From the IMG/VR virus record IMGVR_UViG_3300009314_000060, positions 1-32,259 of that record: a DNA stretch of 32,259 bases, one strand, 5' to 3'. Below, piece by piece: positions 1 to 32,259 of the stretch. Made by a program: the position numbers and the translations under genes. The stretch's first letter is position 1; each line of letters begins with the position of its first letter. The DNA is from a virus. Below the pieces are notes generated by a model, which was not told the origin of the DNA, did no database searches, and worked only from the letters and a program-made list of their open reading frames with translations.

Positions 1-119
1 GAACCACCGGGCTATTTCGACCACGTTAAATTCCCGGGTCTGCAGGAATTGGGCATCCTCTGGGGGTACGGAGATCGGCTTCATCACCATCCCTTCCTCA
101 AGGATCAGCAACCGGTGTG
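1..119. repeat. Left copy of the 119-bp terminal direct repeat
   Basis: Bases 1-119 are identical to bases 32141-32259. The portal reading frame continues across the join without a break. This is what a circular contig looks like when the assembler leaves its overlap at both ends; 119 is also a k-mer length used by common metagenome assemblers (inference). It is unlikely to be a physical terminal repeat because it lies inside a gene. Confidence 0.95.
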
Positions 120-873
120 ATTTGCCCAGCCCACTGTAGGCATTTGCCAGACTGTCCTTTAGCCTGTCATGGGTTTCCTGGCCCAGTGCCTGGGGATGCT
201 CCACCACCGCTGACGGATGGGTGCCTTCTCCAAAGAACCGTGCCCCAAACTGCTCGGTCGCTAGACCCATCGCTATGGATTCCCTGGCCATCTTCAATAC
301 GGAATACCCCATCAAACCGTCAAACCCCAGGCCCGGGATGTGTAGCACCTGGTCCCTGGTCAGCCTGATTTCCTGGTTATTGATGGTGATCACATAGACT
401 GGCTGGCCCGCCTGGACCTCGACCTTGACCCTGTTAGGTGTCATAGGCCACAGCTCTCTGATCCTGCCAGCACCATCCCTGACCTTCTCCTGATAGCTGT
501 TGCCCCAGGACACCATGTGATTCCCGGCCGTTTCCCTGGCAGCCATTGCTGACATAAAGGGATTGGCCTGGCTGTGCAGCACATCATACAGCGGGTGATC
601 GGTGGCCAGGGTGCCTTTGTTTTCACCGTTGCGCCTGAACAGATGCAAGGGCAGGCTGCCTATGGTCTGCGCGATGATCACTATAGCATTGAACACCGCA
701 CTATTGCCCAGGCTGTTATATTCATTCACGTCTACCCCGGCTTGCGTAGGCTGCGCCGGCGTTCTATACCAGAAATCATCAGATGGGGGTGGGCTGGTTC
801 TGGCCCTGGTTGCAAGGTGTTTCCCGAATAGCACGGGGTGCAGTATGGCCAGACCAAGATCAGTTAGGTTCAC
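1..873 (-). CDS. Portal-MuF fusion protein, N-terminal part (continues at 32259)
   Basis: This is the 5' part of the portal gene, which wraps across the contig ends to the stop at 30965. The joined protein is 682 residues. The start is GTG at 873-871, which overlaps the terminase stop as GTGA, with an AGAGGGG Shine-Dalgarno about 12 nt upstream. The portion here matches the N-terminal and wing regions of HK97-type portals (Phage_portal family): it has the VFNAIVIIAQTIGSLPLHLF segment, then DHPLYDVL, WGNSYQEKVRD and the LWPMTPNRVKVEV stretch typical of the family. Portals form the dodecameric ring at the capsid vertex through which DNA is packed and ejected. It follows TerL directly, as expected. 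Because no start codon lies upstream within the window, a linear gene caller may report only the C-terminal fragment. Confidence 0.93.
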   Translation of the reverse strand, partial: MNLTDLGLAILHPVLFGKHLATRARTSPPPSDDFWYRTPAQPTQAGVDVNEYNSLGNSAVFNAIVIIAQTIGSLPLHLFRRNGENKGTLATDHPLYDVLHSQANPFMSAMAARETAGNHMVSWGNSYQEKVRDGAGRIRELWPMTPNRVKVEVQAGQPVYVITINNQEIRLTRDQVLHIPGLGFDGLMGYSVLKMARESIAMGLATEQFGARFFGEGTHPSAVVEHPQALGQETHDRLKDSLANAYSGLGKSHRLLILEEGMVMKPISVPPEDAQFLQTREFNVVEIARWF

Positions 874-2426
874 AATGCAATAACCCCTCTGGTTTCATAT
901 ACACTCTTGCGGTCCTGGTTGAGTACAGCCCTGCCCAGCGCCATGATAAGTGCCACCACACCGTCTATGCGTTCCCTGGCCTTGTCTTTCTCAGGCTTCA
1001 CATTCTCGGCTGGATCGATCTTGACCACCAGGTTGTCAGCACACCACCGCAGGACCGGGTTGTCAGCGTGGGCTATCTCATGGCCCAGGATCATGGCCAG
1101 GAGCTGTTTCATAGGTGGGCTCATAGATTTCCACCCCTGCCGGTGCTCGATCATGGCTATTCCGTCTTCCTGGTCCAGCTCATTGGCCAGCTTCACCGCT
1201 CCCCACGGATCATAGGCCACTTCCCTCAGGTCATAAATGCTGGCCGCATTGACCACATCTCGACGGATGAAAGCATGATCTATCCGGTTGCCAGGGGTGG
1301 CTGTTATCAGTCCAGACCGGCGCCACAGATCATAGGGCACACGGTCTTTCCTGGCCCTCTCCATGATGTTTTCCTCGGGCACATAGAACCGGCAGACCAC
1401 TTTCCAGCGTTCACCCTTGTCCTTGGGTGGGAACACCAGCAGGAATGCCGTGAGGTCCGTGGTGCTCGACAGGTCCAGGCCCCCATAGCATGGGCGCTTG
1501 ATTAACTCATCCTGGTCAAACGTCATGCCGCAGGCATCCCAGTGGTCCATCGGCATCCACCGGGTGATCTGATTGACCCATCTATTGAGCCTGAACCGCA
1601 AGAAATTGTTGATCATGGCCGGATTCTGCTTGGCTGCCCTATACGTTTTCCGGATGTAATCCAGATCGAAGATCACATCCAGACTGGGGTTCATGTCTTT
1701 CCATAGCTGCTCGGATTCCCAATCATCCTCAGGGCTGGCTGCATAGATCACCGGCAGATATTCCGGATCCTCGATGGTGCCTTCTTTCACCTGCCTGGCG
1801 TGTTCCCGGACTTCCCAGCAGATCTTGAGTAGATCATACACCCCTGCTGTAGTAGTCACAAACACCAGCTGCTGGCCCCTGGCTGCATCGGTGTCAGCCG
1901 TCATCACATCCCACAATTCCCTGGTGGGTTGTGCATGTAGCTCATCAAACAACACACAAGATGGACTGGTACCGTGCTTCGTAAATGCTTCGCTTGATAT
2001 GGCCGCATAGAACGAATTGCGCTTGTGGTAGACGATCCTTTTCCTGCTGTCAATTACCTTCAGGCGGCTGGATAGCGTCTTATCCTGCTCAACCATGGTC
2101 TTGGCACAGTTGAACACAATGGATGCCTGCTCCCGGTCACCAGCACAACTATAAACCTCGGCACTGTTTTCATCATCCCCACACAGCATGTAGAGCCCCA
2201 CAGCCGCGGATAGCTCTGTCTTGCCGTTCTTCTTGGGTATCTCCAGATATGCAAACCGGTATTGACGCAATCCATTGGGCTTGACTCGGCCAAACAACTC
2301 CCGGATTAGCTCCCGCTGCCAATCGATCAGCTGAAACCGCACACCTGCCCATCGACCCTTGGTGTGGGTGCAGTGGGTTTCAATGAATTTGATCACCCGA
2401 TCTGCTTTGGCTTCGTCAAACGGCAT
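870..2426 (-). CDS. terL: Terminase large subunit (Terminase_1 family)
   Basis: This 518-residue protein is the ATP-driven motor and nuclease that packs phage DNA into the prohead. The Walker A-like loop is IPKKNGKTEL at residues 63-72, and Walker B is VLFDE at 158-162, followed by LHAQ. The C-terminal nuclease has acidic residues in GGLDLSSTTDL (about 315-325) and in RIDGVVALIMA (about 490). The length and motif order fit the Terminase_1 (HK97/P27-associated) branch, which usually works with cos-type ends. The ATG start at 2426 shares bases with the small-subunit stop, and the stop overlaps the GTG start of the portal, so the three genes are translationally coupled. Confidence 0.97.
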   Translation of the reverse strand: MPFDEAKADRVIKFIETHCTHTKGRWAGVRFQLIDWQRELIRELFGRVKPNGLRQYRFAYLEIPKKNGKTELSAAVGLYMLCGDDENSAEVYSCAGDREQASIVFNCAKTMVEQDKTLSSRLKVIDSRKRIVYHKRNSFYAAISSEAFTKHGTSPSCVLFDELHAQPTRELWDVMTADTDAARGQQLVFVTTTAGVYDLLKICWEVREHARQVKEGTIEDPEYLPVIYAASPEDDWESEQLWKDMNPSLDVIFDLDYIRKTYRAAKQNPAMINNFLRFRLNRWVNQITRWMPMDHWDACGMTFDQDELIKRPCYGGLDLSSTTDLTAFLLVFPPKDKGERWKVVCRFYVPEENIMERARKDRVPYDLWRRSGLITATPGNRIDHAFIRRDVVNAASIYDLREVAYDPWGAVKLANELDQEDGIAMIEHRQGWKSMSPPMKQLLAMILGHEIAHADNPVLRWCADNLVVKIDPAENVKPEKDKARERIDGVVALIMALGRAVLNQDRKSVYETRGVIAL

Positions 2427-2869
2427 TATCGCAGATAGTCCTCTCCATCCTCGGTGTCCGCGTTCACCGTCAGGCCCACCCGGCCCACCGGCGTCAGCCC
2501 AAACTGCTTGGCGTAGGTCAGGAACAGAGAATAATACGCCTTCTCCATGCTAACCAGCGTCCGGACCTCTCCATCCCCCACATAGGACTTCTTTTTCTTC
2601 ATCTGCTCATGGACCTTAGCTATCCTGGACCGTACCTGTGCCAGCACCGCCAGGGCATCACCGTCACCAGCAGTGCCCAGGCCGGCCTTCTCCATCAGCT
2701 TGGCCAGGCGTTTGTAGACCTTCTTCGCCTGGGTGTCCAGGTCAACAGGCGGGGGTGGAAACTTGGGTGGATACTTGGGCTCTTTGGCAAGCAATATCTC
2801 GGGCTTGGGCAGGCTGTTGGACCGGCCGCCCTCGATGGCCCGGAGCTTGGTGCTTTTAGCTGCTGTCAT
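2426..2869 (-). CDS. terS: Terminase small subunit, P27 family
   Basis: This 147-residue protein should recognise phage DNA and bring it to TerL. It carries the P27-family pattern: KLRAIEGGRS near the N-terminus, a proline-rich linker (PPKFPPPPVDLD), then a helical domain with KKVYKRLAKLMEKAGL and GDGDALAVLAQVRSRI. The start is ATG at 2869, overlapping the stop of the upstream gene as ATGA and preceded by GGAGG; a longer reading would begin inside the upstream gene without support. The gene sits directly upstream of TerL and close to an HNH nuclease gene, the usual arrangement in cos phages of the HK97 type. Confidence 0.92.
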   Translation of the reverse strand: MTAAKSTKLRAIEGGRSNSLPKPEILLAKEPKYPPKFPPPPVDLDTQAKKVYKRLAKLMEKAGLGTAGDGDALAVLAQVRSRIAKVHEQMKKKKSYVGDGEVRTLVSMEKAYYSLFLTYAKQFGLTPVGRVGLTVNADTEDGEDYLR

Positions 2870-3111
2870 GCAATCAATACCTCCGGCACTTTCCACAAAA
2901 CATAGGCCAATGGCTGCTTCACCTCTATCACTTTACTCAATAGATCCTTCATCCGGTATGGCAACCTAGCCCCGTGTTCTTCAACATGGTCCAGCCATCG
3001 CTGTTCCATTGAATCCAGCACAGCTAGGGGCCATCCGTCCTGATCCGTGTCAGAATACTCTTGAAGCAAGCCATTCAGAACGTCCAGGTCCTCATCTGTC
3101 AATGGGGCCAT
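2866..3111 (-). CDS. Conserved-looking small protein upstream of TerS, unknown function
   Basis: This is an 81-residue, acidic, mostly helical protein that I do not recognise. It starts MAPLTDEDLDVLNGLL and has WPLAVLDSMEQRWLDH in the middle. The ATG at 3111 is preceded by AAAGGA. It lies between the HNH nuclease and the small terminase, and its stop overlaps the TerS start by 4 bases, so it is made together with the packaging proteins. A packaging or DNA-end role would suit its place, but nothing in the sequence shows it. Confidence 0.8.
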   Translation of the reverse strand: MAPLTDEDLDVLNGLLQEYSDTDQDGWPLAVLDSMEQRWLDHVEEHGARLPYRMKDLLSKVIEVKQPLAYVLWKVPEVLIA

Positions 3112-3164
3112 GTAAGGTCCTTTCTTGGGGAAACTAATGTCTCACTGCCCGCCTGGTTGTTCAG

Positions 3165-3542
3165 CTATAAGCCGTAGAGATTGACCCGCCCCCCTCCCGG
3201 TGGCCCCTTCCCCCATCTCGATCCGTCCTTGGCATGGAGCCGGCTGTGACATTCCAGACACATCGATGCCAGGTTATTTTCATGGGGGTTTCGTGGATTT
3301 CCATCGATATGATGCACCAATGTTGCTGGTCTGGTGCAGTCGGGGTCCTGGCAGATGGGGTTGTGGTTCAGGTGGATACCCCTGGCTTTTCGCCATTGGG
3401 CATCGTAGCCGCGTTTGATTGCGGATTCTCTGCGTTGGTCCACCTGGTTCTGGAGTAATTTGGAATGCTTCGGACAATAGGGACCCCGTTGGACTTGGGG
3501 ACATCCGGGGTAGCTGCAGGGCTTTAGGGGTGAAACAGCCAT
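3165..3542 (-). CDS. HNH endonuclease next to terminase (HK97 gp74-like)
   Basis: This 125-residue HNH nuclease has the core VHHIDGNPRNPHENNL at about residues 80-97, followed by MCLECHSRLH. Two further Cys pairs (CSYPGC near residue 8 and CQDPDC near residue 64) suggest bound zinc. In HK97 the equivalent gene beside the terminase (gp74) is needed for cos cleavage with the terminase, so a packaging role is more likely than homing. It is the first gene after the promoter at 3589-3618. The ATG at 3542 has only a weak ribosome site (TAGG). Confidence 0.92.
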   Translation of the reverse strand: MAVSPLKPCSYPGCPQVQRGPYCPKHSKLLQNQVDQRRESAIKRGYDAQWRKARGIHLNHNPICQDPDCTRPATLVHHIDGNPRNPHENNLASMCLECHSRLHAKDGSRWGKGPPGGGRVNLYGL

Positions 3543-3588
3543 AAGCCTATAGACTTGGCTTGATGGTGGTGGACGGTAGCCAAGAGTA

Positions 3589-3618
3589 TCTATAGACCGG
3601 GCAGGTAGGGGGTGTCAA
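3589..3618 (-). promoter_or_regulatory. Probable promoter of the late operon
   Basis: On the minus strand, TTGACA (3618-3613) is followed after 18 bases by TATAGA (3594-3589). It lies downstream of the terminator at 3838-3875 and about 45 bases before the HNH start. The -35 is a perfect sigma-70 consensus, the -10 matches 4 of 6, and the spacing is one base longer than optimal. It would drive the packaging, head and tail genes. Confidence 0.6.
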
Positions 3619-3718
3619 TAGAAAAGTTAAAGGATAGCTTTAAGGCACGCTATGGGCAGACGCAGCTGTACCCCTTTTTCCTTATGATAGACCCAGCACA
3701 AGGATACTCAGGTCCCCT

Positions 3719-3734
3719 GTCATGCAAGCATGAC
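3719..3734. promoter_or_regulatory. Perfect 16-bp dyad, possible operator
   Basis: GTCATGC and GCATGAC flank a 2-base centre (AA). The dyad lies about 100 bases upstream of the late promoter, in the gap between the early and late blocks. A compact perfect dyad in a non-coding control region suits a dimeric regulator, but no such protein is identified in the genome. Confidence 0.35.
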
Positions 3735-3837
3735 CCGCTTTACCCAGAGGGTGACGGCACTACATTATCGAGCCGACACGGTTTCACTTGGACCAGGTTG
3801 ACAGTTGGCACGGTCAGCGCCTGGATTTGGTGGCAAT

Positions 3838-3875
3838 AAAAAACCCCGAAGGACCGGAGCCCTGACGGGGTTTTT
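3838..3875 (-). terminator. Rho-independent terminator between early and late blocks
   Basis: The minus-strand RNA forms AAAAACCCCG pairing with CGGGGTTTTT around a 17-base loop, followed by a further T and TATT. The 10-bp stem has A and T runs on both sides, so it could also act on the plus strand. It closes the early block and would stop an RNA starting at the promoter at 3944-3972. Confidence 0.85.
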
Positions 3876-3940
3876 GCATATGCACTGGGATGCACATATG
3901 TCTGTCTGAATATAGCTATGGTACATTCCCAGTGCATGCC
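3838..3940 (-). ncRNA. Candidate structured RNA of about 100 nt (promoter, hairpin, terminator)
   Basis: An RNA beginning about 7 bases after the -10 at 3944-3949 would start near 3938 and end at the terminator at 3838. Its 5' half folds: 3937-3927 pairs with 3890-3880 over 11 perfect bases (ATGCACTGGGA with its complement). The stem can be extended inward by about five pairs after a one-base bulge, and by GC outside. No plausible ORF fits. A short terminated RNA just upstream of the late genes recalls lambda pR'-6S RNA-tR', where antitermination opens the late genes; this comparison is an inference from layout only. Confidence 0.45.
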
Positions 3941-3943
3941 CAT

Positions 3944-3972
3944 AGGGTAATAGGCAGACTGGGGTTTGTCAA
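3944..3972 (-). promoter_or_regulatory. Possible promoter of the 3838-3940 RNA
   Basis: Minus strand TTGACA (3972-3967) is followed after 17 bases by TACCCT (3949-3944). The -35 and spacing are ideal. The -10 matches only 3 of 6, but these are the three most conserved positions (first T, second A, last T). It begins 8 bases after the last early gene ends. A -10 this weak may need an activator. Confidence 0.45.
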
Positions 3973-3979
3973 GATATTT

Positions 3980-4102
3980 CTACCAGTACCTTGATATGAA
4001 GTGCCAGCCTACATAGATCACACCTCCCCAGAACGAGCATACCAGAACCACAATCACGATCGTCATTGCCATGTGCCATCGTTCCATTGTGCTTGCTTCC
4101 AT
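3980..4102 (-). CDS. Small single-span membrane protein (40 aa)
   Basis: ATG at 4102 has a strong GGGAGG site 7 bases upstream and opens a 40-codon frame to TAG at 3982-3980. The protein begins MEASTMERWHMAMT, then has one hydrophobic segment of about 20 residues (IVIVVLVCSFWGGVIYVGWHF) and ends ISRYW. It is the last gene of the early block. Function is unknown; small phage membrane proteins include superinfection-exclusion and lysis factors, but nothing here points to one. Confidence 0.65.
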   Translation of the reverse strand: MEASTMERWHMAMTIVIVVLVCSFWGGVIYVGWHFISRYW

Positions 4103-4117
4103 AATCAACCCTCCCGG

Positions 4118-4354
4118 TTAGTCCTCCAGTTCCTTTTCCTCTACCTCTACAGACCATGGCCCATCGGGTGGTGCATGGATTTTGGTGGCGGTGGGTATCT
4201 CGCAATGTATAATCTTCCACATCACCACTTCCCGGTGCCCGACCTCTTCCATTGCCTGCGTGAATGCACGCCTTGCATAATCCCATCTCTTGTATTCAGG
4301 CTCTATCTTTGCCTTCTGTTCTTCTGTCAATTCAACTGTCTTCTTGCACACCAT
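4118..4354 (-). CDS. Small charged protein, unknown function
   Basis: This is a 78-residue protein rich in Lys and Glu, with a helical N-terminal half (KKTVELTEEQKAKIEPEYKR) and a Glu-rich tail. The ATG at 4354 follows AAAGGGGG with good spacing. It sits between the VRR-NUC nuclease and a 40-residue membrane protein. I do not recognise the family. Confidence 0.8.
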   Translation of the reverse strand: MVCKKTVELTEEQKAKIEPEYKRWDYARRAFTQAMEEVGHREVVMWKIIHCEIPTATKIHAPPDGPWSVEVEEKELED

Positions 4355-4366
4355 GATTGCCCCCTT

Positions 4367-4681
4367 TCATTTAGTTGTCCTCCAGAATTTCTCATATTCC
4401 AGCAGCCTGTCTTCGACATCCTGCACCGATCTGGCCACGAATGCTATACCACCTTCCTGCTGAACGGTGTGCTGGAAAGTCACTTGGGCCACCGTCAGCT
4501 TCCCCTTAGCGGTTTTCACCTCGATAGCCAGGAACCGGCCCTTGTATATGCCGATGATGTCAGACACGCCTGCCAGTCCTGACATTGGCCCTTGCCATTG
4601 TTTCCAGTGGAATATACGGCGCAGGAGCAGGTATTTCCGTATAGCCGCTGTGATCTGCTTTTCTGTCTGTGGTGGTATCAT
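4367..4681 (-). CDS. VRR-NUC domain nuclease
   Basis: This 104-residue protein is a stand-alone VRR-NUC domain (PD-(D/E)xK superfamily). The active-site pattern is GVSDIIGIYKG (Asp, about residues 38-48) followed by FLAIEVKTAKGKLT (Glu and Lys, about 50-63), then QVTFQ. Such small proteins are common in phage replication blocks and are related to Holliday-junction or flap nucleases. The ATG at 4681 lies one base after the methyltransferase stop (TGAAATG). A role in recombination or replication intermediates is likely from family and place. Confidence 0.92.
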   Translation of the reverse strand: MIPPQTEKQITAAIRKYLLLRRIFHWKQWQGPMSGLAGVSDIIGIYKGRFLAIEVKTAKGKLTVAQVTFQHTVQQEGGIAFVARSVQDVEDRLLEYEKFWRTTK

Positions 4682-4682
4682 T

Positions 4683-5720
4683 TCAGCCCCATAGCTTCAG
4701 CTGTCTGGTTTCCTGGTCTATGCGGTTTACTGCCATCTCGCAATACTCGGCTGACAGTTCAATCCCTATGAATTGCCGATCATGCCTATATGCCACTATG
4801 CCGGTGGTGCCGGACCCGAAGAAGGGGTCTAGGACCGTGCCGCCCTTGGGTGATCCTGCCAGGACGCATGGCTCTATGAGCTTGGGTGGGAATGTGGCGA
4901 AGTGGGCCTCTGGAAACGGGTGTGTAGCGACGGTCCAGACTGTGCGCTTGTTGCGGGTCCCGTCAACAGCCAATTCGTGCCGCTTTTGCAGATTCTTGAC
5001 ACTGCCGCCCTCGGATTGCGGTGCTTGCCCGGTTTTGCCCTCACTTGCGACCGTGTAGCGTGTATTTAATCCCGCCGCCATCTCGCGCAATCGCCTATCG
5101 CGTTCATAGGCTTCCTGTGGCTCTGTGATCGCATCCCCATCATACCAATACCTCTGGCCCTTGCTCATCAGAAAGATATACTCATGCGCCTTTGTGGGTC
5201 TGTCTGTGACGCTCTCGGGCATCGGGTTTGGCTTCGACCAAATAATGTCCGATCGCAGATACCAGCCATCGGCTTGCAGGGCGAACCCAACACGCCATGG
5301 AATGCCGATTAGGTCTTTAGGTTTGAGGCCACTCTTCTTAAGATCGGACTTGTTCCCCCGATGCAGCTTATACGCCCCGGCCTCCTTCAATGTGGCATGG
5401 CCCTCGAGGGAATTGTCTCCACCGCCAGGGTTAAAGCATGACCCTTTGCCAGATGCATACGAATCCCCCAGATTCAGCCACAGCGTTCCATCATCCCGCA
5501 GCACACGCCTGACCTCTCGGAATATCTCGACCATGTGCTTGACGTATAGCTCGGGGGTGGGTTCCAGGCCTAGCTGCCCCTCGACATTGTAATCCCGCAA
5601 CCCCCAATACGGTGGGCTGGTGATACAGGTCTGCACCGATGCGTCCGGCAGCTCTCGGAGCACCGATAATGCGTTGCCCTGATACAGACATCCGTGCCTG
5701 GTTTTATAATACGGCTTCAT
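4683..5720 (-). CDS. DNA methyltransferase, N4-cytosine/N6-adenine (beta-class)
   Basis: This 345-residue protein transfers a methyl group from S-adenosylmethionine to an exocyclic amino group. The catalytic motif IV is TSPPYWGLRDY at about residues 34-44. The cofactor motif I comes near the C-terminus as VLDPFFGSGTTG (about 295-306), which is the beta-class order of the N6_N4_Mtase family. SPPY suggests N4-cytosine, but adenine cannot be excluded. The middle (residues 90-250) is the target-recognition region. The ATG at 5720 overlaps the preceding stop as ATGA. No cognate restriction nuclease is seen, so it is probably an orphan anti-restriction methylase. It lies in the same operon as a Mom-like protein. 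Confidence 0.95.
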   Translation of the reverse strand: MKPYYKTRHGCLYQGNALSVLRELPDASVQTCITSPPYWGLRDYNVEGQLGLEPTPELYVKHMVEIFREVRRVLRDDGTLWLNLGDSYASGKGSCFNPGGGDNSLEGHATLKEAGAYKLHRGNKSDLKKSGLKPKDLIGIPWRVGFALQADGWYLRSDIIWSKPNPMPESVTDRPTKAHEYIFLMSKGQRYWYDGDAITEPQEAYERDRRLREMAAGLNTRYTVASEGKTGQAPQSEGGSVKNLQKRHELAVDGTRNKRTVWTVATHPFPEAHFATFPPKLIEPCVLAGSPKGGTVLDPFFGSGTTGIVAYRHDRQFIGIELSAEYCEMAVNRIDQETRQLKLWG

Positions 5721-5929
5721 AACGGCCAATCCCTATTATCATCCCATTCAACATCGATTTGCCGGCCTGAGTACGAGCCGACCGCGTGTTGGCAGAGGAC
5801 ACAGTATTTCCGTGGCATCCCTCTGCCGGTCCAGTACAGCCGCAAGGCATGGATCTTACCACAGCGTGGGCACAGGCACCTGGTAGGCTTATCCAGGGAC
5901 TTGACGGCTTCCTGCTGGATTGTTGGCAT
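5717..5929 (-). CDS. Small zinc-finger protein
   Basis: This 70-residue protein has a CLCPRCGK cluster and, 20 residues later, YCVLCQH, which fits one four-Cys zinc site. The start chosen is ATG at 5929, which has AAGGGG upstream; a longer frame would start inside the neighbour without a site. It overlaps the upstream gene by 41 bases and the methyltransferase start by 4. Function is unknown; DNA binding in the modification block is plausible. Confidence 0.8.
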   Translation of the reverse strand: MPTIQQEAVKSLDKPTRCLCPRCGKIHALRLYWTGRGMPRKYCVLCQHAVGSYSGRQIDVEWDDNRDWPL

Positions 5930-6089
5930 CGGCTTTCCCCTTGCTTTCCTCGTTCCGTATGACGGCATACTGGAACGTATAGAAGGCCCTGCGGATTTCG
6001 GCCTCGGATTTGCCCTCTTGCCTGAGAATCTGTGCCATGGTGTGAAAATTTTGGATGTCCTCGCCTATGGATATGGGGTATTTCTTCAT
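5889..6089 (-). CDS. Small helical protein, unknown function
   Basis: This 66-residue protein has a strong GAGGTGACC site before ATG at 6089. It is predicted to be mostly helical (NFHTMAQILRQEGKSEAEIR), with a charged end. It lies between the Mom-like gene and the zinc-finger gene and overlaps the latter by 41 bases. I do not recognise it. Confidence 0.75.
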   Translation of the reverse strand: MKKYPISIGEDIQNFHTMAQILRQEGKSEAEIRRAFYTFQYAVIRNEESKGKADANNPAGSRQVPG

Positions 6090-6097
6090 TGGTCACC

Positions 6098-6763
6098 TCA
6101 GAACATCCTCACCTGTTTATGAAACTCGGCCGATGCGTCATAGCGTTTGGTTTCGCCCTTGGGGTATGGCAACACCGGATATCTCAGAGCCTGGCGCATA
6201 TCCTTCTTTTCTGATTTGGTGCCCAGGAAATAGTGATACCTGTGCTTTGGTTTAGCTTGGTAGCATTTACCACCCCGAGCCAAAACATAAGCTTGTTTGT
6301 CTTCTTTACTGTGGATGCCCTTATGGTCTAAGGTTCTCTCGTTCAATCGATCGCCATTCAAATATAGTTCAACCGATCCACCCCCCAGACCCGTATAAAG
6401 CCAGTTTGTGGCTTGGTAGATATATCCTATGTGACCCTGGTTCGGATCCGCATAGCTAACCAAAATTGAGGGTCTAGGGAGCAATTTGAACGATCCCGCA
6501 ATCAGAAACGATGCCGCGTTTCTGGTATCCGATTCAACTATCAAACGATTCAGTTCCAATACACATCCGATATACTGTTGGCCGCAACATTTACAGGGTT
6601 GCGGTGTTGACGGCCTACCATAGCTAACCACGCCGACCACCACACCAGCCTCAACTAAAGCCACCGCATACATCACCTGAGGCAGTTTGTGAGCATAATG
6701 CTTCTGCAGGATCCACGGTTTAGCTTCCTGGTAGGATATGCGCTCGACCGTGTAGCCGTCCAT
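6098..6763 (-). CDS. Mom-like DNA adenine hypermodification protein
   Basis: This 221-residue protein resembles the Mom family (named for phage Mu Mom, which converts adenine to N6-carbamoylmethyl-adenine and shields DNA from restriction). Recognisable pieces, in order, are ILQKHYAHKLPQVMYAVALV, VGVVSYGRPS, a Cys pair CKCCG, VLELNRLIVESDTRNAASFL, ILVSYADPNQGHIGYIYQAT, and the C-terminal KHRYHYFLGTK with PVLPYPKG. The fold of the family is acetyltransferase-like. The start is ATG at 6763 after GAGGGG; the longer frame lacks a site. It is two small genes upstream of a DNA methyltransferase, so the two may modify the genome together. Assignment is by remembered family pattern, not a search. Confidence 0.78.
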   Translation of the reverse strand: MDGYTVERISYQEAKPWILQKHYAHKLPQVMYAVALVEAGVVVGVVSYGRPSTPQPCKCCGQQYIGCVLELNRLIVESDTRNAASFLIAGSFKLLPRPSILVSYADPNQGHIGYIYQATNWLYTGLGGGSVELYLNGDRLNERTLDHKGIHSKEDKQAYVLARGGKCYQAKPKHRYHYFLGTKSEKKDMRQALRYPVLPYPKGETKRYDASAEFHKQVRMF

Positions 6764-6773
6764 CTTGACCCCC

Positions 6774-7322
6774 TCAGAATGGTATATCATCCATGCTCAT
6801 GGTGCTGGCCACCGACTTGATCATGTCACCCACAGAATGGCTGAAATGGACCTGTTCCCCGGGCTCAAGGGTGCCTGTCTCGAGAGTGTAGCCATCCTCC
6901 AGCAGCTGATCCTTGGTAACGTACTTACCCCTGTGGTGGGTGCTGAGGTGCTGTTTCCAGTTCTCGCACTTGGCACAGCGGCCGCAATACTGGAACGTGC
7001 AACCGGCTTCCTCATTGTGCTTGCTGAACCAGATAAGCCCCTTGCCGTGGCATTCATCACAGGGAACCGGCTTGAACACCTCTCTTGCCTCTGGGTGCCG
7101 TTCCTGCCACTTGATCCACCAGTAATGGAAGGCTTTGCCCAGGTTCCGGGGTATGGTGTCATAGTCGGATTCCATCTGCTCCTGGATCCACGGTATTGCC
7201 TTGTCAGGGATATGCTTGACCCGGTTGAATACCAGGGTCAGCGATCGGGGTGACGGTTTGCGGTTGTAATTGAAAAACTCGTACAGGTCAGCCACGGTGG
7301 ATTGGAACAGTTCATTTCTCAT
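6774..7322 (-). CDS. Replication-block protein with DnaJ-like zinc cluster
   Basis: This 182-residue protein has a helical N-terminal half (residues 1-80; SPRSLTLVFNRVKHIPDKAI and FHYWWIKWQERHPE). A cysteine cluster follows: CDECHGKG at 88-95, then Cys at 108, 113, 116 and 119. The CxxCxGxG unit is like the DnaJ zinc centre. It overlaps the initiator gene by 4 bases (ATGA) and has GAGGATATACC upstream. Proteins of this shape often follow DnaD-like initiators in phages, where a helicase loader is otherwise found. A loader-like role is only an inference. Confidence 0.85.
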   Translation of the reverse strand: MRNELFQSTVADLYEFFNYNRKPSPRSLTLVFNRVKHIPDKAIPWIQEQMESDYDTIPRNLGKAFHYWWIKWQERHPEAREVFKPVPCDECHGKGLIWFSKHNEEAGCTFQYCGRCAKCENWKQHLSTHHRGKYVTKDQLLEDGYTLETGTLEPGEQVHFSHSVGDMIKSVASTMSMDDIPF

Positions 7323-8119
7323 TGGTATATCCTCTTGGTGTAAGGTACGTTGTTCTTTTCACAGTAGGCCGCATACGGTTCATAGCCGTCATTGTCCAGG
7401 ATCTGCTTTGCGATCTCTTTCAGGCGTTTCTGGTCGCCATTGTTTCCCCGGGGTGGCCAGAAGGTTTTCCACCCGTTCATGATGGCAGCCTCGATCACTT
7501 CCTGTTGTGAGCAGTCCTCATCGGCCATCACCTTTTCCAGTTTGCCTATGGCCAGCTTTTCTGCAAAGGGTGTCATGGGTGACTTGATTCTCTGACGCAT
7601 GGTTTTGTATTGTTTCCACAGATTGGCATCAAGCCAATCCGGATATGTATATGTTTCTTTCTTCTTATCATTCTTAACATTCTTATCATTCTTGTTTATA
7701 GTGTCGACACTCTGTATGTTCCTTGTATGTTCCTTGTATGTTTCCTTGGATGTTACGTAGTTCGATGGGTCTTGGTATTGATCGTAATTACATATGGTTA
7801 TTAGCATACCCCGTGTCAGCTTCTCTGTATGCACCATCGTCCGTTTCTTTAGCCATCTCATGGCGGTTTCGCAGTCATTCTTGGAATAGGTCTGTTTTCG
7901 CCACCCAACCATCCAATGCAGACCCTCTTGAATGTCTCTATAGGATCGGATGCATTGACCTCGGGCAATGTCTCGGCCTGAATATCGTGCGGGCTCATGA
8001 TTGGCTTCCATGATTAACCAGTCCCAGATTTCTCTGACGTGCGGTGGTGCATGTGCGATCTCAGATGATTGAATCTTGCGGGCCTTCAGATAATAGCCCC
8101 CAGGTATGTCGGCCGGCAT
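7319..8119 (-). CDS. Probable replication initiator (DnaD/O-like)
   Basis: This 266-residue protein has a winged-helix-like N-terminal half (about 1-110; VREIWDWLIMEANH, YSKNDCETAMRWLKKRTMVH, GMLITICNYDQYQ), as in phage DnaD/replisome-organiser proteins. A low-complexity Asn/Lys linker follows at about 130-155. The C-terminal region WLDANLWKQYKTMRQRIKSP then GWKTFWPPR is a pattern seen at the end of many phage initiators. It should bind the phage origin and recruit the host replication machinery. The ATG at 8119 follows GAGGGG. Its leader holds a large RNA structure at 8139-8239. The linker is AT-richer than its surroundings. Confidence 0.85.
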   Translation of the reverse strand: MPADIPGGYYLKARKIQSSEIAHAPPHVREIWDWLIMEANHEPARYSGRDIARGQCIRSYRDIQEGLHWMVGWRKQTYSKNDCETAMRWLKKRTMVHTEKLTRGMLITICNYDQYQDPSNYVTSKETYKEHTRNIQSVDTINKNDKNVKNDKKKETYTYPDWLDANLWKQYKTMRQRIKSPMTPFAEKLAIGKLEKVMADEDCSQQEVIEAAIMNGWKTFWPPRGNNGDQKRLKEIAKQILDNDGYEPYAAYCEKNNVPYTKRIYQ

Positions 8120-8138
8120 GGTCTACCCCTCAAAAGCA

Positions 8139-8239
8139 AAATAGGACTGTCTTGACGGCTCTCGGGTTAGCGTAGCACCAAGGGTGCAGAGCCGCCAAAC
8201 AATCCTATTTCAATCTTGAACAGTATCATATGCTAACCC
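8139..8239 (-). promoter_or_regulatory. Structured RNA leader or origin element before the initiator gene
   Basis: On the minus strand, 8210-8188 pairs with 8162-8139 over 23 base pairs with one bulged base. The only two non-Watson-Crick pairs are both G-U in this strand but would be A-C mismatches in the other, which suggests the RNA sense. Inside, 8187-8183 pairs with 8179-8175 (GCACC-CTT-GGTGC), stacked on the stem. GGGTTAGC (8239-8232) is complementary to GCTAACCC (8171-8164), an a-b-a'-b' order that would make a pseudoknot. The 3' arm ends about 7 bases before the Shine-Dalgarno of the initiator gene. Alternatively it is an origin element. A TATGAT hexamer (8230-8225) is a possible -10. 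Confidence 0.6.
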
Positions 8240-8257
8240 TACCCCACCAATACCCCA

Positions 8258-8452
8258 TCAGGATGGGGGTGTCAAGAGCTTGTGGACCTCAATCACCGGT
8301 AGTTCCTCTAATCCACAGAACGTCCAAAGGGCCGTGTCACCGTTCCGTGCAACAACACGGCCGGTATCACCCACTGTCAAATATTGAACCGGTATTGTGC
8401 GCAGTATGTCCAGCCCCTTCCTGGTTGTCTCACACTCGATTGTGATCTTCAT
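8258..8452 (-). CDS. Small protein, unknown function
   Basis: This 64-residue protein is predicted to be beta-rich (MKITIECETTRKGLDILRTI, then VGDTGRVVARNGDTALWTF). The ribosome site is weak (AGG before ATG at 8452). It is the last gene before the structured leader at 8139-8239. Its stop codon sits in a perfect dyad, CCCCATC-CT-GATGGGG (8269-8254). The family is not recognised. Confidence 0.7.
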   Translation of the reverse strand: MKITIECETTRKGLDILRTIPVQYLTVGDTGRVVARNGDTALWTFCGLEELPVIEVHKLLTPPS

Positions 8453-8478
8453 CGTTTTTGCCTGTTATCCGCACGTTT

Positions 8479-8682
8479 TCAGTCCATTTCCCGCAGAATA
8501 TCCAGCAATTCCCGCAAATCGCACTTACCCTGCAGATAGATAGCCACATGACAGCACACTGTAGCTATCTCCATTGATTCCCGGTGCATACGTGCAGGGT
8601 CTTCAAGTATAGCTTTAATGGCATCCGCTGCTCTCTTGGCCTGGCTCGGTGGCCGGCCTGGTCTAGTCTTCTCTGTTTCCAT
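8479..8682 (-). CDS. Small helical protein, unknown function
   Basis: This 67-residue protein has a basic N-terminus with RPGRPPSQAKR, which resembles an AT-hook-like RGRP patch, followed by a helical region (AADAIKAILEDPAR and DLRELLDILREMD). The ATG at 8682 is chosen because GAGAGG lies upstream; it overlaps the preceding gene by 20 bases. DNA contact through the basic patch is possible. The family is not recognised. Confidence 0.7.
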   Translation of the reverse strand: METEKTRPGRPPSQAKRAADAIKAILEDPARMHRESMEIATVCCHVAIYLQGKCDLRELLDILREMD

Positions 8683-8827
8683 AGCTATCAAACCTCTCTT
8701 TCAGGTATTGCACTGTCTCTCGGTCCTGGTCATCCGATCGCCTGGCTGCTACCAGCAGGGCCATGAGCATGATCCCCAGGAAGCCACCTACCATCATCCC
8801 AATGCCAAACACTATCCATGCGTTCAC
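8663..8827 (-). CDS. Small membrane protein (DUF3789-like shape)
   Basis: This 54-residue protein starts with GTG at 8827, overlapping the previous stop as GTGA, with GAGG upstream. One long hydrophobic segment covers residues 3-27 (WIVFGIGMMVGGFLGIMLMA), followed by a charged tail. The size and glycine-rich membrane segment recall small DUF3789-type phage proteins. An earlier start would add 14 residues without a ribosome site. It is not placed with the late lysis genes, so a holin role is unlikely. Confidence 0.7.
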   Translation of the reverse strand: MNAWIVFGIGMMVGGFLGIMLMALLVAARRSDDQDRETVQYLKERFDSYGNRED

Positions 8828-9000
8828 TTGGTCGCCTCCTCGTATGCCTCCATAGCATGAGTTGGGCACAGCGTTTCATATGCTTCATGGCTGTAGTCAG
8901 AATCAGGGGTGACTATTCTCCTAGTTGCTTTCTTGTCTGCGATGTCCTGTATAGCGACAAATCTACCGCAGACATCACACTTTAGCGGCTTCAGCATCAT
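8824..9000 (-). CDS. Small zinc-finger-like protein (58 aa)
   Basis: The frame opens with ATG-ATG at 9000/8997 after GGAG and stops at 8824. The protein begins MMLKPLKCDVCGRF and ends LCPTHAMEAYEEATK. The CxxC at the start and CxxH near the end could hold one zinc ion. It overlaps its upstream neighbour by 26 bases and its downstream neighbour by 4. Function is unknown. Confidence 0.65.
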   Translation of the reverse strand: MMLKPLKCDVCGRFVAIQDIADKKATRRIVTPDSDYSHEAYETLCPTHAMEAYEEATK

Positions 9001-9112
9001 ATTTCTCCATAGCCTCGTGCTCCAAGGCTTCCAGCGTTGCCATTAGCTCGGGGTCGTCACACGTGAGCATCATTGCCTGTATCACAGCGATGCGTTCTAG
9101 GGGTGTCATCAT
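8975..9112 (-). CDS. Very small helical protein (45 aa)
   Basis: The frame starts with tandem ATG codons at 9112/9109, overlapping the upstream stop as ATGA, and stops at TGA 8977-8975. The product begins MMTPLERIAVIQAMML and continues as one acidic amphipathic helix (PELMATLEALEHEAMEKYD). It is coupled to both neighbours. It may be real because the tiling is continuous, but its size gives little independent support. Confidence 0.55.
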   Translation of the reverse strand: MMTPLERIAVIQAMMLTCDDPELMATLEALEHEAMEKYDAEAAKV

Positions 9113-9411
9113 ACGTCTGCTCCGCACCGTGGACACTTACAGTCAATAGCTACTTCTGGATGAGGTCGGGTGCTGCACACAGGGCACTCATCCCCGCTGC
9201 TTGGCTCTGCCCCTGGGCACACTCTGTCTCCGTTACATGTCCTGCCTACTTTCAGGTACGGGCAGTCCTCCGTCGGGTACTCACAGCCACCAGCCTTGCT
9301 GTCCAGGGCTGCTTGGTATGCCTTGCGAGTCCATGCCCTGACGGTAGCACGCATATAAGGATCTTCGCTCTCTCGCCAAGCAATGTACTGGTCTTCCTGT
9401 TCCGGTGTCAT
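9109..9411 (-). CDS. Cys-rich small protein with shared N-terminal module
   Basis: This 100-residue protein begins MTPEQEDQYIAWRESEDPYM and contains QAALDSKAGG, the same module as in the gene just upstream (9413-9670). Its C-terminal half has eight or more cysteines (CEYPTEDCPYLK, CNGDRVC, CPVC, CKCPRCGADV), which suggests one or two zinc sites. The ATG at 9411 lies one base after the previous stop. A longer reading would run through the neighbour and is rejected. Function is unknown. Confidence 0.75.
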   Translation of the reverse strand: MTPEQEDQYIAWRESEDPYMRATVRAWTRKAYQAALDSKAGGCEYPTEDCPYLKVGRTCNGDRVCPGAEPSSGDECPVCSTRPHPEVAIDCKCPRCGADV

Positions 9412-9412
9412 A

Positions 9413-9670
9413 TCAGCCCTCCGCGTCATCGGTAGAACCACCTGGCCCTTGCTTATTGATGGTGATGTTGCCCCCTGGAAACCGTATGGTGAAAGGCAGT
9501 TCAGATATATCGAAGCCAGCCTTGCTGTCCAGGGTGGCTTGCAGTTGCTCTGCACATACGGAATAGCACTCTGACCACGCTTGTTCTACCCTCTGCATGA
9601 CCTCATCGTCGAAGATTTCCAGTTCTGTGGCCTTCTGTCTCCAGTGTGCAATCAGTTCTTCCGGTGTCAT
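9413..9670 (-). CDS. Small protein with MTPEE module
   Basis: This 85-residue protein begins MTPEELIAHWRQKATELEI and has AEQLQATLDSKAG before a short beta-like end (FTIRFPGGNITINKQG). The same N-terminal module, including the ALDSKAG or TLDSKAG block, occurs in the next gene, so the pair probably arose by duplication. The ATG at 9670 follows a very strong purine-rich site (GGAGAGGAGGAGGA). Function is unknown. Confidence 0.75.
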   Translation of the reverse strand: MTPEELIAHWRQKATELEIFDDEVMQRVEQAWSECYSVCAEQLQATLDSKAGFDISELPFTIRFPGGNITINKQGPGGSTDDAEG

Positions 9671-9671
9671 G

Positions 9672-9842
9672 TCAGTCCTCCTCCTCTCCAGCATACTTCT
9701 TGATTAGCTTGTCTACGTCTTTGGTTAAGGCGTCCAGGTTGATACCCCTCGCGGTCAATGTCTGGATACGTTCTTTTTGGTTCTCAGGCTCATTTCCCCA
9801 AACATAGACCGCTAACAGCTGAAGAGTCGATTGCTCAGCCAT
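9672..9842 (-). CDS. Small helical protein (56 aa)
   Basis: ATG at 9842 opens a 56-codon frame ending at TGA 9674-9672. The product begins MAEQSTLQLLAVYVWGNEP and ends with an acidic helix (LIKKYAGEEED). It overlaps the upstream gene by 8 bases, and its own 3' end supplies the strong ribosome site of the next gene. The family is not recognised. Confidence 0.65.
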   Translation of the reverse strand: MAEQSTLQLLAVYVWGNEPENQKERIQTLTARGINLDALTKDVDKLIKKYAGEEED

Positions 9843-10071
9843 CGCTTTCCTCCGGTGCTACGAGAACAGTACACTCCCGATGCTCACCATCCAGCCCTGT
9901 CGTCCCACCGCACTCGCAGACGCTCGGCAGGGGGCACCAGCCTGGGATTTCTGGTCCTACACACAGAGATGCATTGCGTTCAGGGACTTGGCACAGAGGC
10001 TCCCGATTCACACGGCTTTCTCTGTGAATACAATCCCATGCGCTCTCAATCACCAGCAGCTTCTTTGGCAT
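9835..10071 (-). CDS. Small Cys-containing protein, unknown function
   Basis: This 78-residue protein starts at ATG 10071 after GAGAGGGG; a longer frame from 10134 lacks a site and enters the neighbour. It begins MPKKLLVIESAWDCIHRE and has cysteines in PLCQV, SLCVG, GWCPLP, VCECGG and RECTV. Several could bind a metal. Function is unknown. Confidence 0.65.
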   Translation of the reverse strand: MPKKLLVIESAWDCIHRESRVNREPLCQVPERNASLCVGPEIPGWCPLPSVCECGGTTGLDGEHRECTVLVAPEESDG

Positions 10072-10087
10072 CGTTAGCCCCTCTCCA

Positions 10088-10309
10088 CTATCTAAAGTAT
10101 GCTGCTTGCTGATCTTCTGGAAGATAATCCACAAATAGCATTGGGCCGTCAGATACTTTCCTAAGCGAAACCCACCGATTGTCTGGATGCCAGTAGAACA
10201 GCCAATCCTTGCCGTGCCATTTGCCGACTAAGTAGGGTCGACTTGCACTATCCAGAAATACTTTGGGGTCTTCTATCCCGTACTTTGCAGCAAACTCTGT
10301 TTTTAACAT
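10088..10309 (-). CDS. Small protein, unknown function
   Basis: This 73-residue protein has ATG at 10309 after GAAGGG with good spacing. It begins MLKTEFAAKYGIEDPKVFL and is rich in aromatic residues in the middle (KWHGKDWLFYWHPDNRW). It lies in a tightly packed run of small early genes. No family is recognised. Confidence 0.75.
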   Translation of the reverse strand: MLKTEFAAKYGIEDPKVFLDSASRPYLVGKWHGKDWLFYWHPDNRWVSLRKVSDGPMLFVDYLPEDQQAAYFR

Positions 10310-10333
10310 GTCAGCCCTTCTCGGTTGTGCCAG

Positions 10334-10528
10334 TTATTCCACCGGCTCAAAGGTCACATCATTGAAGACGCCCTCGATGCCGACTAGCCGTATTTTTGTG
10401 TGCCAGGAGTGAACCTCTCGATTTGCCACCTTATAGATGGCACCCACGGTTAGGACATCATTGGGGTCGTCATTGCCGCCCCAACGTATCTGGACCTTGG
10501 TCTGCTTTTCTGCAAATCTGACCTTCAT
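10334..10528 (-). CDS. Small phage protein with KVANREVHSWHTK motif
   Basis: This 64-residue, beta-rich protein uses ATG 10528, placed 5 bases after GGAG; the longer frame starting at 10561 has no support. The pattern DVLTVGAIYKVANREVHSWH followed by TKIRLVGIEG resembles a small conserved protein seen in many phage early regions, possibly an SH3-like barrel. Its function is not known to me. Confidence 0.78.
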   Translation of the reverse strand: MKVRFAEKQTKVQIRWGGNDDPNDVLTVGAIYKVANREVHSWHTKIRLVGIEGVFNDVTFEPVE

Positions 10529-10560
10529 TATCGCTCCTGTTGCGCCAGCGGCCCAGGGCA

Positions 10561-11520
10561 CTATACCGGCAAATCCTGATCAGCCTGGTACTGCTCCACA
10601 ATCTGGCCTATGTTCTCGATAATGTCAGAGGCAGCTGCCCGGCTGATGCGTTCATCGTCAGCCAGCCCCAGCACCTCGGTCTGATACCACCGCATAACGG
10701 CCGACATCTCATCCCGGCTACACCCCAGCTTCTGCAGCTCCACAAATATCTTCTTCCTCTGGCTCTCTGTGATATAGAGGTTGCGTGGCTTGCTGTCACC
10801 GGTAGGCACCCCACGGGTGAATCCTGACTGCTTGGGGTCCACCATACTGGCATCCATTTCCTCGGCCGGTGTCGGGCTATACCCACCCAGGACGGCCACC
10901 CATGCAAACACTGACCGCAGTGCCTTGCCTGCCGCCCGGGTCTGTGCCATCGATCGGATGGCGTACTGGTCACGGTTCTTCCAGTTCTTCTCATCGGTGG
11001 CACACATGGACTCGGCGGCCCCTATGGTCATGCCCCTCTCATCTACCACCTGAACCCTGGACTCCCAGCCTACCACCGTGTCACCATCCTTGATAGGCTT
11101 GGTCCACTCGGTCACCGGGGTGCATTGAAAGAACCTGCCGATGGTCTGCCAGGCTTCAAACATCAGGTGTTCCTTCTTGCCAAACCTCTGGGATAGCTGG
11201 GCCTGGTCCACCACCTGCTTGAGCACCTTGGCCATCTCGGATCCCCGCTCTACCTGTTCCTGGGGTGACAGCTTCAGGGCCATTGGCGCCGGCTCTGATG
11301 CCACCAGGTCAAATGTCTCTGCCATGGGCTTATCCTCCGTTGTCTGGTATTGTCTAAGGTCAATCTCGTGGACGCTGTATTGTAGGCCGTCCTGCTTGTT
11401 CCGGATGCCAATGTACTGACCGTACCGGCCGGTGGTGCGCCAGTGGTCGTACAGGCCCGGGGGTATGAAGCCCACGCCCTGGACGCTGATGGCCTCGGGG
11501 GGTATTAGGTAGGTTGTCAC
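10561..11520 (-). CDS. Probable recombination/ssDNA-annealing protein
   Basis: This 319-residue protein starts with GTG at 11520, overlapping the previous stop as GTGA. Its middle (about 105-225) has EHLMFEAWQTIGRFFQCTP, then RDQYAIRSMAQTRAAGKALR and LGGYSPTPAEEM, a conserved set in phage early regions that I associate with single-strand annealing (Rad52/Sak- or RecT-like) proteins. The C-terminal domain (about 250-315) begins ITESQRKKIFVELQKLG and resembles the tail domain of phage recombination proteins. It lies downstream of a strong promoter and in the same block as a VRR-NUC nuclease. The exact family is uncertain. Confidence 0.6.
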   Translation of the reverse strand: MTTYLIPPEAISVQGVGFIPPGLYDHWRTTGRYGQYIGIRNKQDGLQYSVHEIDLRQYQTTEDKPMAETFDLVASEPAPMALKLSPQEQVERGSEMAKVLKQVVDQAQLSQRFGKKEHLMFEAWQTIGRFFQCTPVTEWTKPIKDGDTVVGWESRVQVVDERGMTIGAAESMCATDEKNWKNRDQYAIRSMAQTRAAGKALRSVFAWVAVLGGYSPTPAEEMDASMVDPKQSGFTRGVPTGDSKPRNLYITESQRKKIFVELQKLGCSRDEMSAVMRWYQTEVLGLADDERISRAAASDIIENIGQIVEQYQADQDLPV

Positions 11521-11738
11521 TTGGCCTTTTCCTTGGCCTTGCGCATCTTTTCAAGGTGGTCTGGTGTGATGGGTCTTTTGGGTAGATAGGGATTCTTGCC
11601 CATCCTGAAATGGTAGAGAGGACAGCCCGGTGCCGTGCATCTCTTGATTTCACCTCGATTGCCGCCCATACACTCGATACAGAATGCCCTTATTGCCTTC
11701 AAGGAAGTACGCTTGTGTTCAGAATCCCTGATAAACAT
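11517..11738 (-). CDS. Conserved small Cys-rich phage protein
   Basis: This 73-residue protein has the pattern KAIRAFCIECMGGNRGEIKR, then CTAPGCPLYHFRMGKNPY. The paired CxxC and CxxxxC cysteines suggest one zinc site. Proteins with this arrangement are common next to phage recombination genes, but their function is unknown to me. The ATG at 11738 has only a weak ribosome site. The stop overlaps the start of the annealing-protein gene. Confidence 0.85.
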   Translation of the reverse strand: MFIRDSEHKRTSLKAIRAFCIECMGGNRGEIKRCTAPGCPLYHFRMGKNPYLPKRPITPDHLEKMRKAKEKAK

Positions 11739-11838
11739 GATAGAAATCTAGTTCCAGGTGTACTCCAGCACACCCCCAGGATTGAAAACCGTCTGTGAGC
11801 GTATTGGAACGTACTCTAAGGGGTGTATAAGGGTGTTT

Positions 11839-12087
11839 CTAGGCACTGTGTGATCCCCCCTCTACCCCTTTTCGCTTATCCCACCATGCAGACTTGCACT
11901 TGGGGCATATCCTGACGTCGGCACCCCTGGGTGTCCACTGGTGACCGCACCGCTTGCACTTGAGTTTTGGTAGCTTGATTTTCATTTGGTGTCCTTGTTC
12001 CGGCGTTGTCAGTCCATACCACCACTCACGGCAGCAACGGGCACAGACCCATCCAGCGTTGTCAGTCCATACCACCACCTGTGACAT
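11839..12087 (-). CDS. Zinc-ribbon protein
   Basis: The C-terminal 48 residues are a typical zinc ribbon: LKCKRCGHQWTPR, then ICPKCKSAWWDKR. The longest reading starts at ATG 12087 after GAGGGGGG and gives 82 residues, with an extra CARCC cluster. An internal ATG at 11985, preceded by AAGGA, would give only the ribbon and looks like the usual form of the family. Two copies of a 23-base repeat lie in the first 85 bases. It is the first gene after the promoter at 12116-12144. Such ribbons often bind nucleic acid; the partner is unknown. Confidence 0.8.
   Translation of the reverse strand: MSQVVVWTDNAGWVCARCCREWWYGLTTPEQGHQMKIKLPKLKCKRCGHQWTPRGADVRICPKCKSAWWDKRKGVEGGSHSA
12003..12078. repeat. 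Two 23-bp direct repeats 53 bp apart
   Basis: Bases 12003-12025 and 12056-12078 are identical. The 53-bp period is about five turns of DNA and not a multiple of three, so the copies code in different frames and are not a protein repeat. They lie just downstream of the strong promoter, which suits paired binding sites or a recent duplication. Confidence 0.85.
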
Positions 12088-12115
12088 GAAACCCCCCTCA
12101 TTGATTGTTTACCTA

Positions 12116-12144
12116 TATATATAACGCATAGGTTAACCTGTCAA
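12116..12144 (-). promoter_or_regulatory. Strong early promoter with palindrome in the spacer
   Basis: Minus strand TTGACA (12144-12139) is followed after 17 bases by TATATA (12121-12116). The -35 and spacing are perfect and the -10 matches 4 of 6. The first 8 bases of the spacer are the palindrome GGTTAACC (12138-12131), a possible operator. It overlaps the 3' end of the preceding gene and would drive the zinc ribbon and the replication/modification genes. Confidence 0.75.
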
Positions 12145-12333
12145 GTGTTCATTGAGCCTCTTCAATCGCCTTTGCAGTTCCCTATAGACTTGTTCACCAT
12201 AAAGCACCTTCACACAGGGCAGACATATCCCGTGGGTGGTATCTTCACCCCAGTCCTCACGGTGCAGGAACCGACCGGTACGGCTGCCGTCAGGCTTCAG
12301 TATCCGGTGGCAATTGGCACAGATGGTTGTCAT
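12133..12333 (-). CDS. Small zinc-binding protein
   Basis: This 66-residue protein begins MTTICANCHRILKPDGS and has GICLPCVKVLYG further on, so it has two CxxC pairs about 31 residues apart. The C-terminal part is a basic helix (LQRRLKRLNEHL). The ATG at 12333 follows the previous stop by 3 bases. The strong early promoter lies in its last codons. Nucleic-acid binding is plausible, but the function is unknown. Confidence 0.78.
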   Translation of the reverse strand: MTTICANCHRILKPDGSRTGRFLHREDWGEDTTHGICLPCVKVLYGEQVYRELQRRLKRLNEHLTG

Positions 12334-12336
12334 TTC

Positions 12337-12615
12337 TCAGTCGCCTTTCCAAGCAAACGGGTCGTTGCCCTCAAGGTCCCACGCGTCCCCGGCCTCGACA
12401 ATTGCCGACCCGTCGCCAAACACGTATCTCACCGGATAGCCCGCGAAATGACTTGACCTATCTGTGCGCTCGTAGGCTCGATTGCCATCGTCGTCAATAT
12501 ACTCCCTGGCATATTCGACCTCGGCACCCTCTACTAGGGATTCGAAACCATCCCAATCCTGGCCGTCATTGCCAAGTTTCGCCGCTACCTTCTCTGCCTC
12601 TGTTCTTGCTGTCAT
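12337..12615 (-). CDS. Acidic small protein, unknown function
   Basis: This 92-residue, strongly acidic protein begins MTARTEAEKVAAKLGND and contains GFESLVEGAEVEYAREYIDD. The ATG at 12615 follows AAGGGGG at good spacing. It is the first gene after the terminator at 12789-12819 and the 170-base gap that follows, so it may be the first expressed early gene. Acidic early proteins can mimic DNA and block host enzymes; this is only a possibility. Confidence 0.78.
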   Translation of the reverse strand: MTARTEAEKVAAKLGNDGQDWDGFESLVEGAEVEYAREYIDDDGNRAYERTDRSSHFAGYPVRYVFGDGSAIVEAGDAWDLEGNDPFAWKGD

Positions 12616-12788
12616 GTTGCCCCCTTATGCCGATTTTGTTGTGTTGTCATGCTCACTTATATAGCAATATCCGTGCCAAGCGTGCACCTAATAAAATCAG
12701 GCACTTACAAAACACCGCCAGAACGAGGTGCCGTAAATTGTCACAAATAGCGACGAACCACGGCAATCGCAACAATTTGCGCCCATAG
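12616..12788 (-). promoter_or_regulatory. Early control gap with possible extended -10 and repeated GTGCC/GGCAC sites
   Basis: No gene is seen here. Minus strand TGCTATATA (about 12663-12655) looks like an extended -10 element. Upstream of it are several short related sites (GGCACC, GTGCC, GTGCAC, GGCAC) and an inverted pair AAATTGT / ACAATTT. The layout suits a promoter with multiple operator half-sites, but no regulator is identified. Confidence 0.35.
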
Positions 12789-12819
12789 AAAAACCCCGAA
12801 TGCCCTATGCACCCGGGGT
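12789..12819 (-). terminator. Rho-independent terminator ending the late operon
   Basis: Minus-strand ACCCCG (12819-12814) pairs with CGGGGT (12798-12793) around a 15-base loop, followed by a T run to 12789. It lies about 50 bases after the last late gene. The stem core is similar to the terminator at 3838-3875. Confidence 0.8.
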
Positions 12820-12872
12820 CTGGCTACCGCCCACAACCAAACTGTTGAAAACAGGTTGCCCTCGGTTATGCC

Positions 12873-13040
12873 CTACTTTGTCAGCTTGTCCAGCTTATGA
12901 CCTAGCCCCGTAATCCCCAGGGCACCACCACACATCATAACCACCTCGGCTATGCCACCCAGCCCCAGGAAATTCAGCACAGCGCCGGCCGCTACGATCG
13001 CACAGCCCACATAGGTCTTCCATCCCTTCATGCCCTTCAT
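12873..13040 (-). CDS. Small membrane protein, putative holin
   Basis: This 55-residue protein begins MKGMKGWKTYVGCAIVAAGA and has two hydrophobic segments joined by a short glycine turn (residues 10-26 and 30-47), then a basic end (GHKLDKLTK). Short proteins starting MKGWKTY with two membrane spans are common beside phage lysis genes. The ATG at 13040 is preceded by GGGGG; an in-frame ATG at 13100 would add 20 charged residues and could give a second, longer form, as in holin/antiholin pairs. No endolysin gene lies nearby, so the holin role rests on place and shape. Confidence 0.65.
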   Translation of the reverse strand: MKGMKGWKTYVGCAIVAAGAVLNFLGLGGIAEVVMMCGGALGITGLGHKLDKLTK

Positions 13041-13086
13041 GTCAATACCCCCTTTTCTGTAGTCTCTCAGTGATACAAACTCACGC

Positions 13087-13362
13087 TCAAGATCGTCCAT
13101 TCAGGACACCCTCAAGCCGTGATAGGCCCTGGGCTGTATCGTCCAGTCTGTTGTGTGCCCGTTCCAGACCAGACTTGGTGGCGTACTTCTCGGGCAACTC
13201 GGCCCGGCACTGGTTGTGCATCTGCAATACCGTATCCAGCTTGCCATGAAGTTCCTTTATGCTGTCCTGCATCTGATTGAAATAGTACCGGCCGGCCCCG
13301 ATCAGCACCGTTGTCAGTAAGAAATAGATTAGTTTGTCCATGTGTGTCATAAGGATCTGCAT
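13087..13362 (-). CDS. Membrane-anchored coiled-coil protein of the lysis/tail-end region
   Basis: This 91-residue protein has one N-terminal membrane span (about 9-24; LIYFLLTTVLIGAGRYYF) and a long helical part with heptad character (SIKELHGKLDTVLQMHNQCR, then RLDDTAQGLSRLEGVL). The form is common next to phage holins (XhlA-like arrangement). The start chosen is ATG 13362, six bases after GGAG; ATG codons at 13374 and 13341 are alternatives. It lies directly before the putative holin. Confidence 0.72.
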   Translation of the reverse strand: MQILMTHMDKLIYFLLTTVLIGAGRYYFNQMQDSIKELHGKLDTVLQMHNQCRAELPEKYATKSGLERAHNRLDDTAQGLSRLEGVLNGRS

Positions 13363-13429
13363 TGCAAACTCCATGCCAAGTGGTAACGTGTTGAATTGAT
13401 TAGGTCTGTGGTTCTAGGGTGTAACGATA

Positions 13430-13594
13430 TTACACAGTCTTGTCTTCAGGCTTCAGCTCGGTCACCTTGTCATGCTCTGCCAGCTGGTCCCGCAGCTGAG
13501 CAATAACCCCGTTGAGGTGAGAAATCATCACCTGTTGTCGGCCGATCATCTGGAACATATCAGCTTCAGTGATCGGTATCGGTTTCTCCGTCAT
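13430..13594 (-). CDS. Small coiled-coil-like protein (54 aa)
   Basis: ATG at 13594 follows GGGAG and opens a 54-codon frame ending at TAA 13432-13430. The product begins MTEKPIPITEADMFQMIGRQ and continues as a helix (ISHLNGVIAQLRDQLAEHDK). It overlaps the upstream small gene by 29 bases. Similar short helical proteins often lie between fibre and lysis genes. Function is unknown. Confidence 0.7.
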   Translation of the reverse strand: MTEKPIPITEADMFQMIGRQQVMISHLNGVIAQLRDQLAEHDKVTELKPEDKTV

Positions 13595-13724
13595 TGGTAT
13601 TCTCCCGGTTTAGTTGGTATGAATGGTCTGTCCTGCCACGTAGTAGGAACCCCTCGTAGTACTCCTTAGACGTTAGCCAGTACACGGTAGTCCTGCCGTC
13701 TATGGTTATCTCTACTCTATGCAT
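13566..13724 (-). CDS. Small protein after the tail fibre (52 aa)
   Basis: ATG at 13724 overlaps the end of the fibre gene by 8 bases and opens a 52-codon frame to TGA 13568-13566. The product begins MHRVEITIDGRTTVYWLTSK and continues EYYEGFLLRGRTDH, with a beta-strand-rich look. The ribosome site is weak, so translation may depend on coupling to the fibre stop. Function is unknown. Confidence 0.6.
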   Translation of the reverse strand: MHRVEITIDGRTTVYWLTSKEYYEGFLLRGRTDHSYQLNRENTNDGETDTDH

Positions 13725-15888
13725 TTACCTGATTATATAAATCCTGTATCAGCGTCTTGTGGGCGTCAATAAGCACTTCCTGGTCTACCACTCGGCGCTC
13801 TAGTTCCTGGATACCCTTGATTAGAATGGGCACCAACACAGAGTATTTCAGGGACTTCTGATCCTCATACCTGTGGCATTCCGGCCCCTCTATCACCTCC
13901 GGCTCTTTGGCCCTCTTGCCAGGTACCCTGATGTCTCCGATTTCCTTGCCTTCTGGTATCTCATCTTCTTCGGTGTACCTGATAGCAGCCACGGCCTTGG
14001 TAGGCTGTGACCACTTGCGCTTGTCTGATACTCTTATGAGGGCAGGAAACACGTCCTCGACCTCATCAGCAACCAGGCCGATTTGCTTCAGGTCCGACCC
14101 CTTCATGTTGAAGTTCCGCACCTTCAGGGCCAGTATGTCATCCAGCTTCGGGGTAGCATCAACTATGTTTTCCTTGCACCGGACATCTGAGATAGCGCCA
14201 TAAGCGTTGTTGGTGTTCTCGCAGTCGCCGTCTGTCTTGACATAGAAAGACCCGCCAGACCCGATTGAGACTATCTGGTCGCCTGTGCCCTCATGGTCTA
14301 TGCTGATGCTGATCTTGTTCTGGGTGCTGTCGTTCTGGTCGATGAACAGGGCATCCACACCAGCGTTGTCTGCAACTTGGATGGTTGCTGCTGCTGATGG
14401 AGTTACCCCCACGCCAAGCTTCTTACCAGCAGCCAGGAACAAGTCGCCGTCTGACTCTATGCGGAACGCTTCTGACTTGCTACCCCCTGTTCCTGTAGCA
14501 AACTCAAGCCTCACCTCACCCGCAGCCCCGTCTGCTTTTGCCCTAATATCTGCGCCTACTCCGGGCGAACCAGCATCTTTAGTCTCAAACTCTATGACAC
14601 CTATGTCTTGCCCGGCAGTTAGCGTGGTGCGAGTATCCGTAAAACGCAACCGGACATTACGAGCCGCATTAGATGCTTCAATATGCAGCATTGCGTCTGG
14701 GTCGTTTGTTCCAAGACCGACATCCCCACTACTCCCCTCCACAAACAGGGCGTTAGCAGCGCCGGATGCCTCGATGCGGGTGTCGATGTCTTGGCCGTCT
14801 TCGTTGAAGATGATCTCGCCTTGACCAACAGACCCATTATACCCTTTGATGTCCACAAAGTTTCTAACTGTTCCGTCCATTCTTACTTCATGACGTATTC
14901 TACCAGACTCATCTCCGTCTGTTATGTCACCAGACATGACTGTGGTTAGTACATAGAAAAGGCTGTTGTCTCCGCTATCCAATCCATAATAGTAATACTC
15001 CGCCAACTTATCATTATCGGCGGCTGATCCTGTGCTTGTTTTCACAAACGTTAGAGATCCACCGGAGCTATCAGTATTTACATTTTCGATTCTTAAATCG
15101 GGGACGGATGATGAAGTGCTCGTAAGCGTATAAGTCCCACTCCCATCATAGCTAAACCCACTATCCGCAAACCCACTGGCGCTCATGTACGGGAATTGGG
15201 CGTCGGTGATGCCGGGAATGTCGACAACACCAGTAGAGCTAATAGAAAGTCTCGTTCCTTTTGCCGTTTCATTATCGTTCCACGCTTGCACTAAGAGGCT
15301 GTCGCCGACACTGCCCATGCTATATACTTTAGAGTTGGCGGTTGCGTCTTCGTCTGAAAGAACCAACAGCGCCTGAGTATCTCCGACGATGGCCAACGTG
15401 GAGCCCAAAACACTCTTCACCTGCAAGTCAACGTCGGTCCACGTATTGCTGGCAATTGTATCAGGCGTAGCGGTCCCAAGCCCCACATTCCCACTACTCC
15501 CCTCCACAAACAGGGCGTTAGCAGCGCCGGATGCCTCGATGCGGAAGTCTCTATCGTTCCCCGCTTCGTTTATCACTATGTTGGCAGCGTTGATGGTGAC
15601 GGCATCCGTATAGGTAGCCGATGCCACCACACCACCATCAGCAATGACCACATCCTCCATACGATATTCCTGAAGGATCCACCGCTTATTCCCCGGGTTA
15701 CTGTCAGGGCTGATGATGTCCGGGCTTGACTCGGCCGCACCACTGCTGGCATCCAGATGATAGCTATAGCTCACACCATCTGTAATGACCAGTGCACCAT
15801 CACCATCGGCCAACAAATCGCCATCGATACTGTCAAGAGAGCCCGTACCCCCGCCTGTCAAACTGGTTGCCGGATAGAATTTACTCAT
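13717..15888 (-). CDS. Tail fibre with C-terminal S74 chaperone domain
   Basis: This 723-residue protein is a tail fibre or tip appendage for host contact. The last 158 residues or so are an intramolecular chaperone (Peptidase_S74): AISDVRCKENI with the Ser/Lys pair of the self-cleaving site, then IGLVADEVEDVFP and a C-terminal coiled coil. In this family the domain helps trimer folding and then cuts itself off. The body is Ser/Thr/Gly/Asp-rich, with two copies of the block RIEASGAANALFVEGSSG followed by VGLGT and ADP-like turns. The N-terminal TSLTGGGTGSLDSIDGDLL resembles the start of fibres that attach to a tail tip. The ATG at 15888 overlaps the hub stop by 4 bases. Confidence 0.92.
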   Translation of the reverse strand: MSKFYPATSLTGGGTGSLDSIDGDLLADGDGALVITDGVSYSYHLDASSGAAESSPDIISPDSNPGNKRWILQEYRMEDVVIADGGVVASATYTDAVTINAANIVINEAGNDRDFRIEASGAANALFVEGSSGNVGLGTATPDTIASNTWTDVDLQVKSVLGSTLAIVGDTQALLVLSDEDATANSKVYSMGSVGDSLLVQAWNDNETAKGTRLSISSTGVVDIPGITDAQFPYMSASGFADSGFSYDGSGTYTLTSTSSSVPDLRIENVNTDSSGGSLTFVKTSTGSAADNDKLAEYYYYGLDSGDNSLFYVLTTVMSGDITDGDESGRIRHEVRMDGTVRNFVDIKGYNGSVGQGEIIFNEDGQDIDTRIEASGAANALFVEGSSGDVGLGTNDPDAMLHIEASNAARNVRLRFTDTRTTLTAGQDIGVIEFETKDAGSPGVGADIRAKADGAAGEVRLEFATGTGGSKSEAFRIESDGDLFLAAGKKLGVGVTPSAAATIQVADNAGVDALFIDQNDSTQNKISISIDHEGTGDQIVSIGSGGSFYVKTDGDCENTNNAYGAISDVRCKENIVDATPKLDDILALKVRNFNMKGSDLKQIGLVADEVEDVFPALIRVSDKRKWSQPTKAVAAIRYTEEDEIPEGKEIGDIRVPGKRAKEPEVIEGPECHRYEDQKSLKYSVLVPILIKGIQELERRVVDQEVLIDAHKTLIQDLYNQVNA
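14725..14779. repeat. 55-bp repeat in the fibre gene, copy 1
   Basis: Identical over 55 bases to 15490-15544. It encodes the same peptide block in the same frame. Exact identity in a low-complexity fibre gene suggests a recent duplication or ongoing recombination. Confidence 0.95.
15490..15544. repeat. 55-bp repeat in the fibre gene, copy 2
   Basis: Identical to 14725-14779, 765 bp away (255 codons), so unequal recombination between the copies would remove or add exactly 255 residues in frame. Confidence 0.95.
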
Positions 15889-18776
15889 ATCGCCACCACC
15901 TCTATCGTTTCTAACTGTATCCCCGTATCAGGACGCCTGGCCATGTCCATCACACGGTACTTGGTTGACCCCAGCAGGCCCACCCACTGCACACTATCGT
16001 CTGGCTGGTCCTGCCACAGATACCCATCTCCATCCTCTCTATCCTCCCACACCACAGCCCCGCCAAAACCTGCCAGGGCGCTGTCCAGATACCCCCCAGA
16101 AGACACACGAAACTGCACCACATCACCACGCACCAGGGGTGTCAGGTAATCCCCCCCGGCAAACTCTACCACCACCCGGGGGTTGCTATTCTCATCCTTG
16201 AACCAGTCTATGATGTCCTGTGCCTGGGCTGATTCGTCCGTGCCGATATATACCAGCCCCAGCTGTGCCCCCTGTAACGTACCGTACTTGGTCACGCTAG
16301 CTGCATCGGTTGCGGTCACCACCGCCCTGTCAGCATCCCTGGTGTCCGATCGGCCTGACCAGTCCCGTGCATACCTGGCCGTCCAGGTGTTCTGCAGCTC
16401 CACCCTCGGTGTGTACCTGACCCACAGTTGGCCCTGGTCGATCCTGTTGCCCTCAAGGATCCTGTCAGGGGTATCGGTATCATCCAGGTATTTCAGATGA
16501 TGAGTGCCGTATTCCCAAAACTCCATGGACCGTGCCTGCACTGCTATCCTGTTCAGCAGGGACCGAACATCCGGACGTGTCAATAACACCACCCCCATGG
16601 CATATGAATTGCTGTTGTAAGACGTGCCAGAGGCCGTGTAAGACGTGCTATCTATCTGTGCGGCCGCCAGCCCACACTTGGCTATGATGATGTGCTTACA
16701 GACGTGATCAGGCCGCTCTATAAGGGCATCCGGTGTGCCTGTGTATGTCCCTGCACCATCATCCTGGTATCCGTCACAGTCCACCCACACGTTGCCCACA
16801 TCTTTGTATCCCCAGATAGATACGATACCCAGGCCGGTCAGTGTTGGGTGCTCATCACCTGACTGTCCAGTATATAACAGAGGGTATGCCAGGGAAAATA
16901 GGGAATCCTCATCCGTGGCCCCATAGCATTGCACAAACAAGGCGTCCAGGAACGTGGTAGGGCACATTGTGGCGCACTTGGTCACCGTGCTGTCTATGTA
17001 GCTGCTGAAGCCATCCTTAACCATCTCTGACCACGTATCCCCACTATCATCAGACCGGAACAGACCACTATCATCAGCCCCTGCTCGACCACTCCATGTC
17101 GCTGCATAGAGATAGGTGCTATCGCTTGCAAATCCGTGAGGTGGCATACCACCCAGGGGCCTCGTCCTACTGGTCCAGGTGGTGGCATCGGTGGTGCTTT
17201 CAATATCCCCGTTGCCACTGGTCAGACTGCCGGCATACTCGATGAACAGAGTTGATCCCATCAGGTGGGCATTTCTCATATACTGAGTAGCTGCCCCCAG
17301 GTCCAGGCTGTTGTTCCAGGTCACACCATCGGCAGACTTCTTAATGAATGAATTGCCCGGTGCCGTCACGTCACAGCTGATAAGTAGGCTATTGACCGTG
17401 GCCAGGCCCTGGTATTCATCGGCAGCAAAGTCTTTGGTCAGGGCCCAGGTGCTTCCGTCTGCCGTTTCCCATAGCTCATAATGCGTGTCAATTGTGATTG
17501 CCACTATGATGTATAGCTTGCCGCCCATCTCCGCAAAGGGAGAAAAATACCAATCGCCACCCCATGCAGCTCCGGTAAATGTCTTTACGTTGGTCCAGGT
17601 GCTGCCATCCGATGATTCATAGATCCAGCTATCATCGCTATCAAAATCACGGATAGCTGCATAGATATTGCTCCCAAACAGACCAAACTCCTCAATAGAC
17701 GCCTGCTGGCCTACGTCCAATTCCTCAGTCCAATTGAAGCCATCTGTGCTGCTGTGGATATACCGGACACCCCCGATATATATCTTGCTATCGAACACAA
17801 CCATGGCTTTATTACTATTCTCACCACCGCTGGCATACACCCGGGACACCGCATAACCTATCTCGCTGTCTACCACAATCTCTTTGCCAGCCACCTCGGT
17901 GCTGGTCCGATACCCATTGGTGATGGCCTTGACCCCATGCCCAGCAAAGCAGAAGTCACTGAATCCCCGCCACTCCATGACCGTGGCCCCTGGGGTATGA
18001 TTGGCAGCCGTGCTGTTGGCAAACCCCCGGGTAACTGTCAGGATATTCCCGGACTTCGCTGTGACTTCGCAGATCTCACTGTCCCACGTCACCACACAGG
18101 TGGCAGGAAAGTCGCTGGCATCCGTTAGCGTAATGCTGGTGTCGTCATCGTCATACCATTCTTGCGTGCTCGATATAGCCCGGACATCCAGCTTGACTGC
18201 CGGCACACGTTTGACGGTGCCCCAGACCTCTGGCAACATCTTCCCCAGGGCGTCCGGATCCGCATTGGCATACGTGGTATCGTCCACTATGGTGTGGCTG
18301 AATTTGTTTGCCACGTCCAGCTCATAGCCACTGGCCCGGAGTGTCACCTGGTTATCCTGGACCCCAATGAAGTCCTCACACTGACCAATGAACAGGCCCA
18401 CTGCATCCCCGGCAGCCGTGGCACCGTTGTATATCTCATAGATAGTGACCTTACTGTACTGAAACCCCAGGGCATCAAATAGCTCGGTCACATGATCATA
18501 GCCACCCACACCCAGATCATTGTTCAGGGTGATGGCCACCTGTGATACAGCTGTCTCGTATGTAACCGGGTTGACACGTCCATGCTGAATAGTGCCCCAG
18601 GACAGCACCAGGGGCTCATAGAGCTGTGAATCATACACACAGGTGTCAGCACCCGTGCCCCATACACGATCACTCAGATACAGCGTCAGCGTCCCTAGCT
18701 CTATCTCCACCAGCCTGATGGGGTCCGTGTTCGGGTTGTCTATGGCATTATCTGTGAAGGTCGTGGTCGTTTTCAT
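15885..18776 (-). CDS. Tail-tip hub protein with inserted Asp-box propeller
   Basis: This 963-residue protein is the large tail-tip protein after the tape measure. Residues 1-200 and about 690-963 look like the hub itself (PIRLVEIELGTLTLYLSDR near the N-terminus and a beta-rich end). Residues about 203-270 form a small inserted module (DDTSITLTDASDFP, ILTVTRG) common in phage tail proteins. Residues about 305-640 carry six Asp-box motifs of the S-x-D-x-G-x-T-W type, at about 342, 388, 438, 481, 528 and 574, spaced about 45 residues, as in sialidase-like beta-propellers. Such propellers often bind sugars. I see no sialidase catalytic set. The gene overlaps its neighbours by 4 bases on both sides. 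Confidence 0.85.
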   Translation of the reverse strand: MKTTTTFTDNAIDNPNTDPIRLVEIELGTLTLYLSDRVWGTGADTCVYDSQLYEPLVLSWGTIQHGRVNPVTYETAVSQVAITLNNDLGVGGYDHVTELFDALGFQYSKVTIYEIYNGATAAGDAVGLFIGQCEDFIGVQDNQVTLRASGYELDVANKFSHTIVDDTTYANADPDALGKMLPEVWGTVKRVPAVKLDVRAISSTQEWYDDDDTSITLTDASDFPATCVVTWDSEICEVTAKSGNILTVTRGFANSTAANHTPGATVMEWRGFSDFCFAGHGVKAITNGYRTSTEVAGKEIVVDSEIGYAVSRVYASGGENSNKAMVVFDSKIYIGGVRYIHSSTDGFNWTEELDVGQQASIEEFGLFGSNIYAAIRDFDSDDSWIYESSDGSTWTNVKTFTGAAWGGDWYFSPFAEMGGKLYIIVAITIDTHYELWETADGSTWALTKDFAADEYQGLATVNSLLISCDVTAPGNSFIKKSADGVTWNNSLDLGAATQYMRNAHLMGSTLFIEYAGSLTSGNGDIESTTDATTWTSRTRPLGGMPPHGFASDSTYLYAATWSGRAGADDSGLFRSDDSGDTWSEMVKDGFSSYIDSTVTKCATMCPTTFLDALFVQCYGATDEDSLFSLAYPLLYTGQSGDEHPTLTGLGIVSIWGYKDVGNVWVDCDGYQDDGAGTYTGTPDALIERPDHVCKHIIIAKCGLAAAQIDSTSYTASGTSYNSNSYAMGVVLLTRPDVRSLLNRIAVQARSMEFWEYGTHHLKYLDDTDTPDRILEGNRIDQGQLWVRYTPRVELQNTWTARYARDWSGRSDTRDADRAVVTATDAASVTKYGTLQGAQLGLVYIGTDESAQAQDIIDWFKDENSNPRVVVEFAGGDYLTPLVRGDVVQFRVSSGGYLDSALAGFGGAVVWEDREDGDGYLWQDQPDDSVQWVGLLGSTKYRVMDMARRPDTGIQLETIEVVAI

Positions 18777-19516
18777 AACATCTCGATCACTTTGAAACTC
18801 ACATATGTATTGTTCTGGGTATGCTCTGTTTCCTCTGGCCTATCCAATAGCCGGCACATCCAGTAGACACCATCCAGATCCTTGATATAGAATGGCTTAC
18901 TGTACTCATCCAGATTGTCCATGGCTGTGTGGAAATTGGTCAATGCCGTGGCATCCAGGCTGAAGGTATAGTGCCTGACCTTGCGCAGATCCCCACGCTT
19001 TGTGCCTCTCTCCACACCACCGATCGATGGATTCCACCTAACATTATCTTGCTCATACTCCAGAGGTGACTGATACAGCACGTCCAACTCCAGAGCATCA
19101 CTCATATAGATTTCACTGCATTGGGGATTAGCCATGTTGGTAACCGTCACACGCCAATACCTCTTGGTCTGTGCTGCTGCGCCTATCTTGGCTATCTGCA
19201 GGTTATCTCCCTGGGTCCAGTCGGTCACCATATCCACTTCTTCACCACCCCAGACCCCCGTGGTGCTGTACTGCCACTGCATATCCTCTGTGTTGAAATT
19301 GTGCTTCTCAATGAACAGGGCCACTATTGCTTGGGTGCCCGATGCTCCCTGGTCACATACATATGTCTTGGCCTCGGTCACCGTGTCTTTCCAGTAAAAG
19401 GATATGGCCCGGTCCCATAGCCTGGATTCCGGATACCCGGTATCAGGGGTGCCCGTGATGGTGTTGGTGCCGTCTTCCATCAAAGATGCTGTATAGATTG
19501 TCACAGAGCTTGCCAT
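18773..19516 (-). CDS. Tail protein after the tape measure (distal-tail-like)
   Basis: This 247-residue protein occupies the place of a distal tail protein, between the tape measure and the hub. The N-terminal part to about residue 150 looks like a discoidin/galactose-binding beta-sandwich (AIVALFIEKHNF, KRYWRVTVTNM). The C-terminal part (RKVRHYTFSLDATAL, PFYIKDLDGVYWMCRLLDR) has the beta-rich form of tail-ring proteins. The ATG at 19516 follows the tape measure stop by one base. The exact family is not certain. Confidence 0.75.
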   Translation of the reverse strand: MASSVTIYTASLMEDGTNTITGTPDTGYPESRLWDRAISFYWKDTVTEAKTYVCDQGASGTQAIVALFIEKHNFNTEDMQWQYSTTGVWGGEEVDMVTDWTQGDNLQIAKIGAAAQTKRYWRVTVTNMANPQCSEIYMSDALELDVLYQSPLEYEQDNVRWNPSIGGVERGTKRGDLRKVRHYTFSLDATALTNFHTAMDNLDEYSKPFYIKDLDGVYWMCRLLDRPEETEHTQNNTYVSFKVIEML

Positions 19517-19517
19517 G

Positions 19518-21431
19518 TTATGTGGTCCCCCATCTCATACCTAGCCCATCCATGCCGCCCTTAACGGCAGCAGCCTGGTCCAGTGCTGCTGGTGAATCTG
19601 CAACTACGTTGATCGTATAGTTTGATATGCTGCGCTCTGTCTCGCCAATACGCCGTTGTAGCTCTTGTACTTCGCTGCGCTTTGCTTCAGCCGCTAATCC
19701 AGGTGTTACTTCCCAGGCCCTGACTTCTGCCAAATGTGCGTTCAGGTTTATCAGGCGTTCTGTAGCCTGTGACACAAACCGCTCAACACCCTTCATGGCA
19801 GCATCGGCTCTGAAATCTACTGTAAGAGTAGGATGCAGCCTATTCACATCACTGGCAAATTTAGATAGCCTGTCTGCCATCTCGGTTGTTTTCTCTCCCA
19901 ATGGCTTGGTAGGTGACCCTGTGCCAAGGAAGTCTACCAGCAGCTCTTTCCGCTTGCCTATGAAGTTAAAGAATTGCTCAATCTTGGCAGCTAACTCGGT
20001 TGTTTTCTCTCCCAGAGGCTTGGTTGTGGATCCTGTACCCAGGAAATCAACCAGCACCTCTTTGCGCTTGCCTATGAAGTTAAAGAATTGCTCAATCTTG
20101 GCAGCTAACTCGGTTGTCTTCTCTCCCAGAGGCTTGGTTGTGGATCCTGTACCCAGGAAATCAACCAGCACCTCTTTCCGCTTGCCTATGAAGTTAAAGA
20201 ATTGCTCGATTTTAGCAGCCAGCCACCCTATCCGATCACCCATCCAGTTAAACATGGTGATCACTTCTTGGCCTGTGCTTCTCATGGTATGGAATGCCGG
20301 TACTATATTCTCAGATACTACCCTGGACAGTCGCTTCAATTCAGGCGCCAGCTGTTCCCCGATGATTATCAGTTGCTGCCCTATAGTGGCTTGAAATGTC
20401 TCCCAGATACTTTTAAGCGTGGTCCGGTACCTCTCCCATGCTTCGGTCTGTGCCCCGGTCTTACCGGTCATTGCCTCCAGCTTGGTATTGTACTCATCAA
20501 AGTCGCCCTTGCTCACTTGCAAGATACCCTGGACAGCCTCGGCCCTGCCAAACATCTTTAGCAATCCCTCAGCAGTGCCCCCGGCCTTCTCTGTGATCAC
20601 CTCCAGGGTCTTCTGAAAGCCTATCTTTTGAATGGCTCCCTGTGCACCGCCATAGTCTGCCAGAGCCTTGGTCATATCGCTTGTAGGTTTCAGCATCCCA
20701 CGCAAGAGTGATTCCAGCTGAGTAACGGCAATCGATGTGCCTGCACCTGATGCCGTAGCCTGTGCCAGTGCCGTGCCCATCTCATTGACATTGATACCCG
20801 TGGCCGCTGCCAGGTTCGCCAGGTTGCCAATGTGTGGTATCAGTTCCTGGATACTGGTGATACCGGTACGCTCAATCGTATAGAGCAAATCGGCCGCATC
20901 TGATGCCGTTTTCAGTTCATCCTTATAGGCTCCCATCGCTGCAGCCAGACCCTTGACCACCTCAGACTGCTCGATGTTCGCTTCCTTGGCCACCTGGGAT
21001 GCCGTGGTCAATAGCTTCATGGCAGCTACAGGCTCTGTTACTCCTGCAGACACCACCTGATAATACCCCCGGGTCAATTCAGTCACGCTCCCCAGCGCAG
21101 GATCCAGGGCCATGATCTGGTCCTTAACCTGGGATATGTTCTTCACACCAACATTGCCCAGGCGTACCAGGGCTGTCTCAAACTCGGCAAACTTCTTGAC
21201 AGCAGACACCGCACCGGCCCCGGCAACAGCCGCACCCATCGCCAGGAATTGCCCGGTCACCTTAGCTGCCGTGGCACCTACCCTGCCGATGCCCTTGTCA
21301 GTGGTGATCAGGGTCTTGTGAAATTTCCTGGTCTTCTTGTCAGCATCCCCGATCCCCTTTTCAAACTTCTTGATTTTCGGGGTGCCCTTGTCATCTACCT
21401 CGACAATTAGCTTCAGTGCTTTATCGGGCAT
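19518..21431 (-). CDS. Tail tape measure protein
   Basis: This 637-residue protein sets the tail length and is ejected during infection. Residues about 60-330 are the TP901-type tape measure core (FAEFETALVRLGNVGVKNIS, LTTASQVAKEANIEQSEVVK, AATGINVNEMGTALAQATAS). A short hydrophobic stretch lies near residues 60-80. From about 405 to 520 three tandem 38-residue repeats occur (KIEQFFNFIGKRKE, then VDFLGTG and KPLGEKTTE). It is short compared with many tape measures. It overlaps the end of the chaperone frame by 11 bases, the usual order in siphophages. Confidence 0.95.
   Translation of the reverse strand: MPDKALKLIVEVDDKGTPKIKKFEKGIGDADKKTRKFHKTLITTDKGIGRVGATAAKVTGQFLAMGAAVAGAGAVSAVKKFAEFETALVRLGNVGVKNISQVKDQIMALDPALGSVTELTRGYYQVVSAGVTEPVAAMKLLTTASQVAKEANIEQSEVVKGLAAAMGAYKDELKTASDAADLLYTIERTGITSIQELIPHIGNLANLAAATGINVNEMGTALAQATASGAGTSIAVTQLESLLRGMLKPTSDMTKALADYGGAQGAIQKIGFQKTLEVITEKAGGTAEGLLKMFGRAEAVQGILQVSKGDFDEYNTKLEAMTGKTGAQTEAWERYRTTLKSIWETFQATIGQQLIIIGEQLAPELKRLSRVVSENIVPAFHTMRSTGQEVITMFNWMGDRIGWLAAKIEQFFNFIGKRKEVLVDFLGTGSTTKPLGEKTTELAAKIEQFFNFIGKRKEVLVDFLGTGSTTKPLGEKTTELAAKIEQFFNFIGKRKELLVDFLGTGSPTKPLGEKTTEMADRLSKFASDVNRLHPTLTVDFRADAAMKGVERFVSQATERLINLNAHLAEVRAWEVTPGLAAEAKRSEVQELQRRIGETERSISNYTINVVADSPAALDQAAAVKGGMDGLGMRWGTT
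19881..20222. repeat. Three tandem 114-bp repeats in the tape measure gene
   Basis: Copies lie at 19881-19994, 19995-20108 and 20109-20222. Each encodes 38 residues in frame. The second and third copies are nearly identical while the first differs more, so the last duplication looks recent. As one helix, each copy would add about 5.7 nm to the ruler. Confidence 0.95.
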
Positions 21432-21789
21432 GTTTGGCCTTCTCTCTCTCTAATATCTCTTGATACCCCTGCAGACACGCCAGACACTTATCATGCAGAA
21501 TAGCCCTCTGTCCGTCCGGAACATCCCAATACTTGAACATCAAGTCCTCGGCCTGATAGTCCAGGCTTTCATCTGCCTTCAATAGCCCAGGGACTATCCT
21601 CAAAAACAAATGCCAAAACCGTTGGTTATTCCTGTCCAGCTTTGGCACCTTGTCTGCCGGCCGCAGACACTCGGTAACGGTTTCAATCCCGGCGCATACG
21701 ATGTCTGTGAATCCATCCCGCTGTGAACGTTGGCACAAACTACATGTAACCTGGACCGGATCAAAGTACCATCTGGCCCAGTCTAGGAG
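21421..21789 (-). CDS. Tail assembly chaperone, frameshift extension (gpT-like)
   Basis: This frame has no good start of its own. It is entered by a -1 shift at the slippery site at 21795-21789 near the end of the upstream gene. The first residues after the shift are LLDWARWYFDPVQVTCSLCQ. The joined product is about 231 residues (109 from the upstream frame and 122 from here). As with lambda gpG and gpGT, the short and long forms would coat the tape measure during tail assembly. A TTG at 21738 gives an apparent 105-residue ORF, which I regard as a gene-caller start. A CxxC in the linker could hold a metal. Confidence 0.85.
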   Translation of the reverse strand, partial: LLDWARWYFDPVQVTCSLCQRSQRDGFTDIVCAGIETVTECLRPADKVPKLDRNNQRFWHLFLRIVPGLLKADESLDYQAEDLMFKYWDVPDGQRAILHDKCLACLQGYQEILEREKAKHAR

Positions 21790-22115
21790 TTTTTTTCCTG
21801 GTCCTCTTTCTCTGCTTCGTGCTCGATCGCTGTATTGATGACAAACAATGGGATGCCGGCCATGTTGAAATCAAAGACCATCTTTTTGGTATCGTCAGTG
21901 CATGGCAACGCCGCATCATTGGCATCCGTAACCGTGGCCCAGTCGGTCAGGCAATAGTTAAACATCTCCCACCGCTGTTCACCGTCCAGCACCAGGGCAC
22001 CATCCTTGATGCTCCAGGTGGCCATGCTCGATGGAAACATCCTGATATACAGTGTGGCGCCTTCATACTCATACGGCTGTGGATCATAGGTCAGCGTCGT
22101 AAAATCTAGTTTCAT
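21783..22115 (-). CDS. Tail assembly chaperone (gpG-like)
   Basis: This 110-residue protein starts at ATG 22115 after GGGAG. It begins MKLDFTTLTYDPQPYEYEG and has WEMFNYCLTDW in the middle and an acidic end. It lies between the tail tube genes and the tape measure. The stop TAG follows a slippery heptamer by one codon, so most ribosomes finish here and a fraction continue in the -1 frame. Place, size and frameshift signal together define it; the sequence itself is weakly conserved in this family. Confidence 0.88.
   Translation of the reverse strand: MKLDFTTLTYDPQPYEYEGATLYIRMFPSSMATWSIKDGALVLDGEQRWEMFNYCLTDWATVTDANDAALPCTDDTKKMVFDFNMAGIPLFVINTAIEHEAEKEDQEKNS
21789..21795 (-). promoter_or_regulatory. 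Slippery site A AAA AAC for -1 ribosomal frameshift
   Basis: In the chaperone frame the codons read GAA AAA AAC TCC TAG. A AAA AAC is one of the most efficient bacterial -1 slippery heptamers. After the shift the frame continues for 122 codons to the stop at 21421, without interruption. Confidence 0.9.
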
Positions 22116-22141
22116 TTGTCTTCTCCCGGTGCTCTTGCCTG

Positions 22142-23035
22142 TTAGCTGTTAGCTGTAAATGATGGCATCCCGTATGTCTGGAACGTCAAGGCGTCCCTGA
22201 CCATATCGCCAACATTAGGATCATAGCCCAATCCGTTAAACGTGGCCCATACTATGAATCTATCGCCTGTCTGGTCCTGGTCAGGATCCCAGGAGAATAG
22301 CTCCAGAAGGCAATACTCGTTTGTTCCGTCTGCTGCATCGGTCAACATTTCCAAGAAGTTGTCCCCGCCGATGAAGAATGCATCACAGGTGCCCGTGCCC
22401 GATGCTTGCCCCGGTATGTATTCCATCCAGTGTTGCCCACACCGGTTAGCGTTGCCCATGTCCACCGTGAAGTCAGCAGACCATCCTATCAGATAGCCTA
22501 CCTTCTCCAGTGATGCTGAAGGTATCCAGCCCAGGTTGCCGTCCACATCCACCTGCCCGGCAGCCGTATCGAATACAGCGGTGCCGTTGGTATAGTTGAT
22601 AGTCAGCACATTGGCCCCGGATGCATCGGTAAACGTGGGTGGTGCATTAGGATTCAGATACCTTCTGGTAGCCGTGGTGATCTGGGCTGTGGCTGATGAT
22701 TCGGTACAGGCTTCATCCTTGAAATTGCCTATGGTCCATTCATCACCCACGGTGTGTCCGGTAGTGGCCGCAAACGTGATCTGCTGGCTACTGTTCAGTG
22801 TCTGGGCAGCTCCAGTGATCGCCACCGATGCGGTATATGACCCGGCATCCTTGCGCCATTTAAACGTATCTGGCGTGCCCGTGGCGTCTATCTCAACCTC
22901 ATAGAAAGCCGTGGCCGCTCCTGCGTAGGCTGTAGCCCACGTCAGGTCATTAAGGCCCGCGCCTATGAATCCACCACTGCGCCACCGGTAGACATTGGCC
23001 AGCTTCCCATGCGTTGGGGTACTCGATGATGCCAT
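22142..23035 (-). CDS. Second tail-tube-like protein with inserted beta domain
   Basis: This 297-residue protein shares a core with the tube protein upstream: here WSADFTVDMGNANRCGQHW, YIPGQAS and a following DAFFIGGDN; there WTLDVVLEMGDTSRSGQDW, AIAGQAS and ADLVLGNTE. The extra N-terminal part (about 40-130; FYEVEIDATGTPDTFKWRKD, ATTGHTVGDEWTIG) is a beta domain found as an add-on in many phage structural proteins. It could be a minor tube subunit, a tail terminator-proximal variant or a decorated tube protein. The ATG at 23035 follows a G-rich site. Confidence 0.8.
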   Translation of the reverse strand: MASSSTPTHGKLANVYRWRSGGFIGAGLNDLTWATAYAGAATAFYEVEIDATGTPDTFKWRKDAGSYTASVAITGAAQTLNSSQQITFAATTGHTVGDEWTIGNFKDEACTESSATAQITTATRRYLNPNAPPTFTDASGANVLTINYTNGTAVFDTAAGQVDVDGNLGWIPSASLEKVGYLIGWSADFTVDMGNANRCGQHWMEYIPGQASGTGTCDAFFIGGDNFLEMLTDAADGTNEYCLLELFSWDPDQDQTGDRFIVWATFNGLGYDPNVGDMVRDALTFQTYGMPSFTANS

Positions 23036-23051
23036 GATAGCCCCCTATGTA

Positions 23052-23468
23052 TTATGCGGCGTCTGTCACGGACAAGGCACCATCACCCTGGAACGTGAAC
23101 GTGCATCCGGCCTTGTCTGCCACGGTCGGATTCATGGAAAAGCCTGTGATGTAAACATTGCCCGTGAATGCGTTGGTAGCAGCATCCAGGAGAAACTTCA
23201 CATCCGTCAACTTCGTTCCAGGTGTTGCCGTGATGATGTTATCCACAAAGGCCTTCTGCTCGGTGTTGCCCAGCACCAGGTCGGCCACAAACGTACCTGA
23301 CCAACTGGCTTGACCCGCAATAGCCTCGGTCCAATCCTGACCCGACCGGCTGGTATCACCCATCTCCAGAACTACGTCTAGGGTCCACCCTGATCCATAG
23401 TCCATTACCACGTTGTTTTTCTCCACCCGGCACGCCTTGCCATGAAATGGAACAGTGTTATAAGCCAC
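23052..23468 (-). CDS. Major tail tube protein
   Basis: This 138-residue, beta-rich protein starts with GTG at 23468, with GAGGAGGT five bases upstream. Features are WTLDVVLEMGDTSRSGQDW, TFVADLVLGNTEQKAF and TFTFQGDGALSV at the end, the usual final strand of tube proteins. It lies after the tail completion protein and before the chaperones, as in other siphophages. Tube subunits form hexameric rings around the tape measure. Confidence 0.82.
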   Translation of the reverse strand: MAYNTVPFHGKACRVEKNNVVMDYGSGWTLDVVLEMGDTSRSGQDWTEAIAGQASWSGTFVADLVLGNTEQKAFVDNIITATPGTKLTDVKFLLDAATNAFTGNVYITGFSMNPTVADKAGCTFTFQGDGALSVTDAA

Positions 23469-23484
23469 GTCTTACCTCCTCAGT

Positions 23485-23970
23485 TTATGTTCTACTCTCC
23501 AAATGCCATATATTATACTCAGCAGCTATATGGTGCCGTTTCTGATCGGACTCATACAGATGCGTATCCCCCTGGTATAGTACCCCGATCACCGTTGTGC
23601 TCCCCCAGGTGCCCCGGCCGTCCTGCAGCAGTGTCCTCAATGCATCCCCGATGTTCTGTGCCGCTGGATATGCAGCCGCCCAGATGTCAAACTGTATCAC
23701 CGGTTCTGCCACCCCCGGGTCCGTACCCTGGCCATGCTCCCTGGCACCTGTAACCCGCCAATAGCTAATGGCGGGCATAGCTGCATCCTGTGGGAGAAAG
23801 CCGGGGTATATGCGATAGTCCACCAGGGCTGTAATGGTTGCCGCGTTGGTCAGCTTGCTGTATATGCCGTCCTCAAGTGCCAAGGCCCGGTCCTCCCAGA
23901 TCACAGCGGTACCGTGGTCGGTCCATACCACCCGGTCCAGTGCTTGGTCTGTCCATTCTATCCGGATCAT
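23485..23970 (-). CDS. Tail completion/terminator protein (DUF3168-like)
   Basis: This 161-residue protein matches the DUF3168 (HK97 gp10-next, lambda gpU-like) pattern: ALEDGIYSKLTNAATITALV, RIYPGFLPQDAAMPAISYWR, VIQFDIWAAAYPAAQNIGDA and a late RHHIAAEYNIWH. It should cap the tail tube and join it to the head connector. The first 25 residues (WTDQALDRVVWTDHG, a near-repeat WTD...WED) are an unusual N-terminal addition. Confidence 0.88.
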   Translation of the reverse strand: MIRIEWTDQALDRVVWTDHGTAVIWEDRALALEDGIYSKLTNAATITALVDYRIYPGFLPQDAAMPAISYWRVTGAREHGQGTDPGVAEPVIQFDIWAAAYPAAQNIGDALRTLLQDGRGTWGSTTVIGVLYQGDTHLYESDQKRHHIAAEYNIWHLESRT

Positions 23971-23976
23971 GCGTGT

Positions 23977-24378
23977 CTACCAGTGCTCGTCTATGCCTTC
24001 AGCCATCTTGTCCAGCATCATTGATATGGCCGGTATCTCACTAAACCCAGCACCGCGCCTAAAAAAAGGATTGGGCGTCTGGCCCCGGCTTGTGCCATAC
24101 TCAACCATGTGGGCATGTGGTGCTATGCTGTATTCTACACCTACCTCTGCAAACTTTCCACCGTCCCTCATCCTGGCATATATAGACCGCCTTAGATTGC
24201 CAGTAGGCCCCAGGGGTGCTTCCCGTTTGATCCGATCCCGTATGATGTCTGCAGCATCACCCACAACAGTGGTCACCAGCTTACCCCCGGGCTTTATGTC
24301 AGCCTTTATACCGTCTAGCGCCTTCAATACCGTGTCAGGGTCTTTGCCCTTACGCCATGGATTAAAAGGATCGCTCAT
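23977..24378 (-). CDS. HK97 gp10-like head-tail/tail completion protein
   Basis: This 133-residue protein has the gp10 pattern: DAADIIRDRIKREAPLGPTG, NLRRSI, AEVGVEYSIAPHAHMVEYGT, and PNPFFRRG. The family acts at the head-tail join. The start used is ATG 24378, overlapping the previous stop as ATGA; the longer reading begins inside the neighbour. Confidence 0.93.
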   Translation of the reverse strand: MSDPFNPWRKGKDPDTVLKALDGIKADIKPGGKLVTTVVGDAADIIRDRIKREAPLGPTGNLRRSIYARMRDGGKFAEVGVEYSIAPHAHMVEYGTSRGQTPNPFFRRGAGFSEIPAISMMLDKMAEGIDEHW

Positions 24379-24695
24379 GTCACCCGCTCGATGCACATGC
24401 AATCAACCTGCCTGTTGCGTTCATCCTTGTTGATCACCGTTTCAATCTCAAACGTCCGGTTGCCCTTCACAAACCGCCTGGTGGGTTTCACGTCCGATCG
24501 GTATCTGATCCGGATCCGGTGGGTAACCTCTGATTGCCTCTGGTCAGCGTCAAAGTATTCTTTGGCAGAGATAGGCCAAATACCCGCCCAGATGGTCGCC
24601 AGGTCTGTCCAGGTAACCGTTTCCTCTCCATAGCTACCCCTGGCAATGGATTGAAACTGTAGCGTTACACGGTGCCTCAGGTCGCCTGCCATCAT
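24375..24695 (-). CDS. Head-tail joining protein (Phage_H_T_join)
   Basis: This 106-residue protein has the typical form MAGDLRHRVTLQ, WTDLATIWAGIWPISAKEYF, THRIRIRYRSDV and a final strand with VDCMCIERV. It should be the head-closure ring between connector and tail. The ATG at 24695 overlaps the connector stop by 4 bases. Confidence 0.93.
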   Translation of the reverse strand: MMAGDLRHRVTLQFQSIARGSYGEETVTWTDLATIWAGIWPISAKEYFDADQRQSEVTHRIRIRYRSDVKPTRRFVKGNRTFEIETVINKDERNRQVDCMCIERVT

Positions 24696-25618
24696 AGTGT
24701 GAATATCCTATAGGGATACAATATGCGTTCAGCATTTCCAGTCTTGGTGAATATAGTACCAGCAATCCCACTCTCTCTAAACTCGTAATAGTCAGCTAGC
24801 AAGATCCTAATAGCCGCCCTGATGGGCTCGGGCACATTGGTTGCCGCTGCCCCATAGCCGCAGACCCACTTGACCTCGATGGGATTCATAGGCCTGGCCG
24901 TGAATGATGGGAAACTCTCACCGTAGCCCAGGACTATGCGGCCCAGAATACTGTCTGTGTCCACATCATACTCGCTGCTGCTCCAGGTGTTCTGGGTATC
25001 GTCACTCTCGGTATATTTCACGTGGGTCACGGTTGACACGTTCCCGAAGGGTAGAGTAATTGCATCCCCTGATGGCCACGCATCCAGGTACATTAGCCAA
25101 GTCTGGTTAATCAGGGCCCTTCTGGTGTAACTCTCCACCCATTCCCGGGCCATGGTGATCAGGTCCGTGATATACGTGTCCTCTGTGCTGGTGGCTGCCC
25201 CCTCTATTACCGATGCGGAGAAGTCACCAGCGTCATTGGCCACCACAGCCCGGACCCTGATGTACTGCTTGGTGCCCGTGTAAGCCTTCTCATACAGGGT
25301 GTTATCATTGGCAGTGGTCACCTGGGCAAATGCCGTGCCCCAGTCGGTATACGTGCTATCGTCATCGGACTCCTGGATCACCGCATCCACCGTGCAGGTG
25401 GCCGTCACCGTGCCCACGTCAAGGTTAACCAGCACATCGGACCCACTGACATCTATCCCGGTCCCGTCATGCGTACCAGCCGCCCATGCATCAGGCACCA
25501 GGGTCTGGCTGGTAGTGATATCCTCGGCAAAGGTGCCACCGTCCAGCCGTATGTGTTCCTTGGCTTCTGCCAGGCTGATGGGCTCAACCGCTGGCGCTGT
25601 GTCTAAGGTGACTATCAT
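24692..25618 (-). CDS. Head-tail connector (gp6-like) with inserted beta domain
   Basis: The first 30 residues (PAVEPISLAEAKEHIRLDGG) and residues about 145-308 (TYITDLITMAREWVESYTRR, VTHVKYTESDD, PIEVKWVCGYG, PIRAAIRILLADYYEFRES) are a gp6-like connector that binds under the portal. Between them lie about 110 extra residues (TSQTLVPDAWAAG, VDAVIQESDDDSTYTDW, KQYIRVRAVVANDAGDFSAS), a beta-rich module of a type also found in other phage structural proteins. The usual connector is about 100-200 residues, this one 308. The start chosen is ATG 25618. Confidence 0.88.
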   Translation of the reverse strand: MIVTLDTAPAVEPISLAEAKEHIRLDGGTFAEDITTSQTLVPDAWAAGTHDGTGIDVSGSDVLVNLDVGTVTATCTVDAVIQESDDDSTYTDWGTAFAQVTTANDNTLYEKAYTGTKQYIRVRAVVANDAGDFSASVIEGAATSTEDTYITDLITMAREWVESYTRRALINQTWLMYLDAWPSGDAITLPFGNVSTVTHVKYTESDDTQNTWSSSEYDVDTDSILGRIVLGYGESFPSFTARPMNPIEVKWVCGYGAAATNVPEPIRAAIRILLADYYEFRESGIAGTIFTKTGNAERILYPYRIFTL

Positions 25619-25631
25619 GGTCAATCACCGC

Positions 25632-25988
25632 CTAACGTATGAACAGATATATCGTACCAGCGCCACTGCTGGACCCCGCATTGGCCACCGCAAAAGCCAG
25701 GGTATCATTAGCCACTGCCCCCATCGATGCTGATAATACAGTCTCGGTAGATGCAGATGACCGGTTAGCACCAGCGCCTGCCAGAACGTCTACGCTGCTC
25801 TGGTCTTTCACCGTGATGTCATAGTTAGCTGCAGGGGCACTGGATCCGTCCGGCACCGTTACCAGCATCTGGACCTTGCCATTATACGCATTGGTAGTGG
25901 TGGCCGTGGCTACCGCAGACGCTTCCACCCAGGTGGCCTTGATTTTCTTGAATGACCCGTAAGTTTCCTCGACCAAGGTCATGGCCAT
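25632..25988 (-). CDS. Small putative head decoration protein
   Basis: This 118-residue, Ala/Ser/Thr-rich, beta-type protein lies between the lectin-like protein and the connector. It begins MAMTLVEETYGSFKKIKATW. The upstream sequence TAAGGAGGTGAT is a full match to the 16S rRNA tail, which points to very high translation. No family is recognised; abundance and place suggest a structural or decoration protein. Confidence 0.78.
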   Translation of the reverse strand: MAMTLVEETYGSFKKIKATWVEASAVATATTTNAYNGKVQMLVTVPDGSSAPAANYDITVKDQSSVDVLAGAGANRSSASTETVLSASMGAVANDTLAFAVANAGSSSGAGTIYLFIR

Positions 25989-26000
25989 AGCATCACCTCC

Positions 26001-26792
26001 TTAATTCCTTATCTGCACTATCTTGACATAATCGATGATGATGGATTCCTCGGCATTGCCGTCACTCTTGGCACCCACCGTAAATTCCATCTCGGCCAAA
26101 CCTGCCAGGGTAATGTTCCTGGCTGTATAGGCTGTGCCGTCAACATACGGTGTTACCACAGCGACCGTATCGCTGGTGCTTTCTGTCCGGAACCAGATGC
26201 CATAGTTGGCCAGATTTGCTGTGGTATGACTACCGCATGTGGTGGCCGTCGATTGGGTGCCGGCGTTGCTGGTTTCAAAGTTCACCACCAGGCTATTTTC
26301 AAGCACCCAGAACACTGCGCCATCATAGCTGGCCGCCGGTCCTGCCCCATTATCCTGCAGCATATTGGCGCCGGCCGCATCGGTCATGCCCACGATAAAG
26401 TTGCCATCATTGGTGTTACCCTCGACAAACCGCACCCGGGCTTCCATCCACAGGGAATACCCCGCTGTGATTATCCACTGCTCATTGGTGGTAGACAGAT
26501 AGCTTTCGTCATTATCATCGCCGTCGCAGAATTGCTGATACTGACCACCCCGGGCATCCAGCACACCATCCGTGCCGCCCGCACCATCATCCTCCACAAT
26601 GGTCCAGACTCCGGACTGTGCCGCCTTGGTGCTGTCTTGTTCCCAGAAATCGTCATAGAATACACTGCCCACACTCGGATCAGTCATGGCCACCATTGGG
26701 CAGAATTGCCAGAAAGAACCCCCGGCAGTTGGCCCATGGGTCTCATCCCGAAATGTCATGTTATTACGTGTCCAATATGCTCTGGTCTGCAT
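26001..26792 (-). CDS. Lectin-fold structural protein (concanavalin-like)
   Basis: This 263-residue protein looks like one jelly-roll lectin domain: SVFYDDFWEQDSTKAAQSGV, WMEARVRFVEG, NFIVGMTDAAG, and YGIWFRTESTSDTVAVVTPY, ending with IIIDYVKIVQIRN. The order of strands is that of the concanavalin-like/LamG group. It has a strong AGGAGG site. In the head operon it is probably displayed on the capsid surface and could bind sugars or mucus (inference). Confidence 0.78.
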   Translation of the reverse strand: MQTRAYWTRNNMTFRDETHGPTAGGSFWQFCPMVAMTDPSVGSVFYDDFWEQDSTKAAQSGVWTIVEDDGAGGTDGVLDARGGQYQQFCDGDDNDESYLSTTNEQWIITAGYSLWMEARVRFVEGNTNDGNFIVGMTDAAGANMLQDNGAGPAASYDGAVFWVLENSLVVNFETSNAGTQSTATTCGSHTTANLANYGIWFRTESTSDTVAVVTPYVDGTAYTARNITLAGLAEMEFTVGAKSDGNAEESIIIDYVKIVQIRN

Positions 26793-26819
26793 AGTGCAAC
26801 CTCCTATGGTTACAATGGA

Positions 26820-26999
26820 TCAGGTTAGTGCATCCAGCACGGCAGCCTTCAGGTCTTTCAGCGTCCTAGCTGAATCAATCCCCTTTATCTGCTCCGCTGT
26901 CAGCTTTGCTGGTTTCGATGCTTTGGCCACCGGTGCTGGTAGTTTCGCCAGGGCTGCTGCTATCATCTCCTGCACTGTCAACACGTCTTCTTGATACAT
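26820..26999 (-). CDS. Small helical protein overlapping the preceding gene by 125 bp
   Basis: ATG at 26999 follows GGAG at 8 bases and opens a 59-codon frame to TGA 26822-26820. The product begins MYQEDVLTVQEMIAAALAKL, has a Pro/Ala/Lys hinge (PAPVAKASKPAKLTAEQIK) and ends in a second helix (LKDLKAAVLDAL). It overlaps the end of the 295-residue gene in another frame. The protein looks more regular than the Ser/Thr/Gly-rich tail encoded by the other frame. Its role is unknown. Confidence 0.65.
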   Translation of the reverse strand: MYQEDVLTVQEMIAAALAKLPAPVAKASKPAKLTAEQIKGIDSARTLKDLKAAVLDALT

Positions 27000-27762
27000 G
27001 CTTTTGCTCCGCTAAGTGGTGATAGGTGACATAGGCGGGATATAGGGGCATACCGTCATTATACTCCAGGACTGTTTCATCCCCAATATCATACGCTCTA
27101 TCAAGCCAGGTCATCCTGACATACTCTTTCGCATCGTCGGCTTGCTCAAGCACCGGCACATCAGCAAAGTGATACTGGATTTGCTGCTCAAACTCAATCT
27201 GGCCCGGCATGATCTGCCATTGATTGCTCGGTCCTATAGCATGTTCCATCTCGGTACAAGCACGCTTCAGGAACACCGGGATGTTCTTGCCCAGCTTGCG
27301 GTCCCTGGACACTGCCCGGCGAACCCTCTTGTAGCATTCCAGGCCTTCATCCAGGGACCGGTTATAGAAATAGCCACCATAGTTGCCAAACACCGCAGGC
27401 CGGATCTCAATGCCGCACTTGCTCGGATGGTCCAGCCGTATCTGTAGCTGTTCCAAGGCAAATAGTTGCTTGACTGTCTGGGGCCTGACCACCACTTTGA
27501 AGCACGCTTGACACCCGGCCGGCACAAATCGCCTGTCGGGTGGCAATTGCTTCTCCACAATTTCATGGAAAGTGATGTTTTTCCAAACATGGCAATTGAC
27601 CAAAAACAGATGCTTAACATGCACCCATGGGGTGTTCCATGCTGCCTGATATTCAGCATAGAATTTCCCATCCGTAGTGCGCCTCTTGATCAGCCCTTTT
27701 TCCAGCATGGGCGATAATAGCTTTATCAGGCTTCGCCCCGCTATCTCACTATAGTATGACAT
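26875..27762 (-). CDS. Unknown Cys-containing protein inside the head operon
   Basis: This 295-residue protein does not look structural. It has cysteines at 57, 84, 87, 116, 143 and 169, with FVPAGCQACFKVVVRPQTV as the clearest motif, a region KCGIEIRPAVFGNYGGYFYN and later FLKRACTEMEHAIGPSNQW. Residues about 255-295 are a Ser/Thr/Gly/Asp-rich tail that overlaps the next gene in another frame. The ATG at 27762 follows GGGAG. The CxxC could bind metal. It may be a moron carried between capsid genes. I do not recognise the family. Confidence 0.85.
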   Translation of the reverse strand: MSYYSEIAGRSLIKLLSPMLEKGLIKRRTTDGKFYAEYQAAWNTPWVHVKHLFLVNCHVWKNITFHEIVEKQLPPDRRFVPAGCQACFKVVVRPQTVKQLFALEQLQIRLDHPSKCGIEIRPAVFGNYGGYFYNRSLDEGLECYKRVRRAVSRDRKLGKNIPVFLKRACTEMEHAIGPSNQWQIMPGQIEFEQQIQYHFADVPVLEQADDAKEYVRMTWLDRAYDIGDETVLEYNDGMPLYPAYVTYHHLAEQKHVSRRRVDSAGDDSSSPGETTSTGGQSIETSKADSGADKGD

Positions 27763-27850
27763 ACCACTTCTCCCGTTGCCCGGTGTTATGACCGGCAGTG
27801 GCCCGGGAGTGCCACGCTTCAGGCTGCAGCCCTAGCCGGCCATGGGGAAA

Positions 27851-28336
27851 CTACAATGCCGTGGCGCTTTGGTCACTGGTATACCTCGGTGCCAGAATTG
27901 CCACCGCATGGCATATACCGCTCGATGCTGCATTGCTGATGTCCAGTGTCAGCCATTCCTCGGCATTGGCAACGTCCATCTCTGACGCATCAATTTGTAG
28001 GACCATCATGGCGCTGGTCACGCTGGCAGCTGTCATGGTGGCCCCTGATGCCGCGGTGGCCGTAGTGGTTGACCCCAGAACATCTGCACTCGATGACGCA
28101 ATTGTGCCGCTGGAAAAGGCGTAATCGAATGCCATGGTGGATGTTTTGGCCGCCGCAGTTGCCCCGCTGTACACCTTCAGGACTGCGTTGCCAGTCACCG
28201 ATCCAAACGTCATAATCACTGTCGCCCTGTGCATGTTCCTCATGTTGATTGAATCTAGTACCACGCCAGCGCCATAGTTGGCACTTGCCAGGATGGGTAC
28301 AATCTTATTCTCTTGTGCTCCTCGGATTCCCGCCAT
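27851..28336 (-). CDS. Putative capsid decoration protein
   Basis: This 161-residue, Ala/Ser/Thr-rich, beta-type protein follows the major capsid gene. It begins MAGIRGAQENKIVPILASAN and ends in ILAPRYTSDQSATAL. A near-perfect site TAGGAGGTGA precedes ATG 28336, as expected for an abundant protein. Position and translation strength suggest a head decoration or cement protein; the family is not recognised. Confidence 0.78.
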   Translation of the reverse strand: MAGIRGAQENKIVPILASANYGAGVVLDSINMRNMHRATVIMTFGSVTGNAVLKVYSGATAAAKTSTMAFDYAFSSGTIASSSADVLGSTTTATAASGATMTAASVTSAMMVLQIDASEMDVANAEEWLTLDISNAASSGICHAVAILAPRYTSDQSATAL

Positions 28337-28349
28337 TTGTTCTCACCTC

Positions 28350-29672
28350 CTAGGTTCTGGCATCCAGCTTGATGAAATGGGACTGGGTGTTGGTTCCATG
28401 TGCCGGCGTGATCGCAGAAGCTAGCACAGGTTGGCCATCTACTCTCACAACGAATCTGTAAACTGATTCGTCGTATATGAATCTCACGTGAATACTTACA
28501 TCCGTGGAAACCCCGCCCTTCTCTGCTAGGATATACCCATTAGCAAAGTCGGCCAGGTAGATGTCACCCGTGGTTCCCAGGGTCTGACACTGCTCGATCG
28601 GTAGGACCGGCCGGCCATACAGGGTAGCATACGGGCTGGCCGATGCTCCACCCGCTGGCAGATACACCGGAACACCCCCTGTGCCCACGGCCAGACTCAT
28701 GGTGTGCAGTTGCGGCTCACAATCCTGGTTGATCAGCCATACCGAAGTCGGCCGGCTTCTGGCCAGCAAGCGTGCCCACATATTGACGATGTTTTCATAT
28801 ACGAGTGTCGTCGCTGCCTGACCCGCTTCTGCACCTACAGACACTATACATCCGGCGTTCAGGATCCCCAGGGGTTGCCCGGCACCGCTGCCGTTTATCA
28901 TGGCATCGTCCAGCATGAACCCGATCTCATTGGCGAAGCCTTGCCTGATGATGCTTTCCAGGGCACCGGCGTCTGCCAACACTTCATCGGTGGCATAGCA
29001 CAGACAGATCAGCTTGTTTAGGTCTAGCTGGATCTGCCTGAATTTCGGCTTGCTGGCCGTCTTCTCTCCGGCTTCTGCAGTCCAGTAGGCCACAATACCA
29101 CCCCACCTGGAACCAGCCGCCCTCGACGTTTCGTCAATCCCGTTGATCTTGATGGAATTGGAACCGCTTGACACCGTGATGCGCCGTGCCCTGCTTGATA
29201 GCAGGCCGGTGTCAAATGCATTGCTCAGCAGCTCCTGGCTCATGTCCGTACCTACCAGAAAGCCACCATCACTGGGCACACCTTCACCCAGACCCGTCAC
29301 CGCTCGAGCTTCCACCAGGCGCCTGTCAACCATGGCCCCGGGCATCTCTGCCCTGGCAACCGCGATCAGCATCTCACCCAGGCTACCGAAACGATTATCC
29401 ACCTCTCTGGCTTCGGCCCTTCTGGTTTCGGTTTCCTCTGTTGTCTCCTGGGTCACCGGTGCCTGAATCTCGGCCGTCCTGTCACTCAATGCCGCTGCCC
29501 GTTCCTCAGTCTTGATGATGTCTTCTATTTCCTCATAGCGATCAATCATCGTTCTGACCTCGGCACGTTCATCAGCTGACGGCTCGGTACCGGCTGCCAG
29601 GTGATTGGCCTTGCGCTGATCCATCTTTTTCAGGATCTCTTGCGCTTCGGCCCTTAGTTTCTCAAGGTCCAT
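28350..29672 (-). CDS. Major capsid protein, HK97 fold
   Basis: This 440-residue protein builds the icosahedral shell. Residues 1 to about 115 form the coiled-coil delta (scaffold) domain (LEKLRAEAQEILKKMDQRKA, VRTMIDRYEEIEDIIKTEER). The shell part follows with GVPSDGGFLVGTDMSQELLS, SRAAGSRWGGIVAYW, KLICLCYATDEVLADAGALE and LDDAMINGSGAGQPLGIL, the hallmark of the Phage_capsid family. The delta domain is presumably removed by the protease encoded directly upstream. AGGAGG lies 8 bases before ATG 29672, which immediately follows the protease stop. Confidence 0.97.
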   Translation of the reverse strand: MDLEKLRAEAQEILKKMDQRKANHLAAGTEPSADERAEVRTMIDRYEEIEDIIKTEERAAALSDRTAEIQAPVTQETTEETETRRAEAREVDNRFGSLGEMLIAVARAEMPGAMVDRRLVEARAVTGLGEGVPSDGGFLVGTDMSQELLSNAFDTGLLSSRARRITVSSGSNSIKINGIDETSRAAGSRWGGIVAYWTAEAGEKTASKPKFRQIQLDLNKLICLCYATDEVLADAGALESIIRQGFANEIGFMLDDAMINGSGAGQPLGILNAGCIVSVGAEAGQAATTLVYENIVNMWARLLARSRPTSVWLINQDCEPQLHTMSLAVGTGGVPVYLPAGGASASPYATLYGRPVLPIEQCQTLGTTGDIYLADFANGYILAEKGGVSTDVSIHVRFIYDESVYRFVVRVDGQPVLASAITPAHGTNTQSHFIKLDART

Positions 29673-30290
29673 TTACTCATCCTCCTGTTTCCAGTAGTTC
29701 AACACGCTTTCGCTCTGGTTGCCTATTGCATCGGTCACGATGTCTAACACCTGCGTTGCGCCGGTCACGGCGTCTTTAGCTTGCTTCAGGCTTCTAACGG
29801 CCACAGTGGTGTCTGGGTATGCGGGGAACGTCACCGGAGATACATCATCGATAGCCAGAAACTCCGTGATAGTGCGTACTGGCATCTTGCTCCGTGGTTC
29901 CGTCCATTCATCCCCGCCCTCGGCCACTATGAACCGGAAAGACTGCTCTTGAATATCACCCCGTTCTATGGAAACCATCAGATCCCTGGCATAGCTGGTA
30001 TCCGGTGGCTCGATCTCCATGAATACCCCGGTATCATCCTCTCGTAGCTTCAGGGTGCCTGCCGACTTCCTGCCCAGGATCAGGTTGTCATCATGGTTGA
30101 TCAGTGCCCGGGTGTCCGACTTTCGCAGGGCTTTCTTAGCTGCCCCCTTGCGGATTCTCTCGACAAACATCCCGCCAATGGGCTCGGATTCTCGCTCATA
30201 TACCAGGGCATAGCCGCTGATGATCGGTGGCTTACCAAACGCTTTGGTTACCCTTAGCTCGGTGGTCTTAAATCTGGTTTCCTGTTTCAT
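29673..30290 (-). CDS. Prohead protease (HK97 family, U35)
   Basis: This 205-residue serine protease matures the prohead. The catalytic His is His66 in ALINHDDN and the nucleophile is Ser117 in IQEQSFRF; SPVTFPAYPDT follows at about 151-161. It begins with the usual TTELRVTKAFGKPPIISGYA strand set. Its stop is adjacent to the capsid start. The ATG at 30290 has a GGGG site. Confidence 0.95.
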   Translation of the reverse strand: MKQETRFKTTELRVTKAFGKPPIISGYALVYERESEPIGGMFVERIRKGAAKKALRKSDTRALINHDDNLILGRKSAGTLKLREDDTGVFMEIEPPDTSYARDLMVSIERGDIQEQSFRFIVAEGGDEWTEPRSKMPVRTITEFLAIDDVSPVTFPAYPDTTVAVRSLKQAKDAVTGATQVLDIVTDAIGNQSESVLNYWKQEDE

Positions 30291-30300
30291 GTTTCCCCGC

Positions 30301-30990
30301 TTACATTGCTAAGCTCGGCTGAAATGGCTTTGACAATACCGCATGTTTAGTCATGTTATCATGTGCCCATAATGGCTGCAGATTATCCAGCGCCCAACAC
30401 CGCTGAAAATCCTGATGAGTTTCCTTGCTATAGTTGAATACCGATACTGGGATGATGTGATCGATATGCCACTCTCCATAGTTATCCCAGCTCATGCCCG
30501 GTTGAAACCTCTTTGCCAGATGCCTTTTCAGGTCTTCTCTCGTATATCCTACCAAGTGTTCCCATCGCGTTGGCTTTACCCGACCCCTCTGCTTCAAACT
30601 CTGCCTGATAGCCCTGGACATATTGCTTGCCATTCTGTATGTAGGATCTTCCCTCCGCTTTCTATCTAGGACTCTCGCACGCTCACGGTTACGCTTTCTA
30701 TATTCTCGGTCCTTGGCTTTCAGGTGCTCTTTATGTTCCTGGTAGTATTTCTTCCACTTCGCGGCGTATAGCGATCGGTTCTGACTATAGTATAACCGGC
30801 TTGCTTCTCGTTGCTGCGCCCTGGATTTGGGTGTTGCCTTGTATACTTTTGATTGCTCATAAAAACATGCCTTGCACTTACTACGCAGGCCATACTTGCC
30901 CCGCTTTTCATAATAGAAATAATCAACGGTTGCCGGATACACCTGACAACATGTCGTGCATTTCTTAACCAGGACTAACATAACAGTCAC
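30301..30990 (-). CDS. HNH homing-type endonuclease
   Basis: This 229-residue protein has an N-terminal Cys zinc pair set (KKCTTCCQVYP, CKACF), a long basic helical stretch (about 55-130), and a C-terminal HNH core: WHIDHIIPVSVFNY, then RCWALDNLQPLWAHDN. It resembles free-standing phage homing nucleases. It sits between portal-MuF and protease, which are normally adjacent, so it is probably a mobile insertion. The start is GTG 30990 or ATG 30981, inside the portal end; overlap is 26 or 17 bases. Its lower GC than its neighbours supports separate origin. Confidence 0.93.
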   Translation of the reverse strand: MTVMLVLVKKCTTCCQVYPATVDYFYYEKRGKYGLRSKCKACFYEQSKVYKATPKSRAQQREASRLYYSQNRSLYAAKWKKYYQEHKEHLKAKDREYRKRNRERARVLDRKRREDPTYRMASNMSRAIRQSLKQRGRVKPTRWEHLVGYTREDLKRHLAKRFQPGMSWDNYGEWHIDHIIPVSVFNYSKETHQDFQRCWALDNLQPLWAHDNMTKHAVLSKPFQPSLAM

Positions 30991-32259
30991 ATGCGGCGTG
31001 TAAGGGAGGATTATTTACCAGGGTCCGGATCTTCATGGGCACCTGGCCCTTCAGTATGATATTGCCAGGCTCCTGGAACGTGCCCCCAGATGATACCCGT
31101 TTCCCGTTCAGACTGGTGCAATACGGGCATGTAGAAGGCCCCCGGATGCGCCACACGGTCACGAAACCGGCACCCCAAAATACTGTGGCTGCCATGGCAT
31201 TGGATAGCCGGACCCCCTCATTGGCTGCGATCTTCTCCGGTCGGGTCTGGTGCCATTCATCCACCCGGGTTTCCAGGTCTTCCAGTTCCCCGCCTTCTGC
31301 CTGGAGTAGCTTGGCTAGCTGTCCATGGCTGCTGGCAGAATGTCTCACTGCGTAGTCATCGATATAGCCCGCAATCCACTGTTCCAGCTTAGGCGTTAGG
31401 CCCACCTCTGCCCCTACTTCCAGAGCTGCCTGTGCCTGGATAGCCTCTGCAAAGGATCGGAATGCCGGCCCGATCGCAGTCTTAATCTCAGCCGGTTGAG
31501 CCTGATAGAAGGTGTCCAGCCAGGCTGCCATTTCCACGTTCTGGCGTTGCTTTAACAGTTTGTTCACCTGTCGCTTGACCTGGATAGTCTCTTTGCTCAC
31601 TATCTGCCGTGCTGCCTGCAGGATCACCGGGGCAAACATGCGTTGTGTCCGGTCCCTGCCGGCCACGGTCCGTTCCTCAGACTCCAGAAAATACTGCTGG
31701 TGCTCTATCAAGCGTTGCCGGTCTTCGTCTTCCTCTGGTTCCTCATCCCCAGGCTGTAGCTGGACCGGGATGGGCTCGGGCGGTGCAACAGCCATTTCCA
31801 CAGTCTGATAGTTCAGGGGCACAAAGTACTGGTCACCGCCATCATAGGGATTCAAATCCTCCAGGGCCCGTATCTCATTGGGTGATATGGCGCCGATGCC
31901 AAACAGCTTCATGTAGAAGTCTGCCCGGCTAACACTATCGCCCCTTAGCAGACCCTCAACACTATGCTTGGTGTATAGCCCCGCTGCCCTGTCTGCCGGC
32001 GTCAGGAGCTGATAATCATAGTTCTGCTCGATACGTTCCAACCACGGCCTGATACTGTCCACCACATGGTCGATCGCCGCGTGTTCGATGTTACTGAACG
32101 TGGCCCTGGACAGATCCTTGAGCTTGTATGGATTCAGGTTGAACCACCGGGCTATTTCGACCACGTTAAATTCCCGGGTCTGCAGGAATTGGGCATCCTC
32201 TGGGGGTACGGAGATCGGCTTCATCACCATCCCTTCCTCAAGGATCAGCAACCGGTGTG
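30965..32259 (-). CDS. Portal-MuF fusion protein, C-terminal part
   Basis: This is the 3' part of the gene that begins at 873. It covers residues about 252-682 of the fusion. It starts with the end of the portal core (FNVVEIARWFNLNPYKLKDL, FGIGAISPNEIRALEDLNPY), followed by an acidic linker (EEPEEDEDR, about residue 425). The rest (about 430-682) is like a Mu gpF/SPP1 gp7 head morphogenesis protein: long helices and, near the end, WRIRGPSTCPYCTSLNGKRV with the CxxC, and a final HAACDCYVSPG. In most phages the portal and MuF-type proteins are separate. Stop TAA is at 30967-30965. Confidence 0.93.
   Translation of the reverse strand, partial: HRLLILEEGMVMKPISVPPEDAQFLQTREFNVVEIARWFNLNPYKLKDLSRATFSNIEHAAIDHVVDSIRPWLERIEQNYDYQLLTPADRAAGLYTKHSVEGLLRGDSVSRADFYMKLFGIGAISPNEIRALEDLNPYDGGDQYFVPLNYQTVEMAVAPPEPIPVQLQPGDEEPEEDEDRQRLIEHQQYFLESEERTVAGRDRTQRMFAPVILQAARQIVSKETIQVKRQVNKLLKQRQNVEMAAWLDTFYQAQPAEIKTAIGPAFRSFAEAIQAQAALEVGAEVGLTPKLEQWIAGYIDDYAVRHSASSHGQLAKLLQAEGGELEDLETRVDEWHQTRPEKIAANEGVRLSNAMAATVFWGAGFVTVWRIRGPSTCPYCTSLNGKRVSSGGTFQEPGNIILKGQVPMKIRTLVNNPPLHAACDCYVSPG
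32141..32259. repeat. Right copy of the 119-bp terminal direct repeat
   Basis: Identical to bases 1-119. See the left copy. Joining the copies gives a circle of 32,140 bp with no break in the portal frame. Confidence 0.95.

Follow-up and report, generated by a model that had tools for sequence, protein, structure and literature searches.

A structured RNA leader with the layout of C4 and P4 CI antisense RNAs upstream of a DnaD-like phage initiator gene

The initiator gene and its leader

The window, by which we mean the whole stretch of DNA analysed, is a 32,259-base virus record in which all recognised genes lie on the minus strand, with the terminase at one end and the portal at the other; it looks like a near-complete permuted genome. 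One of the genes encodes a protein of 266 amino acids that matches both the DnaD-like helicase loaders of PHROG 2514 (E = 2e-21) and the O-like replication initiation proteins of PHROG 678 (E = 9e-16), and that we refer to as the initiator. Its AlphaFold model is confident over the N-terminal 110 residues, and a Foldseek search of the PDB with this model returned no strong match, only weak ones (E > 0.03), among them some to DNA-binding proteins (TubR and CodY, for example). An N6/N4 DNA methylase (4683-5729, minus strand) and a Mom-family protein (6098-6790, minus strand; Pfam PF25680, 1e-32) are encoded two to four genes downstream of the initiator and are likely to modify phage DNA. No lysogeny genes and no integrase were found in the window.

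Upstream of the initiator, the minus strand at 8139-8239 holds an element that begins with a short segment, a, and ends with the 3′ strand of a long closing stem, P2. In the order in which the minus strand is read, the features are:

8270..8275 (-), −35-like hexamer TTGACA, seen in the sequence and paired with TATTGG in a promoter scan
8247..8252 (-), weak and uncertain −10-like hexamer TATTGG, from the promoter scan
8232-8239 (-), segment a, GGGTTAGC, target-like, at the 5′ end of the leader and complementary to a′
8211..8231 (-), linker of 21 nt between a and P2, from the sequence and the RNA fold
8188-8210 (-), 5′ strand of P2, AAATAGGATTGTTTGGCGGCTCT, from the sequence and the RNA fold
8175-8187 (-), hairpin hp1, GCACC-CTT-GGTGC, from the sequence and the RNA fold
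8164-8171 (-), segment a′, GCTAACCC, antisense, complementary to a
8139-8162 (-), 3′ strand of P2, AGAGCCGTC-A-AGACAGTCCTATTT, with the bulged A at 8153, from the sequence and the RNA fold
8126-8131 (-), Shine–Dalgarno-like GAGGGG of the initiator gene, from the sequence
8117-8119 (-), initiator ATG, from the sequence
7319..8119 (-), initiator gene, DnaD-like helicase loader or O-like replication protein of 266 amino acids

A preliminary description of this DNA had read P2 directly from the sequence as a stem of 23 bp with one bulge, with hp1 stacked on it and about 7 bases between the stem and the ribosome site, and all of this holds (the gap to GAGGGG is 7 nt, and that to the ATG about 20 nt). 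It had counted two exceptions to Watson–Crick pairing; there are three, every one a G-U pair on the minus strand. After hp1 come TAC, a′, a single G and then the 3′ strand of P2, which is followed by the T-rich TGCTTTTG; the 3′ part of the linker is able to pair with the bases just 5′ of the start codon. The RNA fold of 8120-8260 has an energy of −52.5 kcal/mol (z = −3.6), and none of 200 shuffles folded as well. The 8-base crossing helix between a and a′, which the preliminary description had also proposed, is present but marginal in the window phage taken alone (p of about 0.04-0.13 by test), which is weak evidence; the helix is significant because of the relatives described below.

The signals for expression that flank the element are weak in the window. 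TTGACA and TATTGG, at a spacing of 17 nt, reach a score of 8 in the promoter scan (p = 0.16 by itself) and would place the start of a, 7 nt past TATTGG, at about +1; a consensus promoter scan of the element region gave no acceptable promoter. The U run amounts to TTTT twice, and a terminator scan of the region found none. An inverted repeat, CCCCATC-CT-GATGGGG (8253-8269, minus strand), lies between the two hexamers and is a possible operator.

Recurrence among initiator relatives

Several protein searches yielded about 60 distinct relatives of the initiator on virus and genome contigs, and the region upstream of each start was read. About 20 of the 60 have the same architecture in the same place, in sequences that are unrelated and not alignable by letter. 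The element stands upstream of the initiator start in L003, L014, L033, L046, L054, L058, L060, L061, L062, L063, L066, L070, L083, L084, L085, L114, L128 and L131, and in L008 and L038 it lies ahead of an HNH gene that itself sits between element and initiator. The count is 21 with the window, or 20 if L063 is left out; the crossing helix of L063 is weak, and in both L063 and L107 the stem is present with an unconvincing crossing helix. Free-standing HNH endonuclease genes recur directly upstream of this initiator family (L008, 517-836; L038, about 1190-1490; L013, L016, L030 and L078).

From 5′ to 3′, the fullest form reads promoter, a1, a short spacer (AAA in four phages), a2, linker, 5′ strand of P2, hp1, 5′ strand of a second hairpin (hp2), a2′, 3′ strand of hp2, a1′, 3′ strand of P2, U run and start codon. 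The loop of the second hairpin (a2′) and the strand that follows it (a1′) are complementary to a2 and a1 upstream on the same strand. The two-segment form was found in the following relatives:

L114, a1 TATGCAA, a2 CGACTAG
L061, a1 GCTCAA, a2 GAATGAAA
L058, a1 TGCCTA, a2 CACGAATA
L070, a1 ATGCAAC, a2 TCACTAC
L003, a1 TTGCAGA, a2 GTATATGA
L084, a1 AACAAAA, a2 TGATGAA

The window shares with L066 and L083 a reduced form that has hp1 and one antisense segment (8 nt in the window) and no second hairpin, and about seven elements consist of the stem and an antisense loop only. Across elements, a lies 4-37 nt from the stem core and P2 extends to 0-30 nt from the start codon. In L003 (about 4807-4835) and L033 (about 1822-1865) there is an additional strong hairpin between the promoter and segment a. 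L128 has two copies of the segment AAATCAAAAAAAT (around 1360-1500), one upstream of the stem and one immediately ahead of the start codon; the latter is a possible second target like seqC of P4.

Our helix sets were partly curated by eye except in an unbiased test, which started from the 60 initiators and retained, without using the crossing helix, the loci where a strong hairpin ends no more than 45 nt from the start (n = 18). The 60 nt upstream were then searched for a complement to the apical region of the hairpin, and the result was compared with dinucleotide shuffles. The combined p for these 18 loci is 7.8e-15, to which the window contributes only p = 0.04. For the curated set of 20 the upstream complement gives a combined p of 4.6e-16, a value that is inflated by selection, as that for the 18 hairpin-picked loci is not. 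A downstream complement, equivalent to the second target seqC of P4, was not found in the curated set of 20 (p = 0.59), and this acts as a built-in control for the upstream test.

The mismatches in the stem indicate which nucleic acid is at work, given that a DNA palindrome is expected to show G-U and A-C positions at 1:1. With the stem chosen on Watson–Crick pairs alone and mismatched positions tallied on the initiator-sense strand, G-U outnumbers A-C by 58 to 13 over 20 phages, and phage by phage 16 lean to G-U and none to A-C. L038, where the automatic stem caller took the a/a′ helix instead of P2 (as it also did in L046 and L131 in one run), is excluded from this count. The corresponding ratios are 1552:1646 for control hairpins taken from these loci and 17:20 for relatives that lack the element. 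The surplus of G-U on the sense strand therefore means that the element acts as RNA. Segment a is preceded by matches to sigma-70-like promoters (combined p = 2e-10), which reach 12 of 12 in L008 and 11 of 12 in seven others, strong −35/−10 pairs are located as in the window in most relatives, and in most phages a starts 6-39 nt past the −10. A U run of at least five on the 3′ side of the stem is found in 15 of the 21 elements, whereas 5 of them have an A run on the 5′ side (p = 0.02); L046 and L038 have no U run. The element is a sense-strand RNA leader of the initiator operon, as the preliminary description had supposed from the G-U pairs of the window.

That description had also looked to homologous leaders for covariation, and had taken relatives without the stem as evidence against its reading. 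All helices are kept, with entirely different letters, in about 20 phages; about two thirds of the initiator relatives have no element, but mostly have another gene, in some cases HNH, directly upstream. The cultured relatives (phages StB20-like, Diva and pCB2047-A) likewise have a gene directly upstream and no space for a leader. On a tree of the initiator N-terminal domain the element is scattered across both main branches, and the well-supported branches force at least six changes of its presence. The leader looks like an optional module that has been lost or exchanged many times. A search of 380 genomes of the phylum of L019 found no initiator other than that of L019 itself, a nucleotide search of phage records gave no match to the element, and no relatives of the window leader near enough to show single compensatory changes were found. 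When the loci were scanned on both strands with a descriptor of the element, the top scores lay mostly at the initiator operon, at one site per phage; scores below about 60 often arise by chance and are non-specific.

Comparison with known RNAs

Comparison with Rfam by covariance model, which the preliminary description had advised, returned nothing at the element. The cut-offs were gathering and E ≤ 10 for L003 and the region of the window, and gathering for the other element loci. The C4 model (RF01695) gave no match at E ≤ 10 in the window and 19 element phages. The earlier statement that the element belongs to no recognised RNA class thus holds for Rfam scores but not for architecture, which is that of the C4 and P4 CI antisense RNAs.

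The satellite phage P4 halts transcription of its own replication genes through pairing of the CI RNA with seqA and seqC (PMC4825925). The CI RNA scores 74.9 bits against RF01695, for which membership is set at a covariance-model score above 45 bits. Its closing stem, GGTAGCTCAGGCGGGG/CCCCGTCTGGGCTATC, is accompanied by the hairpins CAGCC-TCCG-GGCTG and CCGG-TATCCTGTGAAG-CCGG, which are followed by TTCTCAC and then the closing strand. Upstream, GTGAGAA and TTCACAGG are the complements of TTCTCAC and CCTGTGAA, respectively, and follow each other as a1 and a2 do. P4 CI and the element in its fullest form share a long closing stem, a first hairpin, a second hairpin whose loop is antisense, a further antisense segment ahead of the closing strand, complementary segments upstream (b then a in P4: GTGAGAA, then TTCACAGG) and a place in the leader of a replication operon, here ahead of a DnaD-like initiator with promoter-like sites upstream. 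In the window, a is the counterpart of seqA, hp1 that of the C4 tetraloop hairpin, and a′ takes the position of the single-stranded antisense segment that precedes the closing strand in C4.

The differences are also clear. The element has no sequence similarity to P4 CI; its target lies about 20-40 nt away, compared with about 150 in P4; there is no downstream target of the seqC kind; the closing stem carries its own U run in most elements, unlike P4 CI; the replication gene downstream is a different one; and the window form, unlike P4 CI, has no hairpin 2. The full C4 layout, with two internal hairpins, an a′ loop and a b′ strand, is seen in about five relatives (L003, L014, L058, L061 and L114), the others being reduced. 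Across 20 elements, antisense segments match a target in the same operon transcript, as in C4. Because the C4 covariance model matches no element phage, we do not file the element as a member of C4; it has the C4/CI layout and probably works in a similar way. No letters are shared, and the likeness may reflect either descent or convergence.

The C4 RNA of P1 and P7 comprises three stems together with an a′ loop, on which target specificity depends, and a b′ loop, and it is cleaved by RNase P (PMC5320573); its antisense segments provide phage-specific targeting in P1 and P7 (PMC5320573, PMC12197685). The fold is like that of the element, but C4 of P1/P7 targets the antirepressor mRNA around the ribosome site, whereas the element finds its complements upstream within its own leader, and the gene concerned encodes a replication initiator. 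IsrK of Gifsy-1, a leader-derived small RNA that shares its promoter with the downstream phage mRNA, has been described as a structural homologue of the P4 seqA RNA (PMC4825925). We found a match to RF01394 (IsrK) in P4; IsrK corresponds to the target side only, without an internal fold of the C4 type. In the plasmids pIP501 and pT181, rep attenuation sets initiator expression through a leader terminator and RNA pairing, much as proposed below for the phage leader, but the plasmid regulator is a counter-transcript made from the opposite strand, and the phage leader carries its antisense segment within itself. An HDV-like ribozyme, which is a nested double pseudoknot, was considered and rejected: the order of helices is similar, but only one G lies between P1′ and P2′, so that the strand with the catalytic C (J4/2) is absent; Rfam gave no HDV-like match at E ≤ 10.

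Possible control of initiator expression

On balance, we lean towards the view that the element is a compact, sequence-divergent antisense module of the C4/P4 CI type, with its target in cis, that attenuates expression of the initiator. We infer attenuation and action in trans from the layout, as follows. P2 and its U-rich 3′ side would stop transcription or hide the ribosome site unless prevented from forming. On a nascent transcript, a could pair with its own a′ and so compete with P2, allowing RNA polymerase or the ribosome to proceed; if a and a′ paired first, P2 would be hindered, as its 3′ strand could form the stem only by winding round a closed-loop strand with its own end still in the polymerase. 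If instead the a′ of a second leader RNA molecule occupied a, P2 would form and the initiator would not be made. More phage copies and more leader RNAs would then mean less initiator, a negative feedback on copy number analogous to that in P4, where CI RNA on seqA stops transcription into the replication genes. The preliminary description had suggested control of initiator translation, and so of phage copy number; control of initiator expression is still the best reading, and an inferred one.

We consider it unlikely, although not remotely so, that the pseudoknot and stem act on their own message only, by hiding the ribosome site or shielding the 5′ end from decay, perhaps with the initiator bound, and with neither antisense action in trans nor termination. 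T4 gp32 binds a pseudoknot in its own leader. Segment a is close to where the transcript is inferred to begin, P2 comes close to the start codon, the lower stem of the window pairs near the Shine–Dalgarno-like site, and a and a′ are near enough to each other for cis pairing to be favoured. Against such a leader are the sense-strand U runs in 15 of the 21 elements, the precedent of P4 CI, and the two elements that precede an HNH gene and not the initiator; from these two, the controlled unit is the operon.

Less probable still is a small stable phage RNA of another function, such as a type III antitoxin-like or primer RNA, with its own terminator and the initiator merely downstream. Type III toxin–antitoxin loci have the order promoter, structured RNA, terminator-like run and gene, and a promoter, a structured RNA of about 100-130 nt, a U run and a gene are found here; however, there are no tandem repeats, the gene encodes a member of a replication protein family that is also found where the RNA is absent, and the high-scoring examples in the loci scanned sit at the initiator operon. 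With no repeats and a replication protein as the gene, we reject a type III toxin–antitoxin RNA specifically.

The preliminary description had left room for part of a replication origin, and long inverted repeats adjoining an initiator gene could in principle be DNA hairpins or initiator binding sites. We now regard this as highly improbable: it fails on the one-sided G-U count, the promoter upstream and the U run downstream share one orientation, and an HNH gene separates element from initiator in L008 and L038. A chance hairpin, to which the marginal crossing helix of the window alone would point, is practically excluded by recurrence in about 20 phages (p of about 1e-15).

To return to the antisense module, we tentatively suggest, as a possibility we would put somewhat below even, that a large class of C4/CI-type elements free of shared sequence, whose target and antisense segments share a single short leader, governs how much initiator is made in many environmental phages that have no lysogeny genes. 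Every phage would have a pairing code of its own, covariance models would miss the class, and the target–antisense pair would serve as a topological switch on a terminator. In the element records, which may be incomplete, a tyrosine integrase was found in 0 of 16 (the figure is 6 of 26 for relatives lacking the element; p = 0.07), a serine recombinase in one, and a ParA-type ATPase above the cut-off in none. These records thus support neither a temperate or plasmid-like life cycle nor a role in prophage immunity.

RNA control of replication by the route of P4 is, to our knowledge, known from few phages, and a P4-like layout is present in about a third of the DnaD-like initiator operons sampled here. 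Homology-based RNA searches miss the element because it has no conserved letters; a long stem beside a start codon, with a loop complementary to the 5′ end of the transcript, provides a rule by which more could be sought. The leader offers a testable hypothesis for how phages with no recognisable repressor may limit their replication or exclude related phages.
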